35,769 bases of DNA, taken from a virus. Under the pieces are notes generated by a model that worked only from the letters and a program-made list of their open reading frames with translations, had not been told where the DNA came from and did not search any database. The translations under genes and the position numbers were made by a program. Location: the IMG/VR virus record IMGVR_UViG_3300030329_001504, positions 1 through 35,769 of that record; one strand, given 5' to 3'. Shown here one piece after another: positions 1 to 35,769 of this stretch; the first letter of the stretch is position 1; each line of letters starts with the position of its first letter.

Positions 1-117
1 AGTGCCACCTAACATATGACTTTGTTTGTCAGTTTCAATTAATTGCCCATACATATTACAAGTTAGAATCGCTGTTCCAATAATACATCTATATGTTCTT
101 GCAATGTGTCTAAACAA
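1..117 (-). CDS. YfiM-like (DUF2279-type) membrane protein, N-terminal half, cut by window start
   Basis: Partial gene running off the low-coordinate end. From TTG at 117 the frame gives a short basic n-region, a hydrophobic stretch (CIIGTAILTC) and a flavobacterial-style signal peptide end (MYGQ), followed by ETDKQSHMLGG. The D-K-x-x-H-x-x-x-G pattern is what follows the signal peptide in small YfiM-like phage membrane proteins. The only in-frame ATG is at 54 and would lose the signal peptide, so I prefer the TTG, although this overlaps the thioredoxin-like gene by 55 bases; the start is uncertain. The rest of the protein appears at the other end of the window (35511-35769). The frame is complete at base 1, so the missing piece must be 2 modulo 3 bases long. 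Function in phages is unknown; an envelope or lysis-related role is an inference from the neighbours. Confidence 0.6.
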   Translation of the reverse strand, partial: MFRHIARTYRCIIGTAILTCNMYGQLIETDKQSHMLGGT

Positions 118-398
118 TTTTCTGGCAATTTTAACATTATGTTGGCTTTAATAACCAATATTTCTTCGCCATCACTAAACAATTTTATTGTAGGTAGTGA
201 TGTAATTTTTTCTTTTTGAAATATCTTTTGATTTTTAGATAAATACAATGTTTGTGTATTATAATCTTTAAATATTTTTAAAGATATTTCAGAATCTTTT
301 ACAAACTCTGCACTAAATTGCACGACAGATATACCATCTTTAATTTGTGCAATACTCACAGAAGTCCAAAAGAACACAACTAGTACAAACCATTTCAT
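63..398 (-). CDS. Exported thioredoxin-fold protein lacking the CXXC active site
   Basis: 111 residues. Residues 1-18 form a signal peptide ending SIAQ. The mature part follows thioredoxin: strand VVQFSAEF (about 25-32), then ITSLPTIKLFSDGEE (about 66-80), which carries the cis-Pro loop typical of the fold. Where thioredoxins have WCGPC after the first strand this protein has FVKDS, and the only cysteine (in PENCLD) is elsewhere, so disulfide chemistry is not expected. Periplasmic location is predicted. It lies 2 bases after the membrane coiled-coil gene and overlaps the YfiM-like gene, inside the connector-to-lysis transcription unit. Similar redox-dead thioredoxin-like proteins occur in marine flavophages, as far as I recall; their role is unknown. 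A scaffold or chaperone role is speculation. Confidence 0.75.
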   Translation of the reverse strand: MKWFVLVVFFWTSVSIAQIKDGISVVQFSAEFVKDSEISLKIFKDYNTQTLYLSKNQKIFQKEKITSLPTIKLFSDGEEILVIKANIMLKLPENCLDTLQEHIDVLLEQRF

Positions 399-400
399 AA

Positions 401-706
401 TTATTTTGTTAGTTCATAAATTCTTTCGTCTAATTTTTTTACCGTTTCTTTTATTTCCTCCACATTTTCTTCAATATTGTCTATTTGTAATTGCGTTTGT
501 TCTAAATTAGAACGAATCATTTCATCTTTAAAACTAAATTCAACTTTTTGAACAGCATTAGTTTCAAGATTTTCTATTGATTCTTGTGCAGATGCAATAC
601 TACTTTGCATAGTAAAATATATTCCAAATAAACTTGATAATCCTATGACAGCACCAATAATTTCTTTGATGCTTAATGAAAATTTTGATTCAGGGTTAAG
701 TGCCAT
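401..706 (-). CDS. Small membrane protein with C-terminal coiled coil (holin-like?)
   Basis: 101 residues. One hydrophobic segment at about residues 14-34 (IIGAVIGLSSLFGIYFTM) is followed by a long charged helix rich in E, K, N and Q with heptad-like spacing (about 45-100), so a membrane-anchored coiled coil is predicted. The gene sits between the tail-completion gene and the exported thioredoxin-like gene, where the structural unit passes into envelope and lysis genes. A class of small one-TM phage proteins in this position is often called holin or holin-like, but nothing in the sequence proves it. ATG at 704-706 is preceded by an A-rich leader and no Shine-Dalgarno. Confidence 0.7.
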   Translation of the reverse strand: MALNPESKFSLSIKEIIGAVIGLSSLFGIYFTMQSSIASAQESIENLETNAVQKVEFSFKDEMIRSNLEQTQLQIDNIEENVEEIKETVKKLDERIYELTK

Positions 707-707
707 T

Positions 708-1145
708 TTAATTTTGTGTTATACGATTTGACAATTCAATAATACCTCGATAATATGTATGGTCTGTAAAGTCATCTTCTAAATATGTTACACCAGCACT
801 TTCACTAGTGTAAACAGTAAAGCCATCAGACGATAAATCAATATAGTTTGCTGGTCTTGTTCGTAATAACTCTAAACATTGTGACACCATAGAATTAACA
901 TCTAGTTCGCCACCATCATCAGATACATACCTACTTATACATTCAATTCTTGTGATTGTTTCCATATTATATTGTGTTTGATTTTGGTCAACTTCATTAG
1001 TTGAAACTGAATAAATTCTAATGTGTGGGTATGTTGCATTGGTAGGTACTCGCCCATAGATAGGCACATTAGATGAATCAATAGAAATATTATTATTTAA
1101 CTTACCAATTATCGCCTTGCGTACATATTGAATAGCTTCTTTCAT
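708..1145 (-). CDS. Tail completion protein (DUF3168 / gp17-like)
   Basis: 145 residues. It begins with a helix (EAIQYVRKAIIGKL), followed by VPIYGRVPTNATYPHIRIYSV, which is the P-Y-I hallmark region of the DUF3168/SPP1 gp17 family that seals the tail end joining the connector. The predicted role is head-tail joining: the protein sits on top of the tail tube and docks onto the head completion protein. Position supports this: it is the last of four consecutive genes in the standard order connector, head closure, HK97 gp10, tail completion. The stop of the gp10-like gene overlaps the start by one base. No anomalies. Confidence 0.8.
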   Translation of the reverse strand: MKEAIQYVRKAIIGKLNNNISIDSSNVPIYGRVPTNATYPHIRIYSVSTNEVDQNQTQYNMETITRIECISRYVSDDGGELDVNSMVSQCLELLRTRPANYIDLSSDGFTVYTSESAGVTYLEDDFTDHTYYRGIIELSNRITQN

Positions 1146-1627
1146 TATCTATTAATTATATTTTTTAATCTATTATTGACCCTATCATATAAATTTTTAA
1201 ACCCTATTCTAGCACTACTAAAAAAGAATGGACGTGCTGGTAAATGGATTCTGTCTTGACTTTTACCTTTAAATTGTTCAGCGTATTTGTCATCGCCAAA
1301 TAATTCTATTAAATCAGCGCCATTGTATTTACCACCTGTACCAAATTCGACATAAGGTGCATACATTTTATCAGCAACCACCACAACTTGTTTACCTCTA
1401 GCGCCAAAACTAATTGATTGTTGTAACGCCCCATAATCTTTTCGTACAGAACGCTTTGCAATTCTTGATATTTCAGCGCCTGTTCTAGCCATTTCTGTAG
1501 CTAACCCACGCTTATCAAATGCTTTTAAATTAGCTAGTTTTTTTTGTAACTTATTATAATCGCTTTGGTTGATTTTCATTGCGACCATTACTGGATGATT
1601 ACCTGGTATTTGTGATGCTCTAGGCAT
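1145..1627 (-). CDS. HK97 gp10-like head-tail joining protein
   Basis: 160 residues. The diagnostic region is YAPYVEFGTGG (about residues 89-99), the core motif of the HK97 gp10 / minor capsid family, with a basic helical N-terminal half and a C-terminal LPARPFFF segment also typical of the family. The product is expected at the neck, between the head closure and tail terminator proteins. It is directly after the head closure gene (1 base apart) and overlaps the DUF3168 gene. The first 16 residues look unlike the family, so translation from the internal ATG (Met17, MKINQSDY) is possible. Confidence 0.85.
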   Translation of the reverse strand: MPRASQIPGNHPVMVAMKINQSDYNKLQKKLANLKAFDKRGLATEMARTGAEISRIAKRSVRKDYGALQQSISFGARGKQVVVVADKMYAPYVEFGTGGKYNGADLIELFGDDKYAEQFKGKSQDRIHLPARPFFFSSARIGFKNLYDRVNNRLKNIINR

Positions 1628-1628
1628 A

Positions 1629-1958
1629 TTAATCTATTTTAGTTGCTTTAAGTTCAACATAATAATTTAATTCAGATTGATACATTTCATTAATTCTATA
1701 TTGGTCAGTGCCACCCTCTCTAATAAATATATCGCCAACTTGAATATCGTCAGCTGTCTTTTTTCTAATAATCATTTCAACAAACAATCTTCTTTCACGC
1801 ATTCCATTTTCCATTTTAACTTCACCAGAAACTTCTTTTAAATCACACCATAGTGTTTTCACATCAGCTAGTGTTGAGTTATAACCACCATAGTTGTCAC
1901 TAACTCTAGTTAATCGTTTTATAGTAATACGATTTTTTAAACGTCCAGGATTCATCAT
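1629..1958 (-). CDS. Phage head closure (head-tail adaptor) protein
   Basis: 109 residues, the usual length for the SPP1 gp16 / Phage_H_T_join family. The N-terminus NPGRLKNRITI followed by DNYGGYNSTLADVKTLWCDL matches the family pattern of a GxLxxRIxI start, a D-x-x-GG turn and a W-C/A strand. The predicted role is to close the portal channel after packaging and receive the tail. Two adjacent ATGs occur (1956-1958 and 1953-1955); either could start. It overlaps the upstream connector gene by 4 bases, indicating coupled translation in the neck operon. Confidence 0.85.
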   Translation of the reverse strand: MMNPGRLKNRITIKRLTRVSDNYGGYNSTLADVKTLWCDLKEVSGEVKMENGMRERRLFVEMIIRKKTADDIQVGDIFIREGGTDQYRINEMYQSELNYYVELKATKID

Positions 1959-2476
1959 ATAAACATTGTTCTATATGAACTTAATATGTTTTTAACTGAT
2001 GTAGGTATTTCAACATTTCCAAATCTTGAACTACCTTCAAATACATCGCTTCTATTATCATAATAAGTTGCTGTTAATTGTAAGATAGCTTGTATTAATA
2101 AACTATCATCTAACCCACTTGTAACATAAGTTACTTTGACCTTTTCAGAATCACCAGCATCCAATTCCATCGTTTCATTATCTAGTCCAATCATTGTGTA
2201 ATTGGTAGTAGCTGTACCATCAATAGTAACGCTACTAATACTAGACACTGGCGCAAATGGAATATCAAAAATACCATTAGTAGAATCCATATAATACGTC
2301 CTGTTTTTAGCAACAATATCACGACTTATATAGTTCTCACACCAAATACGTGCTTGGGTTATCATCCTAGCAATTAATGTATCATCAGCTGAAGTGTCAA
2401 TTCTAGCATATGATTTAACATCTGCTGTAGTGACAATCTCACTTCCTGTTGTTGAATTGATTTTAACTTGTCGCAT
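1955..2476 (-). CDS. Head-tail connector protein (HK97 gp6-like)
   Basis: 173 residues. The segment from about 20 to 55 (DVKSYARIDTSADDTLIARM followed by ITQARIWCENYISRDI) is the classic start of gp6-like connectors: a short strand, then D-x-S-x-D-D-x-L-I and a long helix. The family forms a dodecameric ring under the portal. It precedes head closure, gp10 and tail completion genes in the expected order. Its start overlaps the 64-residue gene upstream by 14 bases. Residues 60-120 are beta-rich and the C-terminus is helical, fitting the fold. Confidence 0.85.
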   Translation of the reverse strand: MRQVKINSTTGSEIVTTADVKSYARIDTSADDTLIARMITQARIWCENYISRDIVAKNRTYYMDSTNGIFDIPFAPVSSISSVTIDGTATTNYTMIGLDNETMELDAGDSEKVKVTYVTSGLDDSLLIQAILQLTATYYDNRSDVFEGSSRFGNVEIPTSVKNILSSYRTMFI

Positions 2477-2657
2477 CGTCTTTAGTTTCTACTGATTTTT
2501 TTTTAAGTTCTTTAGTTTCTCTTTTTGGCTTTGCTTCTTTTGATGCCCAACCCTTGTCTATAAAAACTTGTGCTTTGTCGTCAGCTACGTTTATTTCGTC
2601 ACCAACTTCATAATTTTTTCCCTTGTTAATCAAAGGCATTAAAACTTTTAATTTCAT
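2463..2657 (-). CDS. Small protein with Lys-rich tail preceding the connector gene
   Basis: 64 residues. A compact N-terminal domain (KVLMPLINKGKNYEVGDEIN, then DDKAQVFIDKGWAS) is followed by a very charged, disordered Lys/Glu tail (about residues 43-64). Short proteins with a 'KGKxYxxGDxI ... A...I..G.A' pattern occur beside gp6-like connectors in many phages; the shape suggests a small beta domain, possibly a head decoration or neck accessory, but no function is established. It is the first gene after terminator 2681-2710, with a candidate -7 element (2673-2680) 15 bases upstream of the ATG, so it probably opens the connector-to-lysis transcript. Confidence 0.7.
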   Translation of the reverse strand: MKLKVLMPLINKGKNYEVGDEINVADDKAQVFIDKGWASKEAKPKRETKELKKKSVETKDDATS

Positions 2658-2672
2658 AACATTATTTTTTTG

Positions 2673-2680
2673 TAAAGATA
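2673..2680 (-). promoter_or_regulatory. Candidate -7 element TATCTTTA for the connector unit
   Basis: On the minus strand TATCTTTA differs at one position from the Bacteroidota -7 consensus TAnnTTTG. It begins directly where the T-run of terminator 2681-2710 ends and lies 15 bases before the ATG at 2657. No TTTG is visible 19-20 bases upstream, since that region is terminator stem. Supported by position and by similar junctions elsewhere in the window; weak on sequence alone. Confidence 0.35.
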
Positions 2681-2710
2681 AAAAAAAAGTGTCACAATAT
2701 TTTGCGACAC
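2681..2710 (-). terminator. Intrinsic terminator after the GTG-start nuclease-like gene
   Basis: Read on the minus strand: GTGTCGC, an 8-base loop, GTGACAC (seven pairs including one G-U), then eight Ts. It lies 25 bases after the stop of the gene at 2736 and ends the accessory island. Confidence 0.8.
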
Positions 2711-2735
2711 CTTTTAATCAATGAAAACAATAAAA

Positions 2736-3107
2736 TTAAACAATAAGTGCAAAGTTATTAAAATTTTTTGAATATTTTCCATTGCGTGTAAATTTAAAAG
2801 CAGAATTAGTTCCAGTGTTTTTTATAATAAAGAATCCATTGAAAACTTGTACCCAAATTGCAAAGTAATCAACTTCATTTAATTTATAATATCTATTAGT
2901 AGTGTGAAGGGTTACGTGAATGCCACGTGGTACAACTGGTTTTGCAGTCGATTTGATTTGAATTTTTTTTAATGATGAATCAGGCAATTCTAATATACAA
3001 TCGTAAGGTGAAGAATCTAATAATGGCATTGATACACGAAGGTTATTTTCCATTGCCATAACAGCAAATCTATATTCAGCTGTACATCCTAGTAAATTAC
3101 CATTCAC
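2736..3107 (-). CDS. Putative PD-(D/E)XK (Hjc-like / PDDEXK_5) nuclease, GTG start
   Basis: 123 residues. The order is: Glu11 in a helix (TAEYRFAVMAM), then the strand YDCILEL (Asp near 36), then KKIQIKST with Q-x-K (about 47-53), the layout of archaeal Holliday-junction-resolvase-like and PDDEXK_5 nucleases, in which the second acid is often replaced by Q. The conserved helix with Glu11 requires the GTG start at 3107; the first in-frame ATG (Met17) would remove it, and an in-frame TGA lies upstream. The gene is boxed by terminators on both sides (3117-3147 and 2681-2710), so it is an independent moron-like unit between capsid and connector genes. Catalytic activity is unproven. Confidence 0.6.
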   Translation of the reverse strand: MNGNLLGCTAEYRFAVMAMENNLRVSMPLLDSSPYDCILELPDSSLKKIQIKSTAKPVVPRGIHVTLHTTNRYYKLNEVDYFAIWVQVFNGFFIIKNTGTNSAFKFTRNGKYSKNFNNFALIV

Positions 3108-3110
3108 GCT

Positions 3111-3118
3111 TAAAGATA
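3111..3118 (-). promoter_or_regulatory. Candidate -7 element TATCTTTA three bases before a GTG start
   Basis: Minus strand TATCTTTA (one mismatch to TAnnTTTG) directly follows the T-run of terminator 3117-3147, and its end is 3 bases from the GTG at 3107. If active, the transcript would be nearly leaderless. No TTTG -33 box is visible at the right distance. Confidence 0.3.
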
Positions 3119-3147
3119 CAAAAAACCACGCAAATCATTTACGTGGT
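3117..3147 (-). terminator. Intrinsic terminator upstream of the island nuclease
   Basis: On the minus strand ACCACGTAA pairs with TTGCGTGGT (nine pairs including one T-G, 5-base loop), followed by a T6 run and GTA. It ends transcription of the small membrane genes upstream (3176-3549) and isolates the GTG-start gene. Confidence 0.85.
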
Positions 3148-3175
3148 CTTTGACTAACAATTAAACTAAAAAAAA

Positions 3176-3319
3176 CTACTTTTCGTTTGCCATCATTAAA
3201 CTTACAAATAATATAAATAAAAATGCAAAACCTAATGCATCATTATATAAATATAATTGGCGTAATGAAAATAATAGAAAAGCAATACTTAAAAATGCTT
3301 TTATTTTCTTATCATCCAT
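3176..3319 (-). CDS. 47-residue small membrane protein
   Basis: A short ORF with a basic start (MDDKKIK), a hydrophobic segment at 8-19 (AFLSIAFLLFSL), a short polar turn around YNDA, and a second hydrophobic segment at 29-43, ending ANEK. Two membrane passes with both ends cytoplasmic are likely. Its ATG overlaps the stop of the preceding gene (TAATG), which indicates translational coupling and supports it as real. No family recognised; it belongs to the accessory island between capsid and connector genes. Confidence 0.6.
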   Translation of the reverse strand: MDDKKIKAFLSIAFLLFSLRQLYLYNDALGFAFLFILFVSLMMANEK

Positions 3320-3549
3320 TAAAAGCAACTATTAATCATCATAATAAAAGCAAATACAAGCAATAATACAAGCGCTATATTTAACGATTTTGTAATGTGT
3401 TGCTTGACCTCACGTTGTTCACGTTCTAGCTTTAAATGATGGTCTAAATGCCTTATGCAATCTAATTGTTCTGCTTTAGTACAATATCTGTACTTTTCGC
3501 CATAATGTTTTTTGGCGATATTGTCTAGTAATATTTCTATTTCTGCCAT
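3319..3549 (-). CDS. Small tail-anchored membrane protein, unknown function
   Basis: 76 residues. The N-terminal 50 residues are soluble and charged (including CIRHLDHHLKLEREQRE, helical), followed by one hydrophobic segment (about 56-73, LNIALVLLLVFAFIMMI) next to the C-terminus, so it is predicted to be tail-anchored with the N-terminus in the cytoplasm. It is coupled to the 47-residue membrane gene by a one-base overlap and preceded by an A-rich leader (AAAAAACAAATAATT). No homologous family recognised. Confidence 0.65.
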   Translation of the reverse strand: MAEIEILLDNIAKKHYGEKYRYCTKAEQLDCIRHLDHHLKLEREQREVKQHITKSLNIALVLLLVFAFIMMINSCF

Positions 3550-3551
3550 AA

Positions 3552-3800
3552 TTATTTGTTTTTTATTACGTTAATATATAATCTACAAGTTTCATATATG
3601 TAGTTCCATAGCTTTTTTGTAAATGGTTCATAAGTGCCATAATTATTTTCCATAAGAAACGAATTTAATCTTCTTTCAAATGGATGCAAAAGCCAATCTC
3701 CTTTATTGTATTTACTTTTCATAAAATCGTTCACAAGAGTATTCACACTTATTTGATATTCTCGGTCACTTCTATTGTTTTTCCAAAATTTAATTTTCAT
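3552..3800 (-). CDS. Hypothetical protein of the accessory island
   Basis: 82 residues, basic and aromatic-rich (KGDWLLHPFERRLNSFLMEN, then FTKKLWNYIYETC). No membrane segment or known motif. It lies 2 bases from the next gene and has the leader AAAACAAATAAT before its ATG, the same type as its neighbours, so it is probably co-transcribed from the promoter at 4352-4382. Function unknown. Confidence 0.6.
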   Translation of the reverse strand: MKIKFWKNNRSDREYQISVNTLVNDFMKSKYNKGDWLLHPFERRLNSFLMENNYGTYEPFTKKLWNYIYETCRLYINVIKNK

Positions 3801-3829
3801 ATTATTTGTTTTTAGGTATTAATTATTTT

Positions 3830-3918
3830 TTAGGGTTTCGCAGAGCATCTTGAATTTCTTCCCGTCCTGTTTCTTTTAAGGGTTCTCGACATAGCTGTTA
3901 ATGACCCCCCTAATATTG
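3830..3918. other. Unassigned GC-richer stretch in the accessory island
   Basis: This stretch between the 51-residue gene and the 82-residue gene is clearly richer in G and C than its surroundings (for example GGGTTTCGCAGAGC). It could encode a 20-residue basic peptide from ATG 3890-3892 to a stop at 3830, or the end of another frame without a start codon. I find no convincing gene, RNA or terminator. Confidence 0.35.
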
Positions 3919-4074
3919 TTAATGATTATGTCTTTTAAATTGTTCTTGATGTTTTGCATATTCTCTAGCAAGAATTTCTTCGTTTAAATCTTTAGCTAAT
4001 TGTAATGCATTTGTTAATTCGCCTTTTAATGAGTTCATACCCATTCTTTTTATATCTTTTGGTGAAATCCACAT
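3919..4074 (-). CDS. 51-residue hypothetical protein
   Basis: Short ORF, start ATG 4072-4074 preceded by AAAAACAATAATT, the leader type seen at other starts in this window. The protein begins with WISPKDIKRMGMNSLKGEL and continues as an amphipathic, charged helix (about 20-48) ending KRHNH. No motif recognised. It fills the gap between the 75- and 82-residue genes in the island; leader, spacing and helical composition support coding, but nothing shows function. Confidence 0.55.
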   Translation of the reverse strand: MWISPKDIKRMGMNSLKGELTNALQLAKDLNEEILAREYAKHQEQFKRHNH

Positions 4075-4092
4075 AATTATTGTTTTTAGTTA

Positions 4093-4320
4093 TTATTTTG
4101 AAAAGTATTTTTTATAATTTTCACTTGCAGAATTCAAATATATTTTTAGCGAATTTTCATCGTTAAAATGTAAAATGATTGCGTGTAATTCATCTATATT
4201 AAGTGATTCTAAATAAAAGTTAATATCTTGTTTTTCATCAAAAGTAAAATAATATTTAGATTGATAAGATGTAATGTCTTTTATTAATTCTTTTTTTGTT
4301 TTTCGTTTGTAATTTTCCAT
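4093..4320 (-). CDS. Hypothetical protein, first gene of the accessory island
   Basis: 75 residues, charged and helical, with KKELIKDITSYQSKYYFTF at the N-terminus and a Tyr/Asn-rich C-terminal half. No known domain. It is the first gene after the best promoter in the window (TTTG, 19 bases, TACTTTTG at 4352-4382) and carries the leader AATTAAAACAATAAAA, nearly identical to that of the gene at 11717-12031. That shared control region suggests expression at the same time as the early unknown gene and not with the capsid. Confidence 0.6.
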   Translation of the reverse strand: MENYKRKTKKELIKDITSYQSKYYFTFDEKQDINFYLESLNIDELHAIILHFNDENSLKIYLNSASENYKKYFSK

Positions 4321-4351
4321 TTTTTTTATTGTTTTAATTGTTATTATACAT

Positions 4352-4382
4352 CAAAAGTAAAAAAATATTTTCAATTACCAAA
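4352..4382 (-). promoter_or_regulatory. Bacteroidota-type promoter (TTTG - N19 - TACTTTTG) of the accessory island
   Basis: Minus strand: -33 TTTG at 4379-4382, exactly 19 bases, -7 TACTTTTG at 4352-4359, matching the TTTG/TAnnTTTG consensus. The start codon lies 31 bases downstream. The -33 box overlaps the right arm of an inverted repeat (AAACTTT-AAA-AAAGTTT, 4380-4396), which may be an operator. Confidence 0.7.
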
Positions 4383-4396
4383 CTTTTTTAAAGTTT
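4380..4396. promoter_or_regulatory. Candidate operator: inverted repeat overlapping a -33 box
   Basis: AAACTTTAAAAAAGTTT on the minus strand has perfect 7-base arms around AAA. A shorter version (ACTTT/AAAGT arms) occurs at the same relative place upstream of the gene ending at 12031. Overlap with the TTTG box would suit repression, possibly by the phage HTH protein; this is inference from position. Confidence 0.35.
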
Positions 4397-4433
4397 TTTT
4401 TAATTTTTTTTTATTTAACAGAGAAGAAAGAGC

Positions 4434-4462
4434 AAAAAAAAAGGCGCAATTAAGCGCCTTTT
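4434..4462 (-). terminator. Intrinsic terminator after the major capsid gene
   Basis: Minus strand: AAAAGGCGC, 6-base loop, GCGCCTTTT (nine pairs) followed by a run of Ts. It starts about 20 bases after the capsid stop codon and closes the packaging/head operon. Confidence 0.9.
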
Positions 4463-4481
4463 CTATATAGATAAACTATGA

Positions 4482-5687
4482 TTATGATGCTGTCATAGAT
4501 GTTATCGCAGAACTAAATGTACCATTAATGATACCATTTGGTAGATAAGTTGCAAGTGCAACTCTTTCAACTGCTCTAACAGTTACAAAACCATCTCTAA
4601 CATTTGTTCCATCTTGGCTAAAGAACTCAATAGAAACATTATCCCTAACCCAAACTTGACACGAATTAGCGAAATCACCTACTAGGAATTTCCCAGCAGT
4701 CATATTCACATTCTGTACAACAGGTACACCCATAAAACTAGGCGCAAGACCTTGATAAACTTGGTCTTTGATATAGTTATTAGTAGTGTCTTTTGTTAAC
4801 AAGATTTTGTGAAAATCAGTTGGATTTAAAAGAATATAATTTGGTCTATAGTTGTTTAAAGCCATTTGGTTTATAGCTGCAACTAATACGTCAAACTCAT
4901 TTGGCGCAGTAACAGCTTGATAAAATTTACCAGAAGCACTTTCATCAAAGTCACTAGATGAATTTAATAAACCTTTTAGATTTGGTGCAACACCAGAACC
5001 ACCTAATAATTGGTCATCTTCAACTTCCATTAATTTAGCTGGTACTCTATTAGATATATAACTAGATAATTGTGGTGTATCGGCTAACATTTCTTCACTT
5101 ATTCTTAAATAAGTACCGATTTTCTCAATATTAACACTAGTCGCTGTCATATCAAAATCAGTTTGCCCAAATGTAGCACCTTCAGCCGTAGCCCCAGCAC
5201 CATTTGAATAACCAGATTCTTCTACATATCTAACAACATCAGAGTTAGTTGAACCTATTGGTAACATTTGTCTAATGTTTTGTGGTCTATTAGGGTCGTG
5301 GTAATATCCAGGAACTCTTTGTGCTGGAATTACTTCGCCAGTAAAATCAGCTGCAACAGTCATATCTGCTTTCACTTCAAAACTTGCTGCTCGTGAATTA
5401 CCTTTTCTTAATGAATCAAGCGCACCATCATTGATTGCTTTGATTAAACCACTTTTAAATGACTTACTTTCTCTTTGAGTATTTAACGATTCAAAAGATT
5501 TCTTATTAGAAACTTCCATTTCGTCCATTCTCTCATTGAATTTTTGAGTAAGATTGTTGATTTCACCTTTTAAGGTTTCTTCAATCTTCCCATCGGCACG
5601 TGTCTGCACCTGTTCACTAGCTTTCTCAATTTTTTCGTCAATTATATTGCCTAATTGGTCAAGCTGTTTTTTTACATTTTCTTCCAT
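4482..5687 (-). CDS. Major capsid protein, HK97 fold (Phage_capsid family)
   Basis: 401 residues. Residues 1 to about 90 form a charged coiled coil, the delta/scaffold region that the prohead protease removes in HK97-type phages. The mature part starts around 105-120 and shows the family landmarks: GEVIPAQ, NIRQMLPIGSTNSD, EGATFGQTDFDMTATSV, IEKIGTYLRISEEMLADTP (the spine helix region), LLGGSGVAPNLKGLL, and the C-terminal GVPVVQN ... FLVGDFA ... VRAVERVALATYLPNG. The product assembles the procapsid and undergoes cleavage. It follows the protease gene by 2 bases and is followed by a strong terminator. No separate scaffold gene is seen, as expected when the N-terminal domain does that job. Confidence 0.95.
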   Translation of the reverse strand: MEENVKKQLDQLGNIIDEKIEKASEQVQTRADGKIEETLKGEINNLTQKFNERMDEMEVSNKKSFESLNTQRESKSFKSGLIKAINDGALDSLRKGNSRAASFEVKADMTVAADFTGEVIPAQRVPGYYHDPNRPQNIRQMLPIGSTNSDVVRYVEESGYSNGAGATAEGATFGQTDFDMTATSVNIEKIGTYLRISEEMLADTPQLSSYISNRVPAKLMEVEDDQLLGGSGVAPNLKGLLNSSSDFDESASGKFYQAVTAPNEFDVLVAAINQMALNNYRPNYILLNPTDFHKILLTKDTTNNYIKDQVYQGLAPSFMGVPVVQNVNMTAGKFLVGDFANSCQVWVRDNVSIEFFSQDGTNVRDGFVTVRAVERVALATYLPNGIINGTFSSAITSMTAS

Positions 5688-5689
5688 TT

Positions 5690-6382
5690 TTATGATTTTT
5701 TTAATGAATTAATAAAATAATTATATACATCAAAATCATCTTTTTTACTTTCGACATTCGGCAAAGTGACTTCATCAGTCGGCTTTGTGAACTCTATAAA
5801 TAGAGATTTCAATTTTAAAATCTCGCCTTCAATAGCATATCCCATTTCATCAGATATGTTACCTTTGCGAATGATTTTACATAAGTTGTCGTAGCGCTTT
5901 GATAATTTTTCAACATCTACATTGCCTTTAACATCCAAGATTTTAGCTTGGTCATTTGCAGCTAATGTAACAGCGCTAATTTCATATAGTTTAACTTCAC
6001 TTATTTCACGATAATCTCCTTTGTTTTCTTTTTGCATTGGCATAATTCCAACACTATTTTCTGTAAGAACACCACTTTTCATTAGTTCAACAACATCTTT
6101 ACCTAGTTGTGTTTTAGCGATTTCAGCAACAAATACCAACCCTTTATCATCTTCATACAACTCACGCATTTTGCCAATAGGCATATCCATTGAATGTTGG
6201 TATAAATATTTTACACGCTTACCATTTTCTTGAATGGTTTTCTTATATGCACCTTTGGTGATTATATCACCATCGGAATCTTTATTTCCAAAATAAGAAC
6301 CATAACCTTTTATGATTCCAGCGTACTCGTCAGCATCTAATAATTCGCCAACTGGCGCTTGTTTATATATAATAGTGTTCAT
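5690..6382 (-). CDS. HK97-family prohead protease (S78)
   Basis: 230 residues. The landmarks of the herpesvirus-like Ser protease fold are visible: GYGSYFGNKDSDGDIITKGA (24-45), LYQHSMDMPIG with catalytic His63, VLTENSVGIMP with the likely nucleophile Ser110, and LYEISAVTLAAN with an acidic residue near 134 and the conserved N. It cleaves the capsid delta domain and degrades itself inside the procapsid. It lies between the Mu F-like gene and the capsid gene, the usual position. The 80-residue C-terminal part is acidic/helical and may serve assembly. A TATATTTA hexamer-like element lies upstream but is not a good promoter. Confidence 0.93.
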   Translation of the reverse strand: MNTIIYKQAPVGELLDADEYAGIIKGYGSYFGNKDSDGDIITKGAYKKTIQENGKRVKYLYQHSMDMPIGKMRELYEDDKGLVFVAEIAKTQLGKDVVELMKSGVLTENSVGIMPMQKENKGDYREISEVKLYEISAVTLAANDQAKILDVKGNVDVEKLSKRYDNLCKIIRKGNISDEMGYAIEGEILKLKSLFIEFTKPTDEVTLPNVESKKDDFDVYNYFINSLKKS

Positions 6383-6419
6383 AACAAAAAATTTTTATAA
6401 ATATACGAAATATTTAACT

Positions 6420-7256
6420 TTAAATTATTGACGACCCAGACATACCAAAACCAATACTTTCAAAGTCATCAATAGCACTTGCATCATCAACTGGGAATGG
6501 TGCAACACTACATCTACAATTTATAACTTCATTAGCTGGTGCGCCTGGTTCACCAGGATATTGCATTTGATAACCCCCTACAAAAAATGGGTCATTATAA
6601 TTAACAACTTGTCCATCAGCTTCAGCGTGTGTATCTCTAGTTCTATCATCAAAAGATGCTATCCACTCTTTTTTCATTTCTTGTCCAGGAAAAACAGTCA
6701 AGGCACTTTGCATTGTCCCAAAATTAGCAGCATTAGTGGCTTCGGTTCTAACAAATCTTTCAGCTTGAAATTGTGAATAATGATTAAATGTTTTTCTTAA
6801 TATTCTAGCTTGTTGTGGCACACCTAACATCATAAATTCTGGGTCAGATAAAAAAGTATCTGCAATACGCATAAATGTTTTCCTTGCAGTATTTGAAACC
6901 ATCAATGCCCTAGCAGCACCGACTTGTGCGCCAAAATAAAAAAATCTTTCTTCCCAAAATACTTCATAATCAGTAATTGATAATTGTTTGTTTAATAGTT
7001 TTTTACTATTTCTAAAATACCATTTAGCAAAACGCATACCAACATCCCTATATAATTGTTTATATAGATTAATGAAATCTGACATCTTAAATATAAAGCT
7101 AGGTTGAGTTTGTTTATTTTTTAGAAATAAATCAATAGCAATATTATATTGCTCTTTATAGAAACGCTTTGTTTTAGCAATATTTTGGCGCTCTGCTATA
7201 TGCATTTGTTGTTCAAATGCTCTTTGCCAATTATCCTTTTGTCTTTGTGTCAACAT
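6420..7256 (-). CDS. Minor head protein, Mu gpF / SPP1 gp7-like
   Basis: 278 residues. The C-terminal half holds the Phage_Mu_F domain: ERFVRTEATNAANFGTM (about 165-181), EWIASFDDRTRDTHAEADGQ (about 195-214) and the Cys-containing end NEVINCRCS (about 243-251). Family members bind the portal or enter the procapsid in few copies and are needed for full infectivity. The N-terminal 150 residues are helical. It overlaps the portal gene by 26 bases and precedes the protease, the typical order portal, F-like, protease, capsid. Confidence 0.9.
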   Translation of the reverse strand: MLTQRQKDNWQRAFEQQMHIAERQNIAKTKRFYKEQYNIAIDLFLKNKQTQPSFIFKMSDFINLYKQLYRDVGMRFAKWYFRNSKKLLNKQLSITDYEVFWEERFFYFGAQVGAARALMVSNTARKTFMRIADTFLSDPEFMMLGVPQQARILRKTFNHYSQFQAERFVRTEATNAANFGTMQSALTVFPGQEMKKEWIASFDDRTRDTHAEADGQVVNYNDPFFVGGYQMQYPGEPGAPANEVINCRCSVAPFPVDDASAIDDFESIGFGMSGSSII

Positions 7257-8829
7257 ATTCTTTGTGTGATTTAAAAGGCATATAATATCCAGCTATTTTA
7301 TGACTTCCTTCACCACCAAGTTCAATGGCACGTTTTTCTGCTAACTCTTTTGTTTGAAATAAATCTTTTTCAGCTTCTATATCTACCAATTCTTTTTTAG
7401 GTTTTTCTTCTACTGGTTCTTTAACTTCTTCTTCATCTTGAACTAAATATTCTGATACATCTACATCTACTGGTTCATCTAATACTTGATTCATTTCGTT
7501 TTCCACACCATTTATCGGAAGTAGATTTGCTGGTATATAATAATCATTCATTGATTCATCATCTTCAACTTCACCATAATTCATTGCCATACGTTTTTCA
7601 TTTGGTGTTAACCACCACGACTTTGACATTTGGTCAACAACCTTATCGGTTTCTTCTTGAAGTTCTGGTATTACACTAAAATCAAAATCAATACAAAGTT
7701 TTTCGCCATACATAGGTGTTAACCATCTATTTAATTCATCACGTATTTTACATAATTCAGGAATAACAGCATTTTGATACAATGCCTTTTTTGCTTCCTT
7801 CATATTGTTGTAAGTGCTTGATTCTGTGTTGTTTAATAGTTGTACTGGGACACTATATATGTTACATAAATCTTTTATTGATGCATTGTATTGCTCTATT
7901 AATGATACATCACTTGCGTTTAATCCAAAATTAACCCAAGATAATTTCTTTGGTGTAATAATAATATCACCAGCATTATTAGCACCTTGATGTGATTGAC
8001 GAAATTTATCTTTTAATTGTTGTGCTTGTACTTCGTTTAAGTCACCTTCTTCAGACATCAACACACCACGTGCTGTTTGATTTTGCAGATATTTTACACC
8101 TGTTTGAACTGCTTCGTTGTTAGTGGTAAGAGAACGTAAACCAGCACGTAGTGGCGATTGTCCATATAAGTGTGTGCCTGTACCATTATAAAAGGGGTTA
8201 AAATCTTTAATATGACATATTTGTTCAGCTGGGATTTCATATGTGCCATTATATTGTATTTTATATTTTTCTACTGGTTGCATAATACCACCACTAATTA
8301 TTTCCATTATTTGTGATGGCATTACATATAATTCCTGGTATTTACCAAGATTAACACCAGTTTCAGGCGCTATTCCATAAATGTACCTGTTGCCAGTTAG
8401 TTTACCAAAAGCTATTAATTCTGTTAACCAAGTGCTATAAGATTGTGCTGGATTTGGTCTATTTAATAATTCGTGCAAATCTGTATCTTCAACTTCTGAT
8501 AATGCACGTTTGCGTAATACATTAGATTTTTGAATTATACCAGAATCATATACACCACTTGTTAATGATTTATAACGCTTATAGTCATTAGCGTTTTCTA
8601 TTTCATAAATTTGCAATGGTATTGTAGTTGCAGCTTTTGTAATTATATTAATTAACGCATATATAGTTGCGTTCTTTCTATATCCTTCATTGATATAGGA
8701 ATCATCATTTTCGTCATTCCAAACAACACTTTCACCAAGCCAATTATAAATTGCTCGATTATATTCTAGTGACGTTCTTTGGGCGCTTTTTGATAATAAG
8801 GATTTTAGTCGGTCAAAGATTGATGCCAT
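7231..8829 (-). CDS. Portal protein (HK97-type) with a C-terminal extra domain
   Basis: 532 residues. Residues 1 to about 420 match the HK97 portal family: YRKNATIYALINIITKAA (wing entry), LLNRPNPAQSYSTWL, GNRYIYGIAP, CHIKDFNPF, GQSPLRAG, then the clip/stem and ELNRWLTPMYGEKLCIDFDF. It forms the dodecameric DNA channel and the terminase docking site. After an acidic Val/Glu-rich linker (about 450-480) comes a small domain (FQTKELAEKRAIELGGEG ... YYMPFKSHKEY, about 487-527), a module that I have seen appended to phage portals but whose role is unknown. Overlap with the F-like gene indicates coupling. Confidence 0.93.
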   Translation of the reverse strand: MASIFDRLKSLLSKSAQRTSLEYNRAIYNWLGESVVWNDENDDSYINEGYRKNATIYALINIITKAATTIPLQIYEIENANDYKRYKSLTSGVYDSGIIQKSNVLRKRALSEVEDTDLHELLNRPNPAQSYSTWLTELIAFGKLTGNRYIYGIAPETGVNLGKYQELYVMPSQIMEIISGGIMQPVEKYKIQYNGTYEIPAEQICHIKDFNPFYNGTGTHLYGQSPLRAGLRSLTTNNEAVQTGVKYLQNQTARGVLMSEEGDLNEVQAQQLKDKFRQSHQGANNAGDIIITPKKLSWVNFGLNASDVSLIEQYNASIKDLCNIYSVPVQLLNNTESSTYNNMKEAKKALYQNAVIPELCKIRDELNRWLTPMYGEKLCIDFDFSVIPELQEETDKVVDQMSKSWWLTPNEKRMAMNYGEVEDDESMNDYYIPANLLPINGVENEMNQVLDEPVDVDVSEYLVQDEEEVKEPVEEKPKKELVDIEAEKDLFQTKELAEKRAIELGGEGSHKIAGYYMPFKSHKEYVDTKTKG

Positions 8830-8882
8830 AGTATTTTATGCCTATAATAATTTTTTTGTAAAAATACAAAATTTTAAAGTAA

Positions 8883-10241
8883 TTATACGACAAAGAAATT
8901 TCGTAACAAATTTCGCTCTATTGCATAGCTTGTTACATCAATATGTTCATCGTGTTTAGCATTTGGAAATGTAGCTACTTGTTGTAAATAAGCATCATTC
9001 CAATGGTCTTTAATTAAGTAAACACGACCACCTTCAATAAATGGTGAAGATGCTCTAGCACGTTCTATTTTAGAATATCTAACAAAATCTGTTTTTATCT
9101 CACTAACATTATAATTAGTTTCACGCCTTAATAATTGAACTAATGATTTACCACTTGCTTTTGGTTCTACTAAAATTATATTAACATCAACACCACAGCT
9201 TTTAATAAAGTTTGTTATAAATGATTTTAATTCTGGCATTTCTAAATATTTATCAATGCTTTTTAATACATATAGATTGTCACCACTTCGACCACTTATT
9301 TGAATCCCAGTTGGGTCATTCCTTGTATCTTTAGTATAAGCGCCATCAACATACATTTCCCATTGTACGTCTGTTGGAATTTCAGCTTTACTAATTATAT
9401 TAAACCATTCTTTACGCCATTCACCACCTTCTTCTGGTGCTGGTTCTTGCATATATTGACCAGCAAATGTATATCTATCTGCTTGTCTTATGTTCTCTAA
9501 CTCTTTAAAAGAATGTTTACTAGACCATAATGGTTTATTATCTTTATCAATAGCAGCTAACTTTAAATGATGCCATTTCTCACCACTATTACCATCTAAT
9601 AAAAACCCACTTAAATCATCTTCGTGTAATCGTTGCATTATAACGATTATAGGCACTTCCCTATCGTTAACCCTTGAACGAATAGTAGTATTATATCTAT
9701 TGTTAATAAACTTTCTTTTAACATCACTAATAGCATCATCTGGCTTTAATGGGTCATCAATTATTATAGCACCACCATTACCAGCACCAAAACCAGTAAT
9801 AGCCCCACCACTAGCTGTAGCATATACGCCACCACCTTGAATTGTGTACCATTTCTTTTGACTTTGACTATCTTTTTTTAATTGTAATTGCCATAATCTT
9901 TGGTATGAATCACTTTGAATATATTCCCTTGTTAAAGAACTATTATCAAGTGCTAATGCATCACTATAAGATAAATGAATGAATCTAGCTTTAGGATTGT
10001 TTGCTAATGTCCAGGATATGTACATTTTAACAGCCAATTCTGTCTTTCCATATCTAGGGGGTATATTTATAATTAAGCGTTTTATATCGCCTTTATTAAC
10101 CTTTTCTAATGTCTTTGCTAATGCTATATGAAATTTAGCAACTTCAAATCTAGCACCAGAATTTTCTTTAAATATATATCTAGTAAAGAATAAAAGAGAT
10201 TTTTCGCAATTCTCTTTAATTATGCTATTAATATTCGTCAT
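8883..10241 (-). CDS. terL: Terminase large subunit
   Basis: 452 residues. ATPase: Walker A variant PPRYGKTE (61-68), Walker B AIIIDDP (158-164) with the coupling segment MQRLHEDD (202-209). Nuclease: RNase H-like centre with Asp299 (MYVDGAYT), Glu359 (ILVEPKASGK) and Asp435 (HDEHIDVTSY). The enzyme pumps DNA into the procapsid and cuts concatemers. Its ATG overlaps the small subunit gene by 14 bases. The packaging mechanism (cos or headful) cannot be decided from this alone; absence of visible terminal repeats and the split gene at the window ends are compatible with headful packaging or circular assembly. Confidence 0.95.
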   Translation of the reverse strand: MTNINSIIKENCEKSLLFFTRYIFKENSGARFEVAKFHIALAKTLEKVNKGDIKRLIINIPPRYGKTELAVKMYISWTLANNPKARFIHLSYSDALALDNSSLTREYIQSDSYQRLWQLQLKKDSQSQKKWYTIQGGGVYATASGGAITGFGAGNGGAIIIDDPLKPDDAISDVKRKFINNRYNTTIRSRVNDREVPIIVIMQRLHEDDLSGFLLDGNSGEKWHHLKLAAIDKDNKPLWSSKHSFKELENIRQADRYTFAGQYMQEPAPEEGGEWRKEWFNIISKAEIPTDVQWEMYVDGAYTKDTRNDPTGIQISGRSGDNLYVLKSIDKYLEMPELKSFITNFIKSCGVDVNIILVEPKASGKSLVQLLRRETNYNVSEIKTDFVRYSKIERARASSPFIEGGRVYLIKDHWNDAYLQQVATFPNAKHDEHIDVTSYAIERNLLRNFFVV

Positions 10242-10608
10242 TTAATATATCGTCAATTTTGGCTCTAGCTTCTGGCGATATTTTACTTGTACTTATATCA
10301 GCTTCGACTTGTATATTTTGACGTTCAATATATCCCCTTTTGCGACCTCTTGTTTTTAATAGAAATATAGTTGCTGTTGTATTGCCTTCCTGGATTTGTT
10401 GATGCAAATTAGTTTCAGCAAAATCTAACATTAGGTTTTCCAAGTCATCAACCTTTTGTTTATATTCAGAATCCGTCTTTAACCATTCATAATGTGTTGA
10501 ACGATTAATACCAGCCATAGTAGCAGCAGTAGATACAACCCCCATTGTTTTTTCAAGGGCTTGAATCATTGCTTTTTTCAGTGTTGGATTTTGTCGTTTC
10601 CTTCCCAT
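10228..10608 (-). CDS. terS: Terminase small subunit-like protein
   Basis: 126 residues. A helix-turn-helix at about 10-45 (KKAMIQALEKTMGVVSTAAT, then MAGINRSTHYEWLKTDSEY) matches the N-terminal DNA-binding part of small terminases (helix-turn-helix with a H-Y-x-W recognition helix), followed by a helical oligomerisation region (about 50-90) and a tail ending DILNDEY. It recognises phage DNA for packaging. It directly precedes and overlaps the large subunit, which makes the assignment safe. A candidate promoter (10636-10666) lies 27 bases upstream. Confidence 0.85.
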   Translation of the reverse strand: MGRKRQNPTLKKAMIQALEKTMGVVSTAATMAGINRSTHYEWLKTDSEYKQKVDDLENLMLDFAETNLHQQIQEGNTTATIFLLKTRGRKRGYIERQNIQVEADISTSKISPEARAKIDDILNDEY

Positions 10609-10611
10609 ATT

Positions 10612-10812
10612 TTAACTATATTTTTGGTAAAGATACAAATATAATTCCCAAATTTTTAGATGCAATTCGTCCTTCTTATATGTTTTTGGTGATACTTTAC
10701 GTTTATTTTTATTTACTATTTCAATTTTTGTACCACGTTTTGTAGGCAATGCGCTAACTAAAATATCATTATTAATACACCATTGGATTGCTTTATAATG
10801 TTTTCTAGTCAT
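10612..10812 (-). CDS. Small basic protein preceding the terminase genes
   Basis: 66 residues from ATG 10810-10812 (TRKHYKAIQWCINNDILVSA). A longer frame starting at 10836 would begin inside the terminator stem and run through the TATATTTG element, so the internal ATG is the better start. The C-terminal half is rich in Lys and Tyr. No domain recognised; location next to terS suggests a role in packaging or DNA recognition, without direct evidence. The ATG is only 3 bases after the -7 element. Confidence 0.6.
   Translation of the reverse strand: MTRKHYKAIQWCINNDILVSALPTKRGTKIEIVNKNKRKVSPKTYKKDELHLKIWELYLYLYQKYS
10636..10666 (-). promoter_or_regulatory. Promoter candidate ATTG - N19 - TATATTTG for terminase/head operon
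   Basis: Minus strand -7 TATATTTG at 10636-10643 and ATTG (one mismatch to TTTG) at 10663-10666, spaced 19 bases. It lies within the end of the 66-residue gene, 27 bases before the terS ATG, and would serve the operon from terS to the capsid gene. Confidence 0.5.
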
Positions 10813-10815
10813 ATG

Positions 10816-10823
10816 CAAATATA
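10816..10823 (-). promoter_or_regulatory. -7 element TATATTTG abutting a terminator
   Basis: Perfect TAnnTTTG on the minus strand, starting directly after the T-run of the terminator at 10824-10850 and ending 3 bases before the ATG at 10812. No -33 TTTG at the usual distance. Suggests a leaderless transcript for the 66-residue gene. Confidence 0.45.
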
Positions 10824-10850
10824 AAAAAACCCCCACATTTTTGTAGGGGT
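10824..10850 (-). terminator. Intrinsic terminator after the 270-residue gene
   Basis: Minus strand: ACCCC-T-ACA, loop AAAA, TGT-G-GGGGT (eight pairs around one mismatch), followed by a T-run. It separates the replication region from the packaging/head operon, 49 bases after the stop at 10899. Confidence 0.85.
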
Positions 10851-10898
10851 TTTAAAATTAAGTTAGTGTAACTTTTTACGTTTCCTATTTCTTAATTT

Positions 10899-11711
10899 TT
10901 ATTGTTCATCGTTTTCAATTAATTCTTTAGTTGTTTTATTGGCTGTGACAAAACTCCAAATCATATCAAAGAAAGCATCTGTTTTAAGATTTTTTGTAAC
11001 AACTCTTGGCTCTGTAAAACCTCTTGATTTGATAAATGAACATTTAATTGACTTATCATTAACTTTGTCAATTCTAAACGTTTCTGCATATTCATAAGAA
11101 TAATTGCCATTACCCCACCACATTTGAGCTTCAAAATTCAAATCATTATTTAATAAAGTTTCAATTATTTCTAAATTTTTTACTTCAGTAATATCTTTAT
11201 AAATTCTTGAATTTTCTCCTTCCAATTCCCATTTTTTTGAATTTATTGACAATGCAAAATCTTCTTCTTCACCTAAATGTATTGAGTTAGCTATTGTTGA
11301 TAATTCTTTTTGATATTCTTCAGTTAAGTAAGGTGTTAATTGTAATGCCTTAATTCTGTTTTCTAAATTAAATCTTGGCTCTTTCCAAGAGAGTTGATTA
11401 TGATAACTACCTGAACTGAATGATGACATATTAACTTCAAATCTTAAGTTAAACTCATCATATCTTCTACCAAATAAATATTGACCCTCACATACTTGTA
11501 AATCATTAACTGCTAAATCCATTTTTAATATGTTGTCAAAAAATTCACCTGTATTAATTGAAGTAATATCAACACCTGTATCTTCTTTTATAACTTCTGT
11601 TATTAATGATTTAACAGCTTCACTTTTAAGGCATTTAAAATCAAAAACAACGTGGTCAAAACCTTCAATTGTTTTTTTGTTTCTTTCGTGTAATAAATTT
11701 AAATTTTTCAT
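10899..11711 (-). CDS. Unknown 270-residue protein (early-region partner 2)
   Basis: 270 residues, no signal peptide, no membrane segment and no motif I recognise. It is acidic, with an aromatic-rich middle (EAQMWWGNGNYSYEYAETFR, about 195-214) and an N-terminal FDHVVFDFKCLKSEAVKSLI segment that looks like an alpha/beta start. It follows the 104-residue gene by 5 bases behind the leader AACAATAAAAACTAAACAAA and ends at a strong terminator, so the two form the last unit of the replication region. A host takeover or anti-defence role would be a guess. Confidence 0.65.
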   Translation of the reverse strand: MKNLNLLHERNKKTIEGFDHVVFDFKCLKSEAVKSLITEVIKEDTGVDITSINTGEFFDNILKMDLAVNDLQVCEGQYLFGRRYDEFNLRFEVNMSSFSSGSYHNQLSWKEPRFNLENRIKALQLTPYLTEEYQKELSTIANSIHLGEEEDFALSINSKKWELEGENSRIYKDITEVKNLEIIETLLNNDLNFEAQMWWGNGNYSYEYAETFRIDKVNDKSIKCSFIKSRGFTEPRVVTKNLKTDAFFDMIWSFVTANKTTKELIENDEQ

Positions 11712-11716
11712 TTTGT

Positions 11717-12031
11717 TTAGTTTTTATTGTTATTAATTGTTTTTTCAGTATCAATATATTCTCCTTCTGCATTTACTAATTTAATAAATCTTAAAGCATT
11801 TGATTTTCTGCTAAATCTTATCTCATTAGTACAAATTTTTCTAGGTTCAAAATCCATTTCATCATTCCATTCAGGAGAAATAAATTTATATTCTACATAA
11901 TGACAACCTCTATTAGAATAACTTAATTTAGCACCAAATATTTCTGTAGTGTCTTTATTGGAAATATATATTAAAGGATTATCCCCTCTAGTTGAGTATA
12001 TCATTTTATTATAAACATCAATTATTTTCAT
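11717..12031 (-). CDS. Unknown 104-residue protein (early-region partner 1)
   Basis: 104 residues, soluble, mostly beta by composition (DNPLIYISNKDTTEIFGAKL, then RGCHYVEYKFISPEW), with NEIRFSRKSNALRFIKLV near the C-terminus. No recognised family. Its control region (TATATTTG and leader AATTAAAACAATAAAA) closely resembles that of the accessory-island gene at 4093-4320. It is followed by the 270-residue gene, probably on the same transcript. No function can be assigned. Confidence 0.65.
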   Translation of the reverse strand: MKIIDVYNKMIYSTRGDNPLIYISNKDTTEIFGAKLSYSNRGCHYVEYKFISPEWNDEMDFEPRKICTNEIRFSRKSNALRFIKLVNAEGEYIDTEKTINNNKN

Positions 12032-12060
12032 TTTTTTATTGTTTTAATTGTTTGATATAC

Positions 12061-12068
12061 CAAATATA
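12061..12068 (-). promoter_or_regulatory. -7 element TATATTTG before the unknown gene pair
   Basis: Perfect TAnnTTTG on the minus strand, 29 bases before the ATG at 12031. The expected -33 position is inside a T/A tract with no TTTG. The surrounding sequence (blocks TTTTTTAAAGTTTTTTTT and AAAATATTTTC on the plus strand) is shared with the promoter region at 4321-4400. Confidence 0.5.
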
Positions 12069-12147
12069 CAACCCTTTTTTAAAATAAAAAAAATATTTTC
12101 ACTTTTTTTTAAAGTTTTTTTTCAGTTTAACCTGTTGGGAAGGTATT

Positions 12148-13833
12148 TTAAAATGGAATATTTGTGTCTTTTATTACCTCTAATGTCTTATTTTCTGCAT
12201 TTAATGGCTTATAAACACCCCCATTATAGAAGTCAGGGGCTACATCAAAATCGCCTAATTGACCATTTTCTTTTCGTTTTACCTTTTCAATATATATTTT
12301 TATAACATCGCTTTTATATTTAGATTTTTGCCCTATGCATCTATATATAATTAATCCATTATATGCTTTATTGAAGAAATCAGCTGACCCAGAAATATCA
12401 TACAATGTAGGTTTTCTATATGTACCCTCAATAGATTCTATTTTTCTAGGGTGTGCCACTAAAAAAAGGTGTGTTTTTGTTTGTTGACAGAATTGTGTTA
12501 TTTGTGATAATATTCTGCCTACATATGAATAGTCACGCTGGGCAGAATGGTCTAACATATTATAAGGGTCAATCACGCATATGTTTATACCTTTTTGAAA
12601 AACAAGTTCTTTAAATGCTTTTAAAATGCCTTTTAATGTAAGATTTTCCAAATCTATTTTAACCCAATTAAAATGTTCTTGTATAAAATCTTTAGTATTA
12701 TTTAAATCATCATTGGTACAATTTTTGGCATTTAATTTATTTGCTATTCTTTTAATGTGTCCTTCATAAGGAAATGATTCAGGCGAAAACATAGCACATC
12801 TGAAACCATATTTTGTTGCCATATTACAACATATTTGGTCAACAATATCACTTTTACCACTATTAGGTATGCCAGTTACAACAGTCCATTCACCAAATGC
12901 TAGTTTAAAGTAATTGTCTGAATTGCCTAATCCAATAGAATAATTTTTTATACCCTTTTCATTATAGTTTAAAACATTATTCCAAATGTTATCTAAATTT
13001 AAAACACCTTCTAATGGAAAGTTTTTAGCGTTTTTTATTAAATCTCTTAACACATCTTTACCACCTTGCACCAAAGTATCATTTGCATCTTTATATTCGC
13101 CAAAATCAACGTATTTACATTTGTAATAACCAAAACGTCTAGCAAGTTCGTTTCTTAATAATAAACCAGCTTCATCATTATCAGTACATAAGACAATAAT
13201 TTTCTTATTTAGAAAGTATTTGTAGCAATTATCTAAATATTCTAATTTTTGATTTCCTTTGGATGCACCATTAGGCACACTACATACGCTATATAGACCA
13301 GCTTCGTGTAAACTTAATGCATCAATTTCGCCTTCAACTATATAAACAATATCTAATTTTTTAATATTATCTAATCCATAGAAAATTAATTCTGCACCAG
13401 AAACCATTTTAAAATTCTTTTGCGAATCTCTATATTTTACATTTACTAATTGATTATCACGATAATAATTGAAATTTATTACACGCCTTTTTTTGTTTAC
13501 CTGTGGCATATATTCTAATGATTCGCCTATTTTCCAATGTAATAATGTGCTTTCGCTAATACCTCTAGCATCGAACCATTTTAAAACCCTTTCGTTTATG
13601 CCTGTGGATTCTCTATGTGGTAAGGCATAATCAATTCTGGTAGAAAACTTTGATGCGCTTCCAGCCCATCCACAGTGGTGGCAATTATATAGTCCTTTGT
13701 CCACATCAACAGATAAACATCGTTCTTTTTTGTTTCTTCTATCATTAGAACACTTTGGGCAAATTGTTTTGAATTGACCATTTCTTTTTTTTATAGTAAT
13801 ACCTAGATTACTTAATTCATTGTAATAACTCAT
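12148..13833 (-). CDS. Primase-helicase (T7 gp4-like: Zn finger, TOPRIM, DnaB-type ATPase)
   Basis: 561 residues. Domains in order: a zinc finger with C25-x2-C28 and C51-x2-C54 (CHC2-like template-recognition module); a TOPRIM domain with VEGEID (166-171) and TDNDEAG (217-223); a RecA/DnaB-type helicase with Walker A GIPNSGKS (321-328), Walker B ICVIDP (418-423) and LFLVAHPRK (456-464). The combination is that of T7 gp4 and Twinkle: one protein that primes and unwinds at the replication fork. It has its own TATATTTG 20 bases upstream. No DNA polymerase gene is present in the window, so host polymerase is probably used. Confidence 0.92.
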   Translation of the reverse strand: MSYYNELSNLGITIKKRNGQFKTICPKCSNDRRNKKERCLSVDVDKGLYNCHHCGWAGSASKFSTRIDYALPHRESTGINERVLKWFDARGISESTLLHWKIGESLEYMPQVNKKRRVINFNYYRDNQLVNVKYRDSQKNFKMVSGAELIFYGLDNIKKLDIVYIVEGEIDALSLHEAGLYSVCSVPNGASKGNQKLEYLDNCYKYFLNKKIIVLCTDNDEAGLLLRNELARRFGYYKCKYVDFGEYKDANDTLVQGGKDVLRDLIKNAKNFPLEGVLNLDNIWNNVLNYNEKGIKNYSIGLGNSDNYFKLAFGEWTVVTGIPNSGKSDIVDQICCNMATKYGFRCAMFSPESFPYEGHIKRIANKLNAKNCTNDDLNNTKDFIQEHFNWVKIDLENLTLKGILKAFKELVFQKGINICVIDPYNMLDHSAQRDYSYVGRILSQITQFCQQTKTHLFLVAHPRKIESIEGTYRKPTLYDISGSADFFNKAYNGLIIYRCIGQKSKYKSDVIKIYIEKVKRKENGQLGDFDVAPDFYNGGVYKPLNAENKTLEVIKDTNIPF

Positions 13834-13853
13834 TGTTTTATTTTATTGTTTAA

Positions 13854-13861
13854 CAAATATA
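13854..13861 (-). promoter_or_regulatory. -7 element TATATTTG before the primase-helicase gene
   Basis: Perfect TAnnTTTG in the short gap between the PD-(D/E)XK gene and the primase-helicase, 20 bases before its ATG, followed by the leader AAACAATAAAATAAAACA. No clear -33 box. Confidence 0.45.
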
Positions 13862-13866
13862 CCTAA

Positions 13867-14211
13867 TTATATTTTTTCTAGTGGCACTAGAACACCACTT
13901 GAAGTGTTATTGTCACCCCCTTTAATATCTCTTTTAGTGTTTAAATACTTACGACATATTTCTTTTAATTTTTTTGTTGCTATTAATTTAATTTTTTCAT
14001 TACTAATAATAAATGCATACCAATCAGATTGACTTATAGATATACCACTTGGTTTATTTCTGCTAGAATATTCTACAAATATATTACCTGTTTTTTCAGC
14101 TTGAAAATCTGTTTTTACTTCAATCTTTTTATCTTTTAAAATCCTTGATAAATGTTTTTCGCCTAATTGACCAAGTTTTAAATCATATTTAAAGTCAGAA
14201 TTAAAGTGCAT
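13867..14211 (-). CDS. PD-(D/E)XK nuclease-like protein
   Basis: 114 residues. The core is visible: YDLKLGQLGEKHL with Glu18, then KKIEVKTDFQ with E31-x-K33, then TGNIFVEYSS, then SGISISQSDWYAFI. This arrangement matches a phage-borne PD-(D/E)XK nuclease group with 'EVKTD...TGN...E' and 'T/S-x-x-D-W-Y/W'. The predicted reaction is metal-dependent DNA cleavage, perhaps of recombination or replication intermediates. The gene lies between the replication initiator (11-base overlap) and the primase-helicase. Substrate unknown. Confidence 0.75.
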   Translation of the reverse strand: MHFNSDFKYDLKLGQLGEKHLSRILKDKKIEVKTDFQAEKTGNIFVEYSSRNKPSGISISQSDWYAFIISNEKIKLIATKKLKEICRKYLNTKRDIKGGDNNTSSGVLVPLEKI

Positions 14212-15064
14212 TTAAAATTGTTTTTATGTTTGATTCACTTAATATTGTTTTTAACATATCATAATCAATGTCGCCATTAATCGTTTTCACCCCCACTAGT
14301 TTTTTACCCGATGGGTCGTTATACTTATAAAATTTAATAGCGCCTGGTATTTTCTTTTTTATATCTTTTAAGTTAGGTTTTGGTTTATACATAAAATAAT
14401 CAATGTATCTAATACCATCCTTATTATAATTTCTTAATTTTACTAGTGATAAAAAGTTAATTTCCCAAAAAGGGTCATTTCTTAATTCTTTACATCTTAA
14501 ATATACTTTACGCAAATCGTATTTGTCAATGCGATGTATTTTATCTAATATATCTAACCATCTATTAATATTTGTTTTTGTCTTGGGGCGATTTTTTTCA
14601 GGAAATAATTCTACAAAATAATCAAATGATGAAACAACAAGTGGGTCATATTTTTTATCATTTGGTATATTATTACTTATAGTATTAATATTATTATTAA
14701 TACTATTATTATTACTTTGTTGTTGATTTTCGGTTAGTGGTTTTTCGGTTAACGGTTTTTCGGTTAGTGGTTTATCATTTAGTATATAATTATATCCTTT
14801 AAACTTGCCATCTACTTTAATTTGTTCACGCACTAGAAAACCTAATTGTGTTAGTTCTTTTATTTTACTTTGTAAGGCATTTCTACCCTCTTTAAAATGG
14901 TTTAAGATAAAAGTAAATGTTATTTCCTGGTTTTCACTATGAGAAAAAAGCCAACAATATAATCCAGTAGCACCAATAGATATTTTCTTATATCTAAATA
15001 TAGCAGAAGGCACTACTACAAAACGTGAAAAACGCTTTGGCTTAATAATTTTATTTACTTTCAT
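14201..15064 (-). CDS. Replication initiator-like protein with winged-helix N-terminus
   Basis: 287 residues. The N-terminal part (about 1-95) reads as a winged helix-turn-helix (AIFRYKKISIGATGLYCWLF ... GRNALQSKIKELTQLGFLVREQ). A linker follows with three PLTEK repeats (about 97-112) and an Asn/Gln-rich stretch (about 112-135), then a C-terminal helical domain (FDYFVELFPEKNRPKTKTNI, W-L-D-I-L-D-K). The architecture, DNA-binding domain, low-complexity linker, helicase-loader-like C-terminus, is that of lambda O / phage DnaD-type initiators. The linker is encoded by direct repeats next to an AT-rich palindrome (14660-14775), a likely origin. The helicase gene lies downstream. Confidence 0.7.
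   Translation of the reverse strand: MKVNKIIKPKRFSRFVVVPSAIFRYKKISIGATGLYCWLFSHSENQEITFTFILNHFKEGRNALQSKIKELTQLGFLVREQIKVDGKFKGYNYILNDKPLTEKPLTEKPLTENQQQSNNNSINNNINTISNNIPNDKKYDPLVVSSFDYFVELFPEKNRPKTKTNINRWLDILDKIHRIDKYDLRKVYLRCKELRNDPFWEINFLSLVKLRNYNKDGIRYIDYFMYKPKPNLKDIKKKIPGAIKFYKYNDPSGKKLVGVKTINGDIDYDMLKTILSESNIKTILNAL
14679..14706. repeat. AT-rich inverted repeat in the initiator gene (possible unwinding element)
   Basis: Arms ATAGTATTAA (14679-14688) and TTAATACTAT (14697-14706) around an 8-base AT spacer, within a run almost wholly A/T from about 14660 to 14718. It encodes Asn-rich linker residues and adjoins the direct repeats. Confidence 0.6.
14731..14775. repeat. Three tandem 15-base repeats (iteron-like) in the initiator gene
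   Basis: Units start at 14731, 14746 and 14761: CGGTTAGTGGTTTTT, CGGTTAACGGTTTTT, CGGTTAGTGGTTTAT (plus strand). They encode PLTEK repeats. Direct repeats plus neighbouring AT-rich DNA within the initiator gene is the layout of the lambda origin. Confidence 0.65.
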
Positions 15065-15072
15065 TTTATTGT

Positions 15073-15312
15073 TTAAATCATAGTTTTTAATCTATCGCAA
15101 AAACTTCTTATTTCTTTGTAATGCTTCATAAAATCTTTTAGTGAAATATCTTTATCTTCAAATATTTCCCATAAAATTTCTATTAATAAATCAAATTCTA
15201 CTCTTGTCATTTTACCTACATAATCATATGTAATATCCATATTATCAGTAGTTGTTTGTGTCCATCGGACTTTTTGGTTGTTTTCGTCAAAATACACTTT
15301 ACTAAATTTCAT
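15073..15312 (-). CDS. Hypothetical protein between VRR-NUC and initiator genes
   Basis: 79 residues, acidic, alpha/beta in appearance: KVYFDENNQKVRWTQTTTDN at the start, then a helical part (FDLLIEILWEIFEDKDISLK, FMKHYKEIRSFCDRL). No known domain. It overlaps the VRR-NUC gene by 11 bases and precedes the initiator gene by 8 bases with leader AAACAATAAA between, so it is co-transcribed with replication genes. Function unknown. Confidence 0.65.
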   Translation of the reverse strand: MKFSKVYFDENNQKVRWTQTTTDNMDITYDYVGKMTRVEFDLLIEILWEIFEDKDISLKDFMKHYKEIRSFCDRLKTMI

Positions 15313-15676
15313 TTTTTATATAAGAATTAATAATATCAATACACATATCGTAATCATTGATACAATAGGTTGACCAACCACATTGTTTTAACTTTTCTAG
15401 CCATTCTTTTTGATGTGCTGTTGGTTTATTATAACCTACTTTTAATTCTATTGCCAAGCCATTGTGTTTATTGTTTGCGTAAAAAATAAGTATGTCAGGC
15501 ACACCAGCTTTAGCGCCTAAATACTTAAATTTATATCTTTCAAATTTACTTCGTTTACCTTCATTAGGTACGTGAGTAAATAATATTTTTGGATGTTGAT
15601 ATTGTAAGTAGCTAATTATTCTGTGTTGTAGCTTATCTTCTTTTGTTAAGTATTTATAAAATGGATTAGTTGACAT
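15302..15676 (-). CDS. VRR-NUC domain nuclease
   Basis: 124 residues, a stand-alone VRR-NUC domain. Visible family features: an N-terminal LQHRIISYLQYQHP helix, THVPNEGKRS, then GVPDILIF with Asp61, IELKVG with E77-x-K79, and TAHQKEWLEKLKQCGWSTY with the conserved Gln. Such small phage proteins are structure-specific nucleases, probably resolving branched DNA before packaging. It overlaps the 79-residue gene and has a TAACTTTG element 11 bases upstream. Confidence 0.88.
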   Translation of the reverse strand: MSTNPFYKYLTKEDKLQHRIISYLQYQHPKILFTHVPNEGKRSKFERYKFKYLGAKAGVPDILIFYANNKHNGLAIELKVGYNKPTAHQKEWLEKLKQCGWSTYCINDYDMCIDIINSYIKNEI

Positions 15677-15687
15677 TTATTTTAATA

Positions 15688-15695
15688 CAAAGTTA
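15688..15695 (-). promoter_or_regulatory. -7 element TAACTTTG before the VRR-NUC gene
   Basis: Perfect TAnnTTTG on the minus strand in the 28-base gap before the nuclease gene, 11 bases from the ATG. No TTTG 19 bases upstream. Confidence 0.35.
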
Positions 15696-15704
15696 GAAAA
15701 TTTT

Positions 15705-16091
15705 TTACCACTTTTTATTTTTAGCTTCTAGTTTTTTATACATTGCTTCTAAAACATCAAACTTTATTAATAACCTATTATACATATTTACAAGTTTATC
15801 AACATCAATTTTTTTATTTTTTTTGTTTACATTCGCCAATTCTTTTATTAGAAAATAATCAGTATTTAATTTACTTGAATGTTTTAGCATATATGGAAAT
15901 GTTTTTATTGAATGTAAAATAGTAGCGTGATTCATATTTAAACTCTTTGCAATTTCAACAACTTTTGCATTGGTGAATTTATAGCATAAAGTAAAATAAA
16001 TTGCACGTGCATATACATATTCTAATTTTCTTGTTTTTGTAGATATATCTATTTTAAAATATTTTTCAACAACATTCCTTAATTTTTTCAT
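15705..16091 (-). CDS. DnaA domain IV-like DNA-binding protein
   Basis: 128 residues. Residues about 1-75 resemble the C-terminal DNA-binding domain of DnaA: VVEKYFKIDIS, an arginine/lysine-rich helix, YVYARAIYFTLCYKFTNAKV, then AKSLNMNHATILHSIKTF, which parallels the DnaA signature G-x-D-H-S/T-T-V-x-H-A. The AAA+ domain is absent. The C-terminal 50 residues form a Lys-rich coiled coil. It could bind DnaA-box-like DNA at the phage or host origin and either help initiation or compete with host DnaA. Located between the RecE-like exonuclease and VRR-NUC genes. Confidence 0.75.
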   Translation of the reverse strand: MKKLRNVVEKYFKIDISTKTRKLEYVYARAIYFTLCYKFTNAKVVEIAKSLNMNHATILHSIKTFPYMLKHSSKLNTDYFLIKELANVNKKNKKIDVDKLVNMYNRLLIKFDVLEAMYKKLEAKNKKW

Positions 16092-16096
16092 ATTTA

Positions 16097-16852
16097 TTAA
16101 ATTACAAATGAACCATCATTGTCATATAGATGCCAATTATAGCTAGTTATTACTTGGGTTTCTTTATATATTTCATAATCTTTGAACGCTTGTTTCCAGG
16201 CGTGTCTGCCACGCTCTAATAATTCTTCACCTAATGTGTACACCTCGACTGTATAAGGGTAGGTATTTTGAACAGCAATAAATTTAAAATTATTAATACC
16301 CAACATATCCATATAGAATGTCGCTTGAAGGTGATATGCATATTTATATATATCACGCTTAAATGCTATTGGCGAATTATCTTGACAAGTTTTCACATCA
16401 GCTATAAAATCTTCTTTACGATTTAAAACATCTGGTCTTATTCTAACATCAATATCATTATATTTTCCATAGTGAGATAATTCAATTTCACCTTTTGCAT
16501 ATTGATTTGCTAAAGAATTTTTTTTGAAATTTTTAATGATTTCATTTATTTTATCGCCTTCTTCTTGGGTTAATATTTTTTTATCAGCTGCAAATTTTAA
16601 ACGCTCTTTATAAATAGCTTGACCCTCTTTAGTTCTTCTATCTAATTTTGGCATTATATAATATTCATCATCAAAATCTTTTGGTTCTAATAAAGCACTA
16701 TGTACAGCGCTACCAAACGCCATTGCTTTTGATTCAAATGGCTTTTGAAATAAATAATGATACATTGATTTTAAATATATTGTTTTAAGCCCTGATGCGC
16801 TTATTGCTGGTGATGAATGATATGCTTCATTCGTATCTTTTTTACTTATCAT
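16097..16852 (-). CDS. RecE-like PD-(D/E)XK exonuclease (DUF3799 family)
   Basis: 251 residues. Conserved elements: ISASGLK near the start, MAFGSAVHSALLEP with His51, RIRPDVL with Asp141, FIADVKTC with D152-x-K154 and YAYHLQATFY with Gln176. These are the catalytic elements of the RecE C-terminal / exonuclease VIII type, which degrade one strand of duplex ends to give 3' overhangs. With the Rad52-like annealase (17682-18158) and SSB-like protein (17395-17685) it forms a recombination set. It overlaps the membrane/zinc protein gene by 11 bases. Confidence 0.88.
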   Translation of the reverse strand: MISKKDTNEAYHSSPAISASGLKTIYLKSMYHYLFQKPFESKAMAFGSAVHSALLEPKDFDDEYYIMPKLDRRTKEGQAIYKERLKFAADKKILTQEEGDKINEIIKNFKKNSLANQYAKGEIELSHYGKYNDIDVRIRPDVLNRKEDFIADVKTCQDNSPIAFKRDIYKYAYHLQATFYMDMLGINNFKFIAVQNTYPYTVEVYTLGEELLERGRHAWKQAFKDYEIYKETQVITSYNWHLYDNDGSFVI

Positions 16853-17054
16853 TTTCTTCTAATTTTTCTAATAAATATTGAACTTCACTAAAATTAAATC
16901 GTTTACCACATTTTATACAAATGCATTTATCGTCTATATATTGGATTTTAGTTATTATTTGTGGGGGTTTGCTCACGCCATAATTGTAACAAGCATAACC
17001 AAATAATAGAATTATAAAAAATAAACCTATTATTATTATTTTTTCTTTTGACAT
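16842..17054 (-). CDS. Small membrane protein with CxCxxC zinc-knuckle-like tail
   Basis: 70 residues. One N-terminal membrane segment (about 6-24, IIIIGLFFIILLFGYACYNY) is followed by a soluble part with CICIKCGKRF (about 44-53) and a short acidic helix. The Cys cluster lacks an obvious second half, so metal binding would need a dimer. It sits between a coiled-coil peptide gene and the RecE-like nuclease and overlaps both. Why a membrane protein lies in the recombination operon is unclear. Confidence 0.6.
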   Translation of the reverse strand: MSKEKIIIIGLFFIILLFGYACYNYGVSKPPQIITKIQYIDDKCICIKCGKRFNFSEVQYLLEKLEENDK

Positions 17055-17140
17055 ATTTCTAATTGTTTTTTTAATTTTTTGTTTTCTTTCTCTAATGCTT
17101 CAATGCGATAGTGAAGAAATTTTAATGATAAATCATCCAT
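17036..17140 (-). CDS. 34-residue coiled-coil microprotein
   Basis: Starts at ATG 17138-17140, overlapping the stop of the DUF3310 gene by 8 bases (ATGGATGA), and ends 19 bases inside the membrane/zinc gene. The peptide is one charged helix (RIEALEKENKKLKKQLEICQ) with heptad spacing of Leu. The tight overlaps on both sides fill the only gap in this operon and support coding; function unknown. Confidence 0.5.
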   Translation of the reverse strand: MDDLSLKFLHYRIEALEKENKKLKKQLEICQKKK

Positions 17141-17351
17141 TTTGTTCTAATTTTTCTAACTCAAATGTTAAATGGTCTATTGCCTTTTGAATATCTGAAT
17201 TTGGGGTTTTATGTTTTCTATAAGCACGTAATATATATGTACACGCTGTAGCTAAATGATATGGCAATTCAAAATTATCAACAACTTCACGTGCTGTATA
17301 ATTGTTTTTGCCATTATAATATTTAGGTGTTTTTACTTTTGTTTTTGTCAT
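17133..17351 (-). CDS. DUF3310 (SaV-like) protein
   Basis: 72 residues. The pattern REVVDNFELPYHLATACTYI, then LRAYRKHKTPNSDIQKAIDHL, matches DUF3310, a small helical phage family with conserved 'Y-I-x-R-x-x-x-K ... D-x-x-K-A'. Some larger members are annotated as nucleotide kinase-like, but this one lacks a P-loop, so no enzymatic role can be assigned. First gene after terminator 17362-17388. Confidence 0.75.
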   Translation of the reverse strand: MTKTKVKTPKYYNGKNNYTAREVVDNFELPYHLATACTYILRAYRKHKTPNSDIQKAIDHLTFELEKLEQNG

Positions 17352-17361
17352 AATAGGAAAT

Positions 17362-17388
17362 AAAAAAGCGCCCTAAAATAGAGCGCTT
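17362..17388 (-). terminator. Intrinsic terminator after the SSB-like gene
   Basis: Minus strand: AAGCGC-T-CTA, TTT loop, TAG-G-GCGCTT (nine pairs around one mismatch), followed by TTTTATTT. It lies 7 bases after the SSB-like stop. Downstream genes have no clear promoter here, so partial read-through could set a higher level for the SSB and annealase. Confidence 0.75.
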
Positions 17389-17394
17389 AATTAA

Positions 17395-17685
17395 TTAAAA
17401 TGGTAAATCATCAGCCCCCTTCTCATCTTTGCTATTACCACCTTGATTTGGCTTGTAAGTGTTAAAAGTAAGATTGTACGTGCCATCATCATTTTTCCAT
17501 AATTGAACCTTGTATTGCTCGTTTCCTTTATACTCACTTTTAGCATTTTCAATACCATCTTGTTTTAATGCTTCGCCTAACTCTTTAGGCGTGATTACAC
17601 CATTAGCACATAAACTTTCTGGTGCATTTTCACTAGGTGTAAAAAATCTTACACCACCGACATACTTTGTTTTTATTTCACTCAT
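17395..17685 (-). CDS. Putative ssDNA-binding protein with SSB-type acidic tip
   Basis: 96 residues. The last residues are ADDLPF, preceded by a Gly/Asn/Ser linker (KPNQGGNSKDEKG); bacterial SSBs end in the same kind of flexible linker plus D-D-x-P-F tip that binds partner proteins. The N-terminal 75 residues are beta-rich in part (YKVQLWKNDDGTYNLTFNTY) but I do not see a canonical OB-fold SSB sequence. It overlaps the annealase gene by 4 bases. The likely job is covering ssDNA made by the RecE-like exonuclease or helicase and recruiting partners. Confidence 0.6.
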   Translation of the reverse strand: MSEIKTKYVGGVRFFTPSENAPESLCANGVITPKELGEALKQDGIENAKSEYKGNEQYKVQLWKNDDGTYNLTFNTYKPNQGGNSKDEKGADDLPF

Positions 17686-18158
17686 TTTATTTTAAATTTG
17701 GTTAATATTTCGTTTCTATATTCTTTTTTCATTTTATATTTTTCTAATACATTTTGGGCTTGTTTTTTAGTGCCTTTTAATGTATTAACAAATTGTGTTT
17801 GCGTAAGCCATTGTTGTTGCTTTTGACTATTAGTAGCATTAACAACTTCATCAGCACTAGCAACACTAGTATCTATTCCAATGCCAAAATTACCTAATGC
17901 ACGACCCCACGCACTTGTTTCACAATTTTCAACATATGAAGTTTCATTTATATATGTTGTACCTTTAATTTCTTCAGCCATTCCAGTAGCAACAACAACA
18001 CCATCTTGGTTTTTAATAGTTGCTTTAATTAGAATAGATTCAGGGGTTTTTTCAATTACTTCAGACGTTAATGAATAATCAGGAAAATTTTCACGAAAAA
18101 ATTTTATTCGCTCATTGACCTCAATGTAATCTTTACCTTTAATTTTTATTGTTTTCAT
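17682..18158 (-). CDS. Putative ssDNA-annealing protein (Rad52/Sak3-like)
   Basis: 158 residues. The block YINETSYVENCETSAWGRAL, then GNFGIGIDTSVASADEV (about 70-107), resembles the 'ETSA-x-GRAL' signature of phage annealases of the Sak/Sak3 Rad52 superfamily, preceded by an alpha/beta part beginning VNERIKFFRENFPDYSL. The C-terminal 45 residues are Lys/Gln-rich. It lies beside an SSB-like gene and in the same region as a RecE-like exonuclease, the usual partners. Family placement is from motif memory, so it could be another phage DNA-binding family. Confidence 0.55.
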   Translation of the reverse strand: MKTIKIKGKDYIEVNERIKFFRENFPDYSLTSEVIEKTPESILIKATIKNQDGVVVATGMAEEIKGTTYINETSYVENCETSAWGRALGNFGIGIDTSVASADEVVNATNSQKQQQWLTQTQFVNTLKGTKKQAQNVLEKYKMKKEYRNEILTKFKIK

Positions 18159-18160
18159 TT

Positions 18161-18346
18161 TTAATTAATTAAATTTTTAAATTCAAACCCTTTGTCTTTT
18201 AATATTTTAACTTCATTTAAAGTAAAAGTAAGTGGGTTTTTTAATCTTGATTTTAGCGTTGGCATTGTGCATTGTAGAAATTCACACACATCATAACGCT
18301 TTAAACGAAGGCGCTTTAATTCGCCTTTAAATTCATTTTCAAACAT
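18161..18346 (-). CDS. Small helix-turn-helix regulator
   Basis: 61 residues from ATG 18344-18346. A longer frame from 18373 would overlap the promoter -7 box, so the internal Met (MFENEFKGELKRLRL) is chosen. The sequence RLRLKRYDVCEFLQCTMPTL, then KSRLKNPLTF, fits a Cro/transposase-type HTH in which VCEFLQCTMPTLKSRL is helix-turn-helix. It is the first gene of the DNA-metabolism region behind the second full promoter (18371-18401), a position suited to an early regulator. Its targets are unknown; the inverted repeat at 4380-4396 is one candidate. Confidence 0.65.
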   Translation of the reverse strand: MFENEFKGELKRLRLKRYDVCEFLQCTMPTLKSRLKNPLTFTLNEVKILKDKGFEFKNLIN

Positions 18347-18370
18347 ACATTTAATTTTAAAGTTCAAATG

Positions 18371-18401
18371 CAAAATTAAAAATATATTTTAATAAAACAA
18401 A
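18371..18401 (-). promoter_or_regulatory. Bacteroidota-type promoter (TTTG - N19 - TAATTTTG) of the early region
   Basis: Minus strand: TTTG at 18398-18401, exactly 19 bases, TAATTTTG at 18371-18378. The start codon at 18346 lies 24 bases downstream. It overlaps the T-rich end of the terminator at 18391-18439 and opens the regulator/recombination unit. Confidence 0.7.
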
Positions 18402-18439
18402 AGAAAAGCGCAAAAACTTAAAAAATTCTTACGCTTTTC
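18391..18439 (-). terminator. Probable intrinsic terminator after the tail genes
   Basis: Minus strand: GAAAAGCG (18432-18439) pairs with CGCTTTTC (18403-18410) across a 21-base AT loop, followed by TTTTGTTTTATT. The long loop makes it weaker than the others, but its position, 29 bases after the distal tail gene stop, fits. Confidence 0.5.
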
Positions 18440-18467
18440 ACACAGAAAAGGGGGCTTCTGAATATTT

Positions 18468-20489
18468 TTATTCTGATGTAATTCTTAAATCAATACTAAC
18501 ATCATCATCATCATTTGGTAGGTGTGCAATGACTTTTGCGTTTGCTGATTTTACTTTATATTCAAGACCATCTATGTAACAACTTTGTGAATCTTGAAAT
18601 ACTGATGCGCCAAAATTAAACCAAATTCTATTATTTAATGTTAATGGTTCTACTTGTTGATTTCTAAATGTACCTTCATATCTAACCACAAAATCCCTGT
18701 AATCATTCATTATGTTTTGTAAACTAGCACCAACACAAGTTCTATTTGTTGGATAATCTCTAGTCCTTTCAAAAACAAAACTAGTCACTTCAGTACCTTT
18801 AAAATAATTAATTCCCTTTTGCTCATAATCTTTACTATATGTATTACCACTAGTATTTACAGCATATTCAATATATTTAGTAGGTAGTTTTTTTTCTTCA
18901 CTATATGATAAATTTTTTGGTCTATAAAAATTACCAGTTATCCCTACATTATCAAAGTAAATAGCATTTACACCAGTACCAGAATATATACAATTATATA
19001 TAACAACACCGACATTAAATTGTGTAGCTGTAGAAATGTTTGAACCTTGCATTGCAACACTTATTGTGTGCCAGTTATTAAATACGTCAAAATCCCTAGT
19101 TATAACGTGCAAATCACTTCCATCTAATCCCCATTCTTCATTTACATCGTCCCACGATACAGTATTAGGCGACACAGCACTGCTATAAGCACATATTGAA
19201 AATTGCACAGTAATTGAACTTGGACTTGATGTATTTGGTCTATCAGCAAAAAATGATAATTGTGCAGTACCTCCGTGCCACGCTTTCCAATACCCAGAAT
19301 TATTTACAAAATCATTTCTAAACATTTCAGTAGTTCCACTAGTAGGCGCAGAACCACTTAATTTAAAAGCAGCGTTTCCTTGAACTGAATTTGAATTTGT
19401 TACAAGCGATGCATATGATGAATTGATTGTATAATCTTCAGCGCCTTCAAGTTCAAATCCATAGTTTTTAGAATAAAAATACTTGTTGATTTGTGTAGAT
19501 TCTAATTTATATGTCGCCTTTGCAAATGGTTCAAGATATTCTCTTGTTAAATCACCACCTACATTTTTTAATGTAGTTGGACATATTCTTAATATTGATT
19601 CTTGACTAGTTGATTGATAAACGCCACTAGAATTATATTTAAAAGTATTTATAGTTTCAGCACTAGCACTTATTAATTGTGCTTTAATTGATGCCCTAAT
19701 GCCACTAACACTACCACCCCCAACAAGTGTTGAATTAATTGTGCTTTTAACATTAGAATCAAATATATTTGAATTTTCAACTATATACCACCTACCATAA
19801 GATTGATAAATTCTACAATTATAACTTTTTAATATTCCTTCTAATTGGTCTTTACATTTTGGCACATCAGCCCCTTTGTCTAATTGATTAAATTGACCAG
19901 CACTAACATCAGTTGTTATCAATTTATCTTGCATTACAGATGGTTTATATGGATATGAACCACCTGTACTAGTATATATATCAGCTTGAGCATAAATATC
20001 AAGCCCTAGTCCTAGATTATCTAAAATATCAGCAATTCTATTTCTATTAAAATAAAAACTATCAGTATTAACTAATGGTGCATTATAATTATTTAAAGTA
20101 CCAAGACCATCATATGCTTTTAAAGTAATTGCAGTTGGCGTAGCTTTAAATTGTTCTCTATATCTATCAACAACTATAAACCCTATCCAATAGGTTTGCC
20201 ACGCAGATGAACTATCTTTATAGGAAACTTTTATTTGATATTCTCTTTCATCATATTCATAAAAATTGTCATAAGTAACAGTGTCGGTAATAAATAAATT
20301 TAAACTACAAACACTACCAATTATAGGTTTATAAAAATCATTTTGACTATTCCACTTAACAACAACAGGTTCTGCTTGACCTATCATATCATTAACAGAA
20401 CCACTATAATTTTTTTTTAATATCTCAACTTTTTTTTCATAAGCTAAAACATCGCTAAATTCTAATCTATATTTAACCCCATATGACAT
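18468..20489 (-). CDS. Distal tail / baseplate hub protein with carbohydrate-binding-like domain
   Basis: 673 residues. The N-terminal third (YRLEFSDVLAYEKKVEILKK, ... WQTYWIGFIVVDRYREQF ... ITLKAYDGLGTLNNY) is a type I recognise from Bacteroidota phages directly after the tape measure, in the position of distal tail and hub proteins. A middle region (about 375-515) looks like a beta-sandwich of the carbohydrate-binding-module type: KLSGSAPTSGTTEMF, WKAWHGGTAQLSFFADRPNT, a Trp-containing NWHTISVAM strand and AIYFDNVGI at the end. The C-terminus resumes the hub part (TCVGASLQNIMNDYRDFVVR). It probably caps the tail and binds surface glycan. It lies 2 bases after the tape measure. Confidence 0.75.
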   Translation of the reverse strand: MSYGVKYRLEFSDVLAYEKKVEILKKNYSGSVNDMIGQAEPVVVKWNSQNDFYKPIIGSVCSLNLFITDTVTYDNFYEYDEREYQIKVSYKDSSSAWQTYWIGFIVVDRYREQFKATPTAITLKAYDGLGTLNNYNAPLVNTDSFYFNRNRIADILDNLGLGLDIYAQADIYTSTGGSYPYKPSVMQDKLITTDVSAGQFNQLDKGADVPKCKDQLEGILKSYNCRIYQSYGRWYIVENSNIFDSNVKSTINSTLVGGGSVSGIRASIKAQLISASAETINTFKYNSSGVYQSTSQESILRICPTTLKNVGGDLTREYLEPFAKATYKLESTQINKYFYSKNYGFELEGAEDYTINSSYASLVTNSNSVQGNAAFKLSGSAPTSGTTEMFRNDFVNNSGYWKAWHGGTAQLSFFADRPNTSSPSSITVQFSICAYSSAVSPNTVSWDDVNEEWGLDGSDLHVITRDFDVFNNWHTISVAMQGSNISTATQFNVGVVIYNCIYSGTGVNAIYFDNVGITGNFYRPKNLSYSEEKKLPTKYIEYAVNTSGNTYSKDYEQKGINYFKGTEVTSFVFERTRDYPTNRTCVGASLQNIMNDYRDFVVRYEGTFRNQQVEPLTLNNRIWFNFGASVFQDSQSCYIDGLEYKVKSANAKVIAHLPNDDDDVSIDLRITSE

Positions 20490-20491
20490 AA

Positions 20492-23071
20492 CTACAATAT
20501 TCTATCCCTAGTAGAATTAGCCCTTTCCAATGCTACTACTAAATCTTGTCCACGTAATTCAAAAGAGCCACCCACATTTACTTGTTGCGCTCTATTATTA
20601 GACCCTATAAGCCCCTTTAATCTATCTAATGGCGCTACTACTTCAGGATTGCTTTTAGCACCAGGATATTCGCCCATAAGTCCCATTGTAGGCGCACTAA
20701 TTATACCACCTTTAGCAAACTTTTTAGTTTTTTTCATTGCAGACGATACAGCCCCAACAGCCATTGCTATAAGTGCTGGTAGTACGAATGCAGCAGCAGC
20801 ACCGAATCCTTTTGCACTTTGTGTAGCGCCTTCTACTGCGTTACCAACAGATGCCCCACCAGAAGTAGATATTTTAGCTGCTGCATTTGCCCCTAAAACA
20901 GCAGTTAAAGCTGAATCTGATGCCATTTGCATAGCATCAGTAGTGTTTTTGTTTGTGGCTTTTTGACTATCTGCTAACATCATTTGTAATTGTCCAGCTA
21001 AATATTCAGTAACCATATTCATAAACGTACTTAAAAATTCACCTAGAGCAGTACCAGCAACACCCATACTTTCAACTATTGAATTGCCTAAATGACTAAA
21101 ACTAGCTTGTAATGATTGTGCTGTACTGTCAGCTGTCCAACCTAATTTTTCTAATAAAGTAATTCTTTCTTCTATTTTTTTATTATCATCACCACCACTT
21201 GCCAATTTTTTATTCAAATTTGCAAATGGGTTGCTACCACCTGAACCATCATCACCACCACTTGAACCAGAACCACCACCACCACTTGAACCAGAACCAC
21301 CACCACCAGAAAATACCCCCACTATTTTATTTTTTACATCTTTAGCTAAATCTTCAATACCATCAAACATTCCTTCTGTAACTTCTTTAACATCAGTATT
21401 GTCCATTGTATTTCTAAAACCCTTAACAACATTTTCTGCCAATTTATTACCAATTTCATCAGCCCCATCTGATGTATTTTCAAAAATTTCACTAACACCA
21501 TCGCCTATTGATTTTGCAGCACCAGATATACCTTCTTTAAATTTATCCCAATCAAGCGTAAATACACCCATAATTATATCACCAACATTTTTAAATAAAT
21601 CCCAAACCATTTTTCCAAATGCCTTAAAATTTTTCCATCCAGTTTTTAGTGAAATTGTAATAAAATCAAAAACAGATTTAAAGACAGCACCTATTAATTC
21701 CACAGCACCCCTAATTAATAAACTTTCATTATATAGTTTAATAAACCAATTTATAACATTAACAATAATTGTTTTTATTTGACCCCAATATTTATAAAAT
21801 GCAAAGGCAATCCCAGTAACAGCAGCAATAATTAAAGTAGCTGGTGACAATAATGCACCAAACAAACTAATTAGAGAACCCACCAATGTTATTATAGTTG
21901 GCAATGCTATTGCTAACCCTCCAAATGCTAAAATTAGCTTTTGCATTGTAGGGTCTAGTTCTGTAAATCTTTTATATAAATTTTGTATAAACCCAGCTAA
22001 TTTTTGAACAGCTGGTACTACTGCAACTAATAATTGTTGCCCTAAACTCATTAAAGTTTCTTTAGCACTATTTAAAGATTTTTGAAATTGAAAACTTGCA
22101 GATTCTTCAGTTATACGAAATGCTTCAGCAGTTGAACCAGCACTATTTGCCAATTCGTCAAATATTTTTTTGGCATCCTCCATACCAGCGCCAGTTAAAT
22201 CTAACACACCTTTTAACGCTCTAATATTTGGAAATATGTCAGTAATGTTAACACCAAATTCTGTGGTCTTATTTTTTAACATTTCAAGTGTTGACATTAG
22301 CCCTTCTTCTGCTAAACTTTTTTGCACACCTTCTGTACTTAACCCCATACTTGCTAATGCCTTTTCAGCTTCACTTGTTGGTTTTTTTAATGATGCTAAT
22401 ATTGCTGTTAATTGTGTAGCCCCAACAGCAGCATTTGTACCAGTACGTGACATTGCTGCCATCGCAGCACCTACTTGGTCAAACGATACACCCATATTAG
22501 ATGCTATTGGTATCACAGCACCCATTGAACTAGCTAATTCACTAGCTTCTAATTTACCTTCACGAACAGCAGCAGTTAATACATCAGTGGCTTTTTCAGC
22601 TGTTAATCCTGAATCGCCATATGCGTTCATTGCTGATGTTGCCAAATCAGCAACATTTTTAGTTTCGCCTAATCCACTAGCAGCGCCTTTCAATGACATT
22701 TCAAGGGCATTCATAGCTGAATCACCTTCAAGTCCAGCAGATGTTATAAAAAATAATGCTTCAGCAGCTTCACGTGAAGATACACCAGTATCACGTGCAA
22801 GTTCTTTTACTTTTTGACCCATTTTATCAACCTCGCCACCAGCAATACCAACCAATGCTTTTATTTTAGTCATTGATTTGTCAAAGTCCAATGCCATTTT
22901 AACACTAGCACCACCAGCCAATGCAAGTGGTAATGCAAACTTTTGCATTGAACCACCTATTGATTTTAATTTGCCACCAAATTTTTGAAGTTTACTTGAT
23001 GCAGTATTTAATGCGCCAGTAAATCCTGAAGTGTTTGCAGTTAAATTTAATTGTAACCTTTGTTGAGCCAT
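20492..23071 (-). CDS. Tail tape measure protein (TP901 type)
   Basis: 859 residues. Residues about 60-340 hold the PhageMin_Tail / TP901 domain (ELARDTGVSSREAAEALFFI, ... AAVREGKLEASELASSMGAV, ... GAAMAAMSRTGTNAAVGATQ). Hydrophobic segments follow at about 380-440, then a Gly/Ser linker near 600 (GGGGSGSSGGGGSGSSGG) and a conserved C-terminal KFAKGGIISAPTMGLMGEYP region. The protein sets tail length and enters the host envelope during ejection. It has its own candidate -7 element and terminator-separated upstream gap, unlike the usual tight coupling to the chaperone gene. Confidence 0.93.
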   Translation of the reverse strand: MAQQRLQLNLTANTSGFTGALNTASSKLQKFGGKLKSIGGSMQKFALPLALAGGASVKMALDFDKSMTKIKALVGIAGGEVDKMGQKVKELARDTGVSSREAAEALFFITSAGLEGDSAMNALEMSLKGAASGLGETKNVADLATSAMNAYGDSGLTAEKATDVLTAAVREGKLEASELASSMGAVIPIASNMGVSFDQVGAAMAAMSRTGTNAAVGATQLTAILASLKKPTSEAEKALASMGLSTEGVQKSLAEEGLMSTLEMLKNKTTEFGVNITDIFPNIRALKGVLDLTGAGMEDAKKIFDELANSAGSTAEAFRITEESASFQFQKSLNSAKETLMSLGQQLLVAVVPAVQKLAGFIQNLYKRFTELDPTMQKLILAFGGLAIALPTIITLVGSLISLFGALLSPATLIIAAVTGIAFAFYKYWGQIKTIIVNVINWFIKLYNESLLIRGAVELIGAVFKSVFDFITISLKTGWKNFKAFGKMVWDLFKNVGDIIMGVFTLDWDKFKEGISGAAKSIGDGVSEIFENTSDGADEIGNKLAENVVKGFRNTMDNTDVKEVTEGMFDGIEDLAKDVKNKIVGVFSGGGGSGSSGGGGSGSSGGDDGSGGSNPFANLNKKLASGGDDNKKIEERITLLEKLGWTADSTAQSLQASFSHLGNSIVESMGVAGTALGEFLSTFMNMVTEYLAGQLQMMLADSQKATNKNTTDAMQMASDSALTAVLGANAAAKISTSGGASVGNAVEGATQSAKGFGAAAAFVLPALIAMAVGAVSSAMKKTKKFAKGGIISAPTMGLMGEYPGAKSNPEVVAPLDRLKGLIGSNNRAQQVNVGGSFELRGQDLVVALERANSTRDRIL
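21236..21310. repeat. Short tandem repeat encoding Gly/Ser linker in the tape measure
   Basis: Near-identical units of about 24 bases containing CCACCACTTGAACCAGAA (plus strand) encode GGGGSGSS. Such repeats can change copy number by slippage or annealing. Confidence 0.6.
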
Positions 23072-23088
23072 AAGAAATATATATTAAG

Positions 23089-23096
23089 CAAAAATA
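23089..23096 (-). promoter_or_regulatory. -7 element TATTTTTG before the tape measure gene
   Basis: Perfect TAnnTTTG one base after the T-run of the terminator at 23097-23124, 17 bases before the tape measure ATG. No -33 TTTG at the expected spacing. Confidence 0.4.
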
Positions 23097-23124
23097 CAAA
23101 AAAATGACTACTTCTTTTTTAGTC
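23097..23124 (-). terminator. Possible intrinsic terminator before the tape measure
   Basis: Minus strand: GACTA, 9-base loop, TAGTC, then ATTTTTTTG. The stem has only five pairs, so strength is doubtful, but the T-run is good. Confidence 0.5.
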
Positions 23125-23335
23125 AAAAAACAGCAAAAAAAACGCCAAAAAGTATAAATACCTAACATCTTGTTTAAAGGCATTTTTAAGCGATTTAAGA
23201 CACTTTACCCCCTCTGGCATATAATTATATTAAAAAGTCGAGATAATGCAACAGTCAAAATTTCCCTTCGTAGAAAATGAAAATTTTTTTTCATTTCTAT
23301 TTTACATAATATTAAAATTTTTTTAAGAATTTTAG
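23125..23335. other. Non-coding gap between frameshift extension and tape measure
   Basis: I find no convincing gene. Contents: a minus-strand run of Gs within GGGGGTAAAGTG near 23200-23213, an AT-rich imperfect inverted repeat (arms at 23273-23283 and 23289-23297), and a weak 26-codon ORF on the plus strand. Unusual in an otherwise packed tail region. Confidence 0.5.
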
Positions 23336-23674
23336 CTACTTTTTTTTAGAAACACTATCAATTTTTGCCTTAAATTTTTCGTATTGTTCACGTGTAGATT
23401 TTGGTTTACCACGCTCTAAATATACGTCTTGTGGCAGTGGAAATAACTTGTCTGGGGTTATCATATTTGCACGTTTATCTACATTAATATTATATAGCAT
23501 CATCGCAATATAGCGTGTGCGTTCCCAATGTAAATTTTGTTTGATTGTGTGTGCTTCGCCTAATAGTTGATTTTCTTTCCAAGTTTGCGACCAAAAGTTT
23601 TTAGGCGAAATTCCAACTTGACCTATATAATAATCTAATATATCGTCCCAACTAATAGTCGCATCTACTTTCCC
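23336..23674 (-). CDS. Frameshift extension of the tail assembly chaperone (gpT part of gpGT)
   Basis: This frame has no start of its own but is open from the slippery site to TAG at 23336-23338. It adds 110 residues after Gly-Lys shared with the 0-frame: VDATISWDDILDYYIGQVG, then NFWSQTWKENQLLGEAHTI, with a C-terminus rich in Lys. Ribosomes slipping -1 on GGGAAAG would make a 238-residue fusion from the start at 24051. In lambda, gpGT brings the tail tube protein to the tape measure; gene order here (tube, chaperone, tape measure) is the same. Confidence 0.85.
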   Translation of the reverse strand, partial: GKVDATISWDDILDYYIGQVGISPKNFWSQTWKENQLLGEAHTIKQNLHWERTRYIAMMLYNINVDKRANMITPDKLFPLPQDVYLERGKPKSTREQYEKFKAKIDSVSKKK

Positions 23675-24051
23675 TTGCTAGATTTTTTAGTAGATTTTTC
23701 AACATTCCTTTTTATACCAACATTTAATTCATTACCAAGTATTTTAGATTCCATCATTGCACCAACAATTTCTTCTATTTTTTCAGCTGGTAATTCATCT
23801 AACCAACTACCTACTTTATAAATAGTATAATCAATTTCATTACCTTCTTCTTGGTCAAAAGCTAAAAGCGCTGAATATATCAGCGCTCTAATACTTGATA
23901 GTGATATTCCTTTTTGAAATATTTCACCAATTTGTTCTATTGGTACATTTAATTCATCAGTAAAATTCGCCCAAAAATTCATTGAGAAATGCATTGTACG
24001 ATTTTTACCACCCATTTTTATTGAGTAATAACCCCTCTTTCTGTTTGCCAT
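23665..24051 (-). CDS. Tail assembly chaperone (gpG-like), 0-frame product
   Basis: 128 residues. Mostly helical: MHFSMNFWANFTDELNVPIE, IGEIFQKGISLSSIRALIYS, ALLAFDQEEGNEIDY, KVGSWLDELPAEKIEEIV, with a Lys/Ser-rich end. This arrangement fits gpG-type chaperones in flavophages (an 'FxxNxWAxF' type start and an acidic middle). It ends at TAG immediately after GGGAAAG, so some ribosomes read on in the -1 frame. It lies 17 bases after the tail-tube gene and shares its promoter. Confidence 0.85.
   Translation of the reverse strand: MANRKRGYYSIKMGGKNRTMHFSMNFWANFTDELNVPIEQIGEIFQKGISLSSIRALIYSALLAFDQEEGNEIDYTIYKVGSWLDELPAEKIEEIVGAMMESKILGNELNVGIKRNVEKSTKKSSKGK
23668..23674 (-). promoter_or_regulatory. 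Programmed -1 ribosomal frameshift site GGGAAAG
   Basis: On the minus strand the 0-frame codons are GGA AAG followed by TAG; with the preceding G this is G-GGA-AAG, a perfect X-XXY-YYZ slippery heptamer and the same heptamer as used in lambda gpG-gpGT. After slippage the reading is GGG AAA GTA. Confidence 0.88.
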
Positions 24052-24068
24052 AAATTCTTAATTAATTA

Positions 24069-24476
24069 TTAATTAGTAGATTTTGTAATGCTTCCAGTCA
24101 ATGTAATCGAACCTGAATAGCTTACAGGTGATTCCATTTCAGCTGATTGCTCTACACTAGATAAATAACCTTCAGCAGTATATACAGCATCACCAGTTTC
24201 GGCAGTACCAAATACGCAAGTTATTTGTGTTCTAGCTAAAAGAAAATCAGCCATTTCAATAGCATTACTACTATCACTATAATCAACTAACCCTTCAAAA
24301 GAAATTTCACCACTTATAACACCAGCAATTACTTCTTGAAAACCACTTGAATTTTTAGTAGTCGCTTCTGGTAAGTCGTTAGATAGTGTTAATGAACAAC
24401 TTGTAGTGTGTCCTAGTGTTACAGTTTCAATCTTTAAAAGCAAATTAGTTCCATTAAATACTGATGTTGTAGCCAT
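24069..24476 (-). CDS. Tail tube protein 1
   Basis: 135 residues, beta-rich: LLLKIETVTLGHTTSCSLTL, SGFQEVIAGVISGEISFEGL, VDYSDSSNAIEMADFLLART and SPVSYSGSITLTGSITKS. The pattern matches TP901-1-like phage major tail proteins, which stack as hexamers to make the tube. It is directly upstream of the chaperone genes, the canonical place of the tube gene, and has its own TATATTTG 35 bases upstream. A paralogue lies next to it. Confidence 0.8.
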   Translation of the reverse strand: MATTSVFNGTNLLLKIETVTLGHTTSCSLTLSNDLPEATTKNSSGFQEVIAGVISGEISFEGLVDYSDSSNAIEMADFLLARTQITCVFGTAETGDAVYTAEGYLSSVEQSAEMESPVSYSGSITLTGSITKSTN

Positions 24477-24511
24477 TTTTTATTTTTTTTTATTCGTTAT
24501 TAATATTTACA

Positions 24512-24519
24512 CAAATATA
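24512..24519 (-). promoter_or_regulatory. -7 element TATATTTG before tail tube 1
   Basis: Perfect TAnnTTTG in the intergenic gap, 35 bases before the ATG at 24476, preceded by an A-run on the minus strand. A separate start here could give the tube protein the high level it needs. No clear -33 box. Confidence 0.45.
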
Positions 24520-24531
24520 CAATTTTTTTTA

Positions 24532-24999
24532 TTAAGCATTATTCCATTCAAAGTTAGCATTATTCCATAAAATATCGGCAGTATTCCAATACCTATCACC
24601 AGAATCATCTTGAACTGTAAAAGGATTTATTAATGTAATTTCCAAATCATATGATACAAGATTTTCCATATCACCAACTTGTTCTACATTATTTATATAC
24701 CCTTTGCCAGTTAATGTAATTCCTTCAAATGCTTCTTGTGTAAATACCCATTCATTGACTTCTTTAGTTAAAACCATTGATGCGAGTTGGTCAAAATTAA
24801 CTGTATCGCTATAATCTACTAGACCAGCAACAGAAATTGTCCCTGACCTAATACCAGCGATTACCTCTTTAAAACCTAACGAATCTTTTGATGTTGCATC
24901 AGGCAAATCTACATTCAATGAAAATCTTGATTGTGTGGAATGACCTAATAAATTCCCATTATGGAACAACCCAAAAGATGTCCCATTAATTAGTGCCAT
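24532..24999 (-). CDS. Tail tube protein 2 (paralogue with Trp/Asn-rich C-terminus)
   Basis: 155 residues. The central part aligns by eye with tail tube 1: DLPDATSKDSLGFKEVIAGI, SGTISVAGLVDYSD, GKGYINNVEQVGDMENLVSY. It differs by a C-terminal extension with the tandem ILWNNAN / EWNNA pattern (about 137-155). It may form a special ring (tip or terminator), an alternative tube, or a surface-exposed decoration. Transcribed just before tail tube 1 and overlapping the 81-residue gene by one base. Confidence 0.75.
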   Translation of the reverse strand: MALINGTSFGLFHNGNLLGHSTQSRFSLNVDLPDATSKDSLGFKEVIAGIRSGTISVAGLVDYSDTVNFDQLASMVLTKEVNEWVFTQEAFEGITLTGKGYINNVEQVGDMENLVSYDLEITLINPFTVQDDSGDRYWNTADILWNNANFEWNNA

Positions 25000-25244
25000 T
25001 ATTCTTTATTTTGTTCTTCTTCTTTTATGACTTCAAACGAACCATCCTTTAAATCAACATTAATCTTACCATATTTTTCAACTAACTCTTTTCTAAAATT
25101 TTCAGCATCTTCTTCAAGATTGTCATATGCTTTATGCAATTTTTTAGTTTGTATTGCTATTGCACCAATATCGTGATGTATAGCATTTCTAGTAGCTTCT
25201 TGTTGCTTTAATTTTTCAAATTCTTCTTCAGATAAATTCCCCAT
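24999..25244 (-). CDS. Small coiled-coil protein between tail tube and fibre genes
   Basis: 81 residues, strongly charged helix: EEEFEKLKQQEATRNAIHHD, then KKLHKAYDNLEEDAENFRKE and KYGKINVDLKDGSFEVI. I recall similar small proteins (helix followed by K-Y-G-x-x-x-x-N-L-x-D-G) in the tail region of flavophages; none has a known role. The one-base overlap with tail tube 2 suggests coupling. A chaperone or structural connector role is inference. Confidence 0.65.
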   Translation of the reverse strand: MGNLSEEEFEKLKQQEATRNAIHHDIGAIAIQTKKLHKAYDNLEEDAENFRKELVEKYGKINVDLKDGSFEVIKEEEQNKE

Positions 25245-25266
25245 TTTGTGTTTTTTAAATTATTAA

Positions 25267-25590
25267 TTATTCTTCGCCTGGTAGTGGTAAAGTTTCCGTA
25301 GTTGGATTTTCCTTTTCGCTTATTTGTGCATCAACATTTGATTTCATTTGCACCATATCCATTAGTGGTTCAATCCAAGATACAACAATATCTTTAGTCA
25401 AATCAGCATATGGTGTAAAATTATCAGGGTCAGGCGAACCAACTGTTTGTGTACCAATGATAGTGCCTGTATTATTAGACCCATCCACGCCATTATAACG
25501 CCAATGCACATTATATACAACAGTTGACAAATCACCTTCAGTCGGTCTGCAATCAATAGCTGGAATATCCCAAGTATAAGTATTTGCCAT
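25267..25590 (-). CDS. Small structural-region protein (DUF7936-like)
   Basis: 107 residues. TYTWDIPAIDCRPTEGDLST, then VVYNVHWRYNGVDGS and DPDNFTPYADLTKDIVVSWI, with LPLPGEE at the end. This is the pattern of a small protein found near tail fibre genes of cyanophages and other marine phages (the family I know as DUF7936). Beta-rich, without membrane segments. Probably a virion component associated with fibre or tail, by position only. TATATTTG lies 15 bases upstream of its ATG. Confidence 0.65.
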   Translation of the reverse strand: MANTYTWDIPAIDCRPTEGDLSTVVYNVHWRYNGVDGSNNTGTIIGTQTVGSPDPDNFTPYADLTKDIVVSWIEPLMDMVQMKSNVDAQISEKENPTTETLPLPGEE

Positions 25591-25605
25591 AGTATTTATT
25601 TTTTA

Positions 25606-25613
25606 CAAATATA
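25606..25613 (-). promoter_or_regulatory. -7 element TATATTTG after the fibre gene
   Basis: Perfect TAnnTTTG in the 32-base gap between fibre stop and the next ATG (15 bases upstream of it). The -33 region lies in the fibre 3' end and has no TTTG. Confidence 0.4.
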
Positions 25614-25622
25614 CAAATTTTA

Positions 25623-28600
25623 TTATTTTTCTAGTGCGCTAACTCTAGCTTTTAAATCATCATTTTCTTGTTTTAATTCTTTAATAGCGTTTGTTAATAA
25701 TGCTATCATATGCGAATATCCAAGCGCATCAGGTTCATTATTTTCATTGTAGTAAACATATTCATTTAATCCTAAATCGTGTACATCTTCTGCAATTAAC
25801 CCAGCAAATTGTTTACTATCACCATTAATATCATTATAAGTTTTAGGTTGTAATTGTAATACTTCATCTAATCCTTTTGTGTAATCTACAATATTAGTTT
25901 TGTAACGTCTTGATGAAGTAGAACGCTTAATTTCACCACTAGTAGAATCCATATACATATTGGCAAATGAACTTGTTGTGTTACTTCTAGTTGCAGCACC
26001 ACAATTTATTTTTCCATTTTGTGCTATTTCTAAACGCTCACTACCATTAGTACCAAATTTTAAACCAAAATATGATGCTAACATCATCGCTTCAGCACCA
26101 TTAGGTTTTGCAAGTCCATAATGACAATATTCATCACTATCGCCCCACGTATCGCCAACATTCATTCCAATCATTCCTTCATTCAATTTCAATTCTATGT
26201 TGCCAGAAACTACAAATGCTTCAGTTAAACTAGTTGTCCCTATTCCCACACGCCCACTAGAATCAATACGCATACGTTCAGAACCACTAGTATAAAACTT
26301 TTGTGTGTCAGTAGAAAAATATATATAGTTGTTAGTATCACCATTATGATAAATTCCAGTATCTACATATAAACCACCACTAACATCAACACCACTACTT
26401 GTAGTTTCAATTTTTTTATTTCCATTATGGTATAACTCAACAGCACCACCATTAATGAATTTTGCCATTTCTGTGGAATCATCATTATCTCTAATAACAA
26501 CATCATCTTCAGCTAATATTTTTATATCATCACTATCACATCTAATAATCAAATCTCCTGTACTGTTAGATATATAAGAATTATTAGATTCGTGATATAT
26601 TTCCAAATCTGCACCATTTCCGAGTTGTAATTTTTTATCATCATATATTCTAAAATCAACTTGTGTGTGAATGTTGCCTTGACTACCATCAAAAGTCATC
26701 ATTGTTGTTGCAGTACCACTATCATTTTCTGTTTTTATTATGATATTATCGCCATCACTTTGGTTCGTTATACTTAAGTCGCCCTCTTTAGTTAAAACAA
26801 CAGCTTCGCCACCTGACCCTGTATGATAAATATGCATTCTTGAATCACTACCACCTAAATATATTTTTTTACTAGCACCCATATTTAAAGCACCTGAAAA
26901 AGTTGCAGATTGGTCTGAATGATTTATTTGAAATGCATTTGTTCCACCAGAATTTTTAAAGTTCCAGGTGTTAGTTCCTGATTCTAAATAATGGTCGCCA
27001 CCATAATCAAATGTTATTCTTGAATTTGTTGTTATATTGCCTGATGTAATCGTACCAGAAAAAGTTGCGTTGCCACCATTTGACATATCTAGTCGAAGGG
27101 CATCTATTTCAGTTGTGTCGTCAGTACCTCTTAATATTATATCTTTATCTGCTGTTGATGCTTCTATGATAAAATGACTAGAATCTTGCCTTAAAGTGCC
27201 ATAATGAGTACCACCATCTTTAAATCTAATATTACCACCATCAGCATCTAAATTTATTTGACCAGTAGCATCAACATTAAAATCATCAGCAGAACTGATA
27301 GTAAAATGACCTGATGCATTAGATATATCACCAGCAAAAGTTGCATTACCATCCTCATCTATTGTAAATCTATCATTTGTTCCTAAATCTCCTTTGGATA
27401 TTTTAAATTTATCATCATCTGAATTATCAATACCAACTGAATAAGTATCACCTGATATATTGAATTTAATAGCAGCATCACCAGTACTATTATTTTGTAT
27501 AAGTAATTGTTGAGTAGCATCTGTGTCTGATGTTAATATGTGTAGTTTATTTTCAGGAGAAGCAGTCCCAATACCAACTAAACCAGCATTAGTTATTCTT
27601 AATCTATCTGTACTAGCAGTTCTTAAAGTTATTTGTGATGCAGATTGGTTTGCATCTATATGTGCAACAGCATTACTATCAACCCATAAATCTAATCTTT
27701 TATTTCCACCTTGATTATCTTCTAATCTTATAAAAGGTGTGTCACCATATAACATTAATTGTTTGCTAGGCGAAGTAGTTCCTATTCCTAAATTCCCTGA
27801 ACCATCTAACACCATTTTTATATTACCACCAGGTGTGCCAGTTCCCCATTGCATAGTTGCAATATTAGTACCACCGTTTCTTATATAATAAGCGTTGTTG
27901 TTGTTAGTGTTATCAAATACAATAGCATTATTGCTGTCAAGATTTATATGCCCATCTGTACCATTAAGAGTAATTTGACCAGAAAAAGTTGCATCATTGC
28001 TACTTATTGTGATAGGTGCATCAGTCAAAGTATCTGAATCACTCCACATTGTTACAGTGTTTGCAGTACCAGAACCATCTATTGTGCCACCACCACCTGA
28101 TGGTGTTTCCCACGCAACACCACTACCTGTTGATGTTAATACTTGACCATCACTACCTTGTGCGCCATTAATTTTATAATTTGTAGCATCAACACTACCA
28201 GCAAAAGTTGTTGTTCCACTATTATTAAAATAAACTAAACCACTTCCAGCGTTTATGTTTAAATCTTTTGAAGTACCACTACCAAAATAAGAATGACCAG
28301 ATGCTGGGGTTAAAGTAACACTACCACCAAAAGTTGCATTTGTATTACTAGCAATGTGTAATGCTTGAGTATGTCCACTCCCAGCAGTATCAGAATCAGC
28401 ATTTACATAAAATCTATGGTTTTGCATTCCTGCATAAGCACCGTCAGCACTACCATAATAAATAGTATTATTACCATTTTGTTGAAATGTTTGGAAAATA
28501 CTTACGTTATTTCCTTCGTAATTTTCGGTATAAATTCCTGATTGCTTATTTGTGTCAGCAGTAAGATTAGTTGCTATTTTTATTTGACCATACCCACTAC

Positions 28601-31600
28601 CTCTTATATCAATCGAGCCATCAAAAGTTGCGTTACCATTTGTATCAATGTCAAATCTTGTATCACCTCCATCAGTAACCTTAAATCCAGCAGATGCATT
28701 TATTCTAACTATTGTGCCAGAACTATTGCCTTCTATAAATGCATTTGTACTACCTAAATATAACGGCCAATCAGAATCCAAAAAGATAGCACCTCCATTA
28801 ATATCTAATTTATAACTAGGCGAAGTAGTTCCAATACCAATATTGCCTGTGTTAGTAATATTTAAATAATTGCTTGTATCGTTTGTTCCAAAAGATATGT
28901 TACCACTATCTCTGTTATAAATAAAAGCACTCGTGCCTGATTTTGATATTAACAAAGAATCACCTGTTCCTGAACCATTATCAACATCTGAAAGGTATAT
29001 TTGACCAGCACCACCAGAAGCACCAACAACGTGTAAATTACCACCAGGCGAAGTAGTGCCAATACCAACTCTTTTTGTTGTTTTAGTAAGAACCATTGTT
29101 GGCGTTGTTAAACCATCATTAGTTTCATCAAAAGCTAAATATGTTTGACCATCAGGAATACCAAAAGCCCATTTACTATGACCTGGTCTTTCAAATTTTA
29201 TATTTGCTGTTGCACCATCACTTATATGCAATTTAGCATCAATACTAGTTTCACCTATGCCCAATTTATTATATACAATGACATTACCACCAGCATCAGC
29301 TGTTCCATTTAACTTCATTGTTAATAATTCAGAACCACCAGTTGATTTTACATAAAAATCCATATCAGTTCTGGTAGCACTTGCATTAGTATCTAATTCT
29401 ATACGACCCCAATTTTGATGTGAACCACCATAATCTGCCATAAATTGAATCCTACCTAGTAATTGGTTTGTTGATGGGTTATCACCATCTCTTAATAATT
29501 GTAAAATAGGGTAATCATTGTTTGTAGCTATTGTTACATTAGTGCCACTAGATGAAATTATACTATCACCAATAGTATCGCTATCAGTCCATTTAGTTAT
29601 ATAACCAGTAGTACCAGAACCATCTACCGCACCACTACCTATTGGCACTTCTATAATGTTACCACTAGAATCAACAGCTAATCTTTGTGTAGCAGTACCA
29701 GTAAATGTACCTGAACCATATGAAGGAAATGCAACTTCACCTGTATCATCAACTTGAAATCTTGTATATAATGTTCCACCTGAACTAGCTGCTTCTCGCA
29801 ACATATAACGCCCACTAGAATCTATTGTGTGTTGCCACACTTGACCTGTGCCACTTCTGTACATTCTAATATTTGGTGCTGACGAATCAGCTACTTCTAA
29901 TTTGTCATTAGGCGAAGTAGTACCAATACCTAAATTATTTACAAACCAAGAATCGCCACCAGAACTTAATTTAACATTATTGCTAGTGCCATCATTATCA
30001 TACATATATAATGAAGATGCATTACCACTAGCACCAACATAAAACTTAAATCTTTCTTCACCATTATCGGCTCTAAATTTTACATATTTTTCTGTAGCAG
30101 TAGTAAGTACGTCTAATCTAGCATCAGGCGAAGTAGTTCCAATCCCGACATTTTGTGAAGTATCTATATATAATGCTAAAGTATGATTTGTCATTAAAGA
30201 CAAATGCGAATTTGTTGTTGTTCTAATACTATTTTGGTCTATTCTTAAAGATTGTGATGAATGTGTTAAATTTAAAATAGCATCGCCAGACGGGGGGTCT
30301 ATTGTTATGCTACTACCAGTAGTTGTTATATCACCAGAAAAAGTTGCAGTAGTGCTTGTTATTAGTGCTTTTTCTCCACCAATATCAAATCTTATATTGC
30401 CCCCAACAGCAAATATATTTGTATAATCATTTGTTGCGTCCCATTGAATACCACCTCTTTTATTTGATGCTTCATAAAATTCTATTGTTGGGTCTGTTGT
30501 AACTCTAATTCTACCAGCCACTTCAAGTTTTTGTCCAGGCGAAGTTGTGCCTATACCGACATCACCCCCAGCTATTGTAAAGCCGTTAGTTCCTACATTA
30601 TATCTTACGCCACCAGCACCAGAAGCACCTGTAATTACTAGGTTTTTAGAAGTATCAAGAACATAACTAAATGATTGTGAATAAGTAGTATCACCATTTC
30701 TTAACTGAAAAATGTTTACTGCACCATCTGTATCGTCTGAAACAGATAATTTATAAGTTGGTGAAGAATTTCCAACCCCTAAATTATTACCATCTTCCAT
30801 TAACACTATATCACCACCAGCTTTAGCGTGAATTGGATATGTTGTGGCTGATGCATTATAAAGATAAAAATCATTATTAGTTTCTTTGTAAAGCGTCCAT
30901 TTAGTAGCTCCAGTATCTCTATAATGCAAATAAGAACCAGAAGTTCCACTATCATCAGCATCTGAATCAATCGTTATTGTAGCTGAACCATTAGCTTTTA
31001 CTCTTAATGAAGCATTGCCAGATTTAAAAATATCTAAACTGCTGGTAGGCGAAGTTGTGCCTATACCGACATTTTGACTTGTATTTATAAATAATACAGA
31101 ATTATTGCCTGTTTGAAAATCTATTGCAGCACCACTACTACCACTAGCATTAATAGTAACTATATCTGAATCTTGACTTACATCAATATATAGTCCAGAA
31201 AAATTACTAGCATCTGTATAATGTAGAAAGTTGGCAACAGACCCAGCTGTACTTCTAAAAACACTTAAATTTCTACTTGTTGGCGCAGTTCCTATTCCTA
31301 AATTCCCACCATCAATTTGTACATCACCAGCAAAAGTTGCGTTGCCATTTGAATCAAATTGCATTTTAATATCAGTACCAGCACTTCCTTTAATTATATC
31401 TAATCCATAAAGATTGTCGCCACTTGTAGGGTTTGACCTTAAACGCCAAGTTGCACCACTTGTAATATCTATTTCAGATGCACTTGAACCAGCCGTATTT
31501 ATTGCTCTTATATTACCCTCTACATCTAATTTTTTACTAGGCGAAGTTGTGCCTATACCAACTAAACCACTTTGTTTAAATCTAATTACTTCAGCATTTG

Positions 31601-33212
31601 TATTTATTGTAACGTCATTTGAAGTGTCTGATGCACCCCTAATAGAACCATAGTTGCTATTATCACTATTTCTTAATATAAGCCAATTACCACTTTTAAT
31701 TTCTATTTTACCAGCAACAGTTAACTTTTCACCAGGCGAAGTTGTGCCTATACCGACATTTTGGGATGAATCTAATGTAAGCACATCATTAGCACCATTA
31801 GTTTGAAACTTAAATGAACCACTACCTGAATTTCTTATAATTACATCACTTCCTGTCCATATATACCAACTATTATAAGTAATATAATTATCATCATTTG
31901 CAAATAATATTAATTTTCCACCACTTCCTGTGTGTATATTATTCCCAGAAACAATATTATTACTAGCTTCTAAATTTGTTGTAAATATTGTGTCGCCATC
32001 AACATAAAAATCTGTGTCATATGTTAATGTAGAATCATTTGACCAATACGCAATTTTATTTGCACTACCAACACCAGACAATACACTAGTATTGTCAATT
32101 TTCATCCATTTATCAGTACCACCAGCTTCAACAAATACTGCCCAATCGCCAATTTTCCAATCCGTTTCACCATCTAAATTAGTTGAACCAGGCGTAGATA
32201 CATTATAGAAGTGTCCAACAGTACCTGTGCCACTTGCTAATGTTGGACTATTAGTATCAGCGTTCCAATTCCCTTGAAAATTTAAACCACTTGGTACAGC
32301 AGCTATTTCAGATTCAACAAATGCTTTAATACTTTGTTGTGTAGCTAATGCAGTATTGCTATCACTAGCCATATCATCTTCATCTAATATTGTTGTAACC
32401 CTAGAGCCACCAGCTAAAGCAACACCACTATTATTTACACTAAAGCGTTCTACATCATTTGTTCTAACAACAAAAGTGTCAGTAGTAGAAAACCCAAATT
32501 TAGTGGTTGTATTGCCTTGATGAAATATATAGGTTGGTATTCCTAGCGTAGATTTGTAAAGATTTGATTCACTATTGTTTGAATCTATTTCTAAATATGA
32601 ATTACCTTCACCACCATCAATATCACCAATTTTATAAACATAACCCCCATCATCAATATCTAAATATTTTTCATTACCAGAACTAACCCTAAAACTGCCA
32701 TTAACTTCTAATTTAGTTTGTGGCGTTGCAGTGCCAACACCTAATCTATTGTTGGATGAATCCCAATGTAAAAGGTTATCGTATGTAAGTGTTTCAGTGT
32801 CAAGCCAATACGCTAGTTTATTTGCCACACCAGTACCATCAACACCACCAATTTCGCTTAAAGTAACCCAATCAGTACCACTACCAGTAGAACTTAAAAC
32901 TTGATTTGATGTACCAGTAGAATTATTTGAATCGTAAAATCTTGCAGTTAATCTTAAATCGCCAACAATATGTAGTGTTGTTGTTGGTGAACTTGTCCCT
33001 AATCCAATTTTAGAAGATGCTGGTGTGCCTGAATTTATGTCAACATAAAAGAATGTAGATATTTGAAAATCTTCACTTGAAATATACACGCTAGAATCAT
33101 TACCAAGTCCATCAGTAATGATTTTTTTAGTTGATGTTATACCTACGTTATCACTTACTTTTAATAAGCCATCATAAGTATCTTTAATTTTAGTTCCAAA
33201 TAGAGTTGACAT
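25623..33212 (-). CDS. Giant tail fibre with GIGT repeats and C-terminal S74 chaperone
   Basis: 2529 residues, about a fifth of the window. It contains 16 copies of a 'V-G-I-G-T-T-S-P-x-x-K-L-x-V' beta repeat spread along the chain, and four copies of a '(D)GSG-x-A-N-x-x-x-Y/M-W-x-D-x-D-T-L-T' module. The C-terminal 99 residues form a Peptidase_S74 intramolecular chaperone: SSRRYKTN (putative Ser2433 and Lys2438 self-cleavage dyad), QPKTYN, QFAGLIAEDVHDLG, ALGYSHMIALLTNAIKEL, then a coiled-coil end. Such fibres trimerise, then the chaperone cuts itself off. The protein is the likely receptor-binding fibre or a tail side fibre. It starts behind a terminator-promoter junction. Confidence 0.93.
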   Translation of the reverse strand: MSTLFGTKIKDTYDGLLKVSDNVGITSTKKIITDGLGNDSSVYISSEDFQISTFFYVDINSGTPASSKIGLGTSSPTTTLHIVGDLRLTARFYDSNNSTGTSNQVLSSTGSGTDWVTLSEIGGVDGTGVANKLAYWLDTETLTYDNLLHWDSSNNRLGVGTATPQTKLEVNGSFRVSSGNEKYLDIDDGGYVYKIGDIDGGEGNSYLEIDSNNSESNLYKSTLGIPTYIFHQGNTTTKFGFSTTDTFVVRTNDVERFSVNNSGVALAGGSRVTTILDEDDMASDSNTALATQQSIKAFVESEIAAVPSGLNFQGNWNADTNSPTLASGTGTVGHFYNVSTPGSTNLDGETDWKIGDWAVFVEAGGTDKWMKIDNTSVLSGVGSANKIAYWSNDSTLTYDTDFYVDGDTIFTTNLEASNNIVSGNNIHTGSGGKLILFANDDNYITYNSWYIWTGSDVIIRNSGSGSFKFQTNGANDVLTLDSSQNVGIGTTSPGEKLTVAGKIEIKSGNWLILRNSDNSNYGSIRGASDTSNDVTINTNAEVIRFKQSGLVGIGTTSPSKKLDVEGNIRAINTAGSSASEIDITSGATWRLRSNPTSGDNLYGLDIIKGSAGTDIKMQFDSNGNATFAGDVQIDGGNLGIGTAPTSRNLSVFRSTAGSVANFLHYTDASNFSGLYIDVSQDSDIVTINASGSSGAAIDFQTGNNSVLFINTSQNVGIGTTSPTSSLDIFKSGNASLRVKANGSATITIDSDADDSGTSGSYLHYRDTGATKWTLYKETNNDFYLYNASATTYPIHAKAGGDIVLMEDGNNLGVGNSSPTYKLSVSDDTDGAVNIFQLRNGDTTYSQSFSYVLDTSKNLVITGASGAGGVRYNVGTNGFTIAGGDVGIGTTSPGQKLEVAGRIRVTTDPTIEFYEASNKRGGIQWDATNDYTNIFAVGGNIRFDIGGEKALITSTTATFSGDITTTGSSITIDPPSGDAILNLTHSSQSLRIDQNSIRTTTNSHLSLMTNHTLALYIDTSQNVGIGTTSPDARLDVLTTATEKYVKFRADNGEERFKFYVGASGNASSLYMYDNDGTSNNVKLSSGGDSWFVNNLGIGTTSPNDKLEVADSSAPNIRMYRSGTGQVWQHTIDSSGRYMLREAASSGGTLYTRFQVDDTGEVAFPSYGSGTFTGTATQRLAVDSSGNIIEVPIGSGAVDGSGTTGYITKWTDSDTIGDSIISSSGTNVTIATNNDYPILQLLRDGDNPSTNQLLGRIQFMADYGGSHQNWGRIELDTNASATRTDMDFYVKSTGGSELLTMKLNGTADAGGNVIVYNKLGIGETSIDAKLHISDGATANIKFERPGHSKWAFGIPDGQTYLAFDETNDGLTTPTMVLTKTTKRVGIGTTSPGGNLHVVGASGGAGQIYLSDVDNGSGTGDSLLISKSGTSAFIYNRDSGNISFGTNDTSNYLNITNTGNIGIGTTSPSYKLDINGGAIFLDSDWPLYLGSTNAFIEGNSSGTIVRINASAGFKVTDGGDTRFDIDTNGNATFDGSIDIRGSGYGQIKIATNLTADTNKQSGIYTENYEGNNVSIFQTFQQNGNNTIYYGSADGAYAGMQNHRFYVNADSDTAGSGHTQALHIASNTNATFGGSVTLTPASGHSYFGSGTSKDLNINAGSGLVYFNNSGTTTFAGSVDATNYKINGAQGSDGQVLTSTGSGVAWETPSGGGGTIDGSGTANTVTMWSDSDTLTDAPITISSNDATFSGQITLNGTDGHINLDSNNAIVFDNTNNNNAYYIRNGGTNIATMQWGTGTPGGNIKMVLDGSGNLGIGTTSPSKQLMLYGDTPFIRLEDNQGGNKRLDLWVDSNAVAHIDANQSASQITLRTASTDRLRITNAGLVGIGTASPENKLHILTSDTDATQQLLIQNNSTGDAAIKFNISGDTYSVGIDNSDDDKFKISKGDLGTNDRFTIDEDGNATFAGDISNASGHFTISSADDFNVDATGQINLDADGGNIRFKDGGTHYGTLRQDSSHFIIEASTADKDIILRGTDDTTEIDALRLDMSNGGNATFSGTITSGNITTNSRITFDYGGDHYLESGTNTWNFKNSGGTNAFQINHSDQSATFSGALNMGASKKIYLGGSDSRMHIYHTGSGGEAVVLTKEGDLSITNQSDGDNIIIKTENDSGTATTMMTFDGSQGNIHTQVDFRIYDDKKLQLGNGADLEIYHESNNSYISNSTGDLIIRCDSDDIKILAEDDVVIRDNDDSTEMAKFINGGAVELYHNGNKKIETTSSGVDVSGGLYVDTGIYHNGDTNNYIYFSTDTQKFYTSGSERMRIDSSGRVGIGTTSLTEAFVVSGNIELKLNEGMIGMNVGDTWGDSDEYCHYGLAKPNGAEAMMLASYFGLKFGTNGSERLEIAQNGKINCGAATRSNTTSSFANMYMDSTSGEIKRSTSSRRYKTNIVDYTKGLDEVLQLQPKTYNDINGDSKQFAGLIAEDVHDLGLNEYVYYNENNEPDALGYSHMIALLTNAIKELKQENDDLKARVSALEK

Positions 33213-33225
33213 ATTATATTTTTTA

Positions 33226-33233
33226 CAAATTTA
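33226..33233 (-). promoter_or_regulatory. -7 element TAAATTTG of the fibre gene
   Basis: Perfect TAnnTTTG one base after the T-run of terminator 33235-33268 and 13 bases before the ATG. The -33 position falls inside the terminator hairpin, with no TTTG. Confidence 0.45.
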
Positions 33234-33234
33234 C

Positions 33235-33268
33235 AAAAAAATAAGGGTCAATTTTTTCCTTGACCCTT
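33235..33268 (-). terminator. Strong intrinsic terminator ahead of the fibre gene
   Basis: AAGGGTCAA and TTGACCCTT form nine perfect pairs around an 8-base loop, followed on the minus strand by ATTTTTTTG. The stop codon of the small basic protein (33248-33250) lies inside the stem. Plus-strand Ts also follow, so it could work in both directions. Confidence 0.9.
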
Positions 33269-33379
33269 GTACTTTTTTTTGCGTTGTGATAGTGATTGAT
33301 TCTTTGAATGTCGTCCTGGTCTTTTTTTAGGGGGTCGCCTATATTCAATAGGGTTAACAGCTTTTTTTCTTTTTCTCAT
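33248..33379 (-). CDS. 43-residue highly basic protein
   Basis: Start ATG 33377-33379. The peptide (RKRKKAVNPIEYRRPPKKRP, then GRHSKNQSLSQRKKKYKGQG) has about 18 Lys/Arg of 43 and reads like a nucleic-acid- or ribosome-binding tail. I recall similar short proteins ending in K-x-x-G-Q-G in flavophages, without known role. It lies between the holin-like gene and the fibre, and its last codons and stop are part of the terminator stem, so translation and termination may influence each other. Confidence 0.6.
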   Translation of the reverse strand: MRKRKKAVNPIEYRRPPKKRPGRHSKNQSLSQRKKKYKGQGKN

Positions 33380-33438
33380 TATTTTTTAATATTAAAAATA
33401 AAGCAACTATAACGTATAACACACAATGTGGACACATA

Positions 33439-33894
33439 CTATTTACCTATTGATTTACCCTTTTCATAGCTGCGCCCACCAAAATAAGCCAAAATCGTTG
33501 ACATCATCACTTTTTCAAAGGTATCATTCCAAGTTTCATTTATATGAAACCCTATACTATCTACACTATCTAATATTCCAGCAAATGAAAATATTACAAT
33601 ACACCACACCAATACTAATGGTCTTACATTTTTAGTAAGCCAACTTGAATTAGGCGACATATCTGCTTTCCATCTTTCACTAACTTCTTCCATTTCTTTG
33701 TTTTGTTGGTCATATATCATTTGTTGTAATTTGATTTTATCATCAACAGAAATATCAGATTTTGTAATTTCAGATAATGCTTCTTTTGGTGATGTCACGC
33801 CATTTAAAACACTACCTAATGTAGGGTTTATCATTGTTGCAGCACCTAATAATATTGAACCAATTTTAGTGTCTTTAAAACGCTTTTTACTCAT
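33439..33894 (-). CDS. Holin-like protein (3TM / GTA-holin-like family)
   Basis: 151 residues from ATG 33892-33894 (MSKKRFKDTK); an upstream TTG at 33901-33903 in the same frame is less likely because the ATG overlaps the preceding stop (TAATG). The middle NKEMEEVSERWKADMSPNSS, then WLTKNVRPLVLVWCIVIFSF, is typical of the 'holin of 3TMs' family: an acidic helix, S-W-L-x-x-N-x-R-P, then hydrophobic helices (about 91-108 and 124-137). It probably forms the membrane lesion that releases the M15 endolysin encoded two genes upstream. Confidence 0.8.
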   Translation of the reverse strand: MSKKRFKDTKIGSILLGAATMINPTLGSVLNGVTSPKEALSEITKSDISVDDKIKLQQMIYDQQNKEMEEVSERWKADMSPNSSWLTKNVRPLVLVWCIVIFSFAGILDSVDSIGFHINETWNDTFEKVMMSTILAYFGGRSYEKGKSIGK

Positions 33895-34007
33895 TACCAC
33901 CAAGTTTTTAATTCATTAACAAAATTTTTTATTTTGGATTTTATCCATTGACATACTTGGCAAAATTTACAATTTATGCAAGTACATATACATTTTTTAT
34001 TTTTCAT
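33894..34007 (-). CDS. 37-residue Cys-rich microprotein
   Basis: ATG 34005-34007 to TAA overlapping the holin ATG by one base. Sequence KNKKCICTCINCKFCQVCQW carries six Cys in a C-x-C-x-C-x2-C-x2-C-x2-C pattern, then a basic amphipathic helix ending TWW. The Cys pattern suggests binding of zinc or iron-sulfur, or a small disulfide-bonded peptide. Located between endolysin and holin, which argues for expression at lysis. Function unknown; coupling by TAATG supports coding. Confidence 0.6.
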   Translation of the reverse strand: MKNKKCICTCINCKFCQVCQWIKSKIKNFVNELKTWW

Positions 34008-34012
34008 AATTT

Positions 34013-34486
34013 TTAATTTACAATTTTATATACTGTTTTGCCAAATTCCTTTTCGGCAACTAAACATCTACCCCTATTTTTTTTACCATCAATATAACTT
34101 ACGTGAACCCAAGCTGGATTGCCATTTGGGTATGGCGTTCCAAACTCGTATATAAGTTGGTCGAAATTACAATTCAATTTTATCCATTCAAACATTTCTT
34201 TATTGGTTTTATAACCATACACATCATCCAAATCAATCGCCTGTCCTTTACAATGTTGTGATGAAGATGCGCCACCGATAGCTTTGTTTAAATCTTCTGA
34301 CCTAAAAAAGCTATTAACTTTAATAGCACCACCCACCCATAATCGAAGTGGCTCAAAAATATTTTCTGCCAATGCTTTCATATTTTCTATTTGCTTTGCA
34401 TCAGGCACATTTTCTATTCCTAATCTTTTTGCTGTGTTTGAATGTATTGCTTCATTGTAAGTAATATGTTTACTTATATTTTCCAT
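34013..34486 (-). CDS. M15 family peptidase, probable endolysin
   Basis: 157 residues. The zinc-binding signature of peptidase M15 is complete: S-x-H78-x2-G-x-A-x-D85 (SSQHCKGQAIDLDD) and W-V-H128-V (AWVHVSY), preceded by NSFFRSEDLNKAIGGA. The enzyme is expected to cut peptidoglycan cross-links (D-Ala-D-Ala carboxypeptidase / L-Ala-D-Glu endopeptidase fold, Peptidase_M15_3). No signal peptide, so it needs the holin. It follows the OMP-like gene by 3 bases. Confidence 0.92.
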   Translation of the reverse strand: MENISKHITYNEAIHSNTAKRLGIENVPDAKQIENMKALAENIFEPLRLWVGGAIKVNSFFRSEDLNKAIGGASSSQHCKGQAIDLDDVYGYKTNKEMFEWIKLNCNFDQLIYEFGTPYPNGNPAWVHVSYIDGKKNRGRCLVAEKEFGKTVYKIVN

Positions 34487-34489
34487 TTA

Positions 34490-35587
34490 TTATAATTTTA
34501 TATTTATACCAGCTTTAATTGCTTCAAGTTTTCTATCCCAAAACTTTTGAATTTGAACTTCTGTAAATACACCAATGTTTTTAGTTATTTTAAATCCAAC
34601 AACACCACCATATTGATAATCAATCCAATCATCGCTACCATTATAAGTACCATAACTATACCTTTCATCACCTTCAACTAATTTATGTAATGGCAATACA
34701 TTACCATATATATGCGCCCAGAAGTTTTTTCTATAATGGTAAAAATCTAACCCAATAATAGCGCTTACATCAGCAAACCCACCAATTAAATCTAGTTGTT
34801 CTTCATTGTATTGGTTAACTACATCTTCAAATATTGAATTACGATAATCTGCATCTGATGCTGCTAAAAGTTCACCATTAGCATTAAACCATTGATAATC
34901 ATAACCTAAAGATTGCCCAGTAAAAGGGTCTATCATTTCATATAATTGGTCAGTATGCCCAGCGTAATCATATGCCAATGTCCACCACATTTGTCCAGGT
35001 ACATCTTCATTGCCTTGTAAATATAATTGTATTGGATTATGTCCATATGCTTTGTCATATGTTCTATAAATAGCACCCACACTTAAAGAAAGTTTTTTAC
35101 CTATTGGTAAACGAAATCTAGCTTCACCACTTATATAGTTTAAATCTAGTATTTCATTTTGTAGATATTCAGCTTTTAATAAATAATATTTACCTAAATA
35201 TCTAACAAACGCTTGATGATTTTCAAATTCATCACCAGTTCTTCTACCCTTGCTATATTCAACTAACCACTCTAGCCCTTTATTTATATTTCCAATGTTA
35301 CTTTTTGTTCCAACATTGTTTGTTTGTGTTACAAATTTTTCTCTATTTTCATATTGGAAAAATGCAATCTTACGCCATCCATAAGTTACCATAAAATCTG
35401 ATGGATTTCTTTCAGTCGTTTCTATCAATTCATTGTCTTGCGTTACATAAAAACTTTGATTATCTTGAATAGGGTCAGTTTGTGTATATGCGCCATAAAG
35501 TGTTGAATATTTAAAAATGTCCTTTAAGAATTGGGCGTTTGCGCTTACGCTTGTAACTAGTAATAATATTAGTAATAATTTTTTCAT
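34490..35587 (-). CDS. Secreted outer-membrane beta-barrel-like protein
   Basis: 365 residues with a clear signal peptide (KKLLLILLLVTSVSANAQ, cleavage after AQ). The mature part is rich in alternating aromatic strands: MVTYGWRKIAFFQYENR, YYLLKAEYLQNEILDLNYIS, ARFRLPIGKKLSLSVGAIYR, GLDFYHYRKNFWAHIY, GGVVGFKITKNIGVFTEVQI, ending KLEAIKAGINIKL. This suggests a beta-barrel in the outer membrane or periplasm, as in Bacteroidota porin-like proteins. Phages rarely encode such proteins; possible roles are superinfection exclusion by receptor masking, or envelope disruption. Its start lies inside the YfiM-like gene (77-base overlap). Confidence 0.8.
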   Translation of the reverse strand: MKKLLLILLLVTSVSANAQFLKDIFKYSTLYGAYTQTDPIQDNQSFYVTQDNELIETTERNPSDFMVTYGWRKIAFFQYENREKFVTQTNNVGTKSNIGNINKGLEWLVEYSKGRRTGDEFENHQAFVRYLGKYYLLKAEYLQNEILDLNYISGEARFRLPIGKKLSLSVGAIYRTYDKAYGHNPIQLYLQGNEDVPGQMWWTLAYDYAGHTDQLYEMIDPFTGQSLGYDYQWFNANGELLAASDADYRNSIFEDVVNQYNEEQLDLIGGFADVSAIIGLDFYHYRKNFWAHIYGNVLPLHKLVEGDERYSYGTYNGSDDWIDYQYGGVVGFKITKNIGVFTEVQIQKFWDRKLEAIKAGINIKL

Positions 35588-35769
35588 CTTTTTTCTTAAT
35601 TAAATTAATTGTTAAACCTATAATTATACCACCACCTATTGTGGCTATTAAATCGTTATTGTCGAACTTATTATTAGTGCGTGTGCTGTCATAACTTTCT
35701 TTTAATGTACCAACTATTAACGCACCAGCGATAGCGCCTAAAAACGCTTTATTTTCATTTTTTGTTTTT
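35511..35769 (-). CDS. YfiM-like (DUF2279-type) membrane protein, C-terminal half, cut by window end
   Basis: Open frame from base 35768 with no start, ending TAA at 35511. It reads KTKNENKAFLGAIAGALIVG, then TLKESYDS, then FDNNDLIATIGGGIIIGLTI, followed by a basic tail. The order hydrophobic segment, L-K-E-x-x-D-S, F-D-x-x-D-L, Gly-rich hydrophobic segment is that of YfiM-like lipoproteins after their D-K-x-x-H start. The missing start lies at bases 1-117 of the same window, in the same orientation. The C-terminal 25 residues overlap the OMP-like gene. Two membrane segments are predicted. Confidence 0.75.
   Translation of the reverse strand, partial: KTKNENKAFLGAIAGALIVGTLKESYDSTRTNNKFDNNDLIATIGGGIIIGLTINLIKKKDEKIITNIITSYKRKRKRPILKGHF

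Follow-up and report, generated by a model that had tools for sequence, protein, structure and literature searches.

The ends of a 35,769-nt phage genome record are two parts of one YfiM-like gene, adjacent to a predicted outer-membrane barrel gene

The window analyzed here is the full length, 35,769 nt, of an IMG/VR phage record and has no exact end repeat. Its two ends carry the two parts of a single small gene. With a probability of about 0.93, the record holds almost all of a phage genome whose map is circular and was opened by assembly inside this gene at a loss of approximately 35 nt. The product of the cut gene is, by sequence profile, a divergent YfiM/DUF2279 protein that lies below the Pfam cut-off. 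The window belongs to a tailed phage: it encodes a terminase, an HK97-type portal, a major capsid protein, a tail terminator, a major tail protein, a holin, and an M15 endolysin, in addition to a 2,529-aa fibre-like protein, a tape-measure-like protein, and a replication block. All of the main genes are on the minus strand.

The interrupted gene at the window ends

The N-terminal part of the gene (1–117, minus strand) is cut at base 1. It has a TTG start at 117, a signal-peptide-like segment, and a DKxxH motif, and from 117 to 1 it reads LFRHIARTYRCIIGTAILTCNMYGQLIETDKQSHMLGGT. The C-terminal part (35511–35769, minus strand) is cut at base 35769. Read from 35768 to 35511, it gives KTKNENKAFLGAIAGALIVGTLKESYDSTRTNNKFDNNDL...KGHF followed by a stop codon, and it contains the KExxD motif (as L-K-E-x-x-D) and the FDxxDL motif. 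When the ends are joined directly or with one extra base, the reading frame is broken; two extra bases restore it. The spacing of the motifs across the join agrees with that of Escherichia coli YfiM without any gap.

The viral contigs were scanned with the neighbouring 365-aa protein, which gave 26 related loci. In four contigs from two lineages (L002/L003 and L004/L005), both parts are found on the same strand in a single open frame, 36 nt apart, and the genes follow one another as they would if the two window ends were joined. The amino acid identities to the window are 100% (N-terminal part) and 98% (C-terminal part) for L002/L003, and 77% and 89% for L004/L005. Of the 36 intervening nucleotides, the window retains one. 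This means that 35 nt are missing, a length of 2 modulo 3 that corresponds to about 12 codons, and the true genome length would be about 35,804 nt if the relatives are a guide. The initial annotation had taken the window ends for halves of one gene, had noted that a direct join shifts the frame so that a length of 2 modulo 3 should be missing, and had estimated a loss of 10–15 residues; the intact gene in the relatives bears out all of these points.

It is very improbable that the window is chimeric, or only a piece of a larger genome, with gene halves that come from different genomes or copies. It is true that the join is known from relatives: an exact-pattern search for the junction of the window itself gave no match in the viral contigs, a set from which near-identical records may be missing. 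However, each half and each flank finds its match in the same relatives, with the order preserved, on which ground a chimeric contig was rejected, and the gap has just the length that restores the frame. Furthermore, all seven near-complete relatives are of about the same size and run across the region unbroken, six of them with the YfiM-like gene and one (G170) without it. The break at the junction is an ordinary product of assembly. Since the ends are two parts of one small gene, the record contains almost the whole genome of a phage, with its genes on a circular map that was opened at this place by chance.

The circular map and the relatives of the phage

The seven near-complete relatives and the window have a common cyclic gene order. 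Two of them are especially close to the window in gene order and sequence: IMG/VR 3300030116_003389 (G002), with about 95% DNA identity over most of the structural genes, and 3300009103_000091 (G003), with about 85%. Unlike the split copy in the window, the YfiM-like gene is intact in both. They also differ from the window in the site of opening and in the fibre gene, which is diverged and rearranged.

The records are opened at different places. G002 opens in the tape-measure gene, and its two ends share a 6-nt overlap at a site through which the window runs without interruption; the start of G166 is also in the tape-measure gene. The opening of G167 is at the boundary of the portal and head-morphogenesis genes, and those of G003, G168, G169, and G170 are in the fibre region. 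Exact end repeats are present in G003 (119 nt) and G170 (123 nt). The common cyclic order, the different openings, and the unbroken passage of the relatives through the break point of the window indicate that the map is circular and that the record is complete but for approximately 35 nt. This agrees with the earlier proposal of a near-complete genome that is circular or permuted. Of the two observations named there as contrary signs, unrelated genes flanking the ends were not seen, and the only terminal repeats found elsewhere are the 119- and 123-nt ones of G003 and G170, which both lie in the fibre region. The lengths of these repeats resemble what an assembler leaves over when a path closes on itself.

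These repeats also bear on another possibility, namely that the virion carries a linear genome whose fixed ends (cos sites or direct repeats) lie elsewhere, and that the YfiM-like gene is an arbitrary site for the break. Replicating or ligated DNA would then close the assembly graph and make the contigs look circular. Contigs look alike under headful packaging and under fixed ends, and the fibre region holds the opening of four of the eight genomes, including the two with the repeats. On the other hand, other relatives open in the tape-measure gene or between the portal and head-morphogenesis genes, and the window opens in the YfiM-like gene; moreover, assemblies often break at repetitive sequence such as that of the fibre gene, and the lengths of the repeats seem to be those of assembler overlaps. 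Fixed ends appear rather unlikely. The contig data fit a circular molecule and a linear permuted molecule alike: the circularity is that of the map.

In the fibre gene (25623–33212), comparison with G002 gave blocks of 82–98% DNA identity in shuffled order, whereas the remaining genome is co-linear. Repeated fibre modules seem to have been swapped and reordered between close relatives. Two adjacent genes (24069–24476 and 24532–24999) resemble paralogous tail-tube proteins that share the motif GFxEVIAGxxSGxISxxGLVDYS, and a match to a major tail protein family was obtained for the former only. In the protein search of named phage records, the terminase was matched only below 60% identity; therefore, the phage has no named close relative.

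Joining of the ends also affects transcription. On the minus strand, a terminator-like hairpin lies upstream of the connector genes (2715–2684), and another lies 3' of the holin gene (33268–33243), of which a longer version is present on the plus strand (33241–33270). No terminator-like site on the minus strand was found between them across the join. This supports, but does not prove, a single unit of eleven genes that starts with the connector genes and ends with the holin; a continuous unit of this extent had been suggested in the initial annotation. It is the weaker part of that proposal: by chance, each stretch should contain about one site of this kind. Two more minus-strand hairpins of this kind (3121–3151 and 4437–4464) lie among the small genes that separate the capsid genes from the connector genes.

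Family and fold of the YfiM-like protein

The best explanation for the product of the cut gene is an exported, four-helix protein of the YfiM/DUF2279 type, a member of the lipocone superfamily. An alignment of nine homologues matched E. coli YfiM in profile comparison with a probability of 96.4 and an E-value of 1.2e-9 over 74 gapless columns. Against the DUF2279 domains of Bacteroidota, the homologue alignment scored 36.0 (45.8 when YfiM was included), and 40 controls scored 14.3 or less. Single sequences did not reach the Pfam cut-off for DUF2279 (PF10043; 28.6 bits), the best being the homologues L010/L011 with 16.6 bits. Searches of Pfam and NCBIfam with the separate halves and with the whole closest homologue gave matches at chance level only, and DUF2279 was not among them. 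The family assignment made at first sight from the motifs therefore agrees with the profile comparison, and the check proposed with it, alignment to a DUF2279 profile HMM, succeeded for the alignment but not for single sequences against the Pfam cut-off.

The intact homologue from L003 (P0005) was read from the TTG start, the position of which is the same in L003, L004, L047, and L050. Its AlphaFold2 model consists of four helices with a mean pLDDT of 75.7, and a search of the PDB with this model found no significant fold match. Four residues are invariant in all of the aligned phage homologues: His34 in the second helix, Glu75 and Asp78 in the third, and Asp90 in the fourth. The gene is under purifying selection, with a ratio of 0.15 outside the overlaps in the comparison of L003 with L004.

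The lipocone superfamily is described as having a conserved His on H2, Glu on H3, and Asp on H4, together with another acidic residue where H3 ends (PMC12419801). This His/Glu/Asp pattern is present in the phage protein, in which Asp78 is the additional acidic residue, and with the four-helix model it fits the description. According to the same paper, the members studied act on phosphate-linked lipid head groups, in nearly all cases YfiM-DUF2279 proteins are linked with outer-membrane barrels or fused to them, and modification of lipids or of the surface is among the roles proposed for them. The phage protein thus resembles the YfiM clade of the lipocones (eLife RP108061, PMC12419801) in its four helices, its His/Glu/Asp residues, and its neighbour, a predicted outer-membrane barrel; it differs in that it is phage-borne and stands beside an endolysin and a holin. 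The searched parts of PMC12419801 do not mention phage members of this clade.

E. coli YfiM (b2586, DUF2279, PF10043) is likewise short and exported, and its DKxxH motif, KExxD motif, and later Asp have the same spacing as in the phage protein. However, pairwise BLASTP gave no match between the two proteins, the gene neighbours differ, and several of the homologues have a long basic C-terminal tail. Among phage proteins, phrog_26616 was matched by eight of the nine homologues (best E-value 7e-9), and its annotation gives "lipoprotein" only. Caudovirales entries in BFVD gave fold matches to the YfiM-like protein, the best with an E-value of 1e-7 at 41% identity. A genome-collection search with one YfiM-like alignment yielded no confirmed match, and neither the YfiM-like protein nor the barrel was matched in the tblastn and protein searches of named phage records.

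The predicted barrel, the lysis-side cassette, and a possible function

At its end, the YfiM-like gene overlaps with the next gene (34490–35587, minus strand), which encodes a secreted protein of 365 aa. The model of this protein has an N-terminal helix followed by about 12 long strands, and its closest matches in the PDB, at low TM-scores, are to outer-membrane barrels. It is predicted from the model to be an outer-membrane β-barrel with a signal peptide. Next to it are the M15 peptidase endolysin (34013–34486, minus strand; PF08291, E-value 3e-13; phrog_894 endolysin, 2e-31) and, adjacent to the endolysin, the holin (33439–33903, minus strand; phrog_3427 holin, 2e-17).

On the other side of the join, also on the minus strand, the YfiM-like gene overlaps at its start with the gene for a small secreted protein of 111 aa (63–398), which weakly resembles thioredoxin. 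This protein is preceded by a 101-aa protein with a hydrophobic N-terminus and a coiled coil (401–706), which has a weak match to a holin family; both are conserved neighbours. Further upstream are the tail terminator, a connector protein (708–1145; phrog_176, E-value 2e-10), an HK97 gp10-like protein (1145–1627; PF04883, 1e-5), and three more genes of the same run (1629–2657), which are of the connector type by position and keep their order in the relatives. The order of the cassette is thus tail terminator, coiled-coil membrane protein, small secreted protein, YfiM-like protein, barrel, endolysin, and holin.

The coiled-coil protein, small secreted protein, barrel, endolysin, and holin recur as a set in most of the related loci. 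The YfiM-like gene is missing from many related cassettes and from G170, and it is therefore not essential. Where it is present (13 contigs), the barrel is in the same locus in 12, and the gene is directly before the barrel in nine; it lies elsewhere in the locus in L046, L048, and L049, and no barrel is in view in L051. In L025–L027, a second copy of the coiled-coil protein follows the barrel gene. Relatives of the barrel (L052–L055) were found in contigs of metagenome-assembled genomes labelled Bacteroidetes, Nitrosopelagicus, and Maricaulis; in the latter two cases, phage contigs were probably binned with an organism to which they do not belong. The low G+C content and the related cassette in the Bacteroidetes-binned contig suggest that the host is probably a member of the Bacteroidota.

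The following function may be considered. The YfiM-like protein would be exported to the periplasm or the outer membrane and might alter phosphate-linked lipid head groups there; the barrel would be its partner in the outer membrane late in infection, and the host outer membrane would be weakened or altered at that stage. That the protein is a lipid-head-group enzyme, an activity predicted from its family and residues, is somewhat favoured. A role at the outer membrane in lysis is distinctly more doubtful. Tentatively at best, these marine, probably Bacteroidota-infecting phages might carry in the lysis cassette a lipocone lipid-head-group enzyme with its own barrel, which would breach or remodel the outer membrane in place of spanins; in the general family searches, none of the family matches of the window's genes was named as a spanin.

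The pair might instead alter the host surface, as in superinfection exclusion, or remodel the envelope, rather than aid lysis. The YfiM-like gene is optional and its position varies, as in accessory genes, and such a function matches the lipid or surface roles proposed for YfiM-DUF2279 proteins in PMC12419801. In contrast, the gene is in a run that ends with the endolysin and the holin, in what appears to be a single transcription unit with late genes. A surface function of this kind is about as probable as a role in lysis and likewise rather unlikely.

The record can be used as a complete genome minus approximately 35 nt, not as a fragment, which makes statements on gene content and gene order safer. 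The interest of the window is in the cassette rather than in the junction. A lipocone of the YfiM type and an outer-membrane barrel occur recurrently as a pair beside an endolysin and a holin, and this pairing offers a phage system in which the function of YfiM proteins may be tested.
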